Shown in pieces: positions 1-54,498 of a stretch of DNA of 54,498 nt. The stretch's first letter is position 1. Each line of letters opens with the position of its first letter. Under the pieces are notes generated by a model that was given only the letters and a program-made list of their open reading frames with translations, did no database searches and was not told where the DNA came from. A program made the position numbers and the translations under genes. Origin of the DNA: a virus; the IMG/VR virus record IMGVR_UViG_3300021425_000050, positions 1 to 54,498 of that record, one strand, 5' to 3'.

Positions 1-62
1 CTCCGCCGCCGCCACCGCCGCCGCCGATAGTTTTACCACCACCGCCGCCTCCACCGCCGCCG
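1..62. repeat. CCG/CCA triplet tract coding poly-proline
   Basis: Two runs of CCN triplets separated by ATAGTTTTA encode two blocks of 8-9 prolines. The tract is very GC-rich compared with the surrounding AT-rich DNA and could change length by slippage. It is close to the reverse complement of the Gly-rich GGC/GGA tract at 5411-5437. Confidence 0.8.
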
Positions 63-2039
63 GTGCCACCCCCTGTGCCTCTGCCACCTTTACCAAGACC
101 GCCGCAAGCACCTCCGATTCCTATCGAGATTGCAAGACCAAGAAGAAGAAGGGCAATAGAAGAGAGAGGTTGGGGAGACCCATTAGCAGAATCATTCTTA
201 GTAGAAGCAGATGGTGGTATGATGTTAACATCAATAGACTTATACTTTAAATCTAAGTCTACTAACCTTCCTGTTTCTATAGAAGTTAGAAATATGGTCA
301 ATGGTTATCCAGGTCAAACTGTATTACCATTCTCTATAGTGACTAAGAATCCTGCTGATGTGAACATATCAGATGACGGTTCTGCTGTGACAACATTTAC
401 TTTTGAATCACCAGTATATGTTGAAGAAGGTGCTGAAATGTGTTTCGTAATCTACTCTAACTCAAATGATTACGAGTGCTTCATTTCTAGAATGGGCGAA
501 CAAGATTTAATTACAGGACAAACAATCTCAGGACAACCATATGCTGGTTCATTGTTCTTATCTCAGAATGCATCTACTTGGACTGCTGAACAAACAGACG
601 ACTTGAAATTTAATATGAAAGTCGCTAAGTTTGATACAACAGCACAAGGTAATGTTGTATTCGAAAACGAACATTTACCAGAAAGTAGATTACAACCAAA
701 CTCAGTAGAAGTTTATAGTAGTCAATCGTTTGTTAGAATCTATAACTACTCACATGGCATGTATGATACACAATCAAATGTCATCATATGGGGTGTCGAG
801 GGAGACAAATCAGGTTCAGCATTAACTGCATCAGGTAATTCTGGTACAGGTGCTGCCGCTGGAACTTACGATAACAGTGGTTCAAATCTCTATAACGATG
901 CTATCTACACTTTGAATGGTGATAGCACAGGTAAAGATTTAATCATTCATAGTTTTGTAGTAGATAACGATGGTAATATAACATCAGTTCAAATCGCAGA
1001 CCCAGGTGTTGGGTATGAAGTTGGCGATTCTATTACAATACCAAACTTTGATGGTAATGGTGCTAATGCTACCATAACAATTCAGTCAGTTGGAGATACA
1101 TTAGGTGGAATACCTGTCGATGCAATTAACGGACAGTATTCATCAATTACTAATTATGGAATAGATTCATTTAGTATAACACCCGATTTATCAGCATACA
1201 ATCTTTCATACACCAATGCAGTTCAATCAACAATAGGTGGTGGTGAAAATGCTTACATAACTAAAAACTTATATTATGATGTATTACATACTATGATACC
1301 TTCACTCTTGTTTAAAGGCACAAGCATGATTACAAGTTGCAGAAGAACAGGTATAAATGCGCCTGATGAAGGTTCACCTGCTTTAGATACTTCATATGTA
1401 ATGAGGTCAACAAACGACTTTATAACATTGAATGATAATGTATTCTTTGAGAGACCAAGTATTATCGCTTCTTCAATTAACGAACAAGAAGAAGTCACAG
1501 GTGGTCCAACTACCAAATCATTTGAAGCGAGATTACAATTACAAACAGTTAATCAAAATATATCACCTGTTATTGATGTTTCAACAATAGGGTGTATCGG
1601 AATCATGAACAGAATCAATGATATTGATTCGTCTGGTGACTTAGCAACAGAACTTGCTTATGTAGCTTCAACTGAACCTGATGGTGACAACAACGCAAAT
1701 GTTTATGTCACTAGAAAAGTTAATCTAAAGAATCCTGCAACTTCATTGAAAGTAATTGCAGATAACTTTAGACCTGCAGGTACAGATATCAAAGTTATGT
1801 ATAAGATATTGAAGAATGACGAAACAACACCTATTGATGACTTAGGGTTTGAATACTTTAATTCAACAGGTGGTCCAGATGTTGCAATCGAACAAGATGC
1901 AAGAAACTTTAAAGAATACGAATATACTGCTGACGGTCTACCAGAGTTCACAGGATTTGTTGTTAAGATTGTAGGTCAATCAGACAACACATCAATTGTG
2001 CCTCTAGTGTCAGCACTTAGATGTATCGCTCTCGCATAA
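1..2039 (+). CDS. Baseplate/tail fibre-connector protein, C-terminal part (5' end outside window)
   Basis: The frame stays open to the left edge of the window, so the GTG at 63 is not a convincing start and the gene is 5'-truncated. The first ~45 visible residues are almost all proline (CCG/CCA codons), followed by a basic RPRRRR stretch. Then comes the segment GDPLAESFLVEADG leading into LPVSIEVRNMVNGYPGQT, TTFTFESPVYVEEGAE and DLKFNMKVAKF. This resembles the conserved C-terminal region of large DUF4815-type baseplate or fibre-connector proteins of marine T4-like phages (family recognition from memory). The rest is beta-rich, Asn/Gly/Ser-rich and ends in a compact domain. Its place just upstream of fibre genes fits a baseplate role. 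The poly-Pro head is odd in an AT-rich genome. Confidence 0.7.
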   Translation, partial: PPPPPPPPIVLPPPPPPPPPVPPPVPLPPLPRPPQAPPIPIEIARPRRRRAIEERGWGDPLAESFLVEADGGMMLTSIDLYFKSKSTNLPVSIEVRNMVNGYPGQTVLPFSIVTKNPADVNISDDGSAVTTFTFESPVYVEEGAEMCFVIYSNSNDYECFISRMGEQDLITGQTISGQPYAGSLFLSQNASTWTAEQTDDLKFNMKVAKFDTTAQGNVVFENEHLPESRLQPNSVEVYSSQSFVRIYNYSHGMYDTQSNVIIWGVEGDKSGSALTASGNSGTGAAAGTYDNSGSNLYNDAIYTLNGDSTGKDLIIHSFVVDNDGNITSVQIADPGVGYEVGDSITIPNFDGNGANATITIQSVGDTLGGIPVDAINGQYSSITNYGIDSFSITPDLSAYNLSYTNAVQSTIGGGENAYITKNLYYDVLHTMIPSLLFKGTSMITSCRRTGINAPDEGSPALDTSYVMRSTNDFITLNDNVFFERPSIIASSINEQEEVTGGPTTKSFEARLQLQTVNQNISPVIDVSTIGCIGIMNRINDIDSSGDLATELAYVASTEPDGDNNANVYVTRKVNLKNPATSLKVIADNFRPAGTDIKVMYKILKNDETTPIDDLGFEYFNSTGGPDVAIEQDARNFKEYEYTADGLPEFTGFVVKIVGQSDNTSIVPLVSALRCIALA

Positions 2040-2236
2040 TGAGTAGAGTAGAAGGTCATATTGATTTAATGAGAGATGATGAAAGTCATGCTATTGTTAA
2101 TATCAATACTGAACACTACAAATTAGTAAAGAGAAGAAGAGAAGTGATGCAAATGCAGAAGAATGAAATAAATAGTTTAAGGGAAGAGATAACTGAAATC
2201 AAATCACTCATGAGAGAGTTAATAGAGAAAGTATAA
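2039..2236 (+). CDS. Small coiled-coil protein of the tail module
   Basis: A 65-residue, strongly charged protein, mostly helical and probably coiled coil in its second half (MQKNEINSLREEITEIKSL). I chose the ATG at 2039 because it overlaps the upstream TAA (TAATG), the usual coupling in this phage. An in-frame ATG at 2021 would add MYRSRI. Its own stop overlaps the next ATG at 2236, so it sits tightly between two tail genes and is probably translated with them. Similar short proteins occur beside fibre genes in marine T4-like phages. The function is not known; a trimerisation or assembly helper is only a guess. Confidence 0.65.
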   Translation: MSRVEGHIDLMRDDESHAIVNINTEHYKLVKRRREVMQMQKNEINSLREEITEIKSLMRELIEKV

Positions 2237-3828
2237 TGGCAAAAACAGTAGACAATTTTTCAACGATAGAAGAGTTTAGAAAGACTTATAACGACCTAGC
2301 ATTTGATGTCGGTGATGTCTCTGGTCTTCGAACATCATTAAAATCAGGCAATAATGATACACTTGTAGATGCAGTAAACTACTTAGAAGATAAAGCATTC
2401 TTTTTCCAAGAGTATGTATATTCTGCACCTGAACATAATATGAATGGTAAAGTTAGTTTTACAGGTGTTGATTCATTCGAAAACGATTTACTATTCAGAA
2501 AAGACAAGATTCAAGTATTCTTAAATGATAAACACTTAGTCGAAGATACAGACTTTATTATATCTTCGCCGACAGGAACAGGTGCTCATACAGAAATTAT
2601 CTTACAAGGGCCTTATGCAAGTGGTACAAACACAGGTGATAAACTATTCATCTATTCGTTCACAGGTTCATTTATCGGAACAAGTATCAACACTGAGTTA
2701 TCATCATTCTTTAACCAAACACCAGAGAATGCAATTTATAACTCTAACTCCGCAGGTGTAATTCTAAACGGTTCTAACTTAGGGGCAACAACTCTCTTAG
2801 AATCAGGTTATACTTTACAACTTGCAGGTCGAACATTTGCTGAAGACGATATAACGCTCGCTGCTAACAAAACATTAACAGCACCTATAATCACTGATGG
2901 TACTATGACAATACAGTCAGGTGCTATCTCAGGCGCTACAAACATCACTGCATCAGGCACTGTTCAAGCAGAACACATCTACACAACAGATGATTTACAA
3001 GTAGGCGATGACGCAACATTTGGTGGTGATGGAACATTTGGTGGTAACATAACAGTCACAGGTTCTGCTACTGTCGGTAGTTTAACATCAAATGGAAATG
3101 TATCAGGCACAAACGCAACCTTTACAGGAAATGTAGACTTAGGAAATGCAACTTCTGATACTATCACAATGACAGGTCGTGTAGATTCGCATATTGTTCC
3201 TAACAATACATCAAGAGATTTAGGTTCAAGCACTTTACCATGGCAGAATGTATATGCAAGTGACTTTACAGGAAACTTGACAGGTAATGTTGTCGGAGAT
3301 GTCACAGGTGATTTAACTGGTAATGTTTCTGGAACTGCAACACAGGCCGCTAACTTAAACAATCATGATACTACAGATTTAGCAGAAGGAAACAATCTCT
3401 ACTATACTAACGCAAGAGCAGACGCTAGAATTGCTGCCGCTAGTATCGAAGATTTATCAGATGTTCATACATTAGGAACACCAAGTGCAGGTCAGATACT
3501 TGCTTGGAACGCTTCAAACAATAGATTTGAAGTTCAAGACAATGCTACATCGTCAGGAAGTATTACTGAAACAACTAATAAATACTTGACAGACGATAGA
3601 GTAAACGCAATGATATCTGCTGGTTCAGGTCTTGCGAAGTCTTACAATGCAGGTGCTTCAGGCGACCCATTAGATGGTGTCGTTACCGTGTCAGTCAACA
3701 CATCAAACGGAATCAAATTAGATGGCGATGATGTAGAATTAGATTATGAAGTTGTAAGTTCGTCTTCTCTATCAGGAACACCTTCCGGTACAGGTAAAGA
3801 AATCGGACATATATGGTTTGTGATATGA
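2236..3828 (+). CDS. Tail fibre-like virion structural protein
   Basis: 530 residues. The N-terminal ~150 residues (FSTIEEFRKTYNDLAFDVGD, then DKIQVFLNDKHLVEDTDF) resemble a conserved attachment domain of marine T4-like fibre proteins. After that come short beta repeats with NITVTGSATVGSLTSNG and GNLTGNVVGDVTGDLTGNV patterns typical of beta-helical fibre shafts. Next are the repeat units DLAEGNNLYYTNARADARI and TNKYLTDDRVNAMISAGSG, which also occur many times in the 667-residue fibre protein at 11204. The protein ends GKEIGHIWFVI, like the GAVGDLWILYS tail of that protein. It probably forms part of a tail fibre or whisker. The exact receptor role cannot be read from sequence. Confidence 0.75.
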   Translation: MAKTVDNFSTIEEFRKTYNDLAFDVGDVSGLRTSLKSGNNDTLVDAVNYLEDKAFFFQEYVYSAPEHNMNGKVSFTGVDSFENDLLFRKDKIQVFLNDKHLVEDTDFIISSPTGTGAHTEIILQGPYASGTNTGDKLFIYSFTGSFIGTSINTELSSFFNQTPENAIYNSNSAGVILNGSNLGATTLLESGYTLQLAGRTFAEDDITLAANKTLTAPIITDGTMTIQSGAISGATNITASGTVQAEHIYTTDDLQVGDDATFGGDGTFGGNITVTGSATVGSLTSNGNVSGTNATFTGNVDLGNATSDTITMTGRVDSHIVPNNTSRDLGSSTLPWQNVYASDFTGNLTGNVVGDVTGDLTGNVSGTATQAANLNNHDTTDLAEGNNLYYTNARADARIAAASIEDLSDVHTLGTPSAGQILAWNASNNRFEVQDNATSSGSITETTNKYLTDDRVNAMISAGSGLAKSYNAGASGDPLDGVVTVSVNTSNGIKLDGDDVELDYEVVSSSSLSGTPSGTGKEIGHIWFVI

Positions 3829-3829
3829 T

Positions 3830-5593
3830 ATGGCAGATAAAATATACATTAAACACAATTTAGGGAACTTTAATCAACCTTACATCGCAAGGTCGACAGT
3901 TAATGCTCAAAACCCTATAATCGCTCAGCAGAATAGAAGACAACCTAGAATTCTACAAGTTCCTAGCACTTATCAAAATAGACAACCGAGCACCTATCGT
4001 GACCCTGTAAATGCTCAACAACCTAATATTAGAAATAAACAACATCCGTTTAATAGAAGTTATAGAACACCAAACGCAGTAAGTAATCAGGTTCCGTTTA
4101 CATACCCTACGATAGCACAACAACCTGCGACTTATCAACATCAGAGTCCAAGTATATACACTGCTCAGACTCAAATACCTAGTCAATATCAACATCAGAG
4201 TCCTTATATTACTAGAAGAAGTTATACTTTTCAAAGTCCAGCGATTTATCAACATCAATCGCCCTATACATTTCGTTCGCCAGGAACAGTGCAACAACCA
4301 GGTACTTATCAACATCAACAACCTGCTTCGTATGACCACAGAAGTCCTTATACTATACCTAAAACTTATAGTCATAGAACGCCTGTAAGTAGACAAAACT
4401 CTATTGCTAATCCTGTTATTAGACATAGAGATTATCAGAATCCTGTAAATTACCAGAATCCTGTAATTAGAGATAGACAGAGTCCAGTCATTGCACAATC
4501 ACCAACTCCAGTAATTATAGCAAACGGTAATGTAGGAACGACATATTATTACGGTGCTGGAAGAAATCGTATTAATAGTCCATTAGCAGCTACTAGAATT
4601 CCAAGTATAGTCACAGGAGCTCAAAGTCCTATGGCCCCCATGTCTTGGAATGCATATGGAATTTATAATCATCAATCAACTACTGTCTCAACTTATAATT
4701 CGCAGGTAGAACTTGCATTTAGATTAGATTGTAACTGGATTAACGGCAGTCCTTATTTCAATCTTTGGACAAAAAGAGGACCTACTGCAACTTCATCCCC
4801 TTATTCAAATGGAAGTTATTTCTGTTATGATGAGATAGATACTTCAACTGTTATGGGTTCAACAGCAGGTTGGTATATTGCTTCAAATTGGGATTTACCA
4901 TCATCGATGGTAAATAGTGGTAGTGGGTTTAAGATAAACATGATATTACAAGATTGGACGGGTTCTAGTGGAACAGTTTCAGGTATTCAACCTGTGACAT
5001 CGTTTGATTATTCACATACAAATATCAGTTATGGAACTGATATAAGTTCGTCAGTGGGAACTTCTGACCCAAGTAGTATTTGGACAGGTACTGGTACAGG
5101 TGCATCTGCCTTTATGACCAAAACTGTTAACGGTTCTCCTGGAACAACTTTTAACAACGCTGTAACTGCTGCTACAATATCATATCCAGCGGATCCAGGT
5201 GGTTCAGGCGCTCAAACAGCATCATCATTATCATGGGGTGTAAAAACAACAGCAATTAGAAATACAGGTGGTAATACAGCAACATTTACTAATAGTTCAA
5301 ACTTTGATATAATTGTGCAAATAGAATTAGAAGACCAACACACTTCTAATTCAAATGATTTACCATATCACTTAGTTAGAACAACTAATTTATTACAAAG
5401 AGTCACAACAGGCGGCGGCGGAGGAGGCGGTGGCGGGTTTACCCCATTCACTCCTACTTTCCAATCTTTCTATCAAGAGCCTCTCCAACAGGAAATTAAT
5501 AGATATAACCAGGACATAGAAAATAGATATACGCCGTTGGCCCCATCGGTTATAAATCCAACTATTAACGAATTCGACAGTGGTATACAATAA
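3830..5593 (+). CDS. Pro/Tyr-rich repeat protein with central globular domain and Gly-rich tail
   Basis: 587 residues in three parts. Residues ~20-230 are short units built on Tyr/Ala-Gln/Arg-x-x-Pro (YQHQSPSIY, NAQQPNIRN, YTFRSPGT) with a proline about every 6-8 residues. Residues ~240-520 look globular and Ser/Thr/Gly/Trp-rich (WNAYGIYNHQSTTV, LAFRLDCNWINGSPYFNLW) and I do not recognise the domain. Then follow a run of nine glycines and a Gln/Pro/Asn-rich C-terminus. It starts 1 nt after the previous stop. The same repeat grammar is found in the genes at 5596, 13240 and 14877. It is most likely a virion appendage protein. Tyr and Pro are the most frequent residues in the repeat part. Confidence 0.75.
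   Translation: MADKIYIKHNLGNFNQPYIARSTVNAQNPIIAQQNRRQPRILQVPSTYQNRQPSTYRDPVNAQQPNIRNKQHPFNRSYRTPNAVSNQVPFTYPTIAQQPATYQHQSPSIYTAQTQIPSQYQHQSPYITRRSYTFQSPAIYQHQSPYTFRSPGTVQQPGTYQHQQPASYDHRSPYTIPKTYSHRTPVSRQNSIANPVIRHRDYQNPVNYQNPVIRDRQSPVIAQSPTPVIIANGNVGTTYYYGAGRNRINSPLAATRIPSIVTGAQSPMAPMSWNAYGIYNHQSTTVSTYNSQVELAFRLDCNWINGSPYFNLWTKRGPTATSSPYSNGSYFCYDEIDTSTVMGSTAGWYIASNWDLPSSMVNSGSGFKINMILQDWTGSSGTVSGIQPVTSFDYSHTNISYGTDISSSVGTSDPSSIWTGTGTGASAFMTKTVNGSPGTTFNNAVTAATISYPADPGGSGAQTASSLSWGVKTTAIRNTGGNTATFTNSSNFDIIVQIELEDQHTSNSNDLPYHLVRTTNLLQRVTTGGGGGGGGGFTPFTPTFQSFYQEPLQQEINRYNQDIENRYTPLAPSVINPTINEFDSGIQ
3890..4520 (+). repeat. Coding repeats: Tyr/Gln/Arg-x-Pro units, block 1
   Basis: Degenerate 18-30 nt units such as TATCAACATCAGAGTCC and AATCCTGTAA recur. 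They code for aromatic/Ala-Gln/Arg-(His/Asn)-x-x-Pro. Copies are diverged at DNA level but fixed in the Pro and Tyr positions, which points to selection on the protein. Confidence 0.8.
5411..5437. repeat. GGC/GGA triplet tract coding poly-glycine
   Basis: Nine consecutive Gly codons make a GC-rich island inside AT-rich DNA. It is close to the reverse complement of the CCG tract at 1-62. It links the globular part to the C-terminus of the 587-residue repeat protein. Confidence 0.8.
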
Positions 5594-5595
5594 AC

Positions 5596-6405
5596 ATGGC
5601 ACAGCAATATACAGTAAATACTAGGGCATCGTTTCAATCGTCTACGCCTGTGCAATATGGTCACAGAACTCCTGCAACTACAAGACAGCCTGCTATTCAA
5701 CCTTACGGTAATCAGGAACCATATCAGTCACCTTCTACTTACAGACACCCTGTAATTAGAAATTATGATATGAATAGACAACAACCTAATATTAGGAACT
5801 ACAGAATACCTTTAACAGATGTTGATTATCAAACAACTGTAGATTATCAACAACCAACTAGTGGCGGTGTTCCTTTTGATAGAAGTTATAGAACGCCTCT
5901 AACAGGTAGATATCCATTTGCAAATAGACAACCTAATATAAGAGATAGACAAACTCCTTCTCCTTATATTGCTAATAAACAGAATCCGTTTATCAGAAAT
6001 TATCAGAACCCATACGCTTATCAGGCAAGTGATAGACAACCTACAATTTATAATGCTCAAATAGCAGGTTCTTATCAACATCAATCTCCTTCTGAATATC
6101 AACATAGAAGTCCGTTCACTTATCAGAATCCTGTTAATGCTCAGAATCCTTATATTGCAAATGCACAATCGAATCAACCTTATCAGATTGTATATCAAGT
6201 TGCATATTCTTATAGAAGTCCGTCAACTTATCAGATTACATATAATAGTCAAAGACCCATTACGCAGGTTGCAGAAGCAAAAGCAATATACATCAAAGAC
6301 GCTGATGGTGTGGTAAAGAAAGTTAATAAGGCATATGTAAAAAATAATAGCACAGATGTAGAACAAATACATCAATCTATACCTTATCCTAATCTAAACA
6401 CTTAA
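5596..6405 (+). CDS. Pro/Tyr-rich repeat protein (second copy)
   Basis: 269 residues. Residues ~10-225 consist of the same Tyr/Gln/Arg-x-Pro repeats as the upstream gene (YQHRSPFTYQNP, NRQPNIRDRQTP, SYRTPLTGRYP). The C-terminal ~45 residues are different and charged (AIYIKDADGVVKKVNKAYVK), resembling a short beta hairpin found as an attachment segment in phage tail proteins. There is no enzyme motif, signal peptide or membrane segment. It starts 2 nt after the previous stop and has no clear Shine-Dalgarno, so coupled translation is likely. Probably a minor fibre or decoration protein of the same family. Confidence 0.75.
   Translation: MAQQYTVNTRASFQSSTPVQYGHRTPATTRQPAIQPYGNQEPYQSPSTYRHPVIRNYDMNRQQPNIRNYRIPLTDVDYQTTVDYQQPTSGGVPFDRSYRTPLTGRYPFANRQPNIRDRQTPSPYIANKQNPFIRNYQNPYAYQASDRQPTIYNAQIAGSYQHQSPSEYQHRSPFTYQNPVNAQNPYIANAQSNQPYQIVYQVAYSYRSPSTYQITYNSQRPITQVAEAKAIYIKDADGVVKKVNKAYVKNNSTDVEQIHQSIPYPNLNT
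5640..6270 (+). repeat. Coding repeats: Tyr/Gln/Arg-x-Pro units, block 2
   Basis: The same unit grammar as block 1, with frequent TATCAACATCA and AATATTAGAAA/AATATAAGAGA words that code YQHQ/YQHR and NIRN/NIRD. Confidence 0.75.
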
Positions 6406-6409
6406 ATCG

Positions 6410-6417
6410 TATAAATA
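6410..6417 (+). promoter_or_regulatory. T4-type late promoter TATAAATA, leaderless geometry
   Basis: A perfect T4 late consensus box. With the T4 rule (box at -13 to -6) the first transcribed base is 6423, which is the A of the ATG of the next gene. There is no Shine-Dalgarno. Confidence 0.75.
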
Positions 6418-6422
6418 GTTGT

Positions 6423-6755
6423 ATGGCTATTATCGCAAACTTATTCATAGACCAAGGAACAGACTTTAGTGTGACTGTTGATGTCACTGGTGCTGATGGT
6501 GAAATATTAAACCTGAATGGTTATACTGCTTCAGCACAAATAAGAAAAACATATTCATCATCTACAACTGCTGCTACATTCGCTACATCAATTGCAGAAG
6601 CATCAGGTCAAGTCACATTATCACTAACAGATACACAAACATCTGCTCTATCTCATGGAAGATATGTCTATGATATGAACATAACAAGTGGTGGCGGTCA
6701 AACAACAAGAGTTGTAGAAGGACAAGCTATCATAACACCAGGAGTCACACGATGA
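6423..6755 (+). CDS. Small beta-sandwich tail protein (BppU-like N-terminal domain)
   Basis: 110 residues (IANLFIDQGTDFSVTVDV, GYTASAQIRKTYSSS, GRYVYDMNITSGGGQTTRVVEGQAII). This alternating beta pattern is typical of short structural proteins at the baseplate of marine T4-like phages and resembles BppU-type N-terminal domains. A TATAAATA box lies 5 nt before the ATG with no Shine-Dalgarno, suggesting a leaderless late transcript. The stop overlaps the next start (ATGA). I infer a structural role from fold pattern and place. Confidence 0.7.
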   Translation: MAIIANLFIDQGTDFSVTVDVTGADGEILNLNGYTASAQIRKTYSSSTTAATFATSIAEASGQVTLSLTDTQTSALSHGRYVYDMNITSGGGQTTRVVEGQAIITPGVTR

Positions 6756-6997
6756 GCAATATCAAGGGAGTTGTTTCTAGGGTTGCTACAATAGGTGGTA
6801 AACTTTCTAACACAACAAATTTAAGGGCGAAACAAGTCGCAATAGGTAATTCATCTACAAATGTAAACTTGTCTGCTAAATCAATAAACGAACTTTCAGA
6901 TGTTGATGCAACAGAAACAGATGATGGACTTCTTTCATATGATGCCGCCACTGATAAGTGGACAACCACAACTATTTTAGACGGCGGAACATTTTAG
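6752..6997 (+). CDS. Small tail protein ending in DGGTF
   Basis: 81 residues. It begins by ATGA overlap with the previous gene. It has a basic N-terminal half (NIKGVVSRVATIGGKLSNTTNLRAK), then the fibre-type segment LSAKSINELSDVDATETDDGLLSYDAATDKW, and ends ILDGGTF. The same final pentapeptide ends the 526-residue protein downstream, and a DGGTI version ends the 72-residue protein at 10986. Short proteins with this ending are common among marine T4-like virion proteins. Probably a fibre or baseplate connector; no catalytic motif is visible. Confidence 0.7.
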   Translation: MSNIKGVVSRVATIGGKLSNTTNLRAKQVAIGNSSTNVNLSAKSINELSDVDATETDDGLLSYDAATDKWTTTTILDGGTF

Positions 6998-7000
6998 TTT

Positions 7001-7008
7001 TATAAATA
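7001..7008 (+). promoter_or_regulatory. T4-type late promoter TATAAATA
   Basis: A perfect late box just after the previous stop. The predicted start at ~7014 gives an unusually long leader of ~130 nt before the ATG at 7143, which has its own strong Shine-Dalgarno (TAGGAG). Confidence 0.75.
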
Positions 7009-7013
7009 CTCAT

Positions 7014-7142
7014 ACAATCAAGGTGTCATTCATTGAGACACGACCCTCATAGTGAGAGGACTGTAATATATTATGAATCTTTCTCGAATAGTGCAGAGAA
7101 TTAAGCTTAATTAAACATAAATTCATTTTTTAGGAGAAAAAA
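7014..7142 (+). promoter_or_regulatory. Long structured 5' leader with tiny upstream ORF
   Basis: This is the longest leader in the structural region. It contains the small hairpins GTGTC..GACAC and CTCA..TGAG, a perfect 14-nt palindrome with AAGCTT at its centre (7099-7112), and a 13-codon open frame (7073-7114, MNLSRIVQRIKLN) ending just before the AT-rich stretch and the TTTTTTAGGAG Shine-Dalgarno. Whether the tiny frame is translated is unknown. Confidence 0.4.
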
Positions 7143-8723
7143 ATGGCAACAGTAATTCAAATTAAAAGAAGCACAGGAGCAACAGCGCCGACAGTCTCAG
7201 ACTTGTCAGAAGGCGAATTAGCTTATGTGCAAGACCGTTCGAATTCAGGTGCTTCTGCTAAATTGTTCATAGAATCTGTAGACTCATTAGGGGCGGCAGT
7301 CATTCACGAAGTTGGTGGTAAATACTACACCGATATCGTAGATGGTTCATCTGCTACACCTAACGACTGGTTAGTCGGTAATGGGTCATCATCAGGTGGT
7401 ACATTAAAACTTATGGAAGATTCCGATAACGGAACAAACTTCATAGGTCTTAAAGCTGCTGATACATTGGGTTCTAGTGTAACATTTACAGTGCCTAGTT
7501 CAGACGGTTCGAATGGACAAGTTTTAGGAACAGACGGTTCTGGAAACTTATCTTTCTTATCAACAACATCAACACTTGAAGGTGCAACAGATACAGATAT
7601 TTCTAGCCCAGCAGCAGGACATGTTCTTGTTCATGACGGTTCAGATTCATTTGATAATGTCGCAATTTCAGGTGACGCAACATTAGCCGCTAATGGTGCT
7701 CTAACAATCGCAAACAGTGCCGTTGAACTCGGTATGATTGACTTCTTTGTTGACGAAGATGACATGTCTTCTGATTCAGATGTCAAAGTTCCTTCACAAC
7801 AATCTGTTAAAGCATATGTTGATTCACAAGTAACTGCTCAAGACTTAGACATGGCAGGTGACAGTGGAACAGGTTCTGTCGACTTAGACTCACAATCAAT
7901 CACTTTCACTGGTGGAACAGGTGTAGATACTTCTGTTTCAGGTCAAGCAGTAACATTTGCAATCGGTCAGTCAGTTGGAACATCAGACAATGTGACATTT
8001 AACAATGTCGATGTTGACGGTACACTTACATCAGACGATATTACATCAACTAACATTTCTGCTTCAGGAAACTTAACTGTTTCAGGAAACTTAACTGTTA
8101 ACGGTACAACAACTACAGTAAACTCAACAACTACATCAGTTGCTGACCCTGTTTTTGAAATCGGTGATGACGCTTCAGATGACAACCTAGACAGAGGTAT
8201 TAAATTTAAGTATAACGATGGTTCTGCTAAAGTTGGTTTCTTTGGTTTAGATGATTCATCAGGTAAATTCGTTGCATTAAGTTCAGCAACAGATAATTCA
8301 TCAACATTTACTGGTACAGCTATGAACGCAGTATTCGGTGGAATCGAAGGTACAGGACTTGCATTAAGTGGTTCAATCACTTCAATAGACGGTGCTGCCC
8401 CAACTGCTGGTCAGTTAATGATTGGTAACGGTTCAAACGGAGATATGGAACTTGCAGTTTTAACTGCTGGCGAAGGTATCGATGTAACCAATGCTGACGG
8501 TGCGATAACAATCGCTGCTGAAGTTGGTACAGATGCTAACTTAGGTGCTGTTATCGTTGCTGCTGGTGAAGGTATGGACGCTTCATACTCAGGTGGAACA
8601 GTAACCGTGAGTGGTGAAGATGCATCTACATCTAATAAAGGTATTGCTTCTTTTGTAAGTGATAACTTTACAGTATCATCAGGCGCAGTTTCAATCACTG
8701 CTATTGACGGCGGAACATTTTAA
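7143..8723 (+). CDS. Tail fibre protein with Mtd-like N-terminus
   Basis: 526 residues. The start MATVIQIKRSTGA..LSEGELAY resembles the N-terminal domain of the major tropism determinant family, a virion attachment domain. It is almost repeated in the next gene. The centre has fibre-shaft beta repeats (GNLTVSGNLTVNGTTTTVNS, then TSVADPVFEIGDDASDD), a module also seen at 10077 and 11204. Further on are QVLGTDGSGNLSF-type repeats. It ends AIDGGTF. A strong TTTTTTAGGAG site lies 7 nt before the ATG, after a long leader from a TATAAATA box. Probably a major fibre component. It cannot be said which host surface it contacts. Confidence 0.75.
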   Translation: MATVIQIKRSTGATAPTVSDLSEGELAYVQDRSNSGASAKLFIESVDSLGAAVIHEVGGKYYTDIVDGSSATPNDWLVGNGSSSGGTLKLMEDSDNGTNFIGLKAADTLGSSVTFTVPSSDGSNGQVLGTDGSGNLSFLSTTSTLEGATDTDISSPAAGHVLVHDGSDSFDNVAISGDATLAANGALTIANSAVELGMIDFFVDEDDMSSDSDVKVPSQQSVKAYVDSQVTAQDLDMAGDSGTGSVDLDSQSITFTGGTGVDTSVSGQAVTFAIGQSVGTSDNVTFNNVDVDGTLTSDDITSTNISASGNLTVSGNLTVNGTTTTVNSTTTSVADPVFEIGDDASDDNLDRGIKFKYNDGSAKVGFFGLDDSSGKFVALSSATDNSSTFTGTAMNAVFGGIEGTGLALSGSITSIDGAAPTAGQLMIGNGSNGDMELAVLTAGEGIDVTNADGAITIAAEVGTDANLGAVIVAAGEGMDASYSGGTVTVSGEDASTSNKGIASFVSDNFTVSSGAVSITAIDGGTF

Positions 8724-8752
8724 TTAATTTTTTAGTCAATAGGAGATAAGAA

Positions 8753-9580
8753 ATGGCAACAGTAATTCAATTTAAAAGAAGTGCTACTCAAAACAGTATA
8801 CCAGGAACAGGTGACCTTGCTCTTGGTGAATTAGCTGTCAATACATATCACGGTAGATTTTATACCGAGAAGAATGACGGTACAGCTGCTGTAGTTGAGA
8901 TTGGGTCTAACCCAAGTTCTTTACAAATTAACGATGCTATTACTTTTCCTACTAGTGACGGAACATCAGGACAGGTTTTACAAACAGACGGAAGTGGAAC
9001 ACTTTCTTTTGCAGACCAACCAAGTTCTGGTATAGTCATTTATACATACTCAATCACTTCAACAGGTACAACCATATCAGGTGCTGATGACAATAACAAT
9101 ACATTGTCTTACACACCTGGAAGTGAACAAGTATTCTTAAATGGTGTTAAACTTGTTGATGGTGGGGCAGATTATACTGCAACTTCATCAGAAGTCGTCA
9201 CACTAGCTGAAAATGCAATCAGCGGAGACACTGTAGAAGTAGTCGCAATAACCAGTGCTGCTAATTTAGTAGAAGGTTATTACACTGCATCAACATTCTC
9301 TACAACATCATCAAATCAAGTGTTGTCAGCAAATCCAATCGCTAACAAAGCAATTAAATTTGTGATAAATGCAACACACGCCTCAGCTGGTACACACGCC
9401 GCTGAAGTGTTATTGATTAATGATGGTAGTTCTGCTTATTTTGTGCAATATGGTGATGTCTTTTCATCATCATCTTTGTTCTCATTGAGTGCAGATGTAG
9501 ACTCAGGTAATATGAGATTACTAGTCACACCTGCAAATACTAACACAACAGTGGATACATTCCAAATTAGACATTCATAG
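8753..9580 (+). CDS. Tail fibre protein, Mtd-like N-terminus and shared C-terminal module
   Basis: 275 residues. The first 40 residues (MATVIQFKRSATQNS..LALGELAVN) are a second copy of the N-terminal domain of the upstream gene. A middle DGTSGQVLQTDGSGTLSF repeat follows. Next comes a segment like phage tail proteins that display a loop (GSEQVFLNGVKLVDGGADYTA). The last ~75 residues (THAAEVLLINDGSSAYFVQYG, then GNMRLLVTPANTNTTVDTF) form a module that also ends the next two genes. The Shine-Dalgarno is AGGAG, 8 nt upstream. It is likely part of a set of alternative or stacked fibre tips. Confidence 0.75.
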   Translation: MATVIQFKRSATQNSIPGTGDLALGELAVNTYHGRFYTEKNDGTAAVVEIGSNPSSLQINDAITFPTSDGTSGQVLQTDGSGTLSFADQPSSGIVIYTYSITSTGTTISGADDNNNTLSYTPGSEQVFLNGVKLVDGGADYTATSSEVVTLAENAISGDTVEVVAITSAANLVEGYYTASTFSTTSSNQVLSANPIANKAIKFVINATHASAGTHAAEVLLINDGSSAYFVQYGDVFSSSSLFSLSADVDSGNMRLLVTPANTNTTVDTFQIRHS

Positions 9581-9589
9581 GAGTAAGAT

Positions 9590-10000
9590 ATGCCAATAAC
9601 AAACGCATTTAAAATCGCTGAGTTGATTCGTCATATGTCCTATAATAGCACTGATGATGTAATTGAGATAACAAAAGGAACAACCGACTTAAATAGAATA
9701 AAGGGAGATGCAACTTATACCGCAACTACCGAAGTCGCACTTGATACTTTTGCTCACGCATCATTTAGAGCTGCTCGATATATTGTAGCAATGTCTGAGG
9801 GAAGTAATTTCCACTCAACTGAAATCATGATTGTTCATGATGGAAGTGCTGTGACATTAACTCAATATGGTACATTGAAAGATACAACTTTAGCAACTTT
9901 TGACGCTGATATAAGTGGGGATAATGTAAGGCTGTTAGTAACTCCAGCGAGTTCTAACTCTACAGTCGTAAAATTCCAAGGAACACTAATAGACGCTTAA
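9590..10000 (+). CDS. Small fibre-tip-like protein (shared C-terminal module)
   Basis: 136 residues. Nearly the whole protein is the module at the C-terminus of its two neighbours: FHSTEIMIVHDGSAVTLTQYG..NVRLLVTPASSNSTVVKFQ, ending LIDA like the gene at 10077. It has its own Shine-Dalgarno (AGGAG, 6 nt before the ATG) and lies 9 nt after the previous stop. A strong terminator follows. It could be a free-standing cap or tip subunit. No enzymatic residues are evident. Confidence 0.7.
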   Translation: MPITNAFKIAELIRHMSYNSTDDVIEITKGTTDLNRIKGDATYTATTEVALDTFAHASFRAARYIVAMSEGSNFHSTEIMIVHDGSAVTLTQYGTLKDTTLATFDADISGDNVRLLVTPASSNSTVVKFQGTLIDA

Positions 10001-10020
10001 TTATAAAAAGATATTCTTTT

Positions 10021-10047
10021 AGGGGACTTTCGAGTCCCCTTTTTTTT
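10021..10047 (+). terminator. Intrinsic terminator
   Basis: Stem AGGGGACT / AGTCCCCT with a TTCG tetraloop, followed by seven further T. A textbook Rho-independent terminator ending the fibre transcription unit. Confidence 0.9.
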
Positions 10048-10062
10048 AGCACTTTAAAATCG

Positions 10063-10070
10063 CATAAATA
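10063..10070 (+). promoter_or_regulatory. Late promoter CATAAATA, near-leaderless geometry
   Basis: The late box lies 6 nt before the ATG at 10077, so the predicted +1 is one base upstream of the start codon. It follows the terminator directly. Confidence 0.65.
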
Positions 10071-10076
10071 GTTATC

Positions 10077-10910
10077 ATGGCATCAAAAGTAAAATTTTTT
10101 GCAGACTTAGGATTACAATCTGCTCTCAATACCCAAGTCGATGGAGACTTGACTGTTGCTGGTGATTTAACAGTTACAGGTACTACAGTCACAGTTAACT
10201 CGTCAACAACAAGTGTTGAAGACTCAATGCTTGAACTTGCAAATTCGAATACGAGTGCAGATATAATAGACATTGGTATCTACGGAAATTATAATGATGG
10301 TTTATCAGATGGCGGTGCAAGTGAATATACAGGATTATTCAGAGATGCAACTGATTCTACATGGAAATTATTTGAAGGTTTAGAAGTAGAACCTTCTACT
10401 TCTGTTAACACATCAGGTTCAGGATATACTCTTGCAGATTTACAAGTCGGTGACTTGACTGCAACTACAATTACAGCGACTAACTCATTAACTGGCGCTA
10501 GTATGACATATCCAACATCAGACGGAACAAACGGACAAGTATTAACGACAAACGGAAGTGGCGTATTATCATTTCAAGACGCTTCAGGATTAGAAAGTGG
10601 AACAATTACAACAACATCTACCTCAATAACAAATTTAGATACATTTACTGTATCATCTTCAAGGGGTGGAAAATATACAATAACATTGTCAGACTCAACA
10701 TCAGGCGTATATCAGACTACAGAAATACATTTAATACATGATGATTCTTCAAGTTCATTGTCTCAATTCGGTACAGTATTGCAAGGCGGAAGTAACGAAC
10801 TTGCAACATTTTCAACAGATGTGTTAAGCGGAAGTGTCAGACTCAGAGTTACACCAGCATCAACAAATTCAACTAAAATAAGTTTCAAAAAAATACTAAT
10901 AGATGCGTAA
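10077..10910 (+). CDS. Tail fibre protein with shared shaft and tip modules
   Basis: 277 residues. N-terminus MASKVKFFADLGLQS, then DLTVAGDLTVTGTTVTVNS..TSVEDSMLELANSN, the same shaft module as in the genes at 7143 and 11204. A DGTNGQVLTTNGSGVLSFQD repeat follows, then the C-terminal module (YQTTEIHLIHDDSSSSLSQFG..SVRLRVTPASTNSTKISF) shared with the two genes upstream. This is clear module shuffling. It is transcribed from a CATAAATA box placed 6 nt before the ATG. Probably a fibre subunit. Confidence 0.75.
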   Translation: MASKVKFFADLGLQSALNTQVDGDLTVAGDLTVTGTTVTVNSSTTSVEDSMLELANSNTSADIIDIGIYGNYNDGLSDGGASEYTGLFRDATDSTWKLFEGLEVEPSTSVNTSGSGYTLADLQVGDLTATTITATNSLTGASMTYPTSDGTNGQVLTTNGSGVLSFQDASGLESGTITTTSTSITNLDTFTVSSSRGGKYTITLSDSTSGVYQTTEIHLIHDDSSSSLSQFGTVLQGGSNELATFSTDVLSGSVRLRVTPASTNSTKISFKKILIDA

Positions 10911-10937
10911 ACACATGTCTTTTAAAGGGACATGATT

Positions 10938-10945
10938 ACTAAATA
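10938..10945 (+). promoter_or_regulatory. Probable late promoter, ACTAAATA variant
   Basis: A CTAAATA-type late box downstream of a small CATGTC/GACATG hairpin (10914-10934). The predicted start is ~10951, ~35 nt before the ATG at 10986. Confidence 0.5.
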
Positions 10946-10985
10946 AAGGTGTTAGTTAACACTAAACTATTAATAGGACACAATA

Positions 10986-11204
10986 ATGGCAACACAAAAC
11001 ACATTTGTAATAGAATATGGGTTAACAGTCGGTTCTACAGAAATCATTACATCAGCAGGAAAACTAGTCGCTAGTGCATTGTCTGAATTAGATACTGATT
11101 CTTTGTCAGAAGGTTCGACTAACCAATATTTCACAACATCAAGATTCAACACATCTTTTGATACGAGACTAGCGAATGCTACAATTGACGGAGGTACTAT
11201 CTAA
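10986..11204 (+). CDS. Small fibre adaptor protein ending in DGGTI
   Basis: 72 residues. Its N-terminus (NTFVIEYGLTVGSTEIITSAG) is a near copy of the N-terminus of the next, much larger fibre protein (NFIIKNGLTVGSTEVINSSG). It then has one DTDSLSEGSTNQYFTTSRF repeat and ends TIDGGTI. The stop overlaps the next start (TAATG at 11202-11206). It looks like a truncated paralogue keeping only the attachment domain and one shaft repeat, perhaps an adaptor or a stoichiometry regulator. That is inference. Confidence 0.7.
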   Translation: MATQNTFVIEYGLTVGSTEIITSAGKLVASALSELDTDSLSEGSTNQYFTTSRFNTSFDTRLANATIDGGTI

Positions 11205-13207
11205 TGTCAAGTAAGAATTTCATAATTAAAAATGGTCTTACTGTAGGTTCTACAGAAGTTATCAATTCTTCAGGTATCATTCAACCCGCCGCTGTAAATG
11301 AGGCGATTGATGATAGAGTAGATGCATTACTAACAGCGGGTGCAGGAATATCATTATCATATGATGACTCTGCTGGTACGCTAACAATCACAGGTAATGT
11401 CGGAGATATCACAGGAGTAAACGCTGGTGACGGTCTAACAGGTACTGCAACATCAGGAGATGCAACACTTAATATCGGTGCAGGTAATGGTATTACTGTA
11501 AATGCAGACGATATTGAAGTTAACATGGGTGCATTTAGCACATCAGATTTAACAGAAGGTTCAAACAAATATTATACAGACGAAAGAGTAGACGATAGAG
11601 TTAATGCTTTAATCACAGCGGGTTCAAACATCACAACAACATATGATGATGCCGCTGGTACTTTAACAATCGCTGCTACAGAAGATAACCTTTCAAACAA
11701 CGATACAGACGACCTCTCAGAAGGTTCATCAAACTTATACTATACCGATGCAAGAGCAAGAGCTTCTATATCAGCAAGTGGGGATTTGTCCTATAATTCT
11801 ACAACTGGTGTAATTAGTTTCACAAATGATGCAGGTGATATAGAAAGTGTAGTCGCAGGTTCTGGTTTAACAGGAGGCGGCACATCAGGTGATGTCACAT
11901 TAAATGTTATAGGTGGTGACGGTATCACTGCAAATGCAAATGACATCGCATTATCATCATCAGTTGCTGGTGATGGTCTAGGATACTCATCAGGTGTTTT
12001 ATCAGTCGGTGTAGATGATAGTTCAATCGAAATAGATTCAGATAACTTGCAAGTAAAAGCAGGTGGTATCACAAATGCTATGTTGGCAGGTTCTATCGAC
12101 CAATCTAAACTATCAGGTGGTATTTTAAATTCACAATTAGCAAATAGTTCAGTCACAGTCAATTCAAATACAGTAGCATTAGGTGCTTCTATAACTTTAG
12201 ACACAGGCGACTTTGCAGAAAATGGAAATCTATTTTATACAGACGAAAGAGTTGATGACAGAGTTTCAAACTTACTAACAGCAGGTTCAAATGTTTCATT
12301 GTCATATGATGACGCCGCTGGAACATTGACAATTTCTGCTACAGAAGATAACTTATCAAACAACACAACTTCTGATTTAGCAGAAGGTACAAATCTTTAC
12401 TTCACTAACGCAAGAGCAGATGCTAGAGTTAATGCAGTATTACCTAATACAGATTCATTAAGTGAAGGTTCATCAAATCTATATTTTTCTAATGAAAGAG
12501 TAGATGATAGAGTTAACGCTTTATTGGCAGCAGGTACAGGTATCACATTATCATATGATGACGCCGCTAACACACTAACAATTGGTGGTACTGCTCAATA
12601 TGGAGATTCAGATGCTAGAGATGCAATCTCAGTCACAGATTCAGGTGGCGATGGTTCTCTTGCTTATAACAGTTCAACAGGTGTTATAACTTATACAGGA
12701 CCTAGTTCAAGTGAAGTTAGAGCTCATCTAAGTGCAGGTACTGGTGTATCATATTCAGGTGGTCAATTCAGTATCGGACAGGCAGTTGGCACATCAGACA
12801 ATGTAACCTTTAACAATGCAGTTATATCAGGTGACTTAACAGTTAACGGTTCAACAACAACTGTATCTTCTACAAATACAACAATCGAAGATTCATTATT
12901 AGAATTAGGAACAGGAACTACAGGTTCTCCTTCTAACGATGCTGGTATTGTTATTGAGAGAGGAGATGAGTCTAATGTGTTTATGGGTTGGGACGACAGT
13001 GCAAGTGCATTTATGTTCGCTTCAACAACTGCAACAGGTTCGTCAACAGGTGCTTTATCGTTGACACACGCTGCTGTTAATACAGGTGCTTTAACAATTA
13101 CAAACGCAACAAATAGTGGCGGTACAGCAAGAAATGTGTATCAATCAACTTCTGCTCCAACATCAGGTGATGGTGCAGTTGGTGATTTATGGATTTTATA
13201 CTCTTAA
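11204..13207 (+). CDS. Long repetitive tail fibre protein
   Basis: 667 residues. After the N-terminal FIIKNGLTVGSTEVI domain, the body has at least five units of the form DLSEGSSNLYYTDARA / DDRVNALITAGSNITTTYDD / AAGTLTIAATEDNLSNN. This is a well-known repeat style in marine T4-like fibres that predicts a triple-stranded beta fibre. The module GDLTVNGSTTTVSSTNTTIE..LLELG precedes the C-terminus, which ends STSAPTSGDGAVGDLWILYS. Coupled to the small gene upstream by TAATG. A candidate long shaft of the host-recognition fibre. Confidence 0.8.
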   Translation: MSSKNFIIKNGLTVGSTEVINSSGIIQPAAVNEAIDDRVDALLTAGAGISLSYDDSAGTLTITGNVGDITGVNAGDGLTGTATSGDATLNIGAGNGITVNADDIEVNMGAFSTSDLTEGSNKYYTDERVDDRVNALITAGSNITTTYDDAAGTLTIAATEDNLSNNDTDDLSEGSSNLYYTDARARASISASGDLSYNSTTGVISFTNDAGDIESVVAGSGLTGGGTSGDVTLNVIGGDGITANANDIALSSSVAGDGLGYSSGVLSVGVDDSSIEIDSDNLQVKAGGITNAMLAGSIDQSKLSGGILNSQLANSSVTVNSNTVALGASITLDTGDFAENGNLFYTDERVDDRVSNLLTAGSNVSLSYDDAAGTLTISATEDNLSNNTTSDLAEGTNLYFTNARADARVNAVLPNTDSLSEGSSNLYFSNERVDDRVNALLAAGTGITLSYDDAANTLTIGGTAQYGDSDARDAISVTDSGGDGSLAYNSSTGVITYTGPSSSEVRAHLSAGTGVSYSGGQFSIGQAVGTSDNVTFNNAVISGDLTVNGSTTTVSSTNTTIEDSLLELGTGTTGSPSNDAGIVIERGDESNVFMGWDDSASAFMFASTTATGSSTGALSLTHAAVNTGALTITNATNSGGTARNVYQSTSAPTSGDGAVGDLWILYS

Positions 13208-13213
13208 TAAATA
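13206..13213 (+). promoter_or_regulatory. Possible late promoter, AATAAATA variant
   Basis: A late-type box directly after the stop of the 667-residue fibre gene; predicted start ~13219, 21 nt before the ATG at 13240. The first base deviates from the common T/C. Confidence 0.45.
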
Positions 13214-13239
13214 GAGTATATACTTTGGGAAAATTATAA

Positions 13240-14859
13240 ATGGCAACAGGCTCACAGAAGGTAAAAACACCCTCAGGTTGGAATTCAACGCAAGGGGCAT
13301 GGGTAAAAACAGGAACATCAACTTGGAAGGCAGTCGACCAAATCTATGTGAAGACACCTTCTGGTTGGAATAATGCTTCTGGTCAAGAATCGGTTCAACA
13401 ACCGTATCCTTACATCGCAAATGCCCAAGAACCTAATATAAGAGATGCTCAACAACCTTATCCTTATATTGCAAATGCCCAAGAACCTAATATCAGAGAT
13501 GCTCAGCAACCTTATCCTTACATTGCGAATGCACAAAGTCCATTTATTAGAAACGGTCAACAACCTGCGATATATCAAAATCCGGTAAATGCACAAAGTC
13601 CATTTATTAGAAATGCTCAAGAACCGAACATAAGGTCAGCACAAGAACCTAATATTAGAAACGCACAAACACCGTTTACATATCAACACAGGTCACCTTT
13701 TACATACAGAGACCCAAGGTCATATAGAAATCCGTTTACATATCAACACAGGTCTCCATTTACATATCGAAACCCTGTAGATTATAGAGTGCCTTCGACT
13801 TATCAACACAGGTCACCTTCTACATATAGAGACCCAAGGTCATACAGAGTACCATTTACATATCAACACAGGTCTCCTTTTACATATAGAGACCCAAGGT
13901 CGTATAGAGTACCATTCACTTATAGTCACAGGTCGCCGTTTACATATCGAAACCCTGTTGGTTATAATATGCCGTTTACATATCAACACAGGTCGCCTTT
14001 CACATATCAGTCTAGACAACCTAACAGTGCAAGACAACCAGTTGCATACAGGTCACCGTTTACATATAGAAACCCTGTATCAGCACAACAACCAGTTGCA
14101 TTTAGGTCACCATTTACATACAGTGCTAGATATCCTGCTAACATTCAACAACCGGTAACATATCAGTCGCCGTTTACATACAGTGCTAGATATCCTGCAA
14201 ACGCTCAACAACCGAATAGTGCTAGACAACCTTTTACATATCAGGCAAGACAACCTGTTTATTTTCCACCCCCTCCAGGTGGCGGTTTCGGTTGTTTCCC
14301 TGCTGGGTCAATGGTCTGGTTGGCAGATGGTTCACATGTTGCTATCGAAACTGTCGAAGTTGGACAAAATGTTTGGACTTGGAACGAAGAACTCAATACA
14401 TTGGAAATCAATGCTGTCGAATACTGTATGAAACCAAGAGTTGTTTCAGTATGGGATATTTACTTATCAGATGGTAGAGTATTACAAACAACAGATGACC
14501 ACCCAATTAAGATTGCAGGTGTCGAAGGTTGGGGTGCTTTAAATCCTGAATTAACTGTAGAAAGACACGAATGGTTGTCAGATGATATGACACATACATT
14601 AGAAGTAGGAACTAGAATATTCACTATGACTGATGCAGTTCTATACGGTAAAGAATCAGAAGAAGTAGTAATAGAAAAAATAGAACAAAATGATGAAATG
14701 GTAGTGTATAACTTATCAGCGATTGCTAATACAGGAACATTCTTTGTTAACGGAGTTTTAGTTCATAACTACTATAACCCAATCACTGGTGAGTATGAAA
14801 ACACACCGAACTTGATGGAAGACAAATTAGACCCTGGTTTCACACCACTACCAAAATAG
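13240..14859 (+). CDS. Pro/Tyr-rich repeat protein with C-terminal Hint (intein/hedgehog) domain
   Basis: 539 residues. Residues 1-50 hold two VKTPSGWN motifs. Residues ~55-345 are pure repeats (YQHRSPFTYRDP, SYRVPFTY, NAQEPNIRDAQQP). Then PPPPGGGFG leads into a Hint domain at residues 352-510. It starts with Cys352 (CFPAGSMVWLADGS), has the block-B TTDDHP with His421, and ends VLVHN with His509-Asn510. These are the catalytic residues of protein autocleavage or splicing. Asn510 is followed by Tyr, not Cys/Ser/Thr, so standard splicing is unlikely and self-cleavage more likely, as in bacterial intein-like domains. About 29 residues follow. Hint domains typically cleave and may transfer the N-terminal part to a nucleophile. 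Confidence 0.85.
   Translation: MATGSQKVKTPSGWNSTQGAWVKTGTSTWKAVDQIYVKTPSGWNNASGQESVQQPYPYIANAQEPNIRDAQQPYPYIANAQEPNIRDAQQPYPYIANAQSPFIRNGQQPAIYQNPVNAQSPFIRNAQEPNIRSAQEPNIRNAQTPFTYQHRSPFTYRDPRSYRNPFTYQHRSPFTYRNPVDYRVPSTYQHRSPSTYRDPRSYRVPFTYQHRSPFTYRDPRSYRVPFTYSHRSPFTYRNPVGYNMPFTYQHRSPFTYQSRQPNSARQPVAYRSPFTYRNPVSAQQPVAFRSPFTYSARYPANIQQPVTYQSPFTYSARYPANAQQPNSARQPFTYQARQPVYFPPPPGGGFGCFPAGSMVWLADGSHVAIETVEVGQNVWTWNEELNTLEINAVEYCMKPRVVSVWDIYLSDGRVLQTTDDHPIKIAGVEGWGALNPELTVERHEWLSDDMTHTLEVGTRIFTMTDAVLYGKESEEVVIEKIEQNDEMVVYNLSAIANTGTFFVNGVLVHNYYNPITGEYENTPNLMEDKLDPGFTPLPK
13396..14260 (+). repeat. Coding repeats: Tyr/Gln/Arg-x-Pro units, block 3
   Basis: The most regular array. Units such as TTTACATATCAACACAGGTC (coding FTYQHRS), GACCCAAGGTCATA and AATGCCCAAGAACCTAATAT recur with spacing mostly 18-48 nt. 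Several units are nearly identical at DNA level, which suggests recent duplication or recombination. Confidence 0.85.
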
Positions 14860-14876
14860 GAGTATGAGAGAATAAT

Positions 14877-15809
14877 ATGCCAGATTTTCAATCACCTTAC
14901 ATTGCAAATGGTCAAAACCCATTTACATTTAGGGCCCCATTTACATATAGAGTTCCTTATATTGCGAATGCAAGACAACCAGTTGCATTTAGGTCACCGT
15001 TTACATATAGGGTCCCTTACATCGCTAATGCTCAGCAACCGAATACATACAGGTCACCTTTCACTTACAGAAACCCTGTAAATGCTCAACAACCTGTCAC
15101 ATTCCAATCACCGTTTACATTCCAATCACCTTATATTGCGAATGCTCAAGAACCGAATATCAGGTCAGCACAAACTCCAAGAGGATATCGTGTACCTGTT
15201 TCTGCTCAAGAACCGAATATTAGAAACGCTCAACAACCTGCTGGTTATAGATTACCTGTTAATGCTCAAGAACCGAATATCAGGTCAGCACAACAACCTG
15301 CTGGTTATAGATTGCCTGTTAATGCTCAAGAACCGAATATTAGAAACAGACAAACACCTGCAAAATATCAGAATCCAGTAAACGCTCAGGAACCTAATAT
15401 TAGAAACGCACAACAGCCTGCTGGTTATCAGCATCCTGTTTCTGCTCAACAACCTAATATTAGAGATGCAAGACAACCATCGACTTATCAACATAGGTCT
15501 CCGTTTACTTATAATCATAGGTCTCCATTTACTTATCAACATAGGTCTCCGTCTACATATAGAGACCCTGTAAGTTATAGAGTTCCATTTACATATCAAC
15601 ATAGAAGTCCTTCGACATATGCAACACAAGGTCAGACACCGTTTACATATCAACACAGGTCTCCTTTCACATATGCAAGACAAGGTCAAACACCGTTTAC
15701 CTATCAACATAGAAGTCCGTTTACATATGCAACACAAGGAAGAACACCAGTAATCCGTTGGGATGGTGATTTGAATCAAAATTGGCCAGGTACTCCAGTG
15801 TCGTCATAA
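14877..15809 (+). CDS. Pro/Tyr-rich repeat protein (repeats only)
   Basis: 310 residues, almost entirely repeats: FTYRVPYIANAQQP, VNAQEPNIRSAQQPAGYRLP (several copies), YQHRSPFTYNHRSPFTY, then YATQGQTPFTYQHRSP. A short hydrophilic end follows (RWDGDLNQNWPGTPVSS). There is no globular domain, signal peptide or membrane segment. It lacks the Hint domain of the upstream paralogue, which makes it a possible partner or substrate. AGGAG lies 11 nt before the ATG. It is the last of four proteins with this grammar, just before the glycosyltransferase and oxygenase genes. Confidence 0.75.
   Translation: MPDFQSPYIANGQNPFTFRAPFTYRVPYIANARQPVAFRSPFTYRVPYIANAQQPNTYRSPFTYRNPVNAQQPVTFQSPFTFQSPYIANAQEPNIRSAQTPRGYRVPVSAQEPNIRNAQQPAGYRLPVNAQEPNIRSAQQPAGYRLPVNAQEPNIRNRQTPAKYQNPVNAQEPNIRNAQQPAGYQHPVSAQQPNIRDARQPSTYQHRSPFTYNHRSPFTYQHRSPSTYRDPVSYRVPFTYQHRSPSTYATQGQTPFTYQHRSPFTYARQGQTPFTYQHRSPFTYATQGRTPVIRWDGDLNQNWPGTPVSS
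14880..15750 (+). repeat. Coding repeats: Tyr/Gln/Arg-x-Pro units, block 4
   Basis: The tandem AATGCTCAAGAACCGAATAT / CAACAACCTGCTGGTTATAG words (coding NAQEPNIR and QQPAGYR) and ACTTATCAACATAGGTCTCC words (coding TYQHRSP) repeat up to five times each. Confidence 0.85.
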
Positions 15810-15812
15810 ATA
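15805..15812 (+). promoter_or_regulatory. Late promoter CATAAATA
   Basis: The box overlaps the TAA stop of the repeat protein. The predicted start is ~15818, 22 nt before the glycosyltransferase ATG. No Shine-Dalgarno is visible in that leader. Confidence 0.6.
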
Positions 15813-15839
15813 TAGTTAACTAATAACTATTTTTATATT

Positions 15840-17423
15840 ATGCAACAGATAGACCACGATATTATTTTAAAACTTTTTAGCGAAGACAGAGAAGACTGGA
15901 AAGAAAAACATTTCTATAAACACATCGGTTCGATGAATCTTAGTGAAGATTGGGAACAATCTACAACATGGAAAAATGTTTCATGGTTGTATGAAAATAG
16001 ATTACCTAAACTTAAAAAGGTGACATGGGGTGATGTTTCAAAACTTCAAAAAGAAGGCAAACTCATAGGTTGGAATCAACTACAATCTCAAGCATTCGGT
16101 TATCATTATTTCTTACCTTTAGGTTGGACTGCTAAACCTGAATTTCCAGCACCTGGTAAATCAGGTATGGATTTTATAAACATCAATGGTGAATATGAAA
16201 ATATTTGCAATCATGTAAGATTCGATGATGTAGATTATGAACCTGATGAAGGTAAAAAAGGCAATTTAGATTCAGTTTACTATCATGATGCCAAAGCACA
16301 TTGGTTAGTAGATAGTATTAGAAGAGATGGTCTTTGGAATCCTATTCAAGGTGTTGTAGCACCAGCACATGATGACAAGTATAAACTATCAATACACCCA
16401 GGTTCTGTAAGGTCACCTGTATTCGAATGTTTAGATGATGAATCTTTACAAATGTGGATATGGGATGATTACGATTTATTTGATTGGATACCTGAATATA
16501 CTTTACATACATTACTAACTGATTTATCTAATCACCCAAAAATGGGTCAAAGAGATATGGGTAAAAAGAATGTCTCTTTTGGATATACTCATGGTTATAT
16601 GGAGATATCTACTGAACTACAACAATTAACTTTTAGAAGTGATGTTTATGAATTCAATGAAAGAATTGCAAAAATGGCACAAGGTAAAAGAATAAACATC
16701 TACATTGGATATGATTCTCGTCATAAAGAAATTGCAGAATTAAACGCATGGACAATGTTGAAATCTATTCAACAAGGTTTTGGTGGGGGTGATGTTCATG
16801 GAACAATGAAACATTGGATACCTGAAATCAAATTCTTAGACATATCAAAGATACCAGAATATACTAGAGATTATGCTCAACAATCAACAGAGTTTACATA
16901 CAGTCGTTTCTTAATACCATACTTAGAAAACTACAAAGGGTTTAGTATTTTCTTAGATGATGATATACTTTTTACCAAGAGTATATTACCGATGTTCTAT
17001 TTCTTAAATCCAGATGATGCAGTTGCATGTATCAAATATGACTTTGAAAAACATAACGATACAAAGTTTGACGGTGAAAAGAATGTAAACTATCCTAAAA
17101 AATTATGGTCTTCATTAATGATATTTAATAACGGTCATGAAGATTGTAAGAAACTAACACCAGATGTAGTTAATACACAAACAGGAAAGTATCTACATCA
17201 ATTCGAATGGACAGATAAAATATCAGATATACCTCAACACTATATATTTACAGAAGGCTACGATACAGACGAATCAAGTTGGCGTCCATCTGCTATACAT
17301 TATACAAGAGGTGGTCCATGGATTGACAATATGGATACATCTAATATTGATAAACTTGATGAATACGAAAGATTGTATAATAAGTGGTTGAACTATAAAA
17401 AACAAAATGATATAATGGAGTGA
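15840..17423 (+). CDS. ParB-like domain fused to GT-A glycosyltransferase
   Basis: 527 residues. The first ~240 residues include AHWLVDSIRRDGLWNPIQGV and KLSIHPGSVRSPVFE. This resembles ParB/sulfiredoxin-type nucleotide-binding folds seen in marine phages, and the match is partial. From residue ~275 a GT8-like glycosyltransferase follows: RINIYIGYDSRHKEIAELNA, a conserved EFTYSRFLIPYL, and the DxD-type metal-binding motif FLDDDIL, with WSSLMIFN and HYTRGGPW later. GT-A enzymes of this type move a sugar from a nucleotide donor to an acceptor. Lying directly after the repeat proteins, it may glycosylate virion protein or host surface glycan; neither is shown. Confidence 0.7.
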   Translation: MQQIDHDIILKLFSEDREDWKEKHFYKHIGSMNLSEDWEQSTTWKNVSWLYENRLPKLKKVTWGDVSKLQKEGKLIGWNQLQSQAFGYHYFLPLGWTAKPEFPAPGKSGMDFININGEYENICNHVRFDDVDYEPDEGKKGNLDSVYYHDAKAHWLVDSIRRDGLWNPIQGVVAPAHDDKYKLSIHPGSVRSPVFECLDDESLQMWIWDDYDLFDWIPEYTLHTLLTDLSNHPKMGQRDMGKKNVSFGYTHGYMEISTELQQLTFRSDVYEFNERIAKMAQGKRINIYIGYDSRHKEIAELNAWTMLKSIQQGFGGGDVHGTMKHWIPEIKFLDISKIPEYTRDYAQQSTEFTYSRFLIPYLENYKGFSIFLDDDILFTKSILPMFYFLNPDDAVACIKYDFEKHNDTKFDGEKNVNYPKKLWSSLMIFNNGHEDCKKLTPDVVNTQTGKYLHQFEWTDKISDIPQHYIFTEGYDTDESSWRPSAIHYTRGGPWIDNMDTSNIDKLDEYERLYNKWLNYKKQNDIME

Positions 17424-17425
17424 TT

Positions 17426-17977
17426 ATGAATATGTTAATTTATTGTGAGAACGGAAATCTCACTATCAGAAAACCAAACGGACTACAATATACATTTGAG
17501 AATACAGATAAACCTGAATTAGGGTTTCATTATGATGTATTAATCTACGATGATATTGAATGTAAGATTTTAGAATGGGAAGATGACAAACCATTTGAAG
17601 AACAGAAACAAATTGCATTGAATGAAGAAGAGATTGATGCTATCGAATCATATATTGAGAACTCAGTTCCACCTGAAAATGTAAGTCTCAATGGTCAATA
17701 CAGTGAAGACTTGAATAATCAAGCGAAACAGTATATACTAGAAATGTGTAATGCATATGGTTTCGCACACGAAGTTGAAGTTCTAATGGCAGGTCGTGAA
17801 GGTTCAAATCACCCTTACAGGTCAGATGCAAGAAGAGTCATGGAATATGTTGATGCTGTCTGGAATGTATATGTAAATGTGATGAACGAAATAAGACAAA
17901 CAAGGGAAGATACTCTAAAACCTTTTGAAGATTATAGTTCACAAATACCTACGCCTAGAAAAGCACAAACAAACTAA
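17426..17977 (+). CDS. Hypothetical protein, possible fibre-assembly helper
   Basis: 183 residues. I chose the ATG at 17426 because GGAG lies 6 nt upstream; the GTG at 17420 is less likely. The N-terminal ~60 residues resemble tail assembly chaperone openings (MLIYCENGNLTIRKPNGLQY, then FHYDVLIYDDIECKILEWED). The C-terminal half is helical with HEVEVLMAGREGSNHPYRSDARR and AVWNVYVNVMNEI. This recalls DUF4376-type fibre chaperone tails, but I am not certain. It lies between the glycosyltransferase and the sulfotransferase/oxygenase, with a 2-nt gap upstream and none downstream. A role in fibre maturation is inferred from position only. Confidence 0.6.
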   Translation: MNMLIYCENGNLTIRKPNGLQYTFENTDKPELGFHYDVLIYDDIECKILEWEDDKPFEEQKQIALNEEEIDAIESYIENSVPPENVSLNGQYSEDLNNQAKQYILEMCNAYGFAHEVEVLMAGREGSNHPYRSDARRVMEYVDAVWNVYVNVMNEIRQTREDTLKPFEDYSSQIPTPRKAQTN

Positions 17978-19222
17978 ATGAGAATTCTTGTAATTGCTAC
18001 CATTAGGTGTGGTGGAACTTATTTCGCCGAGTCAATTGCAAATAATCACAATTTAGATTACATACATGAACCAAAGTTTAAGAACTTAGGTGCAACAAAT
18101 AAAGATAATGTTGTTGTTAAAATTTTAACACATGCACCTTTTACAGACATAAAGAAGATTATCGAATACTCTAAAAACTTTGATAGAGTTTATGTGTTAG
18201 ATAGAAAGGATAAAGAAGAACAATTAAGGTCTGTTTATTCTCTCTATGAATATCCAAAAGAATCTGCTCATAGTAGTTATCATTGGGATGATTCTATGTT
18301 CGAAAAAGAGAACCCTAAAGATACAAAAGAAGAGTATGAATCATGGATAAATAAATTTACTGAACAAGTAAATACAATTGCTTCTATCTTAAATAAAGAT
18401 ATTCTATATTATGAAGACTTGTATTACGGTAAAGTTGAATTAAAAGATATAAAGTTTATGCCAGATACATCTGAAAGATTAAGAAAAGAACCTATAAAGA
18501 TAGAGTATAAAGATAGTCCTTTCAATGTAAAAGACTTACCCTTAGATAGAGTTTATGTATTCGATAATTACTTAGAAAATTCTCTTTGGAAATTTATAGA
18601 TAAACAACTAACTCAATCATCTACATGGGCGAAAACAAATCAAGTAAATTCACAACATAAGACAGGTTTACCTCATCATAGTTTTTGGGGAACATCTATT
18701 CTAAGAGCAGATGAACATGGTAATGGATACTTAGATTATGATGCAGGTTGGACTGAATCATCAGGTGCATTGTTTAGATGGTTCAATAGAAGAATATGCA
18801 CCGACTTTGGGTTTAAATGGAAAAGATTTCAGTATATGGGTACGAATAGTCAAACCCAAGGACTAGAAGGCACAACTCATGCAGATTGCCAAAAAGATGA
18901 TGAATGGAATCTATCATTTCTATATTATTACAATAGTTATTGGAATGAAGAATGGGGTGGTGATTTAAGATTCTATGATGATGTTCCACAACATGGTCGT
19001 ATGGGTCGTGAAGAACATATAAAGAATCATCAAATCGGAAGTGTTGAGTTTGTTCCGAATAGACTTATAATGTTTGACGGTAGAATACCCCATGGTGCAG
19101 ATGCCCCTAATAGTAAAGCAAGATATATGGACAGAAGGTCTATTGTATTGAGAGGAGATGAAGTTCAACTAGTAGACGAGGAGGAAATGTTTAATGCCAA
19201 CGATAGATTTTACAACATTTAA
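17978..19222 (+). CDS. Sulfotransferase-like domain fused to 2OG-Fe(II) oxygenase
   Basis: 414 residues. The N-terminal ~190 residues look like a sulfotransferase: a 5' phosphosulfate-loop-like ATIRCGGTYFAESIA at the start and VYVLDRKDKEEQLRSVYSLY matching the family's R-x-D..Q..S motif. The C-terminal ~215 residues are a prolyl-4-hydroxylase-like 2OG-Fe(II) dioxygenase. The iron ligands are visible as His301-x-Asp303 (THADC) and His372 (RIPHGAD), with RRS for 2OG further on, and EWGGDLRFYDD before them. Both activities would modify protein or glycan. It starts directly after the previous stop. I infer a bifunctional modifying enzyme; the substrate is unknown. Confidence 0.75.
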   Translation: MRILVIATIRCGGTYFAESIANNHNLDYIHEPKFKNLGATNKDNVVVKILTHAPFTDIKKIIEYSKNFDRVYVLDRKDKEEQLRSVYSLYEYPKESAHSSYHWDDSMFEKENPKDTKEEYESWINKFTEQVNTIASILNKDILYYEDLYYGKVELKDIKFMPDTSERLRKEPIKIEYKDSPFNVKDLPLDRVYVFDNYLENSLWKFIDKQLTQSSTWAKTNQVNSQHKTGLPHHSFWGTSILRADEHGNGYLDYDAGWTESSGALFRWFNRRICTDFGFKWKRFQYMGTNSQTQGLEGTTHADCQKDDEWNLSFLYYYNSYWNEEWGGDLRFYDDVPQHGRMGREEHIKNHQIGSVEFVPNRLIMFDGRIPHGADAPNSKARYMDRRSIVLRGDEVQLVDEEEMFNANDRFYNI

Positions 19223-20114
19223 TGAAGACTCGTTAAGAGATTTCAAACCTGTTTTAGCAAAGACATATGCACCTGATTGGTGGAAATCAGCGAAGGTTTG
19301 GAACACTGTTAGAGGTCGTCACATACAAACAATTCGTGCCTGCCCAGCTATGGACGATTGGTTGAAGTCTGGTTGGTATATACTTGCAAATAGAGACATG
19401 GAAGTATGTTTTGGTTCAAGTAAAGATGATAAGAATAGTAAGATATCTTTTACACAGGACCCCGAATGGGATTATCAAAAAAGAAGAAGAAAAGGTCTGC
19501 CAGAAGAAGGTGAAGGCCCAAATACATCTGGTTATCCTGTATATCATTCACCATCTCACCCAGCAGAACAATTCTATCATTCATTCAAATACTTACCTGA
19601 TGAAGAATCACCTGTAAGAGATGCATTCAAAATGAGAAGTGCTTGGAATATCAAAACGCCACCAGGTTATTCGTGTTTTTATCTTGACCCATTTTTATTT
19701 CAGAACGAACACTTTGCTGTGTGGCAAGGTATAATTGATACAGACTCATTCAACACTAACTATGACAATTCTCAAATCATTCTCTATCCAAGACATAGTA
19801 AAGATTTCATAATTAAAAAAGGAACACCTTTAGTTCAGATTATACCTTATAAAAGAGAAAATTGGGTTGCAACATATCAATGTATGACCGAAGAAAGTTG
19901 GCAGACTAGTCGTAGTCACATTACAAATGAACATAAAAATTTAACAATGGATGAATGGGGTAGAACAAAATATGATATGTCAATGGAAAGAGTAAACCCA
20001 ACATTAGGTCCATACAGAAACGAAGGTTATTGGCAAGAAAAAGGTAAGATGTTTAAAGAAGATGGACCGCCACCTGAATGTCCATTTCACAAAGGGGGAG
20101 AAGATGACAGTTAA
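19194..20114 (+). CDS. DUF6065-like protein
   Basis: 306 residues. Recognisable segments are YAPDWWKSAKVW, TIRACPAMDDWLKSGWYIL, WNIKTPPGYSCFYLDPFLF, IDTDSFN and IKKGTPLVQIIPYKRENW. These match my memory of the DUF6065 family, often found beside 2OG oxygenases and glycosyltransferases in marine phages and bacteria. It is probably a cupin-like fold, but no metal triad is clear to me. It overlaps the end of the previous gene by 29 nt and has a strong GAGGAGG site upstream of the ATG. It is flanked on both sides by oxygenases, suggesting it works in the same modification pathway. Confidence 0.65.
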   Translation: MPTIDFTTFNEDSLRDFKPVLAKTYAPDWWKSAKVWNTVRGRHIQTIRACPAMDDWLKSGWYILANRDMEVCFGSSKDDKNSKISFTQDPEWDYQKRRRKGLPEEGEGPNTSGYPVYHSPSHPAEQFYHSFKYLPDEESPVRDAFKMRSAWNIKTPPGYSCFYLDPFLFQNEHFAVWQGIIDTDSFNTNYDNSQIILYPRHSKDFIIKKGTPLVQIIPYKRENWVATYQCMTEESWQTSRSHITNEHKNLTMDEWGRTKYDMSMERVNPTLGPYRNEGYWQEKGKMFKEDGPPPECPFHKGGEDDS

Positions 20115-20784
20115 AAAATTATTTCCAACATATGTCTTCGAATGGGATTTTCTAGGAGAAGATAGCAACGAGTTGATGACACCTGAATATTTTAGATTGC
20201 TTAGAGAAGAAATGGACGCTATGAGAAGAAGAGACCCTGTAGGTCGTAGTGTGTCAAATGCTTATACAGGTTGGCAATCAAACGATAGAGTTGATGATAA
20301 TCCTATCTTTCAAAAATGTATTAGACAAATTAAGAAAAAGGTCAGAGAAGAGATTGGTCCAACATTGGGCATGAAGAACACAACAGTCAATTTTCACAAT
20401 GCTTGGGCAAACATTAATGATAATTTGGCATGGAACAAACCACATTTACACAATGGTTGTATGTATTCAGGCGCTTTTTATATACAAGGCGATGGTGATG
20501 AAGGTCATTTTATAGCAATAGATACTGATTATAAGTTTGTTGGAAATGTTCCTAGAAGTCAATCTGTTGTTAGAGAATCTTATAGTATTGCACCTAAAAC
20601 AGGTTTTTTAATAATGTTTCCGAGTGGTCTAATGCATATGGTCGAACCAAATCCTACTCAGAAAGATAGATATAGTATTTCATTCAATTTAGACTTTGAT
20701 GGTGATAGAAGCGAAGAAAATAATAACTCCAGTTTATCATATAAAATCAAAGACAAATACGGTAATCTTGCAATTAACGAGTAA
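20104..20784 (+). CDS. 2OG-Fe(II) oxygenase (2OG-FeII_Oxy_5 type)
   Basis: 226 residues from the ATG at 20104, supported by the AAAGGGGGAG site just upstream. The central HNAWANIND..NKPHLHNG gives His114-x-His116, and IMFPSGLMHMVEPN gives the distal His178. DRYSISFNLDF contains the Arg expected to bind 2OG. This layout matches the TIGR02466 / 2OG-FeII_Oxy_5 group. The ligand set is HxH rather than HxD, which is usual for this subgroup. The product should be a hydroxylase; the target is unknown. It is the second oxygenase of this cluster, overlapping the DUF6065-like gene. Confidence 0.75.
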   Translation: MTVKKLFPTYVFEWDFLGEDSNELMTPEYFRLLREEMDAMRRRDPVGRSVSNAYTGWQSNDRVDDNPIFQKCIRQIKKKVREEIGPTLGMKNTTVNFHNAWANINDNLAWNKPHLHNGCMYSGAFYIQGDGDEGHFIAIDTDYKFVGNVPRSQSVVRESYSIAPKTGFLIMFPSGLMHMVEPNPTQKDRYSISFNLDFDGDRSEENNNSSLSYKIKDKYGNLAINE

Positions 20785-20789
20785 TATAT

Positions 20790-20797
20790 TCTAAATA
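20790..20797 (+). promoter_or_regulatory. Late promoter TCTAAATA, leaderless geometry
   Basis: A CTAAATA-type late box exactly 5 nt (GTAGT) before the ATG at 20803, so the predicted +1 is the A of the start codon. No Shine-Dalgarno. Confidence 0.65.
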
Positions 20798-20802
20798 GTA
20801 GT

Positions 20803-21066
20803 ATGGAAAGTTTAACTATAGACCCCCATATTCTATGGGATTTAATAATCACACTCGTAGTTGTTCCGGCAGGTTTTCTGGTTCGTTCTCTCTTGGCAGA
20901 ACAAAGAAGACTTGATATCTTAGTCAATAAGACAAGAGAAGAGATTGCCAGAGATTATGTCACTAGACAATCAATGGACATGACATTTCAACGAATAATG
21001 GATTCTATTGAAAGAATTGACGAGAAACTAGACCGCATTCAAACTAAAACTTATTTCCAAGATTAA
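20803..21066 (+). CDS. Small membrane protein with C-terminal coiled coil
   Basis: 87 residues. One hydrophobic segment near the N-terminus (ILWDLIITLVVVPAGFLV) is followed by a charged helical tail (RTREEIARDY-like region, FQRIMDSIERIDEKLDRIQTK). This layout is common for small phage membrane proteins, including some holins and spanin-like proteins, but no diagnostic motif is present. It lies between the modification genes and the neck genes, with a leaderless late promoter. Function unknown; a lysis or membrane role is only a possibility. Confidence 0.6.
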   Translation: MESLTIDPHILWDLIITLVVVPAGFLVRSLLAEQRRLDILVNKTREEIARDYVTRQSMDMTFQRIMDSIERIDEKLDRIQTKTYFQD

Positions 21067-21072
21067 AATTTG

Positions 21073-21080
21073 CATAAATA
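21073..21080 (+). promoter_or_regulatory. Late promoter CATAAATA for the neck-packaging unit
   Basis: The box lies just after the previous stop. The predicted start is ~21086, giving a 26-nt leader to the gp13 ATG at 21112. Confidence 0.6.
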
Positions 21081-21111
21081 GTTGTATATCATATTAAAAT
21101 GGATACAAACT

Positions 21112-21927
21112 ATGGCAGCTCCAAACAGTAAAGACACCTTAAAAGAATACATCAAAAGAAAACTTGGTGCGCCTGTCCTTGAAATCAATGTTGACGATGA
21201 CCAATTTGATGATAGAATAGACGAAGCATTGCAGTATTTCCACAATTACCATTACGATGGTACGGTCAAAATGTATCTGAAACATCAGATGACAAACACT
21301 AAAAAGAATGGTATGAGAACTAACGAAGACTTCGTTGAGAATTCAGCAGGTCCACATGCTTATACAGACGAAGCATTCAAACAACAACAGAACTATATCG
21401 TTCTACCTGAGTTTGTTATGTCTGTTCTAAACATATTCCCATTCAATGACAAACATAATCTTAACATGTTTGACCTTAGATATCAACTTAGATTGAATGA
21501 TTTATATGACCTAACTGCAACTAATGTATTGTATTACGAACAAGTGCAACAACATATACAGTTATTAGATAACATTCTAGTAGGAAGAACACCGATAAGA
21601 TATAATCAACACATGAATAGATTATACTTAGATATGGATTTTGCCGCTATAGAAGATAACGAATTCTTAATTATAGAATGTTATAGAAAAGTAGACCCCA
21701 ATGACTTTACAGATATCTACAATGATATGTGGTTGAAGAAATATGCAACTGCATTATGCAAGTATCAATGGGGTGAAAATTTATCTAAGTTCCAAGGTAT
21801 CGCATTACCAGGTGGTGTGACATTAGACGGACAACAGATAAAACAAGAAGCTCAAGAAGAAATACAAAGACTCGAAGAAGAGTCTAGACTAAATCATGAC
21901 ATGTTGCCAATGGACATGATTGGATAA
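21112..21927 (+). CDS. 13: Neck protein gp13
   Basis: 271 residues, similar in size to T4 gp13 (309). The start at 21112 (MAAPNSKDTLKEYIKRKLGA) is preferred over an in-frame TTG at 21082, because the upstream stretch is late-promoter DNA and the MAAPNSKDTL opening is the one familiar in marine T4-like phages. Conserved-looking segments are LEINVDDDQFDDRIDEAL, HNYHYDGT and FTDIYNDMWLKKYATAL. Together with gp14 it forms the neck closing the head after DNA packaging and joining it to the tail. It is the first of a tightly packed series 13-14-15-16-17. Confidence 0.9.
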   Translation: MAAPNSKDTLKEYIKRKLGAPVLEINVDDDQFDDRIDEALQYFHNYHYDGTVKMYLKHQMTNTKKNGMRTNEDFVENSAGPHAYTDEAFKQQQNYIVLPEFVMSVLNIFPFNDKHNLNMFDLRYQLRLNDLYDLTATNVLYYEQVQQHIQLLDNILVGRTPIRYNQHMNRLYLDMDFAAIEDNEFLIIECYRKVDPNDFTDIYNDMWLKKYATALCKYQWGENLSKFQGIALPGGVTLDGQQIKQEAQEEIQRLEEESRLNHDMLPMDMIG

Positions 21928-21933
21928 AGTGAT

Positions 21934-22788
21934 ATGCCAACAAATGTTTTTTTCAACCATGCAGTTTCTACAGAGCAACAACTATACGAAGATTTAGTTG
22001 TAGAGTCTCTTAGAATCTACGGACACGAAGTATACTATCTCCCTAGAGAGGTTGTAGAAGAAGATAGCATCTTAAATGAAGATGTGCAATCTCGTTTCGG
22101 TGATGCTTATCAGGTTGAAATGTATTTAGAAAATACAGAAGGTTTCGAAGGAGAAGGAGACCTTATGTCTAAGTTTGGTGTTCAAGTAAGAGACCAGGCA
22201 ACATTTATTATATCACTTAGAAGTTGGGAAAGATTCATATCATTAGATTCTAATCTTGCAACTTCATTCAGACCAAACGAAGGCGACTTGATATATTTTC
22301 CATTATCAGGTTCAATGTTTGAAATCAAATTTGTAGAACACGAAGACCCATTCTATCAAGTTGGTAAACTCTTTGTGTTTAAACTTAGAACAGAATTGTT
22401 CGAATACAGTCAAGAAGATTTCGATACAGGTATCGGCGATATAGACCTTATTGAAGACGAACAGGCATATACTATATCAATGACTATGGCAAGTGGAAAC
22501 GGTATAGACTTTATTGCTAATGAGAATATTACACTCAATAGTAATGTAGTTGGTGAAGTTGTATCTTGGAATGATAGCAATGACAAACTAACTATCAAAG
22601 ATAACACTACAACACTTGCAGTCGGCGATGTGTTGACAGGTGTTGAATCGACAGCAGAATTTACAATTAACTCTATCGATAGTGTATTAACATTCGAAAA
22701 TGATGCAATGGCAGATAACTTAGAGTTTGAAAACAAAGATTCTGATTACTTAGACTTATCAGAAATTAACCCATTTGGTGAACCTTAA
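21934..22788 (+). CDS. 14: Neck protein gp14
   Basis: 284 residues. The opening MPTNVFFNHAVSTEQQLYED and HEVYYLPREVV..DSILNED are characteristic of gp14 in marine T4-like phages. GDLMSKFGVQVRDQATFIIS and DLIYFPLSGSMFEIKFVEHE continue the family pattern. The C-terminal ~80 residues are variable and beta-rich. It acts with gp13 at the head-tail connector. It starts 6 nt after gp13 and its last A is the first base of the gp15 ATG, so the neck genes are probably co-translated. Confidence 0.9.
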   Translation: MPTNVFFNHAVSTEQQLYEDLVVESLRIYGHEVYYLPREVVEEDSILNEDVQSRFGDAYQVEMYLENTEGFEGEGDLMSKFGVQVRDQATFIISLRSWERFISLDSNLATSFRPNEGDLIYFPLSGSMFEIKFVEHEDPFYQVGKLFVFKLRTELFEYSQEDFDTGIGDIDLIEDEQAYTISMTMASGNGIDFIANENITLNSNVVGEVVSWNDSNDKLTIKDNTTTLAVGDVLTGVESTAEFTINSIDSVLTFENDAMADNLEFENKDSDYLDLSEINPFGEP

Positions 22789-23822
22789 TGTTCGGTACTT
22801 ATTTTTACAACGAAACTATTAAGAGATGTGTATCAGTCTTTGGCACATTATTTAATAATATACAATACAAAAGAGTTAAAGCAGACGGCACTGTATTGAC
22901 AACAGGCATCGTTCCTATTTCTTATGGACCTGCACAAAAGTTTTTAGAAAGATTACAAGAAGAACCTGATTTAAACGATAATAATAGAAGTGCGATATCA
23001 TTACCTCGTATGGCATTTGAGATTACAGGTTTTGAATACGATGCACAAAGACAACAAAACAAATTGATTCGTTCAGTAAAGAATCAATACGAATCAGATG
23101 GCAGTAGAGGGTTTCAATACGCACCTGCACCATATAATTTAAACTTTACACTATCAATAATCACAAAGAATATGAGTGAAGCATTACAGATAGTCGAACA
23201 AATTTTACCTTACTTTCAACCTGAATATACAGTCACAATGAAAATTGTAGATAGTATGCCTGACCATAGAGATGTGCCGATTGTTTTACAATCAGTTGCT
23301 ATGTCAGACGATTACGAAGGTGGGTTTGAAGATAGAAGAATTATAGAATACACACTAGATTTTCAAATGAAGACATACTTCTTTGGACCAATCTATACAG
23401 GTAATCTTATTAAGAATGTTGTTGAGAGAGACTATGTTTCTGCTGGAAACGGTTCGTTCACATCTACACAAATAAATAATGCAGGTCTAGTAAAAGAAGT
23501 TAAACACTATGAACCTGCCTTTGATGCTTTTGCTAATGCAGTTAACAACTCTACAACAGTCACCTTTAAGAGTGCGATAAATAGTAAGATAAGTGAAGGA
23601 GATGAAGTATTTAATACAGGTGTGACACCTAACCCAACAGTTAGTAACATACCTGAGAATAGATTATCATTAACATTAAGTAATGCTATAACTATACCTA
23701 ATAATACTACACTCAAATTTGTGGGTTCAGTTGACCCAGGCGACAGTTTCGTAGTTGCAGAAAATGTGACATTCTACGATGATGAAGCAGTATTCAACTA
23801 TAGTGAAGAAGATAATAGTTAA
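22788..23822 (+). CDS. 15: Tail completion and sheath stabiliser gp15
   Basis: 344 residues, longer than T4 gp15 (272). It begins MFGTYFYNETIKRCVSVFG, like T4 MFGYFYNSSFRRY. It shares QIVEQILPYFQPEYTVTM, almost identical to the T4 segment, and the DRRIIEYTLDFQMKTYFFGP region. gp15 caps the finished tail tube and sheath and docks the tail to the neck. The extra C-terminal ~100 residues are Asn/Thr/Val-rich and may be a lineage-specific beta domain. Overlaps gp14 by one base. Confidence 0.9.
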   Translation: MFGTYFYNETIKRCVSVFGTLFNNIQYKRVKADGTVLTTGIVPISYGPAQKFLERLQEEPDLNDNNRSAISLPRMAFEITGFEYDAQRQQNKLIRSVKNQYESDGSRGFQYAPAPYNLNFTLSIITKNMSEALQIVEQILPYFQPEYTVTMKIVDSMPDHRDVPIVLQSVAMSDDYEGGFEDRRIIEYTLDFQMKTYFFGPIYTGNLIKNVVERDYVSAGNGSFTSTQINNAGLVKEVKHYEPAFDAFANAVNNSTTVTFKSAINSKISEGDEVFNTGVTPNPTVSNIPENRLSLTLSNAITIPNNTTLKFVGSVDPGDSFVVAENVTFYDDEAVFNYSEEDNS

Positions 23823-23824
23823 TT

Positions 23825-24217
23825 ATGTCAAATGAAATAGATACAAAACTTGATGACTTATTGGATATAGAGTCGGACATTAAACAGAAAACAGAAGTAG
23901 TCAAGTTGCCTGAAAGAGGCGAAAACATCGAAACAGACTATCGATATGCTCGTGAGAATCTTTATAATCTCGTAGAACGAGGGCAAGATGCAATCGATGG
24001 AATCTTAGAACTATCCAAAGAAACTGAACACCCGAGAGCCTATGAAGTCGCAGGACAACTTATCAAAACGGTTGGAGAAACAGCAGAGAAACTCATAGAC
24101 TTACAAAGTAAATTAAAAAAGTTAGAAGGTGAAGAACAGAAAGTCGGAACTCAACACAATCATTTATATGTTGGGTCGACATCAGAATTACAAAAGTTTC
24201 TGAAAAAGAACAAATAA
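23825..24217 (+). CDS. 16: Small terminase subunit gp16
   Basis: 130 residues, charged and mainly helical, with RYARENLYNLVERGQDAIDG, HPRAYEVAGQLIKTVGETAEK and the end SELQKFLKKNK, all matching the gp16 family of marine T4-like phages. Small terminase recognises phage DNA and stimulates the gp17 motor. It lies 2 nt after gp15 and 3 nt before gp17, the standard arrangement. Confidence 0.9.
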   Translation: MSNEIDTKLDDLLDIESDIKQKTEVVKLPERGENIETDYRYARENLYNLVERGQDAIDGILELSKETEHPRAYEVAGQLIKTVGETAEKLIDLQSKLKKLEGEEQKVGTQHNHLYVGSTSELQKFLKKNK

Positions 24218-24220
24218 ATT

Positions 24221-25798
24221 ATGGTACAACCTAAAAACGAGGGTTATCTAGGTAACAACCTGGTCAAAAGAGCAGGTATAGAAACCTCTTATACAGAAGA
24301 AGAACTGAAAGAATATCAGAAGTGTTCTGAGAATCCTACACATTTCATTGAAAACTATACTCAGATTATCTCACTTGATGAAGGTCTAGTTCCTTTTGAA
24401 CTTCGTGGGTATCAAGAAAATCTAATCAATCATTATAATAATAATAGATTCAGTGTTGTTCTTGCTGCTCGTCAGTCAGGTAAATCAATAACATCATGTG
24501 CATATCTATTATGGTATCTACTGTTTACACCAGAAGTCACTGTAGCGATTCTCGCTAACAAAGGTGCAATCGCAAGAGAGATGATATCTCGTATTGTGAC
24601 TATGTTAGAAACGGTACCTTTCTTTTTACAACCAGGTGTTAAGATACTTAACAAGGGTAATATCGAATTCGGAAACGATAGTAAGATAGTCGCCGCCGCT
24701 ACATCGTCATCATCGATTCGTGGTATGTCAATTAACATGTTGTATCTTGATGAGTTTGCTTTCGTAGAAGATGCAGAAACATTCTATACTGCAACATATC
24801 CTGTAATCACATCTGGTAAAGATTCTAAAGTAATTATCACATCTACTGCAAATGGTGTGGGTAATATGTTTCATAAGATATATGAATCAGCAGTTCATGG
24901 GCAGTCTGAATACAAAAGTTTTCTAATCAATTGGTTTGATGTTCCAGGTCGTGATGACGAATGGAAACAGATGACTATTGCGAATACATCAGAAGCACAA
25001 TTCGAACAAGAGTATGGTAATAGTTTCTTAGGAACAGGTAATACACTGATTAATGCAGACACATTATTAGGTCTAAAAGCATGGGAACCTGAATGGCATA
25101 GAGATAATCTAAATGTATATGAGAGACCTATCAAAGACCATAATTATGTTTGCACAGTCGATGTATCGCAAGGTAGAGGTATGGACTACTCGACTTTCAG
25201 TATCTTCGATGTGACTTCTAAACCATTTAAGCAAATTTGCACATATAGAGATAACATGATTAGCCCCATGCTATTTCCGGATATTATAAATAAGTATGTA
25301 AGACCTTATAACGATGCATTAGTTATAATAGAAAACAATGCAGAAGGTTCTATGGTCGCTACTCAATTGCATTATGACATAGAATATCCAAATGTCTTTG
25401 TGCAAGGTATGACGAAATCTAGTGATATCGGTATTACCATGAGTAGAAAAATCAAAAGAATAGGTTGTTCAACACTAAAAGAGTTATTAGAAGAGAATAG
25501 GTTAGCAGTAGTAGACCGTGTAACGATAACTGAAATGATGACTTTCGTAAATAAAGGGTCATCGTTTGAAGCAGATAGAGGTTATCATGACGACATGGTA
25601 ATGAATTGTATCTTATTTTCATGGTTTGTGACAACAGATTATTTTGTAAACTTAACCGATACGCAAGTTAAAAACTTATTGTATGCAGAACAACAGAAGT
25701 TAATCGAAGACGATATGTTGCCACCAGGTGTATTCGGAGAACAAGAAGAACATGAATCATTTGTATCAGGTGGAGACAGATGGTTCGTAGAAAAATGA
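24221..25798 (+). CDS. 17: Large terminase subunit gp17
   Basis: 525 residues, somewhat shorter than T4 gp17 (610). The ATPase part has the Walker A AARQSGKS (Lys88), the Walker B MLYLDE (Asp177, Glu178) and the coupling motif TSTANG. The RNase H-like nuclease part has CTVDVSQGRGMDYSTF, VIIENNAEG and YHDDMVMNCI, with the acidic metal ligands in each. It packages DNA into the prohead through the portal and cuts the concatemer. It follows gp16 directly. No intein, intron or frameshift interrupts it. Confidence 0.95.
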   Translation: MVQPKNEGYLGNNLVKRAGIETSYTEEELKEYQKCSENPTHFIENYTQIISLDEGLVPFELRGYQENLINHYNNNRFSVVLAARQSGKSITSCAYLLWYLLFTPEVTVAILANKGAIAREMISRIVTMLETVPFFLQPGVKILNKGNIEFGNDSKIVAAATSSSSIRGMSINMLYLDEFAFVEDAETFYTATYPVITSGKDSKVIITSTANGVGNMFHKIYESAVHGQSEYKSFLINWFDVPGRDDEWKQMTIANTSEAQFEQEYGNSFLGTGNTLINADTLLGLKAWEPEWHRDNLNVYERPIKDHNYVCTVDVSQGRGMDYSTFSIFDVTSKPFKQICTYRDNMISPMLFPDIINKYVRPYNDALVIIENNAEGSMVATQLHYDIEYPNVFVQGMTKSSDIGITMSRKIKRIGCSTLKELLEENRLAVVDRVTITEMMTFVNKGSSFEADRGYHDDMVMNCILFSWFVTTDYFVNLTDTQVKNLLYAEQQKLIEDDMLPPGVFGEQEEHESFVSGGDRWFVEK

Positions 25799-25818
25799 GT
25801 TGTTAGAAATAATAAACT

Positions 25819-25826
25819 TATAAATA
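25819..25826 (+). promoter_or_regulatory. Late promoter TATAAATA for the sheath gene
   Basis: A perfect box, predicted start ~25832. The leader contains a good ACAGGAG site 8 nt before the ATG, unlike the leaderless late genes. Confidence 0.8.
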
Positions 25827-25863
25827 AGTTAGTAAACAACTTTTACATTAACAGGAGAAAAGT

Positions 25864-27873
25864 ATGGCATTTCAAGTTTCACCAGGCGTTCAGGTCAGCG
25901 AAATTGACCTATCGAATGTTGTTCCAGCAGTATCCTCAACAAGGGGTGCTTTCGCTGGTATGTTTCAATGGGGACCTGTTGATGAAGTAAAAACAGTTTC
26001 AGACGGACAACAATTAGTTGATGAGTTCTACAAACCAGCAGACTCAGACGCTGGGGCTGAAGACTTTTATTCAGCAGAATCTTTTTTAAGATATGGGTCT
26101 TCATTAGACATAGTTAGACTTCACACTACAGGTTGCTACAGTGCAAATGCTAGTGGGAATACATCAACAATACTTAAAAATTCTGATAGTTATGTAAATG
26201 ATTTTAAAGATGGTTCAGAGGCAGGAACTGTAGGGTCTTGGATTTCAAGATTCCCAGGCGCTTTAGGTAATTCACTTAAAGTTTCAGTTTGTGCATCTTC
26301 AAACGCATATTTCAACGATAATGCATCTGCTGTTAATTTAGAAGCAGGTTATTCAGCAGGAGATACTGCTGTTATCGTAGATGATTCAACTGCTTTTGGA
26401 GTTGGGGATTTAATTAAGTTCTCAGGACATGATGCATTCTATAAAATCAGTGCAATTAACTCAGGAACCAACACATTAACTTTCGCAGTTGTAAATGAAG
26501 TATCAGCAGGTCTTCAAGTTGCTGTTGCAGACAACACTCAAATCGATAGATATTGGGAACATTATGCATTATTTGATAAAGCACCAGGTTCATCAGCAGG
26601 CGCTGTTGCCGCTGGGGCATCAAATGATGAAATTCATGTTGTAGTAATAGACGAAGACGGCGAGTTCACAGGCACAGAGGGTAAAGTTCTCGAAACATAC
26701 GGTTTCGTATCACTCGCTTCAGATGCTAAAGACTCATCAGGTAACAACAACTATTACAAAAATGTAATCGAAAGAAATTCAAGTTATATTTACTGGTCAG
26801 GACACGAAACAACTATGTTGTCAAGTGTATCAGAGAACAGAACATTAGCTGCCGCTTCAGGCACACCGTTCTCTAGACCTGCATTACCAGTTCACACATC
26901 ACTTTCAGGTGGTGCTTCAGGTCGTTCACCAGTAGCATCAGACAAAGTAAGCACACTAGAAGAGTTCTTCCAAGACGGAGAGACATCAGACATCTCATTC
27001 ATACTTATCGGTTCAACTAGAGTTGACGATGGTTCAGGTGCTGATGAGACTAACACTTCAAATCTAAGAACTGCTCATAACACTATCGTAAATGGTGCTA
27101 TAGCAATTGCAGAAGCAAGAAAAGATTGTATAGTAGTCGCATCTCCAATGAGAGAATCAGTAGTAGGACAAACCTCAGAATCAACTCAGAAGACAAATGT
27201 TATTGATGATTTTGCATCAGTCACATCATCTTCTTATGCAGTATTAGATTCAGGTTGGATTTATCAGTATGATAGATACAACGACAAATATTGCTGGATT
27301 CCAGGTAACGGACACACTGCCGGTATTATGGCAAGAAGTGACCTATTAAGAGACCCTTGGTTCTCACCTGCAGGTTTCTCTAGAGGACAATACCTAGGTA
27401 TTACTAAACTTGCTTTCAATCCAAAACAAGCAAGTAGAGATGATTTATACCGTGCAAGAATTAACCCAATAGTGACATTCCCAGGACAGGGAACTGTTCT
27501 ATTTGGCGACAAGACTGCACTAAGTAGTCCTTCAGCATTCGATAGAATCAATGTTAGAAGACTATTCATCGTATTAGAAAAGGCAATTGCAACTGCTGCT
27601 AAGGCGCAACTCTTTGAATTCAATGATGCATTCACAAGAGCTCAGTTCCGTGCAAGTGTAGAACCTTTCCTAAGAGATGTCAAAAACAGAAGAGGTCTTG
27701 TAGATTTCTCAGTTGTTTGTGACGAAACAAACAATACTGATACAGTCATAGATAGAAATGAATTTGTATGTTCTATCTTTGTGAAACCTGCAAAATCTAT
27801 TAACTTTATAACACTAAACTTCGTTGCTGCTAGAAGCGGTGTCGAGTTTGAAGAAATCTACGGAGCAGTTTAA
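25864..27873 (+). CDS. 18: Contractile tail sheath gp18
   Basis: 669 residues (T4 gp18: 659). It starts FQVSPGVQVSEIDLSNVVP, the common sheath opening. The C-terminal domain has TRAQFRASVEPFLRDVKNRRG, DRNEFVCSIFVKPAKSINFI and FEEIYGAV, which carry the inter-subunit handshake strands in T4-like sheaths. Many copies surround the tail tube and contract at infection. It has a dedicated late promoter and a strong Shine-Dalgarno, as expected for an abundant protein. gp19 follows after 10 nt. Confidence 0.95.
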   Translation: MAFQVSPGVQVSEIDLSNVVPAVSSTRGAFAGMFQWGPVDEVKTVSDGQQLVDEFYKPADSDAGAEDFYSAESFLRYGSSLDIVRLHTTGCYSANASGNTSTILKNSDSYVNDFKDGSEAGTVGSWISRFPGALGNSLKVSVCASSNAYFNDNASAVNLEAGYSAGDTAVIVDDSTAFGVGDLIKFSGHDAFYKISAINSGTNTLTFAVVNEVSAGLQVAVADNTQIDRYWEHYALFDKAPGSSAGAVAAGASNDEIHVVVIDEDGEFTGTEGKVLETYGFVSLASDAKDSSGNNNYYKNVIERNSSYIYWSGHETTMLSSVSENRTLAAASGTPFSRPALPVHTSLSGGASGRSPVASDKVSTLEEFFQDGETSDISFILIGSTRVDDGSGADETNTSNLRTAHNTIVNGAIAIAEARKDCIVVASPMRESVVGQTSESTQKTNVIDDFASVTSSSYAVLDSGWIYQYDRYNDKYCWIPGNGHTAGIMARSDLLRDPWFSPAGFSRGQYLGITKLAFNPKQASRDDLYRARINPIVTFPGQGTVLFGDKTALSSPSAFDRINVRRLFIVLEKAIATAAKAQLFEFNDAFTRAQFRASVEPFLRDVKNRRGLVDFSVVCDETNNTDTVIDRNEFVCSIFVKPAKSINFITLNFVAARSGVEFEEIYGAV

Positions 27874-27883
27874 GGAGTAATAA

Positions 27884-28381
27884 ATGGCAACTATAGACCA
27901 ATTTAAAGCACAACTTATAGGCGGCGGGCCAAGAGCTAACCGTTTTAGAGTTTTTATACCAAGGTCTGGTAATAAGATTGAATTCTTATGTCAGTCAGCA
28001 CAGATACCTGCTGCTCAGATAGGTGTTGTAGAACAACAATTCAGAGGTCATGTTCTGAAACTCGCAGGAGACAGAACATTTGAACCTTGGAATGTAACTA
28101 TAATTAACGATGTTGAATTTTCAGCAAGAACTGCTCTTGAATCATGGCAAACTGATATACAAGAACTAGACAGTGGCGAAGGTATGACATCACTAGACTA
28201 TCTAGTAGACAGAGCGTTTGTCGAACAATTAAATAAAGATGATTCTGTTCTAGCGAGATACGAGTTCTTTAACATGTTTCCAACCAATATTGGTGCAATT
28301 GACTTATCTTACGAAACAGTTGATGCATTGGAGACATTTGATGTTGAATTCCAGTATTCGCATTGGGAAAGAGTCCTTTAA
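27884..28381 (+). CDS. 19: Tail tube protein gp19
   Basis: 165 residues (T4 gp19: 163). IDQFKAQLIGGGPRANRFRV, EFLCQSAQIPAAQIGVVEQ and FNMFPTNIGAIDLSYETVD are conserved tube-protein segments. It polymerises into the inner tube through which DNA leaves. An AAGGAG site lies 8 nt before the ATG. A small AACACC/GGTGTT hairpin and the gp20 late promoter follow. A second, more distant protein with a similar pattern is at 34144. Confidence 0.95.
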   Translation: MATIDQFKAQLIGGGPRANRFRVFIPRSGNKIEFLCQSAQIPAAQIGVVEQQFRGHVLKLAGDRTFEPWNVTIINDVEFSARTALESWQTDIQELDSGEGMTSLDYLVDRAFVEQLNKDDSVLARYEFFNMFPTNIGAIDLSYETVDALETFDVEFQYSHWERVL

Positions 28382-28396
28382 AAAATTAGTGAAAAT

Positions 28397-28414
28397 AACA
28401 CCCTTTAAGGTGTT
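28397..28414 (+). terminator. Possible weak terminator or processing hairpin between gp19 and gp20
   Basis: Inverted repeat AACACC / GGTGTT with a 6-nt loop. It lacks a T-run and its last T is the first base of the TATAAATA box, so its role is uncertain. Confidence 0.4.
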
Positions 28415-28421
28415 ATAAATA
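28414..28421 (+). promoter_or_regulatory. Late promoter TATAAATA, leaderless geometry (portal)
   Basis: A perfect box exactly 5 nt (TTATT) before the portal ATG at 28427. By the T4 rule +1 is the A of the start codon. No Shine-Dalgarno is present. Confidence 0.75.
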
Positions 28422-28426
28422 TTATT

Positions 28427-29962
28427 ATGGAAATTTTTGGGTTTGAAATAACTCGTAAGAAAGAAGAATTACGAGGAAAAGATGTGCAGAAGACCTCAGC
28501 GAGGTCTTTTGTAGCACCTGTCGAAGATGACGGAACACCTGTCATTCAACAGACGCCAGGTGGTTTCATATCAGGTGGGGCATATGGTTCCTATGTTGAT
28601 ATGGAAGGCGGTATCAAAAATGAGGTCGCTCTCATTAGAAGATACCGTGAAACATCTCTAGTACCTGAGTGTGATATTGCTATCGATGATATAGTAAATG
28701 AATGTATAGTTTCAGATACCCAAGATAGAATTGTCTCACTTGATTTAAGAGATGTAGAACTCTCAGACAGCATCAAAGAAAAGATGCATGACGAGTTCAG
28801 AACAATCCTATCTTTAATGAAGTTCAATCTGAACTCTCATGAACTATTCAGAAAATGGTATGTCGATGGTAGAATTTACTTTCATAAAGTAGTAGATTCT
28901 AAAAGACCACAAGCGGGTATGGTCGATATCAGAAACATTGACCCTTTAAAAATTAAAAAGGTTAGAAATGTTGAGAAAGATAAAGACCCAAAAACAAAAA
29001 TTGATGTAATAAAGAAAGTTGAAGAGTTTTATGTCTTCAACGATAAAGGTTTTGATAAAGGCAGTGCTTCAGAAGGAAACACTGCTAGAATCGCACCAGA
29101 GGCAGTAAGTTATACAACTTCTGGTATGTTAGACTACACTAAGAATGTAGTCATTGGTTATCTACATAAAGCATTGAAGACTGCAAATCAGTTGTCAATG
29201 ATGGAAGATGCTCTTGTAATCTATCGTATATCAAGAGCACCAGAAAGAAGAATCTTCTATATTGATGTTGGTAACCTTCCGAAAGTCAAGGCGGAACAAT
29301 ACCTTGCTGATACTATGAACAAGTATAGAAATAAACTTGTTTATAATGCAGACACAGGCGAAATAAAAGACGATAGACGCCATATGTCAATGCTAGAAGA
29401 CTTCTGGTTACCAAGAAGAGAAGGTGGTCGAGGAACAGAGATTACGACTTTACCAGGTGGTCAGAATCTTTCTGAGATAGAAGATATAGAATATTTCAGA
29501 AAGAAACTTTACAGGTCATTGAATGTACCTATTTCTAGACTTGAAGCAGATAACGGTTTCAACATGGGTAGGGCATCAGAAATCAGTAGAGATGAACTTA
29601 AATTTAATAAGTTCACTAAAAGACTTCAAATGAAGTTTGCAAGAGTCTTTACTGATTTATTAAGAACACAATTAGTTCTTAAAAATATTGTATCAGGCGA
29701 AGAGTTTGATATGATGAAAGATTTTATACATTATGATTTTGCTACAGACAACCACTTTACAGAGTTGAAAGAGCAAGAGATTATCAGAGAAAGACTTGAT
29801 ATTCTCTCACAGGCAGAATCATATGTTGGACAATACTTCTCTAAGGAGTATGTTAAAAAGTATATTCTTCATCAAACCGAGGACGATATAGAAAGAATCC
29901 AAGGTGAGATTGACGCCGAAGGCGGGGGTGAAGAAGACATGGATAATGAAGGAGAGTTCTAA
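28427..29962 (+). CDS. 20: Portal protein gp20
   Basis: 511 residues (T4 gp20: 524). Recognised by EVALIRRYRETSLVPECDIA, DDIVNECIV, LVIYRISRAPERRIFYIDVG, LPKVKAEQYLADTMNKYRNK and MLEDFWLPRREGGRGTEI, the region used for g20 surveys of marine myoviruses. The dodecameric portal forms the DNA entry ring and starts head assembly. The start is fixed by TATAAATA 5 nt upstream and lack of any other leader. The last base overlaps the next ATG. Confidence 0.95.
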   Translation: MEIFGFEITRKKEELRGKDVQKTSARSFVAPVEDDGTPVIQQTPGGFISGGAYGSYVDMEGGIKNEVALIRRYRETSLVPECDIAIDDIVNECIVSDTQDRIVSLDLRDVELSDSIKEKMHDEFRTILSLMKFNLNSHELFRKWYVDGRIYFHKVVDSKRPQAGMVDIRNIDPLKIKKVRNVEKDKDPKTKIDVIKKVEEFYVFNDKGFDKGSASEGNTARIAPEAVSYTTSGMLDYTKNVVIGYLHKALKTANQLSMMEDALVIYRISRAPERRIFYIDVGNLPKVKAEQYLADTMNKYRNKLVYNADTGEIKDDRRHMSMLEDFWLPRREGGRGTEITTLPGGQNLSEIEDIEYFRKKLYRSLNVPISRLEADNGFNMGRASEISRDELKFNKFTKRLQMKFARVFTDLLRTQLVLKNIVSGEEFDMMKDFIHYDFATDNHFTELKEQEIIRERLDILSQAESYVGQYFSKEYVKKYILHQTEDDIERIQGEIDAEGGGEEDMDNEGEF

Positions 29963-30147
29963 TGAACGACATAAGTAAAAAGATAGTAGACCAAATCGAA
30001 GCAGGTCAATTGAACGATGCAAAAGATTCAATCTTTGATGGCATTAAACAAAAGGCAGGCGAACAGGTAGACATGAAACGAGTTGAAATGTCTGTAGATT
30101 GGGCACAGGGAAACAATGAAGAAGTCTTGGACACAGATAACGACTGA
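29962..30147 (+). CDS. Small prohead core protein (gp67 position)
   Basis: 61 residues: an amphipathic helical N-terminus (ISKKIVDQIEAGQLNDAKDSI) and an acidic end. It lies between portal and protease, where T4 and cyanophages encode gp67, a core protein with the same short, helical, charged design. Sequence similarity is too weak for certainty. It overlaps gp20 by one base and the next gene by 32 nt. Confidence 0.65.
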   Translation: MNDISKKIVDQIEAGQLNDAKDSIFDGIKQKAGEQVDMKRVEMSVDWAQGNNEEVLDTDND

Positions 30148-30424
30148 GTTAAACGAGGCGAAATTCAAACTTCCTAAAGACCAAACTGAGGTTAAGAAAG
30201 AGGTCCAGAAAGTCGGCAATAGAACTTTAGATATACGATTTGGGGAAGATAAACGAGGTAAGATTCATGTGTATATCGATGGAATGCTTATGGGCGACCC
30301 ATACAAGAACATGAAACTTGCACAAAAAGATATGAAGAATATTAAAAAAGTAATTATGCAAATGGGTGAAGAAAACATATCAGCAGAAGAAATACTAGGA
30401 GTTATAAATGAAACTAATATCTGA
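30116..30424 (+). CDS. Head-module protein (gp68 position)
   Basis: 102 residues, lysine-rich. NEAKFKLPKDQTEVKKEVQK leads to a beta segment (TLDIRFGEDKRGKIHVYIDG) and a helical end (LAQKDMKNIKKVIMQMG). A protein of this type sits before gene 21 in many marine T4-like phages and is often called gp68, but I cannot confirm homology with T4 gp68. It overlaps both neighbours, implying coupled translation within the head-assembly unit. Confidence 0.65.
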   Translation: MKKSWTQITTELNEAKFKLPKDQTEVKKEVQKVGNRTLDIRFGEDKRGKIHVYIDGMLMGDPYKNMKLAQKDMKNIKKVIMQMGEENISAEEILGVINETNI

Positions 30425-31061
30425 ATTTGTAGATTACGCAATACAACCTGTTATCGTTGAATCAAACGACAAAGGTGGTAAAGATTACTTCATCGAAGGT
30501 ATCTTCTTGCAAGCAGAATTGAAAAATAGAAATGGTCGTGTATATCCCAAGAAAGTGATGAAAAAAGAAGTTGACCGATATGTCAGAGAGTTTGTAGAGA
30601 AAGATAGAGCATTCGGTGAACTAGGACATCCAGAAGGTCCAACAATTAATTTAGACAAAGTATCTCACATGATTACCAAACTAGAAGAAGATGGTGATAA
30701 CTTTGTGGGAAGAGCAAAAATTTTAACAACACCAAACGGTCAAATTGTAAGAAACTTACTTGATGATGGTGCAAAACTTGGTGTGTCATCTAGAGGTCTA
30801 GGTTCACTAGAACAAAAAGGTGGTGCTCAAGTTGTTAAAGACGATTTTCAGTTGGCAACTGCCGCTGATATCGTTGCAGACCCATCCGCTCCTGAAGCAT
30901 TCGTAGAAGGCATCATGGAAGGAGTTGAGTGGGTGATGGAGAATGGTATTCTAAAAGCGAAAGAAATGGAAGCAATGCAGAACGAATTACGCAGTGCAAA
31001 GTTGAATAAACTAGAGGAAACCAAACTAAATCTATGGAAGAAGTTCGTTGAGAACATCTAA
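30408..31061 (+). CDS. 21: Prohead core protease gp21
   Basis: 217 residues (T4 gp21: 212). GIFLQAELKNRNGRVYP, the catalytic-His segment AFGELGHPEG and the catalytic-Ser segment KLGVSSRGLG are characteristic of the T4-type prohead serine protease. AADIVADPSAPEAFVEGIME is also conserved. The enzyme cuts scaffold, core and capsid proteins after (L/I)-x-E, triggering head expansion, and digests itself. It overlaps the upstream gene by 17 nt and precedes scaffold and capsid genes. Confidence 0.95.
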   Translation: MKLISEFVDYAIQPVIVESNDKGGKDYFIEGIFLQAELKNRNGRVYPKKVMKKEVDRYVREFVEKDRAFGELGHPEGPTINLDKVSHMITKLEEDGDNFVGRAKILTTPNGQIVRNLLDDGAKLGVSSRGLGSLEQKGGAQVVKDDFQLATAADIVADPSAPEAFVEGIMEGVEWVMENGILKAKEMEAMQNELRSAKLNKLEETKLNLWKKFVENI

Positions 31062-31063
31062 CA

Positions 31064-31071
31064 TATAAATA
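31064..31071 (+). promoter_or_regulatory. Late promoter TATAAATA for scaffold/capsid
   Basis: A perfect box just after the gp21 stop; predicted start ~31077, then ACAGGAG 8 nt before the gp22 ATG. Confidence 0.8.
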
Positions 31072-31101
31072 AAAGAGTTATTACTCAAACAGGAGAAAAC
31101 A

Positions 31102-32469
31102 ATGGCAGATTTAGAAAAAAACCTAGAACAAGCGATAGAGGAGGCTCTTCAGCCAGATTCTAAAGCTCAAAAGGGTGACTCGAAACCTGTTAAGCAAGGT
31201 TCATCAGACGCCGCTAAAATTGAAAGTGGTAAGGGTGAAGTCGTCAAACCAGAAGAAAATCCTGTTGACAAAGCTGTTGCATCTGTTAAGGGTGCTGAGA
31301 AAGGAACTAAAGAAGTTTCTGGCGATGCACAACAGAAAGGTGAATCATCACCTGAAAAGCAACCTAAGTTGAAAAAAGTTTCAGAGGCAGAAGACTCAGA
31401 AGAAGAGAAACCTGGAAAGATGAAGCGAATCAAGGCAATGGTCAACGCTATGAAAGACATGGATAAAGAAAAGCTACAAGCTATGTATTCAGAAATGTCC
31501 GACAAGAAAAAGGATGACGAAGAAGACGAGTTGGACGAATCCTTGACTAAAGCAGAAATCGCAAGAAACATCGTTGAATTAATGAAAAAGAAAGATGAAG
31601 AAGATGTTGAAGAAGGTTACTCAAAATTCTTTGTAGAAGAAGAAGAGAACGAAGACGAAGATGAAGACGAAGATGAAAAAGATGACGAGAAAGAAGTCAA
31701 AGAAGAATCAGAAGTCGAATCTGAGTTAGTTGAGATGGAAATAGAAGACGACCTATCTAAAATCTCAGAAGCTCTTGAACTTTCAGAAGAGAATACAGAG
31801 AAAGCAAGAACAATCTTCAAAGCAGCTGTATCATCAAAAGTTTCAGAAATCAAAGAAGAACTCGAAAATGAGTTCTCAGAAAATTTAAAAACCTCAGTAG
31901 AACAAGTCAAAAGCGACCTTGCGGAAGCAGTTGATAAGTATCTATCGTATTGTGCAGAAGAGTGGACGAAAGAAAACGAACTTGCAATTGAGAGAGGTTT
32001 GAGGTCAGAAATGACAGATAACTTCATCGAAGGATTGAAAACATTGTTCGTAGAACATTATGTTGAAGTTCCAGAAGATAAGTATGATGTTATTGATGAA
32101 CTCGCAAATCGTCTTGACGAGATGGAAGAGAAACTAGACGCTGAAGTATCTAAAAATATGGAAGTAGTCGAAGAGAACGAAAATCTTAAAAGACAAAATG
32201 TGATAAGAGAGGCCTGTAAAGACCTATCAGACTCACAAAAAGAGAAAATGATTTCATTATCTGAGGGTGTAGACTTTTCAGATTCAGAAGATTTCGCTGA
32301 GAAAGTTTCTGAGTTGAAGGAAGCATACTTCCCAAATGACGAAGTCATATCTGAGGAAACAGTAATTGAAGAAGGTATCGGTGAATTATCAGAAGATAGA
32401 GAACCTGTGCTTGACCCTTCAATTGCAAAGTATTCTCAGGCATTAAGTAAACTAAAACCATTAGGTTAA
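31102..32469 (+). CDS. 22: Prohead scaffold core protein gp22
   Basis: 455 residues (T4 gp22: 269), extremely rich in Glu, Asp, Lys and Ser, helical and low-complexity. The second half (ISEALELSEENTEKARTIFK, FIEGLKTLFVEHYVEVPEDK, LKRQNVIREACKDLSDSQKE) and the end SKYSQALSKLKPLG-like sequence fit gp22. The first ~200 residues form an acidic extension with D/E runs, longer than usual. The scaffold fills the prohead and is destroyed by gp21. It has its own late promoter and Shine-Dalgarno and precedes the capsid gene by 18 nt. Confidence 0.9.
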   Translation: MADLEKNLEQAIEEALQPDSKAQKGDSKPVKQGSSDAAKIESGKGEVVKPEENPVDKAVASVKGAEKGTKEVSGDAQQKGESSPEKQPKLKKVSEAEDSEEEKPGKMKRIKAMVNAMKDMDKEKLQAMYSEMSDKKKDDEEDELDESLTKAEIARNIVELMKKKDEEDVEEGYSKFFVEEEENEDEDEDEDEKDDEKEVKEESEVESELVEMEIEDDLSKISEALELSEENTEKARTIFKAAVSSKVSEIKEELENEFSENLKTSVEQVKSDLAEAVDKYLSYCAEEWTKENELAIERGLRSEMTDNFIEGLKTLFVEHYVEVPEDKYDVIDELANRLDEMEEKLDAEVSKNMEVVEENENLKRQNVIREACKDLSDSQKEKMISLSEGVDFSDSEDFAEKVSELKEAYFPNDEVISEETVIEEGIGELSEDREPVLDPSIAKYSQALSKLKPLG

Positions 32470-32487
32470 ATTTAAAGGAAGAAAGAA

Positions 32488-33798
32488 ATGTTCTTATCAG
32501 AAAATTTACAAGAAAAGTGGTCGCCTATTCTAGAACACTCCGATTTACCACAAATCGAAGATGGCTACAAGAAAGCGGTTACTGCTGTAATTCTTGAAAA
32601 CCAAGAGAAAGCTCTACAAGAAGAGAGAGTATCACTTGAAGAAGCAGCACCTTTAAATGCTACTGGTAGCTCAGCTATCTCAAATTGGGATCCAATCCTA
32701 ATTTCATTAGTTAGAAGAGCTATGCCAAATCTCGTTGCTTACGACATTTGCGGTGTTCAACCAATGACTGGTCCTACAGGACTTATCTTCGCTATGAAAG
32801 CAAGATATCAAGACGACAACGATGCTGGAAGAGAAGCAAACTCTGAAGCATTAGGTATTAACGAACCAAGAACTGCATTCTCAGCTGGGAATTCAGGCGA
32901 CATCGATAATACTGCTGATTCAGACCCAGAGGGTGACCCATTCGCTGGTTCATCTGCTTATCAGAATCAAACATCGTCAGGCATGAGCACAGCATCAGCA
33001 GAATCTTTAGGAGATGGTGCATCTAACCATTTCAATGAGATGTCATTCACTATTGAGAAATCAACTGTGACTGCTGTATCCAGAGCATTAAAAGCAGAGT
33101 ATACACTCGAACTTGCACAAGACTTAAAAGCAATCCACGGTCTTGACGCTGAATCAGAATTAGCAAACATTCTATCATCAGAAATTCTTGCAGAAATCAA
33201 CAGAGAAGTTGTAAGAGAAGTAAACAACCAGGCAAAAACTGGTGCTTCTACAACTGCTTCTGCTGGTACATTCAACTTAGATGTTGATGCAAATGGTAGA
33301 TGGTCTGTTGAAAAATTCAAAGGATTGTTATTCCAAATCGAAAGAGAATCAAATGTAATCGCAAAAGAAACAAGAAGAGGAAAAGGTAACTTTATCCTTT
33401 GTTCTTCTGATGTTGCATCTGCTCTTTCAATGGCAGGCGTATTAGACTACGCTCCAGCACTATCAACTAACTTGAATGTTGATGACACAGGCAATACTTT
33501 TGCTGGTGTTCTTAACGGAAGAGTTAAAGTATACATTGACCCATATGCTGGTTCAAACTACTTAACAGTTGGTTACAGAGGGTCTAACCCTTATGATGCT
33601 GGTATGTTCTATTGCCCATATGTTCCACTTCAAATGGTGAGAGCAGTTGGCGAGAACACTTTCCAACCAAAAATCGGGTTTAAAACAAGATACGGAATGG
33701 TATCTAACCCATTTGTTGGAAGCACACCTGCTAACGGTTTAGCATCTGATGGTTCAAACCAATACTACAGAAAAATGGCAGTGTCCAACATTCTGTAA
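32488..33798 (+). CDS. 23: Major capsid protein gp23
   Basis: 436 residues. The N-terminal LQEKWSPILEHSDLPQIEDG, then ISNWDPILISLVRRAMPNLV and YDICGVQPMTGPTGLIFAMK, are hallmarks of gp23. The C-terminal GENTFQPKIGFKTRYGMVSN matches as well. The probable gp21 cleavage site is after Glu52 (VSLEE/AAPLN), leaving a mature protein of ~384 residues. Shine-Dalgarno AAGGAAGAAAG lies before the ATG. It is followed by a strong terminator, as expected for the most abundant structural gene. Confidence 0.95.
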   Translation: MFLSENLQEKWSPILEHSDLPQIEDGYKKAVTAVILENQEKALQEERVSLEEAAPLNATGSSAISNWDPILISLVRRAMPNLVAYDICGVQPMTGPTGLIFAMKARYQDDNDAGREANSEALGINEPRTAFSAGNSGDIDNTADSDPEGDPFAGSSAYQNQTSSGMSTASAESLGDGASNHFNEMSFTIEKSTVTAVSRALKAEYTLELAQDLKAIHGLDAESELANILSSEILAEINREVVREVNNQAKTGASTTASAGTFNLDVDANGRWSVEKFKGLLFQIERESNVIAKETRRGKGNFILCSSDVASALSMAGVLDYAPALSTNLNVDDTGNTFAGVLNGRVKVYIDPYAGSNYLTVGYRGSNPYDAGMFYCPYVPLQMVRAVGENTFQPKIGFKTRYGMVSNPFVGSTPANGLASDGSNQYYRKMAVSNIL

Positions 33799-33816
33799 AA
33801 AAGTTCAGAACTTTTT

Positions 33817-33845
33817 AAAAGGGGTCTTTTTAGACCCCTTTTTTT
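33817..33845 (+). terminator. Intrinsic terminator after the capsid gene
   Basis: An 11-bp stem AAAAGGGGTCT / AGACCCCTTTT with a TTTT loop running into a T tract. Strong and unambiguous. Confidence 0.92.
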
Positions 33846-33849
33846 ATGC

Positions 33850-33857
33850 ACTAAATA
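33850..33857 (+). promoter_or_regulatory. Probable late promoter, ACTAAATA variant
   Basis: A CTAAATA-type box right after the terminator. The predicted start is ~33863 and the ~47-nt leader contains ACAGGAGGAAA 3-4 nt before the ATG at 33910. Confidence 0.5.
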
Positions 33858-33909
33858 TAATTGTATCATTAAGATACAGACATAACACACATACACACAG
33901 GAGGAAATT

Positions 33910-34128
33910 ATGTCAAATCAAGGAAAATCAGGTTACGAAATTCGTGCCGACTTACTATCTCTCGCCGAGAGTATAATTATCAACAACATCGAGAATGAAA
34001 GACAAACCATTTATTCATGGAATGACAATCATTCTGAGACTAAAAAGGAAATACCTTTGAGAACTTATACTGCTCAAGATGTCATTCAAACTGCAAAAGA
34101 GTTTAATGACTTTGTAAACGAGAAGTAA
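33910..34128 (+). CDS. Conserved hypothetical protein downstream of gp23
   Basis: 72 residues. SGYEIRADLLSLAESIIINN and YTAQDVIQTAKEFNDFV resemble a short protein often found near gene 23 in marine T4-like phages, annotated only as hypothetical. It is helical and soluble, with no membrane segment. Strong Shine-Dalgarno AGGAGG. The function is not known. Confidence 0.7.
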   Translation: MSNQGKSGYEIRADLLSLAESIIINNIENERQTIYSWNDNHSETKKEIPLRTYTAQDVIQTAKEFNDFVNEK

Positions 34129-34130
34129 TG

Positions 34131-34138
34131 CATAAATA
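34131..34138 (+). promoter_or_regulatory. Late promoter CATAAATA, leaderless geometry
   Basis: The box is exactly 5 nt (GTAGT) before the ATG at 34144; predicted +1 is the A of the start codon. No Shine-Dalgarno. Confidence 0.7.
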
Positions 34139-34143
34139 GTAGT

Positions 34144-34689
34144 ATGGCATATAAATCAGACATCAATAAATCTATTCTAAACAGAAATAACTTTCGTCTG
34201 TTGATTGATAAAGTTCCAACTGTAGAATACTATGTAAGAACAGTAAATGTTCCAGGTGTTCAATTCAGTGAAACTCAACAAGCGGCAGGTGTTGGTCTAG
34301 ATGCATTCTTCCCAGGTGACAAAGCAACCTTTGATACCCTAGAAGTTTCATTCTTAGTTGATGAAGATTTAGAGAATTTCATAGAGATATACAATTGGAT
34401 GGATTCGATTGTACCTCTAAGTAATCCTGAATTATATGGTTCATATACTGAAACTGCAACAACTCAGACTAATGTGGTGGCAAGTATAGATAACGATTTG
34501 AATCAATACAGTGACATCACATTAGTCACTAATACAAACAAAAACATACCTAACAGATACTTTAGATTTCATGATGCATTCCCTATATCATTAAGTGGAA
34601 TAGATTTAGAATCAGGCGCAGATGCTGAACCAGCAATTTGCACAGTGTCGTTTAGGTTCACATATTACGAGATTAAAACCACTTCATAA
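34144..34689 (+). CDS. Tail tube-fold structural protein (possible gp3/gp54-like)
   Basis: 181 residues. NRNNFRLLIDKVPTVEYYVR, VNVPGVQFSETQQAAGVG and DTLEVSFLVDEDLENFIEIY read like a tail tube-fold protein related to gp19. In marine T4-like phages the gene between 23 and uvsY is often annotated as gp3, the tail completion protein; similarity to T4 gp3 itself is not obvious to me. It could cap or start the tube. The start is fixed by the late box 5 nt upstream. Confidence 0.65.
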   Translation: MAYKSDINKSILNRNNFRLLIDKVPTVEYYVRTVNVPGVQFSETQQAAGVGLDAFFPGDKATFDTLEVSFLVDEDLENFIEIYNWMDSIVPLSNPELYGSYTETATTQTNVVASIDNDLNQYSDITLVTNTNKNIPNRYFRFHDAFPISLSGIDLESGADAEPAICTVSFRFTYYEIKTTS

Positions 34690-34692
34690 ATA
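34685..34692 (+). promoter_or_regulatory. Late promoter CATAAATA near uvsY
   Basis: The box overlaps the preceding TAA. Predicted start ~34698, 20 nt before the uvsY ATG. A second AT-rich element (TATAATTA, 34706-34713) could serve as another -10. Confidence 0.5.
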
Positions 34693-34717
34693 CTACAAAA
34701 TATAGTATAATTATAGT

Positions 34718-35161
34718 ATGACATTGGATGAAATAAAGGCGATGTGGTCTAACGATTGCGAAATCGATGACATAGAATTAGATAAATCTAGTTTAGATGT
34801 TCCTCGATTACATGCAAAGTATTCAGACTTACTAACAGATAACATTCTTAGATTAAAGAATGCTCAAATGCAATACAATCTACTTAGAAAAGATAAGTGG
34901 TTGTGGTTCAATGGCAAGATGGACGAATCACGAATCAAAGAGTTAGGTTGGTCAGACGACCCATTTGATGGTTTGAAGATAATGAAAAACGACATGGATG
35001 TCTTTTTCAATTCAGATGAAGACCTAACAAAACTAAAAGCAAAGATTGATTATCTACAAGAAGTTGTAGAGTATATCAAAAGATGTATGGATAACATTAC
35101 ATGGCGACATCAGACAATTAAGAACACAATTGAATGGCGTAAATTTATGGCAGGTCAATAA
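34718..35161 (+). CDS. uvsY: Recombination mediator UvsY
   Basis: 147 residues (T4 UvsY: 137). MTLDEIKAMWSNDCEIDDIE, RLHAKYSDLL, LKNAQMQYNLLRKDKWLWFN and the C-terminal WRHQTIKNTIEWRKFMAGQ agree with the UvsY family. UvsY loads the UvsX recombinase onto single-stranded DNA displacing gp32; uvsX itself is not in this window. The last base overlaps the next ATG, so the oxygenase behind it is translated in the same unit. Confidence 0.9.
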   Translation: MTLDEIKAMWSNDCEIDDIELDKSSLDVPRLHAKYSDLLTDNILRLKNAQMQYNLLRKDKWLWFNGKMDESRIKELGWSDDPFDGLKIMKNDMDVFFNSDEDLTKLKAKIDYLQEVVEYIKRCMDNITWRHQTIKNTIEWRKFMAGQ

Positions 35162-35835
35162 TGATATTAGATAACTATTGTATTATATATGAAAATTACT
35201 TTACAGAAGCAGAAGTAATGAAGATACATGCTTGTGCTAATCAAGTAGAAGAGATTGAAGGTCGAACAGGTTTCGGTATTGACGAAGACGAAGACCCAAA
35301 CAATATCGAAATGACATATGATGTCAGACAATCTTCACAAAAATGGTTGCAACATCATATATTTCCCAAAGATATACAAGATAAAATAACAATGGGTATC
35401 AATACAGCATCTGCTGAAGGTGGTTGGAACTTTGCTTGGAATCATATCGAAGACCATCAATACACTATTTACAAACACAAACCAGATAGACCTACAGGTG
35501 ATTTTTATACCTGGCATACAGATGCAGCTAGTCCTAGTAAAATGCAAAGTCGATATGGAATAAGAAAACTAAGTTCAACAATTCAATTATCACACCCCGA
35601 AGATTATGAGGGTGGTCATTTTCGTTGGTTAGAACCAGCACATATGTTTGACAATATCAGAAAAGGTAGTTATGGGGTAGATGTAGACCCATATATTCAA
35701 ACAGCACCATTTAGTGCCAAGACAATTGGAACTCTCATAGTATTTCCTTCTTTTGTTTGGCATGAAGTGACTCCAGTATCTAGAGGTGTAAGAACATCTT
35801 TAGTTAGTTGGTATCACGGTCCAACTTATGTCTAA
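35161..35835 (+). CDS. 2OG-Fe(II) oxygenase (PKHD/PiuC-type) between uvsY and uvsW
   Basis: 224 residues. All expected features are visible: iron ligands His119-x-Asp121 (WHTDAAS) and His201 (FVWHEVTP), the GGHFRWLEP strand between them, and the 2OG-binding Arg in RGVRTSLVSWYHGP. This is the layout of PKHD-type hydroxylases, which hydroxylate proline or other residues. The gene is inserted between two recombination genes, overlapping both (one base and 8 nt), which is an unusual place unless it is transcribed for another purpose. Substrate unknown. Confidence 0.85.
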   Translation: MILDNYCIIYENYFTEAEVMKIHACANQVEEIEGRTGFGIDEDEDPNNIEMTYDVRQSSQKWLQHHIFPKDIQDKITMGINTASAEGGWNFAWNHIEDHQYTIYKHKPDRPTGDFYTWHTDAASPSKMQSRYGIRKLSSTIQLSHPEDYEGGHFRWLEPAHMFDNIRKGSYGVDVDPYIQTAPFSAKTIGTLIVFPSFVWHEVTPVSRGVRTSLVSWYHGPTYV

Positions 35836-37252
35836 AGTAATAGTATCTAAAGTAAACGAAGTCTTTATGCAAGTCGATTGTGATGATGGACTAGCAAGAG
35901 ACCTTTACGACTTCTTTTCATTTACAGTTCCAGGTGCAAAGTTCATGCCTTCTGTTAAGAACAGATATTGGGACGGCAAAGTAAGACTCTTCTCTCTTAA
36001 AACTAAAAGAATCTATATTGGTTTATTGCCATATGTCGATGAATTCTGTAGAGAAAGAGGTTATGAGTTTGATGGCATAACAGATGTAATCGGTGAGAAG
36101 ACTGATATTAAATTCGATTTGAAAAAATACTTTATGAAAGAGTATAATCTTCCATTCGAACCTAGAGATTATCAAATGGAGGCAGTAGAGACTACGATAA
36201 AGTATGGCAGACAATTACTTTTATCTCCTACTGCATCAGGTAAATCTCTAATCATATATCTACTCGCAAGATGGTATAATAAGAAAACAGTTATCATTGT
36301 GCCAACAACATCACTTGTTGAACAGATGACAAAAGATTTTATAGATTATGGGTATACTGAACCTGTATGTAAGATATACAGTGGTCAAGAAGTATTCGAT
36401 GCACCCATAACAGTGACTACATGGCAAAGTTTTGCAAAAGCACCTAAAGATGTGCTAGATAGTTTTGATGTAGTTATAGGAGATGAAGCACATTTATTTA
36501 AGGCGACAACACTAAAAGGTATCTTAGAGAAGATGAAGACTACTGCAATCAGAGTTGGTACCACAGGTACATTAGATGGAAGTGAAGTTCATAGACTACA
36601 ACTAGAAGGTTTGTTTGGTCCTGTGAAGAAAGTTATCACATCATCACAATTGATTGAAGAAGGAACTATCGCAAAGATTGACATTGATTGTATTATACTT
36701 AAGCATCAGAAGTGTCATAAAATGTCATACCAAGAAGAAATGGATTATCTAGTTTCTAGTCAAGAAAGAAATCATTTCATTACAAACTTAGTTGCAAACC
36801 TTAGAGGGAATACCCTTGTGCTGTTTCAATATATTGAGAAACATGGTCAACCATTGTGGGAAATGTTTAACCCTAGAATACAAGGCACATTACATTATGT
36901 TCATGGTGAAACAGATGTAGAAGATAGAGAATCAGTAAGAGAGATTGTAGAAAGGTCAGACGATAATGTCATACTAGCGTCATACGGAACATTCTCTACA
37001 GGTATTAATATTAAAAGAATTGACAATATTGTTTTTGCAAGTCCGTCTAAATCTAGAATACGAAATCTACAGTCTATTGGTAGAGGTCTTCGTAAAGCAG
37101 ATGGTAAAGATAGTATGAGATTGTTCGATATCGCAGATGACTTACAATGTGATAATTATACTCTTGCTCACTTAAAAGAACGCATAAATATCTATAGTGA
37201 GGAGAATTTTCCATACGAAATAAAACAATTCAATTTACATGGCAACCCCTAA
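35828..37252 (+). CDS. uvsW: Recombination and branch-migration helicase UvsW
   Basis: 474 residues, SF2 helicase. Motif I is SPTASGKS, motif II is VIGDEAH, motif III lies around GTTGTLDG, and motif VI is IGRGLRKADG. The N-terminal domain (FTVPGAKFMPSVKNRYWDGK) matches UvsW. UvsW unwinds R-loops and stalled-fork structures, shutting off origin-dependent initiation and enabling recombination-dependent replication late in infection. The start overlaps the oxygenase stop by 8 nt. Confidence 0.93.
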   Translation: MSKVIVSKVNEVFMQVDCDDGLARDLYDFFSFTVPGAKFMPSVKNRYWDGKVRLFSLKTKRIYIGLLPYVDEFCRERGYEFDGITDVIGEKTDIKFDLKKYFMKEYNLPFEPRDYQMEAVETTIKYGRQLLLSPTASGKSLIIYLLARWYNKKTVIIVPTTSLVEQMTKDFIDYGYTEPVCKIYSGQEVFDAPITVTTWQSFAKAPKDVLDSFDVVIGDEAHLFKATTLKGILEKMKTTAIRVGTTGTLDGSEVHRLQLEGLFGPVKKVITSSQLIEEGTIAKIDIDCIILKHQKCHKMSYQEEMDYLVSSQERNHFITNLVANLRGNTLVLFQYIEKHGQPLWEMFNPRIQGTLHYVHGETDVEDRESVREIVERSDDNVILASYGTFSTGINIKRIDNIVFASPSKSRIRNLQSIGRGLRKADGKDSMRLFDIADDLQCDNYTLAHLKERINIYSEENFPYEIKQFNLHGNP

Positions 37253-37739
37253 AGACTTAACACCTTCAAGATACGAAGTAATCAAATTGAAAACAGGCAC
37301 TGAGATAGTCGGTATGACTAGAGATGTAGGTGCTTCATTAGAGGTTACTTTGCCTATGATATGTCAACTATCTTTGATACCTGGCACACCTAGAACACAA
37401 GCAATCTTTTATCCTTATTCTCCTTTAAGTTGTGATGAAAGGGTTAACATACCTAAGACTGAGGTCATGCATAGACAATTGATGAATGACCAATTCATAC
37501 CTTTCTATGATAATGCATCATCTAAATGGTTTGGTATGATAGAGAATCAATCTATACCTCTTGCTAATGATGAAGACAGAAGAATCGGTGACATGATGAG
37601 AAAGTCTTTAAGTAAAATCATGGAAAGAGGTGAACCGTTTGATGAAGATGATTTGATAGATGAGATTTTCAACGAGACTGAAAGTATCTCAGAATTCGAA
37701 TCAGCACTCCCGCCGAAAGATAAAAAAAAGATTCACTAA
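37239..37739 (+). CDS. Conserved hypothetical protein after UvsW
   Basis: 166 residues. The N-terminal YEVIKLKTGTEIVGMTRDVG..EVTLPMICQL looks like an Sm/LSm-like small beta barrel, which would suggest RNA binding, but this is pattern reading only. The C-terminal part is acidic and helical (PFDEDDLIDEIFNETESISE). Similar proteins sit next to uvsW in marine T4-like phages. It overlaps uvsW by 14 nt. Confidence 0.65.
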   Translation: MATPKDLTPSRYEVIKLKTGTEIVGMTRDVGASLEVTLPMICQLSLIPGTPRTQAIFYPYSPLSCDERVNIPKTEVMHRQLMNDQFIPFYDNASSKWFGMIENQSIPLANDEDRRIGDMMRKSLSKIMERGEPFDEDDLIDEIFNETESISEFESALPPKDKKKIH

Positions 37740-37792
37740 TTTAATTCTTAAGCAAATAATTTATATATATACTTGCGTATAATTTATAATTA

Positions 37793-37798
37793 TACCAT
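37793..37798 (+). promoter_or_regulatory. Possible promoter with TACCAT -10 element
   Basis: ATTATACCATATTATTA resembles the -10 region of the three TTGACA/TACCAT promoters further downstream (TATACCATAGTAGTA). No good -35 is visible at 18 nt, so it could be an extended -10 promoter. It precedes the tiny-gene block. Confidence 0.4.
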
Positions 37799-37839
37799 AT
37801 TATTAACATTGTTTATATTAACATTTACACTGGAGAACC

Positions 37840-38013
37840 ATGACCACAGCAATTTTAGGTGAAATTGCGAAGAGCGTGGCGAGTGAATTCGAAAACCTGA
37901 GAGCAGCAGAGATTACATCAAAGATAATCGATGGACTAGAGTTTGTCTTTCTAATGACTCTTCCATTCTTTTTACCATTTACAATAATGTTTTTGGCTAG
38001 TATGGGTTACTAG
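37840..38013 (+). CDS. Small membrane protein, 57 residues
   Basis: MTTAILGEIAKSVASEFENL then a helical segment, and one clear membrane helix near the C-terminus (FVFLMTLPFFLPFTIMFLAS). The Shine-Dalgarno TGGAGA is 6 nt upstream. It is the first of seven very short genes packed in ~1.07 kb between uvsW's neighbour and gene 55. I do not recognise it. Confidence 0.6.
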   Translation: MTTAILGEIAKSVASEFENLRAAEITSKIIDGLEFVFLMTLPFFLPFTIMFLASMGY

Positions 38014-38015
38014 AC

Positions 38016-38105
38016 ATGAACGATATGCAAAAACTAAGAGATAGACTAGAGGTGATTTGCCTCACGGCTATTTTTTGTGTGACGACTTTGAGTTTAGTTC
38101 AATAG
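38016..38105 (+). CDS. Very small membrane peptide, 29 residues
   Basis: MNDMQKLRDRLEVICLTAIF and a hydrophobic remainder. It begins 3 nt after the previous stop and forms one potential membrane helix. Its size makes the call uncertain; the tight spacing supports it. Confidence 0.4.
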   Translation: MNDMQKLRDRLEVICLTAIFCVTTLSLVQ

Positions 38106-38124
38106 TTAACTAAGGGGAAATAAA

Positions 38125-38373
38125 ATGAAAGCAACATTTTTAGCATTTACATTGATGTTTTTTGCAACTGACTCATTCGCTGATGACTGGAGAATGAGAA
38201 AGTTTGACATGAACATGGACGGTTTTGTTGAAAAAGAAGAACTGCTTATGAACGGTTGTGTCGTAAAAGCAGGTCTTTGGAAACATGCAGATAAGAACAA
38301 AGATGGTAAACTTTCTAAGAACGAACTTAGAAAAGCATCTGAGTATATTATCAGAAACAGATGTCCAAGATGA
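38125..38373 (+). CDS. Secreted EF-hand calcium-binding-like protein
   Basis: 82 residues with Shine-Dalgarno AAGGGGAAA. Residues 1-19 form a signal peptide (MKATFLAFTLMFFATDSFA, cut before DDW). The mature part contains two EF-hand loops: DMNMDGFVEKEE and DKNKDGKLSKNE. Each has Asp at positions 1, 5 and Glu at 12, with Asn at 3 and Gly at 6, the canonical calcium pattern. Two cysteines (NGCVV and RNRCPR) could form a disulfide in the periplasm. A two-EF-hand secreted protein is unusual for a phage. The predicted site of action is periplasm or outside. Confidence 0.8.
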   Translation: MKATFLAFTLMFFATDSFADDWRMRKFDMNMDGFVEKEELLMNGCVVKAGLWKHADKNKDGKLSKNELRKASEYIIRNRCPR

Positions 38374-38438
38374 GAAGATACTTAAAACTAATTTACAAAT
38401 ATTGGATTGCTCCTTGGGCACCAATACCTTACAAATGA
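38370..38438 (+). CDS. Tiny basic-aromatic peptide, 22 residues
   Basis: MRRYLKLIYKYWIAPWAPIP is nearly the whole peptide. It starts by ATGA overlap with the EF-hand gene and its stop overlaps the next ATG (ATGA). It could serve only to couple translation. Low confidence because of length. Confidence 0.35.
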   Translation: MRRYLKLIYKYWIAPWAPIPYK

Positions 38439-38557
38439 TAGAAGCATTTTTTATAACAGTCTTTGGTATAATCACAGCATACCTTTATCTCAAACATGCG
38501 CCTATGCATGAGATTAGAGGTGCAATCTATCATGAAAAACACATTGCAAAAAAGTGA
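38435..38557 (+). CDS. Small membrane protein, 40 residues
   Basis: MIEAFFITVFGIITAYLYLK is one membrane helix, followed by HAPMHEIRGAIYHEKHIAKK. I use the ATG at 38435 (ATGA with the upstream stop). The frame is open further upstream to 38285, but that part lies inside the EF-hand gene. Its stop overlaps the next start as GTGA. Unknown function. Confidence 0.5.
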   Translation: MIEAFFITVFGIITAYLYLKHAPMHEIRGAIYHEKHIAKK

Positions 38558-38760
38558 AATACGAACAACAATTAGAATTACTACTAAATAAACCGAGAGA
38601 AGCAACACCAGAAGAGTGTGCTGAATGGGAAAGAACAGATTACTTTCGTAGCGGAAATTTCGATGCCATGAAACTATTTGTAGTAGTGCCAACAGTTATA
38701 CAATTGTTTATGTTCTTTTTGATGCTTGGCATATTTGCAATGAATGAAAAATTATTTTAA
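38554..38760 (+). CDS. Small membrane protein with GTG start, 68 residues
   Basis: The GTG start overlaps the previous stop (GTGA). It has a hydrophilic N-terminus (YEQQLELLLNKPREATPEEC) and one long membrane helix (FVVVPTVIQLFMFFLMLGIF). Cytoplasmic N-terminus likely. Not recognised. Confidence 0.5.
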   Translation: MKYEQQLELLLNKPREATPEECAEWERTDYFRSGNFDAMKLFVVVPTVIQLFMFFLMLGIFAMNEKLF

Positions 38761-38908
38761 GATTATTTTCAAATTGATTTTGGGGTTGGGTAAAGACGAA
38801 GAGTTTTTGCCCACTCCATTTAACATACTGATTATAAGTATGGGATTAACATTACTCTTTTTTGGTACAGTTGCGGTGTTATTAGGTACCTTCTCGCTGG
38901 CAACATAG
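38744..38908 (+). CDS. Small membrane protein, 54 residues
   Basis: It starts inside the end of the previous gene (17-nt overlap). The order is basic amphipathic MKNYFKIIFKLILGLGKDEE, a short loop (FLPTPFN), then a membrane helix (ILIISMGLTLLFFGTVAVLL). It is the last member of the tiny-gene block. Not recognised. Confidence 0.5.
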   Translation: MKNYFKIIFKLILGLGKDEEFLPTPFNILIISMGLTLLFFGTVAVLLGTFSLAT

Positions 38909-38994
38909 TTATCATATCATATGAAATTGACCTCGCAAAGGGGTTTTCAAAAATAAATTTCAAAAACACAAATAGAATAAATATTAAAAACCAC

Positions 38995-39023
38995 TTACAA
39001 AAACAACGGTTTTACTGTATTAT
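38995..39023 (+). promoter_or_regulatory. Sigma70-like promoter of gene 55, leaderless geometry
   Basis: TTACAA (38995-39000), 17-nt spacer, TATTAT (39018-39023). With a usual 6-nt discriminator +1 falls on 39030, the A of the gene 55 ATG. No Shine-Dalgarno. The rest of 38909-38994 is AT-rich with nothing else I can name. Confidence 0.55.
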
Positions 39024-39029
39024 ATACAC

Positions 39030-39584
39030 ATGACTAAGAAAAAAGACCCTAAAAAGGCAGAACACTATGTTAACAACAAAGAGTTCACTCAAGCAGTCGC
39101 CGAGTATAACGAAGCAGTAAAACTCGCCGAATCAAAAGGCAAAACGCCACCTAGGATGACTAACTATATTGGTGAGTGTATCTATAAGATTGCAACTCGT
39201 TTATCTACTCGTCCTAATTTCATCAATTACACATACAGAGATGAAATGATATGCGATGCAATTGAGAATTGTATTCAGTATATCGGCAACTTCAATAGAG
39301 AAAAGTCAGATAACGCTTTCGCTTACATTACACAAATATGCTATTATGCATTTCTGAGAAGAATTCAAAAGGAGAAAAAACAAGTCTTCATAAAACAACA
39401 GATTATATCTGAATCAGGAATAACAGAAGATAGCTTCACAACGATTGACGGTGACACTAGAGGTATGACTAATACCAATGTTGAATGGATGCAAGACAAC
39501 ATGAATCGTGTCGAATATGAACCTAGAAAAACTAAGAGAAAATCTACAGCTAAGAAGAAAAACTTAGAAAAATTTACTGAATGA
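39030..39584 (+). CDS. 55: Late-transcription sigma factor gp55
   Basis: 184 residues (T4 gp55: 185). TNYIGECIYKIATRLSTRPN, YRDEMICDAIENCIQYIGNF and NAFAYITQICYYAFLRRIQK match the gp55 family; these are the sigma region 2-like core-binding and -10-binding helices. The basic C-terminus (PRKTKRKSTAKKKNLEKFTE) would bind the clamp. gp55 directs host RNA polymerase to TATAAATA boxes, assisted by the sliding clamp gp45 encoded at 50029. Its own promoter is sigma70-like, as expected for a gene needed before late transcription. Confidence 0.95.
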   Translation: MTKKKDPKKAEHYVNNKEFTQAVAEYNEAVKLAESKGKTPPRMTNYIGECIYKIATRLSTRPNFINYTYRDEMICDAIENCIQYIGNFNREKSDNAFAYITQICYYAFLRRIQKEKKQVFIKQQIISESGITEDSFTTIDGDTRGMTNTNVEWMQDNMNRVEYEPRKTKRKSTAKKKNLEKFTE

Positions 39585-40648
39585 AAATAGCAATCTTGAA
39601 TGACACTCACGCCGGTGTTAGGGGTGATATGGTTGAGATGGCAAAGTATCAAGGTCGTTTTTACGAAGAGATATTTTTCCCATACTTAGAAGAAAACAAT
39701 ATAACCCACATCATACATTTGGGTGATTACTTTGATAGAAGAAAGTATGTAAACTTTTCTTCACTGAAATATAATAGAGAACACTTTATCGAACCAATGA
39801 TAGAGAAAGGCATTACTATGGATTTGATTCTTGGTAATCATGATGTCTATTATAAGAATACAAACGAAGTGAATGCACCTGAGTTATTACTATTCAATGA
39901 GGCGAACATCAATGTTATTGATGAACCGATTGTCAAAGAATACGATGGCGTAAATCTAGCACTAGTGCCTTGGATTAATAATGAGAACTATGCTGATAGT
40001 ATAGACTTCTTGTTAAGTGCTAATGCAGATACTTGTATGGGTCACTTTGAAATCGAGGGCGCTCTGATGATGCCAGGCATGACATGTCAACATGGTCTAG
40101 ACCACACTTATTTAAAACGATTTGACAAAGTATACAGTGGTCACTTTCATCAGAAATCAGAAGTAAAGAACATCAGATATCTTGGTTCTCAAATGCAATT
40201 CACATGGTCAGATTATGGCGATGAGAAATACTTTCATGTGTTTGATACAGATACAAGAGAGATGGCACCGATACACAATCCACTAACTATGTTTGAAAAG
40301 TTATTCTATGATGATAGTAAAGAATCTTTTGAAACATTATCAAATAAAGATTACACAAAATACACAGGCAAATTTACAAAGGTAATTGTTGTTAACAAAG
40401 ATAACCCATATTGGTTTGATACTGTTATTGATAAATTACATGAGTCGAATCCTTTACATGTATCAGTCGTTGATGACCATAAACATATGGACTTGATGGA
40501 CGATGATGATATAGAAGGAGTCGAAGACACATTGACCATACTAGAAAAATATATCGATGGTTTAGAAATACAAGGTCAGAAAAAACCACTATTCGAATTA
40601 ATGACTTCATTGTATAATGAAGCGCTAGAAGAACACAATTATCTATGA
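39581..40648 (+). CDS. 47: Recombination endonuclease subunit gp47 (SbcD/Mre11-like)
   Basis: 355 residues (T4: 339). The calcineurin-type phosphoesterase motifs are visible in order: NDTHAG, HLGDYFDRR, LGNHD, MGHFEIEG and SGHFHQKS, supplying the metal ligands. With gp46 it forms the Mre11/Rad50-like complex that processes DNA ends for recombination-dependent replication and packaging. It begins by ATGA overlap with gene 55 and ends in the same way with gene 46. Confidence 0.95.
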   Translation: MKIAILNDTHAGVRGDMVEMAKYQGRFYEEIFFPYLEENNITHIIHLGDYFDRRKYVNFSSLKYNREHFIEPMIEKGITMDLILGNHDVYYKNTNEVNAPELLLFNEANINVIDEPIVKEYDGVNLALVPWINNENYADSIDFLLSANADTCMGHFEIEGALMMPGMTCQHGLDHTYLKRFDKVYSGHFHQKSEVKNIRYLGSQMQFTWSDYGDEKYFHVFDTDTREMAPIHNPLTMFEKLFYDDSKESFETLSNKDYTKYTGKFTKVIVVNKDNPYWFDTVIDKLHESNPLHVSVVDDHKHMDLMDDDDIEGVEDTLTILEKYIDGLEIQGQKKPLFELMTSLYNEALEEHNYL

Positions 40649-42360
40649 TAAATTTTAGAAAGGTACGATACAAGAACTTGTTATCGTCCGGAAATAAATT
40701 CACTACTATCGAACTCGATAGGTCCCAAACTACCCTTATCGTGGGTGACAATGGTGCAGGTAAATCTACATTGTTAGATGCTTTGTGCTTTGGTCTTTAT
40801 GGTAAAGGGTTTCGTAATCTAAAGAAAGATTTACTTATCAACTCAATCAATCAGAAAGACCTCATAGTAGAGGTTGAGTTTGACATTGGTCGTAAGAAGT
40901 ATAAAGTAATTCGTGGGGCAAAACCAAACAAGTTTGAGTTGTATGTAAATGACACACTTGTCAATCAAGATGCAACGATGAGAGATTATCAAGACCATTT
41001 AGAATCGAACATACTCAAAATGAGTTATCGTTCTTTTACACAGGTTGCGATATTAGGGTCTGCTAACTTTACACCTTTCATGCAATTAAAAAGCACTGAA
41101 AGAAGAAAGTTAGTTGAAGACTTATTAGACATTACTATTTTCTCTACTATGCAAGACATACTAAAGAAAAAGGTAACCAATCATAATGTTGAAGTGAGGG
41201 AAACAAATCACGAAGTCGAACTGCTTGAAGAAAGAATTTCAGGTTTGAATGACCAGATGCAAGCACTTCAAAAGAATCGTGATAAGCGTATCAAAAAGTA
41301 TGAATCTACAGTGACCGAAACGCAAGATAATATAAACAAAATCTTAGGGGAAGTAGATGAAAAGAAAAAAGATGTGGTGGAGAAAACACGACTTATCTCG
41401 GATAAAGATGCTGAAGCGAATAGACTTAATGAAGCAGTTGAATTGGAGAAACAACTCGAAACTGCTCGAAAGAAAGCAATTGCAGATGTCAAGTTCTATG
41501 AGGAAAATGACGACTGCCCAACATGTAAGCAGGGTCTAGATGAGGAACATAAGAAGAAACACATTGCGGAGAGACAATCAAAGGCGAAGGAAATCCGTTC
41601 AGCGCTTAATCAAATTGAAGGAACAATCGAAGGAGTTAGAACAAGACTCACCGAAATCGCCGACATACAATCACAAATAGATACAGTTCAAAGAGAGATT
41701 GGGTTATTACAAACTGAAATTATATCAAATCAAAAGTATGTCGATAAGATACAAAATGAAATCAAAGTATTACAAGGTGAAATACATGATGAAAATGTAA
41801 ACGATAGATTGACTACTGCTGAAGATGATTTAGATAAATTACATTCCAAGAAACAAAGTCTAACTGATAGACAACATTACTATGACCTTGCGACAACTCT
41901 ATTAAGAGACCAAGGTGTTAGACAAAGAATCATTAAACAATATGTTCCTGTAATGAACAAGATGATAAACAAGTATCTTGCTAGTTTAGAATTCTATGTT
42001 GGATTTGAATTGAATGAATCATTTGAAGAAACAATCAAGTCTAGATTCAGAGATGTATTTAAGTATGATAACTTCTCACAAGGAGAGAAGATGAGAATTG
42101 ACCTTGCATTACTCTTTACATGGAGAAGTGTTGCAAGATTAAAGAACTCAGTTAACACAAACTTATTAATTCTAGATGAAGTGTTTGATAGTTCATTAGA
42201 CTCACAGGGTACCGATGACTTTTTAAAACTATTAAACACATTGACAGAAAAGACAAATGCATTTATCATATCACATAAGGGCGACCAATTATATGATAAG
42301 TTTGAAGAAGTAATCAGATTCGAAAAGTATAAGAACTTTAGTCGTATCGCAATTTCATAA
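40645..42360 (+). CDS. 46: Recombination endonuclease subunit gp46 (SbcC/Rad50-like)
   Basis: 571 residues (T4: 560). Walker A GDNGAGKS at residues 34-41, a long coiled coil interrupted by the zinc hook CPTCKQGL, the ABC signature FSQGEKMRIDLAL and Walker B LLILDEVFDSSLD near the C-terminus. This is the ATPase partner of gp47, tethering DNA ends. Overlaps gene 47 by 4 nt. Its final codons and stop lie on the late promoter of the deformylase gene. Confidence 0.95.
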   Translation: MINFRKVRYKNLLSSGNKFTTIELDRSQTTLIVGDNGAGKSTLLDALCFGLYGKGFRNLKKDLLINSINQKDLIVEVEFDIGRKKYKVIRGAKPNKFELYVNDTLVNQDATMRDYQDHLESNILKMSYRSFTQVAILGSANFTPFMQLKSTERRKLVEDLLDITIFSTMQDILKKKVTNHNVEVRETNHEVELLEERISGLNDQMQALQKNRDKRIKKYESTVTETQDNINKILGEVDEKKKDVVEKTRLISDKDAEANRLNEAVELEKQLETARKKAIADVKFYEENDDCPTCKQGLDEEHKKKHIAERQSKAKEIRSALNQIEGTIEGVRTRLTEIADIQSQIDTVQREIGLLQTEIISNQKYVDKIQNEIKVLQGEIHDENVNDRLTTAEDDLDKLHSKKQSLTDRQHYYDLATTLLRDQGVRQRIIKQYVPVMNKMINKYLASLEFYVGFELNESFEETIKSRFRDVFKYDNFSQGEKMRIDLALLFTWRSVARLKNSVNTNLLILDEVFDSSLDSQGTDDFLKLLNTLTEKTNAFIISHKGDQLYDKFEEVIRFEKYKNFSRIAIS

Positions 42361-42363
42361 ATA
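42356..42363 (+). promoter_or_regulatory. Late promoter CATAAATA, leaderless geometry (def)
   Basis: The box overlaps the gp46 TAA and lies exactly 5 nt (AGAAT) before the deformylase ATG at 42369; predicted +1 is the A of the start codon. Confidence 0.7.
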
Positions 42364-42368
42364 AGAAT

Positions 42369-43010
42369 ATGTATCAATTAGTAGAAGAAGCAGCAAATGT
42401 ATTAAGAACACCTCCTGAGGTGTTTGACTTTGAAAACCCGCCTGAGTCACCAGAACTCATAGCACAAAAAATGTCTGAAGCAATGGATAAATTTGGGGGT
42501 ATGGGTCTATCTGCTAATCAAGTTGGTCTACCATATAGAATGTTTGTAATGAAAACTATGATAGACGGAGAAGCAGTAAACAAACCTTATTTCAATCCTG
42601 AGTTAGTAAGAGTATCACAGGAAACAGATTTGATGAAAGAAGGTTGTTTGTCGTTTCCAGATTTATATTTGATGATTAAAAGGTCATCAACAATTGAATT
42701 AAAATACCAAGATGTAGAAGGTAAAGAACACACTGTTATGTTAGAAGGCATCGGTGCAAGATGTGTTCAACATGAAGTTGACCATCTCAATGGTATTATA
42801 TTTCTTCAAAGGGCATCACGCTTAAAAATAGAAAGAGCGATGAAAGCACGCCCTAAAGAGAAGAGGAAAAGAGAAGAGTATGAAGCAAGAATGGCCTACG
42901 CCAGAGCTCTCCAAGAACATATGCGAGCCAAAGATGATAAGAAATCTGCTGACTCCACAGAAGTGTCAGGAGATGATAACCTGGTTCAAGAATCATCGAC
43001 ATCTGATTAA
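42369..43010 (+). CDS. def: Peptide deformylase with charged C-terminal extension
   Basis: 213 residues. The three deformylase motifs are complete: GLSANQVG, EGCLSFP and QHEVDHLNG; the Cys and two His bind the catalytic metal and Glu is the general base. It removes the N-formyl group from new proteins and is a known auxiliary gene in marine phages. After residue ~150 there is an extra ~60-residue tail, first basic (KARPKEKRKREEYEARMAYA) then acidic and Ser-rich, beyond the usual phage length. The end overlaps the next gene by ~77 nt. Confidence 0.92.
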   Translation: MYQLVEEAANVLRTPPEVFDFENPPESPELIAQKMSEAMDKFGGMGLSANQVGLPYRMFVMKTMIDGEAVNKPYFNPELVRVSQETDLMKEGCLSFPDLYLMIKRSSTIELKYQDVEGKEHTVMLEGIGARCVQHEVDHLNGIIFLQRASRLKIERAMKARPKEKRKREEYEARMAYARALQEHMRAKDDKKSADSTEVSGDDNLVQESSTSD

Positions 43011-43545
43011 TGTTGGAGACGGTTCTGATTACACAGGTATCAGAATCATGCATATCCGAAATGATGAACTCAGAGGTGAGATTAAGAAACTTTACATAAA
43101 TCTTACTGGTGAAATTCGTAAGTTAGGAGACCAAGTTGTCTATCCTGAAATGATGTCTATTAATGAATGGCCTATTGGGGGTGTTCAATCACCACACTTA
43201 GATACATATTCGAATCAACAATTTCAAGAGAATACACACGAAGAAACTCCTTCCAGAGAGTGGACTTGTATTTTATATCTGAATGATAATTATAAAGGTG
43301 GTAGAACTTATATACCAAAAGGTGAAGTATTCGAACCAGAAACAGGTTCAGGTTTACTATTTCAAGGTATCTACATTCCACACGGTGTCGAAAAGGTAAG
43401 AAGACACCCAAGATATACTATATCATTTTGGTTCACTACAGATTACAAGAGACACTTTCCAGACAAACCAACCTCAGTAAATCCTGAGGAGTTCGAAAAC
43501 GAAGACGCCTTCTTAAAAAGATACCCCAATCCACAATGGGGTTGA
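42934..43545 (+). CDS. 2OG-Fe(II) oxygenase (prolyl hydroxylase-like)
   Basis: 203 residues from the ATG at 42934 (MIRNLLTPQKCQEMITWFKN, a typical hydroxylase opening); an in-frame ATG at 42880 is possible. Iron ligands His88-x-Asp90 (SPHLDTY) and His150 (IYIPHGVEK), with the 2OG-binding Arg in RHPRYTISFWF. YNDNYKGGRTY-like sequence (LNDNYKGGRTYIP) is the usual strand between them. It overlaps the deformylase gene in another frame and would share its transcript. Substrate unknown. This is the fourth oxygenase of the window. Confidence 0.82.
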   Translation: MIRNLLTPQKCQEMITWFKNHRHLINVGDGSDYTGIRIMHIRNDELRGEIKKLYINLTGEIRKLGDQVVYPEMMSINEWPIGGVQSPHLDTYSNQQFQENTHEETPSREWTCILYLNDNYKGGRTYIPKGEVFEPETGSGLLFQGIYIPHGVEKVRRHPRYTISFWFTTDYKRHFPDKPTSVNPEEFENEDAFLKRYPNPQWG

Positions 43546-43571
43546 CAATGACCTCCGTTTTTTTATACCAT
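43542..43571 (+). promoter_or_regulatory. Promoter TTGACA-18-TACCAT (copy 1)
   Basis: TTGACA at 43542-43547 and TACCAT at 43566-43571, overlapping the end of the oxygenase gene. Shares the pattern TTGACAnTGACC..TTTTT..TACCAT with the elements at 43858 and 48442. The transcript would start near 43578 and carry the CGGAGG Shine-Dalgarno. Confidence 0.75.
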
Positions 43572-43594
43572 AGTAGTATAAATCGAAACGGAGG
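43552..43594 (+). promoter_or_regulatory. Inverted repeat pairing with the Shine-Dalgarno
   Basis: CCTCCGTTT (43552-43560) is the exact reverse complement of AAACGGAGG (43586-43594). The right arm contains the Shine-Dalgarno of the next gene, while the left arm lies inside the promoter. Only read-through RNA could form the hairpin. Confidence 0.7.
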
Positions 43595-43599
43595 ACATT

Positions 43600-43854
43600 A
43601 TGGGACACCCAACAAATACACATATCTTTAAACAGATATCAGAAACCTTTGAACAGGTTGCTAAAGTAAACGACTCACAATCGAAGATGATTGATACAGT
43701 AATCGACATCTTTGAAAAGTTGGTCGAAGTCAATGATAATTTAGAGAGTAAAATCAGCGAGTTACAATCAACCGTTGATACTTTAGATTCTACAATCAAT
43801 TCTCTAGAGTCAGATATAAGTTCATTACAGTCAGATGTTAACTCCTTATCCTAG
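43600..43854 (+). CDS. Coiled-coil protein
   Basis: 84 residues, nearly all one coiled coil with regular heptads (IDIFEKLVEVNDNLESKISE, LQSTVDTLDSTINSLESDIS). There is no membrane segment or other motif. Strong Shine-Dalgarno CGGAGG 6 nt upstream. Driven by its own promoter and followed immediately by a similar one. It could oligomerise or tether partners such as the downstream ATPase/VWA proteins; function unknown. Confidence 0.7.
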   Translation: MGHPTNTHIFKQISETFEQVAKVNDSQSKMIDTVIDIFEKLVEVNDNLESKISELQSTVDTLDSTINSLESDISSLQSDVNSLS

Positions 43855-43857
43855 GGG

Positions 43858-43887
43858 TTGACAGTGACCATCATTTTTTGATACCAT
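43858..43887 (+). promoter_or_regulatory. Promoter TTGACA-18-TACCAT (copy 2), leaderless geometry
   Basis: TTGACA at 43858-43863 and TACCAT at 43882-43887. A usual 6-nt discriminator puts +1 on 43894, the A of the next ATG. No Shine-Dalgarno. Confidence 0.7.
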
Positions 43888-43893
43888 TATATT

Positions 43894-46299
43894 ATGACTG
43901 AGAAATTAAAAACACAAAAATCATCACTTGCTAAATTGATGGCAACAGAAAATCTTACTGTTGTTCATAAGAAGATACCAACTGCATACTTCGACATTCA
44001 GAATAGGATACTTGCTTGTCCTACTTTCAAAGAAGACATGTCGCCAGAACTTTATGACTTGTTTATGGGTCACGAAGTTGGTCATGCATTGAATACACCT
44101 TTCGAGGGTTTGCATTCTACTCTTAAAGAAAATAGAACTCTAAAGGGTTATCTTAATGTTGTAGAAGATGTCAGAATCGAGAAAGCAATCAAAAACAAAT
44201 ATGCAGGTCTTAGAAAGTCTTTCTACAAGGCATACAATGAACTTATGGAAAAAGACTTCTTCGGTATCAAAGATAGAGACCTTCAAACACTTTCATTGAT
44301 TGACAAAATCAACTTGATTACTAAGTGTGGTTCAAGAGTTTCAATTGAACTTACTGATGTTGAACAATCTTACTTAGATATGGCAGAAGCATGTAAGACA
44401 TGGGAAGATGTTGTTGCTTGTGCTGAGGCAATCTACGAGTATTCTAAAGAGAATGAAACTAGAGATGAGAACGATGAGAATCTAGTAAAGACTCTTATGG
44501 ATGACCTTGACATTGACAACGATGAAGACGAAGACGAAGAAGATGATTTAGAATCTTCATTCAACGGTGGCGAACAAGAAGAAGGCGATGAGTATGAACA
44601 AGAAGAAACTTACGGCAGTAATGCTACTGGTGATTCTCTTCCTGATATAGACGAAGAAGAACAAGAAGAGTCTGATGAAGAAGACGAAGGCAATATCAAG
44701 TCAACAGGTTCAATCGCTGGCAAAATGGGTGGGTCATACGATGGTCAAGACGGTGCTAGAGAATCAATCACTGAACAAAATGCTCACAACAACGAAGATA
44801 TGTTTGTTGATGAGAATGCTTGTGTCAACACTAACATCAATCTAAAAGAAATTGACTTCACTAAAATTGCTAAAGATAGTTTGTATTCTTATAAAGAAGT
44901 TCTTAACGATTGGAGAAAGTATGCTTCAGAAGAATCAATCTCAGAATACTACAAAGATGGCATAGAAGTTAGAGAGAATCTTAGACCACATAACATGTTG
45001 TTAGGTGATGTTTACAGAAGACATCTTCAAAACAAAAACAAAAAGATTGTTGCTCATATGGCAAAAGAGTTCGAGATGAGACAAACTGCTCAGAGAAGTG
45101 CTAAAGCATTTACTGGTAAGTCAGGTGAACTTGATATGAACAGACTTGCTAAGTATCAAATTATTGATGATGTTTTCAAAAGAGTAACTTACTTACCAGA
45201 TGGCAAGAACCATGGTGTCAATGTTTTACTTGACTGGTCAGGTTCTATTGCTAACGAGTTGTCAGACTTGATTGAACAATCAATGATACTTGCAGAGTTC
45301 TGTAAAAAAGTTCAGATACCTTTCAGAGTTTATGCTTTCTCAGATGTAATCAATAGAAAAGAAGATGCTGATTCATGGGAAAGAGATTCAGGTATGCTTG
45401 TTGAGTTCTTGTCTAACGAGATGTCAAATAGAGAATATACTGAGATGCTTTCTTACATTTCTTGTATTCTTGTTTCTAAGATACATGACGACATGTTCGG
45501 TTGGAGAGAAGTTAAAGAGAAACAAGCAAACGCTTACAATGCAATCTTCGGCGAAGTCAACTACTTCGATAGAGAGACTACTAGTTATTACGACCCAAGA
45601 TTTGAGAAATGGAATATGTTCCCAAGAGAGTATGGTCTAGGGGGCACACCTCTTAATCATGCAATTGCTTGTTTAAGATACTGGTTGCCAGAGTTCAACA
45701 AGAAGTATGGCATCGAGAAGTCAATACTAACAGTTATCACTGATGGTTTCAGTCATGAATCTCACCTCTTCAATAAGACTGAGGCAGAGAGAAAAGATTT
45801 CGATTCACAAACCCAAGATGAAGAATATTCTTGGAGAATCAAAAACAGAAGAAACATTATTGACCCATACTTGAACAAAGTATATGAGTATGAAGTTTCA
45901 GAAGGTTATGGCAGAGACTACTTTGGTAAAACAGGTAATCTCTTAGAGTGGGTGTCTGCTACTTGTAATGTGACAGTCACAGGTTACTTTGTCTTCTCTA
46001 AGAAGAGAGACTTCGACCAACTACTTCACAATGTTAAAGAGTTCTCAAACAAGGCATACGATGTTTCAAAAGAATGGTGGACAGAAGTCAGAAAGGTCGG
46101 CAAAGTTGTCAACATAAAAGGGTATAACAAAATGTTCTTGACAGCTGCTAGTAATCTTAGTACCATGGGTGACGATGAGTTAGATGATGAACTTATTGGC
46201 GCTAACAAAAACAGAGTGATGGCTGCCTTCAAGAGAAATCAAAAAGGTAAAACAACATCAAGATTTTTAACTAACGAGTTCATTAAGGAGATAGCATAA
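43894..46299 (+). CDS. HExxH metallopeptidase-like / VWA-domain protein (CobT/DUF2201-like)
   Basis: 801 residues. The N-terminal part contains MGHEVGHALN, a zinc-metallopeptidase HExxH motif (His60, Glu61, His64), and NVVEDVRIEKAI. Residues ~190-300 form a long acidic, low-complexity linker. The C-terminal half is a VWA domain with the MIDAS DWSGS (Asp447, Ser449, Ser451) and TDGFSHES. Similar proteins in marine T4-like phages are labelled CobT or peptidase. Together with the CobS-like ATPase at 48512 it matches the MoxR/VWA chaperone pair seen in bacteria (DUF2201 family). I infer an ATP-driven maturation or remodelling system, not cobalamin synthesis. Confidence 0.8.
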   Translation: MTEKLKTQKSSLAKLMATENLTVVHKKIPTAYFDIQNRILACPTFKEDMSPELYDLFMGHEVGHALNTPFEGLHSTLKENRTLKGYLNVVEDVRIEKAIKNKYAGLRKSFYKAYNELMEKDFFGIKDRDLQTLSLIDKINLITKCGSRVSIELTDVEQSYLDMAEACKTWEDVVACAEAIYEYSKENETRDENDENLVKTLMDDLDIDNDEDEDEEDDLESSFNGGEQEEGDEYEQEETYGSNATGDSLPDIDEEEQEESDEEDEGNIKSTGSIAGKMGGSYDGQDGARESITEQNAHNNEDMFVDENACVNTNINLKEIDFTKIAKDSLYSYKEVLNDWRKYASEESISEYYKDGIEVRENLRPHNMLLGDVYRRHLQNKNKKIVAHMAKEFEMRQTAQRSAKAFTGKSGELDMNRLAKYQIIDDVFKRVTYLPDGKNHGVNVLLDWSGSIANELSDLIEQSMILAEFCKKVQIPFRVYAFSDVINRKEDADSWERDSGMLVEFLSNEMSNREYTEMLSYISCILVSKIHDDMFGWREVKEKQANAYNAIFGEVNYFDRETTSYYDPRFEKWNMFPREYGLGGTPLNHAIACLRYWLPEFNKKYGIEKSILTVITDGFSHESHLFNKTEAERKDFDSQTQDEEYSWRIKNRRNIIDPYLNKVYEYEVSEGYGRDYFGKTGNLLEWVSATCNVTVTGYFVFSKKRDFDQLLHNVKEFSNKAYDVSKEWWTEVRKVGKVVNIKGYNKMFLTAASNLSTMGDDELDDELIGANKNRVMAAFKRNQKGKTTSRFLTNEFIKEIA

Positions 46300-46544
46300 T
46301 GGCGATAAGAATGGAAATGATAGAAACATTAAACATAGACAAGTTTCAAGAGGCGATTCAACAAATTGGTGAAGGTCCTTGCACGAAGTTTGATTGTGAT
46401 AGACAGGCACTTTGTGCTGAAGAACAAGTTGAATGTAAAGCATTCAGATATTGGGTTAACAATGATTCTTACACAACGATGAGAAAAGGTAAGAAGACCA
46501 GTATCAAGATTGACATTCAAAGATTATTAAAGGAGATTGAATAA
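46299..46544 (+). CDS. Small four-cysteine protein
   Basis: 81 residues. GPCTKFDCDRQALCAEEQVE then CKAFRYWVN gives four closely spaced cysteines (C-x4-C-x5-C-x6-C), which could bind zinc or an iron-sulfur cluster. A basic C-terminus follows (MRKGKKTSIKIDIQRLLKEI). It overlaps both neighbours by one base (TAATG), so it is clearly part of this operon. AAGGAG lies upstream. Not recognised further. Confidence 0.65.
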   Translation: MAIRMEMIETLNIDKFQEAIQQIGEGPCTKFDCDRQALCAEEQVECKAFRYWVNNDSYTTMRKGKKTSIKIDIQRLLKEIE

Positions 46545-48445
46545 TGACTTTAAAAGAAATGACAGAAAAAAGCATGATAGATAATGTTTACTTAGAACCA
46601 AAGAAATTAAAGAAAACTAAAAAAAGAAAGTTGATAGAAGATATTGAAAAAATTGTTTTGAGTGAAATACCTAGAGATTGGGCAACTGCCACAATGCAAG
46701 AATTGAGAGAGATTCTTTTACCTAAAGATGTAAAACCTGAAAAATCACAAATGTATTTTATTCAAAACTCAGAAGCAAATAGAACACCTAATCTTACTAT
46801 ATCAAAAGTTTTAAATGATAAATTACAATATATGTTTAGAATAGGTTGTGGTCTTGGTTCGTTTATGCTTTTACCTGTTAGTTGGATTACTGATGAGAAT
46901 TCTACATTCACTGTTTGTCTAATGAAAGATAGGGGTCATATTACAGTAATTATATGTGAATACTATTCAGTTCAATTCTCAATGAGTGTTATGAAAAACA
47001 ATCTTAATAAAGTATTGACAAACTACAAGTCAATAAGAAATTATAAGAAAGACACATCATTTGGGCCTGCTGTTAAAATTATGGAAGATGTAATGAGTTA
47101 TTTAGAAATAGAATCTAAAAGACAAAAAGACAACGGTGTAAAGAAAGCAGACCAAACAGTTTCAATTGAAATGATATGCAACAATGTTCCTGATTTTGAT
47201 AAGGCATTAAACAATTATAAGGTGGGTATAGAAGTTGCAAAAGAATCTATGGCTCAACATATAAAAGAAGTTAAAGCTATTAACAATGGGCAAAATCCAT
47301 GGATTGATTATCAATTAGCAAACTCAGACTTTACTGTAGCTGTCATGGCAGCTGATGGTTCATCTGATTATCTAAAAACAATATTAAGAAGTGACGACCT
47401 TTCACATTATGCTAGTGAACTGCCTGCTTTTAATGGAGAATCAAAATGTGTTTTTTCAAGTTCAACTGATTCTTATAAGAGAAGAATCAATGAGTTTTAC
47501 GAACCAACTGCATTTAAACTATTAGCACTGAGAGAACATACTGAGTTTGCAAACAGAGGTTCGTATTATCATAATTCTAATGACAAAGAAATATCTACTA
47601 TCTTATGGGCATTACATGATAAGGGTGTAGATTTCGAAACAGCAAAAAAAGAATTAGATATTCTCAATAAGATTGCAATGAATCCTCAATGGGAAAAATT
47701 TGAAGAAGCTAGATTGAAATTAATCAGTGAACAAGATGATACAATCGATACTACTAATCTACAAGATGCTTCTGTCGGAAAAGAAGATATGGGTTCTGCT
47801 TGTGTTGATATGTGTAGAGAATTAATATCAAAAGTTCCAGGTATGAAAGATAGAATTCAAGACGATATTATTGATAGAGCAACTGTTATCGGCATAAAGT
47901 GTTTAATTGAAGCAATGACAGAAGTAGCAGAAGATGAATTAATAGTAGCACCGAAAAGTATGGATTCAAGATTCGACTTAATAGTTTTAAATGCTTTTGA
48001 TATAGCTGTAAAAGAAGTAAAAAGTGGAAAAGAGTTATCAAAATCTGAATTAAAAGATATACATCTTCAATCTATATCAGATTGCATACCAAATCAAAAA
48101 CAATTCGAAGTTATCAAATTTACAAACAAATCTTTAAATGATAAGTTAGAATTTTCTACTATAAATTTAGCAACAGGTGAAAAAATTGAGTTAGGAAGAA
48201 AAATGAAAGATGATGGTTACACCTTAGAAAACACCTTTGCTCAACAAAAGCATCATAATCATTCAGAAGTAATGTATTCAAACAATGGCAATTATGACTT
48301 TGAAGATACAAAAGCTTACTGGTCATGGTATGCTGCTGAGAACCTAAGGTTAGTAAATGAAAATTATGATTATCTTATTAAGAATAAACTTTTAAAAGTC
48401 ATTACTGATGCTGAAGAATTAAATAAATGTTTTAACGGTGGTTGA
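46544..48445 (+). CDS. Large protein of unknown function in the MoxR/VWA operon
   Basis: 633 residues, soluble, mixed helix and strand, no membrane segment. No Walker, nuclease, protease or polymerase motif is visible. Noticeable segments are FRIGCGLGSFMLLPVSWITD, HITVIICEYYSVQFSMSVMK, NPWIDYQLANSDFTVAVMAA and the end EDTKAYWSWYAAENLRLVNE. Codon use looks more AT-rich than in the flanking genes (many AAA, TTA, AAT), a possible sign of later acquisition. It is coupled to the Cys protein by TAATG and ends right at the third TACCAT promoter, so it lies between the VWA protein and the ATPase. Confidence 0.7.
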   Translation: MTLKEMTEKSMIDNVYLEPKKLKKTKKRKLIEDIEKIVLSEIPRDWATATMQELREILLPKDVKPEKSQMYFIQNSEANRTPNLTISKVLNDKLQYMFRIGCGLGSFMLLPVSWITDENSTFTVCLMKDRGHITVIICEYYSVQFSMSVMKNNLNKVLTNYKSIRNYKKDTSFGPAVKIMEDVMSYLEIESKRQKDNGVKKADQTVSIEMICNNVPDFDKALNNYKVGIEVAKESMAQHIKEVKAINNGQNPWIDYQLANSDFTVAVMAADGSSDYLKTILRSDDLSHYASELPAFNGESKCVFSSSTDSYKRRINEFYEPTAFKLLALREHTEFANRGSYYHNSNDKEISTILWALHDKGVDFETAKKELDILNKIAMNPQWEKFEEARLKLISEQDDTIDTTNLQDASVGKEDMGSACVDMCRELISKVPGMKDRIQDDIIDRATVIGIKCLIEAMTEVAEDELIVAPKSMDSRFDLIVLNAFDIAVKEVKSGKELSKSELKDIHLQSISDCIPNQKQFEVIKFTNKSLNDKLEFSTINLATGEKIELGRKMKDDGYTLENTFAQQKHHNHSEVMYSNNGNYDFEDTKAYWSWYAAENLRLVNENYDYLIKNKLLKVITDAEELNKCFNGG

Positions 48446-48471
48446 CAATGACCACAACTTTTTAGTACCAT
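48442..48471 (+). promoter_or_regulatory. Promoter TTGACA-18-TACCAT (copy 3)
   Basis: TTGACA at 48442-48447, overlapping the stop of the 633-residue gene, and TACCAT at 48466-48471. The predicted start ~48478 leaves a leader with AAAAAGGAGA before the ATG at 48512. Confidence 0.75.
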
Positions 48472-48511
48472 AATAACTGATGAGAAAAACTACTATTAAA
48501 AAGGAGACGAT

Positions 48512-49747
48512 ATGAGTAAGTGGACTTATGACCCTTCCGAGTCAATCGACATCGGAGGTAAAAACTTTCATTTAACACCTGATAGAAAAGAATTTATCGA
48601 GGCGTTAAAATCAAAATACCCAAACAAGTTAGAGTTTTCAAAAGAAGACTTTGATGCTGTTGGTTATTTTCCATACTGGTTGAAATCAAACAGATATAAT
48701 TTTAAATCTGGTTCTGTTTTCAATCTTCAACCGATACTCGCTGTTTCAGATGCGCCAAAACCTGCACCTGCACCAGTGAATGTTGCACCTGCACCTGTTT
48801 ATCAAACTACTCAGATGCCAGTTGCCGCTCAGACTCAAGCAGTTAATCTGATTGAAGACAATGTGAAAATCATTCCTGAGAAGATGTCAAACTATGTTCC
48901 GTTTGGTCACTTCAAAGATGTCAAGAACATCATCAAGTCTAAGATTTTCTTTCCTGTTTTCGTGACAGGTCTTTCTGGTAACGGTAAGACTTTGATGATT
49001 GAACAAGTTTGTGCTCAGTTGAAGAGAGAACTTTACAGAGTCAATATCACCATCGAGACTGATGAAGATGATTTAATGGGTGGTCACACTCTACAAAATG
49101 GCAACATTACTTTCAGAGAAGGTCCTGTTGTTAAGGCGATGAGAAAAGGTGCTGTTCTTCTCTTAGATGAAGTCGACCTTGGTTCTAACAAGTTAATGTG
49201 TTTACAGTCAGTTCTTGAAGGTAAAGGTTATCTAATCAAGAAGACTGGCGAGTGGGTGACACCTGCACCAGGTTTTACAGTTCTTGCGACTGCTAATACA
49301 AAAGGTCAAGGGTCAGAAGATGGCAAGTTCATCGGTACCCAAATCATGAACGAGGCGATGCTTGAGAGATTCGCTATCACAATGCAACAAGAATACCCAC
49401 CAGTGACTACTGAGAGAAGTATTCTGAAAAAAGAAATGGCGTTGAGTGGCGATGTCGATGAAGATTTCACAAAGAAACTTGTCGATTGGGCAGACATTAT
49501 CAGAAAAACCTACTATGAAGGTGCGATTGATGATGTCATTACAACAAGAAGACTTGTTCACATTGTCAATGCATTCAGAATGTTCGGCGACAAGTTAAAG
49601 TCAATCGAGATGTGCATATCAAGGTTCGATGAAGAAACTAGAAATGCAGTTCTAGACCTTTACAGTAAAGTCGATGAGGGAGTTGATTTAACAGAAAACT
49701 CCCTAGACGAATCTTCTGATTCAGAGTATAATGATAACGATGAGTAA
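48512..49747 (+). CDS. cobS: CobS/MoxR-type AAA+ ATPase
   Basis: 411 residues. The N-terminal ~80 residues bind partner or substrate. A Pro/Ala linker follows (KPAPAPVNVAPAPVYQ). The AAA+ core has Walker A GLSGNGKT (Lys159), LMGGHTLQNGNITFREGPVV, Walker B VLLLDEVDL (Asp219, Glu220) and a sensor segment (VLATANTKGQGSEDGKFIGT). In bacteria CobS works with CobT in cobaltochelatase; marine phages carry cobS as an auxiliary gene. Here the pairing with an HExxH-VWA protein suggests a MoxR-like maturation chaperone instead. Strong AAGGAG Shine-Dalgarno. Confidence 0.9.
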   Translation: MSKWTYDPSESIDIGGKNFHLTPDRKEFIEALKSKYPNKLEFSKEDFDAVGYFPYWLKSNRYNFKSGSVFNLQPILAVSDAPKPAPAPVNVAPAPVYQTTQMPVAAQTQAVNLIEDNVKIIPEKMSNYVPFGHFKDVKNIIKSKIFFPVFVTGLSGNGKTLMIEQVCAQLKRELYRVNITIETDEDDLMGGHTLQNGNITFREGPVVKAMRKGAVLLLDEVDLGSNKLMCLQSVLEGKGYLIKKTGEWVTPAPGFTVLATANTKGQGSEDGKFIGTQIMNEAMLERFAITMQQEYPPVTTERSILKKEMALSGDVDEDFTKKLVDWADIIRKTYYEGAIDDVITTRRLVHIVNAFRMFGDKLKSIEMCISRFDEETRNAVLDLYSKVDEGVDLTENSLDESSDSEYNDNDE

Positions 49748-50042
49748 GGAAATAGATTACAAATACAACGAGAGGGCTCTTATAGAAGAGTTCTCTCAGT
49801 ATATTGATAATACTTATGACCAACATTACTCACTAAACAAATACCAGTCCACTGAGTTCATTATAGACAGTGGTCATGGCGAGGGTTTTTGTATCGGCAA
49901 TATTATGAAATATGCCCAAAGATACGGAAAAAAAGGTGGCAGAAACAGAGCAGACTTGATGAAGGTCTTACATTATGCTTTGTTCATGCTACATGTTCAC
50001 GATAAAAGCATAATGGAGGCAAACAGTGATGAAAATAAGTAA
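49740..50042 (+). CDS. DUF3310 protein
   Basis: 100 residues from the ATG at 49740 (MSKEIDYKYNERALIEEF); another ATG at 49731 is possible. DQHYSLNKYQSTEF, FCIGNIMKYAQRYGKKGGRN and ADLMKVLHYALFMLHVHDK agree with the DUF3310 family (SaV-like), small phage proteins thought to be related to nucleotide metabolism. It overlaps the ATPase gene by 8 nt and the clamp gene by 14 nt, so it joins the two operons. Confidence 0.75.
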   Translation: MSKEIDYKYNERALIEEFSQYIDNTYDQHYSLNKYQSTEFIIDSGHGEGFCIGNIMKYAQRYGKKGGRNRADLMKVLHYALFMLHVHDKSIMEANSDENK

Positions 50043-50694
50043 CGAAACCAGAAGTATATTAAAAAACTTCTCAACTATTAACAGCGGTATTAAAGTAGAG
50101 TCTGGTCAACAACTCAAAACAATATCGAATATGAAAAACATTCTTGCAGTTGCAAATGTATCAGAATCATTTGGGCAAGAATTTAGTATCTACAACCTAT
50201 CAGAATTTCTAGGTGCAACTTCTCTATTAGAGAATCCAGAGTTCAACTTCAATGAGAGTTCAGTATCTATTTCAGATACAGATTCATCAATGACTTATTT
50301 CTATGCATCAGAAGGTATGGTCGCTTCGCCAGAGAAGATGATTACAATGCCAGATGCAGAGATTAAGATTGATGTATCATCTTCTTTGTTAGATGAATTA
50401 CAAAAGGCAGCTAGTGTTCTAGGCGTAAACGATTTACAACTCATTTCAGATGGCACTAAAGTAAGTTTAGTAGTCACTGATAAAAAGAATGCAACTTCCA
50501 ATACATTCTCTAGGACTGTTGGCGAAGGCAATGGCGTGTCATTTACAATGAACTTTAAGATTGAGAACCTTAAAATTCTAGATGGCAACTACGAGGTGTT
50601 TGTATCATCAAAAGGAATCTCTAACTTTAAGAATAAAGATATCGATTTAGAATACTTTATTGCATTAGAACCTGATTCTGTATACAATGCCTAA
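50029..50694 (+). CDS. 45: Sliding clamp gp45
   Basis: 221 residues (T4 gp45: 228). I use the ATG at 50029; the GTG at 50026 is adjacent. MKISNETRSILKNFSTINSG and IKVESGQQLKTISNMKNILA are the usual clamp opening, followed by the two-domain beta/alpha pattern with MTYFYASEGMVASPEKMITM. It encircles DNA, holds the polymerase, and in T4-like phages also activates late transcription with gp55 and gp33. TGGAGGC lies 10 nt before the start. Confidence 0.92.
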   Translation: MKISNETRSILKNFSTINSGIKVESGQQLKTISNMKNILAVANVSESFGQEFSIYNLSEFLGATSLLENPEFNFNESSVSISDTDSSMTYFYASEGMVASPEKMITMPDAEIKIDVSSSLLDELQKAASVLGVNDLQLISDGTKVSLVVTDKKNATSNTFSRTVGEGNGVSFTMNFKIENLKILDGNYEVFVSSKGISNFKNKDIDLEYFIALEPDSVYNA

Positions 50695-50746
50695 ACTAAA
50701 TATTTTTAGTGTGTCAGTTGTGCCAGTCTCCGCAACTTTCATGGGA

Positions 50747-50801
50747 GTATCGGAATCTCATCATCTTTGGTCCGATACACAAACAACAGGTGGGGGTTGT
50801 T
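50747..50801 (+). promoter_or_regulatory. Two hairpins in the gp45-gp44 gap
   Basis: Hairpin 1: GTATCGGA / TCCGATAC (50747-50754 and 50771-50778) with a 16-nt loop. Hairpin 2: AACAAC / GTTGTT (50782-50787 and 50796-50801) with AGGTGGGG in its loop. The gp44 ATG follows 7 nt after hairpin 2 and the only purine-rich candidate ribosome site is in that loop. Translational control of gp44 is plausible. Confidence 0.5.
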
Positions 50802-50808
50802 CCTTATT

Positions 50809-51750
50809 ATGAAACAAGAATTTTTATATGTTGAAAAGTATCGTCCTCAAAACATTGGGGACACGATACTACCCAAAGGGGTAAAAAAATCATTCGAAGA
50901 GTTCGTTCAGAACAAAGAAATACCTAATCTATTACTATGTGGCACAGCAGGCACAGGTAAGACTACAATCGCTAAGGCGATGTGTAATGAACTAGGTGCT
51001 GACTTCATTGTAATCAATGGGTCAGATGAGGGTCGTCTTATCGATACTCTAAGAACTAAAATCAAAAACTTTGCATCTACAGTATCACTTTCAGGTGGTC
51101 CTAAAGTTGTTATCTTAGATGAGGCAGATTACATATCTGCTGAGTCAGTTCAACCTGCATTGAGAAACTTCATAGAAGAGTTCTCATCTAACTGTAGATT
51201 CATATTCACTTGTAATTATAAGAATCGTATCATTGCACCTCTACATAGTAGATGCACAGTAATCGATTTCAGTATACCCAAATCTGAGAAGTCTAAACTT
51301 GCAGGTGAATTCTTACAAAGACTTATACAAATCTGTAATGAAGAAGGAATTAAGTATGAAGAAAAGGTATTAGTAGAACTGATATTGAAATTCTTTCCAG
51401 ATTTCAGACGATGTATCAACGAAGTTCAGCGATATGGTGCCTCTGGTGTAATCGATAGTGGTCTACTAGCGACACTTTCAGAAGAAAAACTTACACCATT
51501 GATTGATATGTTGGCGAATAAAGATTGGTCTAACATGAGAAAGTGGGTCGGTCAGAATTCAGATAATGATTTGAATACACTTTACAGAAAAGTATTCAAT
51601 GCATTAGAACAAAGACTCGAACCAAGTTCTATACCTGCCGCTGTATTATTCATTGCAGACTATCAATACAAGTCTGCCTTTGCAATGGATTCAGAAATCA
51701 ATTTCGTTGCATGTTTAACAGAAATTATGTCGGAGTGTAAATTCAAATGA
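50809..51750 (+). CDS. 44: Clamp loader large subunit gp44
   Basis: 313 residues from the ATG at 50809 (T4 gp44: 319). The frame is open upstream to 50767, but MKQEFLYVEKYRPQNIGDTI is the natural opening. Walker A GTAGTGKTT (Lys51), Walker B VVILDEADY, the arginine-finger region LHSRCTVIDF and FPDFRRCINEVQRYGASGVI are typical of AAA+ clamp loaders. With gp62 it loads gp45 at primer ends. It ends in ATGA overlap with the next short gene. Confidence 0.95.
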   Translation: MKQEFLYVEKYRPQNIGDTILPKGVKKSFEEFVQNKEIPNLLLCGTAGTGKTTIAKAMCNELGADFIVINGSDEGRLIDTLRTKIKNFASTVSLSGGPKVVILDEADYISAESVQPALRNFIEEFSSNCRFIFTCNYKNRIIAPLHSRCTVIDFSIPKSEKSKLAGEFLQRLIQICNEEGIKYEEKVLVELILKFFPDFRRCINEVQRYGASGVIDSGLLATLSEEKLTPLIDMLANKDWSNMRKWVGQNSDNDLNTLYRKVFNALEQRLEPSSIPAAVLFIADYQYKSAFAMDSEINFVACLTEIMSECKFK

Positions 51751-51923
51751 GTATATCAGAAGAAATGAAATATCAATTACAAATCATTGTTGATGCAGGT
51801 GAAATAGTCAAAGCATTGATAGATGAGGGTCATGAAGATATCGCAATCTTTGACGAACCTCTTACCGATATCCTAGGTGCAACTAACGAAGTCTTACAAG
51901 AGATTGATGGAGGTTGGTCATAA
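51747..51923 (+). CDS. Small acidic protein, 58 residues
   Basis: MSISEEMKYQLQIIVDAGEI followed by an acidic helical part (VKALIDEGHEDIAIFDEPLT) and ending IDGGWS. It starts by ATGA overlap with gp44 and ends by TAATG overlap with the next gene. There is no known motif. It sits where only gp44-gp62 would be expected, so it may act on replication. Confidence 0.65.
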   Translation: MSISEEMKYQLQIIVDAGEIVKALIDEGHEDIAIFDEPLTDILGATNEVLQEIDGGWS

Positions 51924-52048
51924 TGGGTAAAATTAGACAATGGTTCCAAAGATGGTTAGATAAACAAGTTGAAAGGTCTTTTCAGAGACAAGCGAATAAA
52001 TTATTTGACAAAGCAAAGATACATTATAGAGATGGAGATAATACATAA
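51923..52048 (+). CDS. Small basic amphipathic protein, 41 residues
   Basis: MGKIRQWFQRWLDKQVERSF and FQRQANKLFDKAKIHYRDGD cover nearly all of it. Arg/Lys- and Trp-rich, predicted amphipathic helix, so it could bind membrane or nucleic acid. Overlaps both neighbours by one base (TAATG). Unknown function. Confidence 0.6.
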   Translation: MGKIRQWFQRWLDKQVERSFQRQANKLFDKAKIHYRDGDNT

Positions 52049-52323
52049 TGGGTCAGTATGATGATAGAGTAGAGCGACAAAGACTTCTTATCAAAGCAGA
52101 AGAGTGGGCTCAAGGTGTAAAATCAATGCATGCTCATAGTCTAAGTTCGATGTGGTATGATGATAGACCCGAAGACACTGCTGACGGCAAAGGTGTATTA
52201 GATATAGAATACAACAGTGGTCGAATTGAAAGAACATTACATGATAATTCAAAAGTATCTTTTGGTGAAGAACTAAAGGGCGATGCTCTTATTGATGCAT
52301 ACTCAAAAGTATACAATGGCTAA
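52048..52323 (+). CDS. Conserved hypothetical protein before gp62
   Basis: 91 residues: YDDRVERQRLLIKAEEWAQG, MHAHSLSSMWYDDRPEDTAD, then a beta segment (GVLDIEYNSGRIERTLHDNS) and KGDALIDAYSKVYNG. Short proteins with this 'EYNSGRIER' style occur in T4-like marine phages near replication genes. No catalytic motif that I can name. Overlaps gp62 by 8 nt. Confidence 0.65.
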   Translation: MGQYDDRVERQRLLIKAEEWAQGVKSMHAHSLSSMWYDDRPEDTADGKGVLDIEYNSGRIERTLHDNSKVSFGEELKGDALIDAYSKVYNG

Positions 52324-52714
52324 ACGAAATCCATTTGATTTTGTAGCGTCGGTCTCTTACGACAAAAAAGATATCATGGTTGATGATATCGAAGAGAAAG
52401 CATATCAACCATTCTTGATAAACAAGGCATTATCTTACCACCAAGATGCTGTCTTTCTAGTAAACGAGATGAATGTTCGACATGGTTCGGACAACCGTCT
52501 TCAATACTTGTTTTTCATAAATACTCTTAGAAAACGAAAACGATTTTCGAAATGGCAAAAACCTTACGAAAGTAAGAAACTAGATGCTATCAAAGAATAC
52601 TTCGGCGTTTCTACACAGAAGGCGAAGGAGTACCTAGAGTTATTGACTGATAAGCAATATGTTGACTTGAAGGATAGTATGAAAACCGGTGGAAAGAATA
52701 ATGGAAGAAGATAA
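52316..52714 (+). CDS. 62: Clamp loader small subunit gp62
   Basis: 132 residues from the ATG at 52316 (T4 gp62: 187, marine forms are shorter). NPFDFVASVSYDKKDIMVDD, YQPFLINKALSYHQDAVFLV, LQYLFFINTLRKRKRFSKWQ and KEYFGVSTQKAKEYLELLTD agree with the marine gp62 family. It bridges the gp44 ring and opens it for loading the clamp. It follows an overlapping small gene and overlaps regA by 14 nt. Confidence 0.9.
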   Translation: MAKRNPFDFVASVSYDKKDIMVDDIEEKAYQPFLINKALSYHQDAVFLVNEMNVRHGSDNRLQYLFFINTLRKRKRFSKWQKPYESKKLDAIKEYFGVSTQKAKEYLELLTDKQYVDLKDSMKTGGKNNGRR

Positions 52715-53105
52715 ACTTGTAAAAGAATTAGTAGAAATAACATTTCCAGAAAAAGACGACTTCTTAAAGATAAGAGAAACCTTATCTCGTATTGGTGTGG
52801 CATCAAGAAAAGATAAAGAGTTATTTCAATCTTGTCATATTCTACACAAAAAAGGTAAATACTACATCGTTCACTTCAAAGAACTATTCAAGTTAGATGG
52901 TAAACAAACTAATTTTGATGAATCAGATGTGGGTAGAAGAAACACTATTATCGATTTATTAAGACAATGGAATCTGATATCAGTAGTTGAAGACACTCAA
53001 ATAGTTGAACCTAGAGCACCTCTGAGTCAAATAAAGGTCATTCCTTTCAAAGAAAAGACTGAATGGAAACTTACACAAAAATACTCAATAGGGTCAAATA
53101 ACTAA
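52701..53105 (+). CDS. regA: Translational repressor RegA
   Basis: 134 residues. KDDFLKIRETLSRIGVASRK, LFQSCHILHKKGKYYIVHFK, KLDGKQTNFDESDVGRRNTI and KTEWKLTQKYSIG align by eye with T4 RegA (122 residues) over almost its whole length. RegA binds start-codon regions of early mRNAs, including its own and those of clamp genes, and blocks translation. I start at 52701; a GTG at 52689 is possible. The hairpins upstream of gp44 are candidate targets. Confidence 0.95.
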   Translation: MEEDKLVKELVEITFPEKDDFLKIRETLSRIGVASRKDKELFQSCHILHKKGKYYIVHFKELFKLDGKQTNFDESDVGRRNTIIDLLRQWNLISVVEDTQIVEPRAPLSQIKVIPFKEKTEWKLTQKYSIGSNN

Positions 53106-53113
53106 CATTACCT

Positions 53114-53121
53114 TATAAATA
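53114..53121 (+). promoter_or_regulatory. Late promoter TATAAATA
   Basis: A perfect box just after regA; predicted start ~53127 and a strong AAAGGAGG site 6 nt before the ATG at 53155. The downstream genes are therefore probably late. Confidence 0.75.
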
Positions 53122-53154
53122 CCTTAGTTAATATAACCAAGAAAGGAGGAACAT

Positions 53155-53361
53155 ATGTTCTCAGGAATTATTGACTTTATCATGGGTATATGGAACCTAT
53201 TAATGATTATCCCTATAGTCATTTCAATCTGTAGTGTAATTGTCGCTTTGACACCTACACCTAAAGATGACAAACTATGGGCTAAGGTCTATACATACCT
53301 AGAAGTGCTTGCACTTGCTATTGGTAAAGCTAAAGATAAAAACCCCTTGTTAAAAAAGTAA
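53155..53361 (+). CDS. Small membrane protein
   Basis: 68 residues. A long hydrophobic N-terminal segment (IMGIWNLLMIIPIVISICSV, continuing IVALTP) is followed by TPKDDKLWAKVYTYLEVLAL and a basic tail (IGKAKDKNPLLKK). One or two membrane helices. Late expression, small size and a basic tail are typical for holins, but nothing proves it. Strong Shine-Dalgarno. Head of a block of membrane genes leading to csgF. Confidence 0.65.
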   Translation: MFSGIIDFIMGIWNLLMIIPIVISICSVIVALTPTPKDDKLWAKVYTYLEVLALAIGKAKDKNPLLKK

Positions 53362-53404
53362 GCTTCTGATATACTAGACTTACATAATTAGTGAGGTAAA
53401 TATT

Positions 53405-53692
53405 ATGGAATACTTTATTGCAATAGTAGTGTTAGTTGTTGTTGTTTACGCTTTTGTAAACAGAGGCAAAGGGAACGAAAGTTCATCCTCAACAGTATCA
53501 ACACCTGCACCAGCACCAGCACCTGCACCAGCAGTTGCCGATGCAAACGGTAATGGTATAACTTCTAAAGCAGAGTTAAAGAAACTAACAAAGAATCAAT
53601 TATTTGATTTGGCGGAAAGACAATCTCTGAAAATTAAGAAGAGTGGTACTAAAGCACAAGTTATCAACGAGATACACTCACAGTTGAAATAA
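53405..53692 (+). CDS. Membrane-anchored SAP-like protein
   Basis: 95 residues in three parts: an N-terminal membrane helix (YFIAIVVLVVVVYAFV), a Ser/Pro/Ala linker (STPAPAPAPAPAVA), and a C-terminal helical part (ITSKAELKKLTKNQLFDLAE, then SGTKAQVINEIHSQLK). The last resembles SAP or Rho-N-type helix-extended-helix domains, which bind DNA or RNA. A membrane-tethered domain of this type could bring phage DNA or mRNA to the membrane. Shine-Dalgarno GTGAGG. A terminator follows. Confidence 0.7.
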   Translation: MEYFIAIVVLVVVVYAFVNRGKGNESSSSTVSTPAPAPAPAPAVADANGNGITSKAELKKLTKNQLFDLAERQSLKIKKSGTKAQVINEIHSQLK

Positions 53693-53711
53693 ATCTGATT
53701 TTTAATCAGTT

Positions 53712-53738
53712 AAAAAGGGACTTTAGGGTCCCTTTTTT
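53712..53738 (+). terminator. Intrinsic terminator
   Basis: A 10-bp stem AAAAAGGGAC / GTCCCTTTTT with loop TTTAGG, followed by more T. Ends the unit starting at 53127. Confidence 0.92.
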
Positions 53739-53760
53739 TATGGGCAAAGGAAACGAAAAG

Positions 53761-53768
53761 CATAAATA
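53761..53768 (+). promoter_or_regulatory. Late promoter CATAAATA, near-leaderless geometry
   Basis: The box is 7 nt before the ATG at 53776; predicted +1 is two bases upstream of the start codon. It follows the terminator directly. No Shine-Dalgarno. Confidence 0.65.
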
Positions 53769-53775
53769 ATCGTGT

Positions 53776-54072
53776 ATGGAAGATTTGTTATTGTTAGTTG
53801 AAGAAGTCGGTATCCCAATTGCAGGTGCAATTGTGATGGCTTTCTTTATCTTCCTTACCTTGAAATACATCTTAGAGGGTGTTGCAGATGATGTAGACAC
53901 TCTTACAGGTATGTCTTCTATGTTAGAAGATAGATGTAGAGCGATGAATAATGAAATCATAAAAATTGACTTGTTGATATCTCAGGCACTAGAACTCTCA
54001 CCAGATTTAGAACGAGTCGCAAGAGCAGAAAATTTTATCGAAGATGGTGGAATTGATGCAAGGCGAGATTAA
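53776..54072 (+). CDS. Small membrane protein with cytoplasmic helix (copy A)
   Basis: 98 residues. EVGIPIAGAIVMAFFIFLTL is one membrane helix with the G-x-P start shared with the next gene (FGFPFVMSLGMGYFIYFIW). A charged helical tail follows (MLEDRCRAMNNEIIKIDLLI). It resembles YvrJ-like or holin-like small proteins. Near-leaderless late promoter. It probably works with its neighbour and the CsgF-like protein at the envelope. Confidence 0.65.
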   Translation: MEDLLLLVEEVGIPIAGAIVMAFFIFLTLKYILEGVADDVDTLTGMSSMLEDRCRAMNNEIIKIDLLISQALELSPDLERVARAENFIEDGGIDARRD

Positions 54073-54074
54073 TC

Positions 54075-54371
54075 ATGGAAGAAGTATCAGTAGTTCAAGA
54101 GATAGTCAATGTTGTCAACGATTTTGGATTCCCTTTTGTTATGAGTTTAGGAATGGGGTACTTCATATATTTCATATGGAAGTATGTCACGGAAGAGCTT
54201 GAACCTAAAATAGACAAACAAAGATTGGCATTGATAAAACTCATTGACCAAATGAGAATGTTAGACCAAGACCAAATACGATTACAACAAAAACTGAATA
54301 CAGTTTTAGAATATCGTAAAGCAGAACGATTGAGGAGTCAGAATGTTAAAAAAAGAATTACTAAGTCTTAG
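54075..54371 (+). CDS. Small membrane protein with coiled-coil tail (copy B)
   Basis: 98 residues, same plan as its neighbour: N-terminal membrane helix (GFPFVMSLGMGYFIYFIWKY), then a charged coiled coil (IDKQRLALIKLIDQMRMLDQ, DQIRLQQKLNTVLEYRKAER) and a very basic end (KKRITKS). A tandem duplication with divergence is likely. It starts 2 nt after copy A and overlaps the csgF-like start by 29 nt. A holin or secretion-accessory role is possible. Confidence 0.65.
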   Translation: MEEVSVVQEIVNVVNDFGFPFVMSLGMGYFIYFIWKYVTEELEPKIDKQRLALIKLIDQMRMLDQDQIRLQQKLNTVLEYRKAERLRSQNVKKRITKS

Positions 54372-54498
54372 TCTATTGATTGCACTACCAAGTAGTGCTG
54401 ATATAGTCCACAAATTTAAAAACCCAAGTTTCAGTGGTATAGGAACTGGTGCTCATTATCTTACCATTGAGAACCAAGAGTCCAGCCGTAAGAAAGCA
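54343..54498 (+). CDS. csgF: CsgF-like curli assembly protein (3' end outside window)
   Basis: The 52 codons present are open to the right edge. MLKKELLSLSLLIALPSSA is a signal peptide, predicted to be cut before Asp20. The mature start DIVHKFKNPSFSGIGTGAHY followed by LTIENQ matches the N-terminal CsgF signature (F-x-F-x-N-P-x-F-x-G), the part that plugs the CsgG outer-membrane pore. Shine-Dalgarno GAGGAG is 6 nt upstream. In bacteria CsgF couples curli nucleation to the secretion pore. Curli-type genes have been reported in some marine phages of SAR11 or methylotrophs. A csgG-like gene is expected just downstream. Confidence 0.75.
   Translation, partial: MLKKELLSLSLLIALPSSADIVHKFKNPSFSGIGTGAHYLTIENQESSRKKA

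Follow-up and report, generated by a model that had tools for sequence, protein, structure and literature searches.

The repeat protein described here most probably carries at its C-terminus a type A bacterial intein-like (BIL) domain that removes itself from the protein post-translationally, in one marine T4-like phage lineage; we put the probability of this at about two in three. Intein-like domains normally excise themselves from their host protein. The domain is real, conserved and of the BIL kind, and its host protein is new for BILs. The type A BIL reading is based on sequence, predicted fold, conservation, clade and the alternative C-termini of relatives, and from these we infer every chemical step and any role in the virion. 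The window, by which we mean the whole 54,498-nucleotide stretch of DNA analysed, is IMG/VR virus record IMGVR_UViG_3300021425_000050 and comes from a marine T4-like bacteriophage that is uncultured. Its genes include those for terminase, tail sheath, portal, scaffold and peptidase, which point to a contractile-tailed phage of T4 type. The features needed below are as follows.

13240..14859, + strand: whole gene, repeat protein with C-terminal Hint domain, 539 aa (ORF call; orthologues)
13240..13386, + strand: N-terminal module, residues 1-49, with two VKTPSGW motifs (column conservation)
13399..14262, + strand: Pro-rich repeat region, residues 54-341, about 290 residues (proline spacing of 6 or 8 residues)
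14263..14292, + strand: linker FPPPPGGGFG with Gly run, ending at Gly351 (Gly at -1 is common in relatives)
14293..14769, + strand: Hint domain, residues 352-510 (AF2; PDB matches to BIL domains)
14293..14295, + strand: Cys352, block A nucleophile (36/36 relatives)
14491..14502, + strand: block B, Thr418-Asp-Asp-His421, His421 codon at 14500 (Thr 35/36, His 36/36)
14764..14769, + strand: block G, His509-Asn510 (each 35/36)
14770..14856, + strand: 29-residue tail, beginning with Tyr511 (+1; 14770-14772) and ending in LPK (compared with 30 distinct family tails)
14877..15809, + strand: second repeat protein, adjoining the first and without a Hint domain (present in 80/80 related loci)

The Hint domain and its predicted fold

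The initial annotation had placed a complete Hint active site behind about 290 residues of repeats. Cys352 (14293), TTDDHP with His421 (14500) and the HN pair at residues 509-510 (14764-14769) all lie where it had put them, the repeats occupy residues ~54-341, and the +1 residue is, as it said, the non-nucleophilic Tyr511, followed by the rest of a 29-aa tail. A profile of 33 relatives, built without the window protein and without its near-twin, finds the window protein with 204 bits (E 1.7e-61), and the best score among 2000 shuffles of residues 352-539 with the same profile was 10 bits. The loose motif C..TxxH..HN alone occurred in 10 of 20000 shuffles. With Pfam, the window protein scores 24.1 bits for Hint (PF01079) against a curated cut-off of 29.7 and 21.8 bits for Intein_splicing against a curated cut-off of 35.8, and Vint also matches below its cut-off; routine annotation could therefore miss this member. 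All three profiles match 13/13 members of our first alignment (E 0.01). Because a near-identical gene occurs on two more contigs, the gene is not an assembly artefact.

The AlphaFold2 (AF2) model of the Hint domain (35 sequences) had a pLDDT of 84 and a pTM of 0.81, with most of the core above 90. In the model of the full protein the repeats had a pLDDT of about 30 and no confident fold. Comparison of the predicted structure with BIL and Hedgehog Hint domains, as the initial annotation had proposed, gave BIL domains as the best PDB matches (Foldseek TM to target 0.82-0.87), followed by DnaB inteins and Hedgehog, and the sequence profile also puts BIL domains as the nearest solved structures. 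On a tree of 122 Hint domains, those of the phage repeat proteins form one clade of 35 (SH-aLRT 92); two further domains that a loose repeat pattern had caught (L181, L303) fall elsewhere and were not counted as members. A viral structure library contains proteins of uncultured phages under the names 'Hint domain' or 'Collagen triple helix repeat', so phage repeat proteins with Hint domains may already have been deposited.

Among 36 distinct aligned Hint domains, Phe2 is as invariant as Cys1 (each 36/36), and the one exception to HN in block G belongs to a different host protein. The residue at -1 is Gly in 32 of 36 relatives, a Gly run being usual in the repeat-protein family, and Gly351 is presumed to be the thioester-forming residue. 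In the window, Gly replaces the block F His (NTGTFF), a position that varies among relatives, and this may slow Asn cyclisation. At +1 the repeat-protein family has F, G, Y, M, L, A or R, and none of 30 distinct tails has C, S or T. Pairwise dN/dS for the Hint domain was 0.05-0.26 (nine pairs), by which measure it is under purifying selection. The claim of a complete Hint/BIL-type active site was thus borne out and extends across a deep clade, and for this reason self-cleavage is likely from the sequence.

The Hint domain shares with the type A BILs of C. thermocellum (2lwy) and T. thermophila (BUBL1 BIL2; 6y75, 6tmm) the fold, Cys1, TxxH and HN, a +1 residue other than Cys, Ser or Thr, and a place in a variable region of a non-conserved protein, here one with three alternative C-termini; such regions are where BILs are generally located (PMC5874633). 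It differs from them in that its host is a phage repeat protein. On this comparison it is a type A BIL and not a degraded intein, and all that we could measure agrees with this. Class 1 inteins (Ssp/Npu DnaB, gp41-1) are alike in Hint fold and in blocks A, B and G, but the window Hint lacks their +1 Cys/Ser/Thr, long C-extein and conserved enzyme site, having instead Tyr511 and a variable tail of 29 aa, and it carries no homing endonuclease. The Hedgehog Hog domain (1at0) is alike in its Gly-Cys-Phe junction, C-terminal position and fold, whereas the window protein has HN and a 29-aa tail and no sterol-recognition region. The PT-HINT profile of polymorphic toxins matched 6 of 13 relatives weakly and gave no match in the window protein, whose ORF ends 29 aa past HN with no toxin domain downstream.

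In the phage repeat family +1 is mostly Phe or Gly, with Lys at the tail end, whereas in other viral and cellular relatives +1 itself is mostly Lys. In a second viral survey, a few of whose members belong to the repeat family, +1 was Lys in 24/35 and C/S/T in 0/35; among 79 cellular relatives it was Lys in 60 and Cys in 7, and 44 had tails of 30 aa or fewer. In these two sets (L181-L230, L231-L309) the +1 Lys is often right at the C-terminus (HNK*, HNKK*, HNKV*), and three members (L201, L204, L214) may have tandem Hint domains, with a second Cys-Phe start directly after the first HN. Elsewhere, a Hint domain with the tail KLFTFNRLRLGRST closes a phage protein (L135, L136) that is 1826 aa or longer and contains DUF4815 and Calx-beta domains, and a family of ~620-aa proteins (L131, L133, L134, L140) starts with KGTFFSSDFIRDSNGELRLLE and ends in a Hint domain with the tail KV.

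Alternative C-termini and phage lineage

A search of viral contigs with the repeat part returned at least 80 orthologous loci (80 kept of 200). The second repeat protein is present in all of these, and GT8-like, 185-aa and 2OG-oxygenase genes in 77-78. In the window (13240-20784), a GT8-like glycosyltransferase and a 2OG-Fe(II) oxygenase (17978-19222) come after the two Pro-rich repeat proteins, an order kept in nearly all relatives, and a second 2OG-Fe(II) oxygenase lies at 20062-20784; these enzymes might hydroxylate or glycosylate the repeats. Many columns of the N-terminal module are invariant among 16 full-length Hint-bearing relatives.

The orthologues end in one of three ways: with a Hint domain, with a short and often Gly-rich end, or with another domain of ~90-150 aa. 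The last of these (L046-L071, L082, L083) is unannotated. That other lineages carry non-Hint domains at the same position would fit a folded Hint that never cuts in nature and serves as a C-terminal domain like these unrelated ones. We regard this as unlikely, since such a domain would not need Cys1, TxxH and HN kept across a deep clade of 30-50% identity.

On a midpoint-rooted FastTree phylogeny of the GT8-like and oxygenase proteins (48 tips), the Hint label tracks the phage lineages, changing 3 times, compared with 11.7 times with shuffled labels (minimum 7). The Hint-bearing tips are a 10-tip clade that includes the window, L072, and L073/L077. The explanation that we prefer includes fixation of the domain within a single uncultured lineage of marine T4-like phages. 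In GenBank phages, no relatives came up when the window Hint, the second repeat protein or the N-terminal module served as tblastn query. The sole match to the repeat part, in Ruminococcus phage phiRM10 (36% identity over 44%), was judged to be a composition match; BLAST masks low-complexity sequence, so relatives of the repeats may have escaped this search. Pelagibacter phage Mosig encodes a related glycosyltransferase, near which no repeat protein is annotated.

Many Hint-less orthologues have a Gly-rich stretch followed by a short tail at the C-terminus. The tail of L072 (HNRQQK*) is similar to the ends GHQQK* and GQQQK of Hint-less proteins related to it, and L035, L044 and L056, in which Phe follows the Gly run, resemble the main Hint clade. 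Because of these similarities the Hint looks like an insertion between Gly run and tail. Such a placement would also suit a decaying canonical intein, its +1 nucleophile and endonuclease already lost, and among the distant tblastn matches of other family Hints are true inteins, which lie in phage genes for helicase, terminase and the like, along with some unannotated records. We rejected this idea and consider it highly improbable, given the low dN/dS and the retention of all catalytic residues across a deep clade; in addition, the nearest relatives are BILs and the region of insertion is non-conserved.

Lys occurs within the last two residues of 29/30 tails as against 7.5% of 385 neighbour-gene ends, although the tails compared are related sequences and not independent trials. 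In several genomes the tail Lys codons overlap the likely ribosome-binding site of the next gene, and part of the signal may stem from this; overlap is no explanation for the window, L004, L040, L042 and L072, where a distinct purine-rich site lies 3' of the stop. Between the window and L004 the tail is 63% and the Hint 96% identical. The faster evolution of the tail supports the idea that it is discarded, whereas the conserved Lys and the likeness to tails of Hint-less relatives argue that it is kept.

Proposed self-processing and its alternatives

Processing by the type A BIL would begin with an N-to-S acyl shift at Gly351-Cys352, aided by Thr418 and His421. Cyclisation of Asn510, aided by His509, would then release the tail starting with Tyr511. 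The Gly351 thioester would finally be resolved by water (cleavage) or by the new alpha-amine of the tail (splicing that needs no +1 nucleophile). What is left after processing would be the repeat part ending in the Gly run, by itself or with the short tail rejoined, and either form would look like the Hint-less orthologues. The cleaved form would yield the semi-tryptic peptide QPVYFPPPPGGGFG and the spliced form the junction peptide QPVYFPPPPGGGFGYYNPITGEYENTPNLMEDK.

Type A BILs have HN without a +1 nucleophile, form an N-terminal thioester and cyclise Asn; they may ligate through the freed amine, and cleavage dominates (PMC4031507). Products of BILs are mainly cleaved (PMC7664689). The initial annotation held that normal splicing should not occur with Tyr at +1. 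This is so for the canonical route and is limited to it, because in type A BILs the freed tail amine can still splice (PMC4031507). The one experimental BIL with Tyr at +1 spliced only after a Tyr-to-Cys change (PMC4031507), which counts against our preferred explanation. A reading that we find doubtful is that this is a natural BIL for nucleophile-free ligation, in which the Hint is excised and the tail, or the side chain of a near-terminal Lys, is joined to the end of the Gly run.

The initial annotation also suggested transfer of the repeat part to another nucleophile as a way to attach or release a fibre. An amine or other nucleophile of a partner on the virion or host surface would then attack the Gly351 thioester and fix the protein covalently during assembly. 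The same active site could perform this, Gly at -1 and the flexible Gly run would keep the thioester accessible, and the Hedgehog Hint uses an external nucleophile (PMC7765530). The Hedgehog domain, however, lacks HN and has a sterol-recognition region that is absent here, and we looked for a partner and acceptor site and found none. Attachment is thus possible and not favoured, and transfer in trans appears unlikely to us. Ligation to the second repeat protein was also considered and set aside, as its N-termini share no common nucleophile. That the repeat protein is a fibre is a plausible guess made only from its neighbours, of which those at 7143 and 11204 match structural-protein PHROG 697; a PHROG search gave no structural match for the repeat protein.

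Possible meaning for BILs and for phage maturation

As far as we are aware, there is no settled view of what BIL domains are for in nature. In the open-access literature searched, we found no paper on Hint or BIL domains in phage virion proteins. The clade described here links its BILs to a single recognisable protein within a fixed gene block, and some orthologues of that protein lack the domain. Orthologues with and without the Hint offer a direct test of what use a BIL is to its host protein. If the ligation reading is true, the end of the virion protein would be matured or isopeptide-linked, and Hint-less relatives would carry such an end directly in their genes. Comparing the orthologues could show that self-processing is one of the steps by which phage particles mature.
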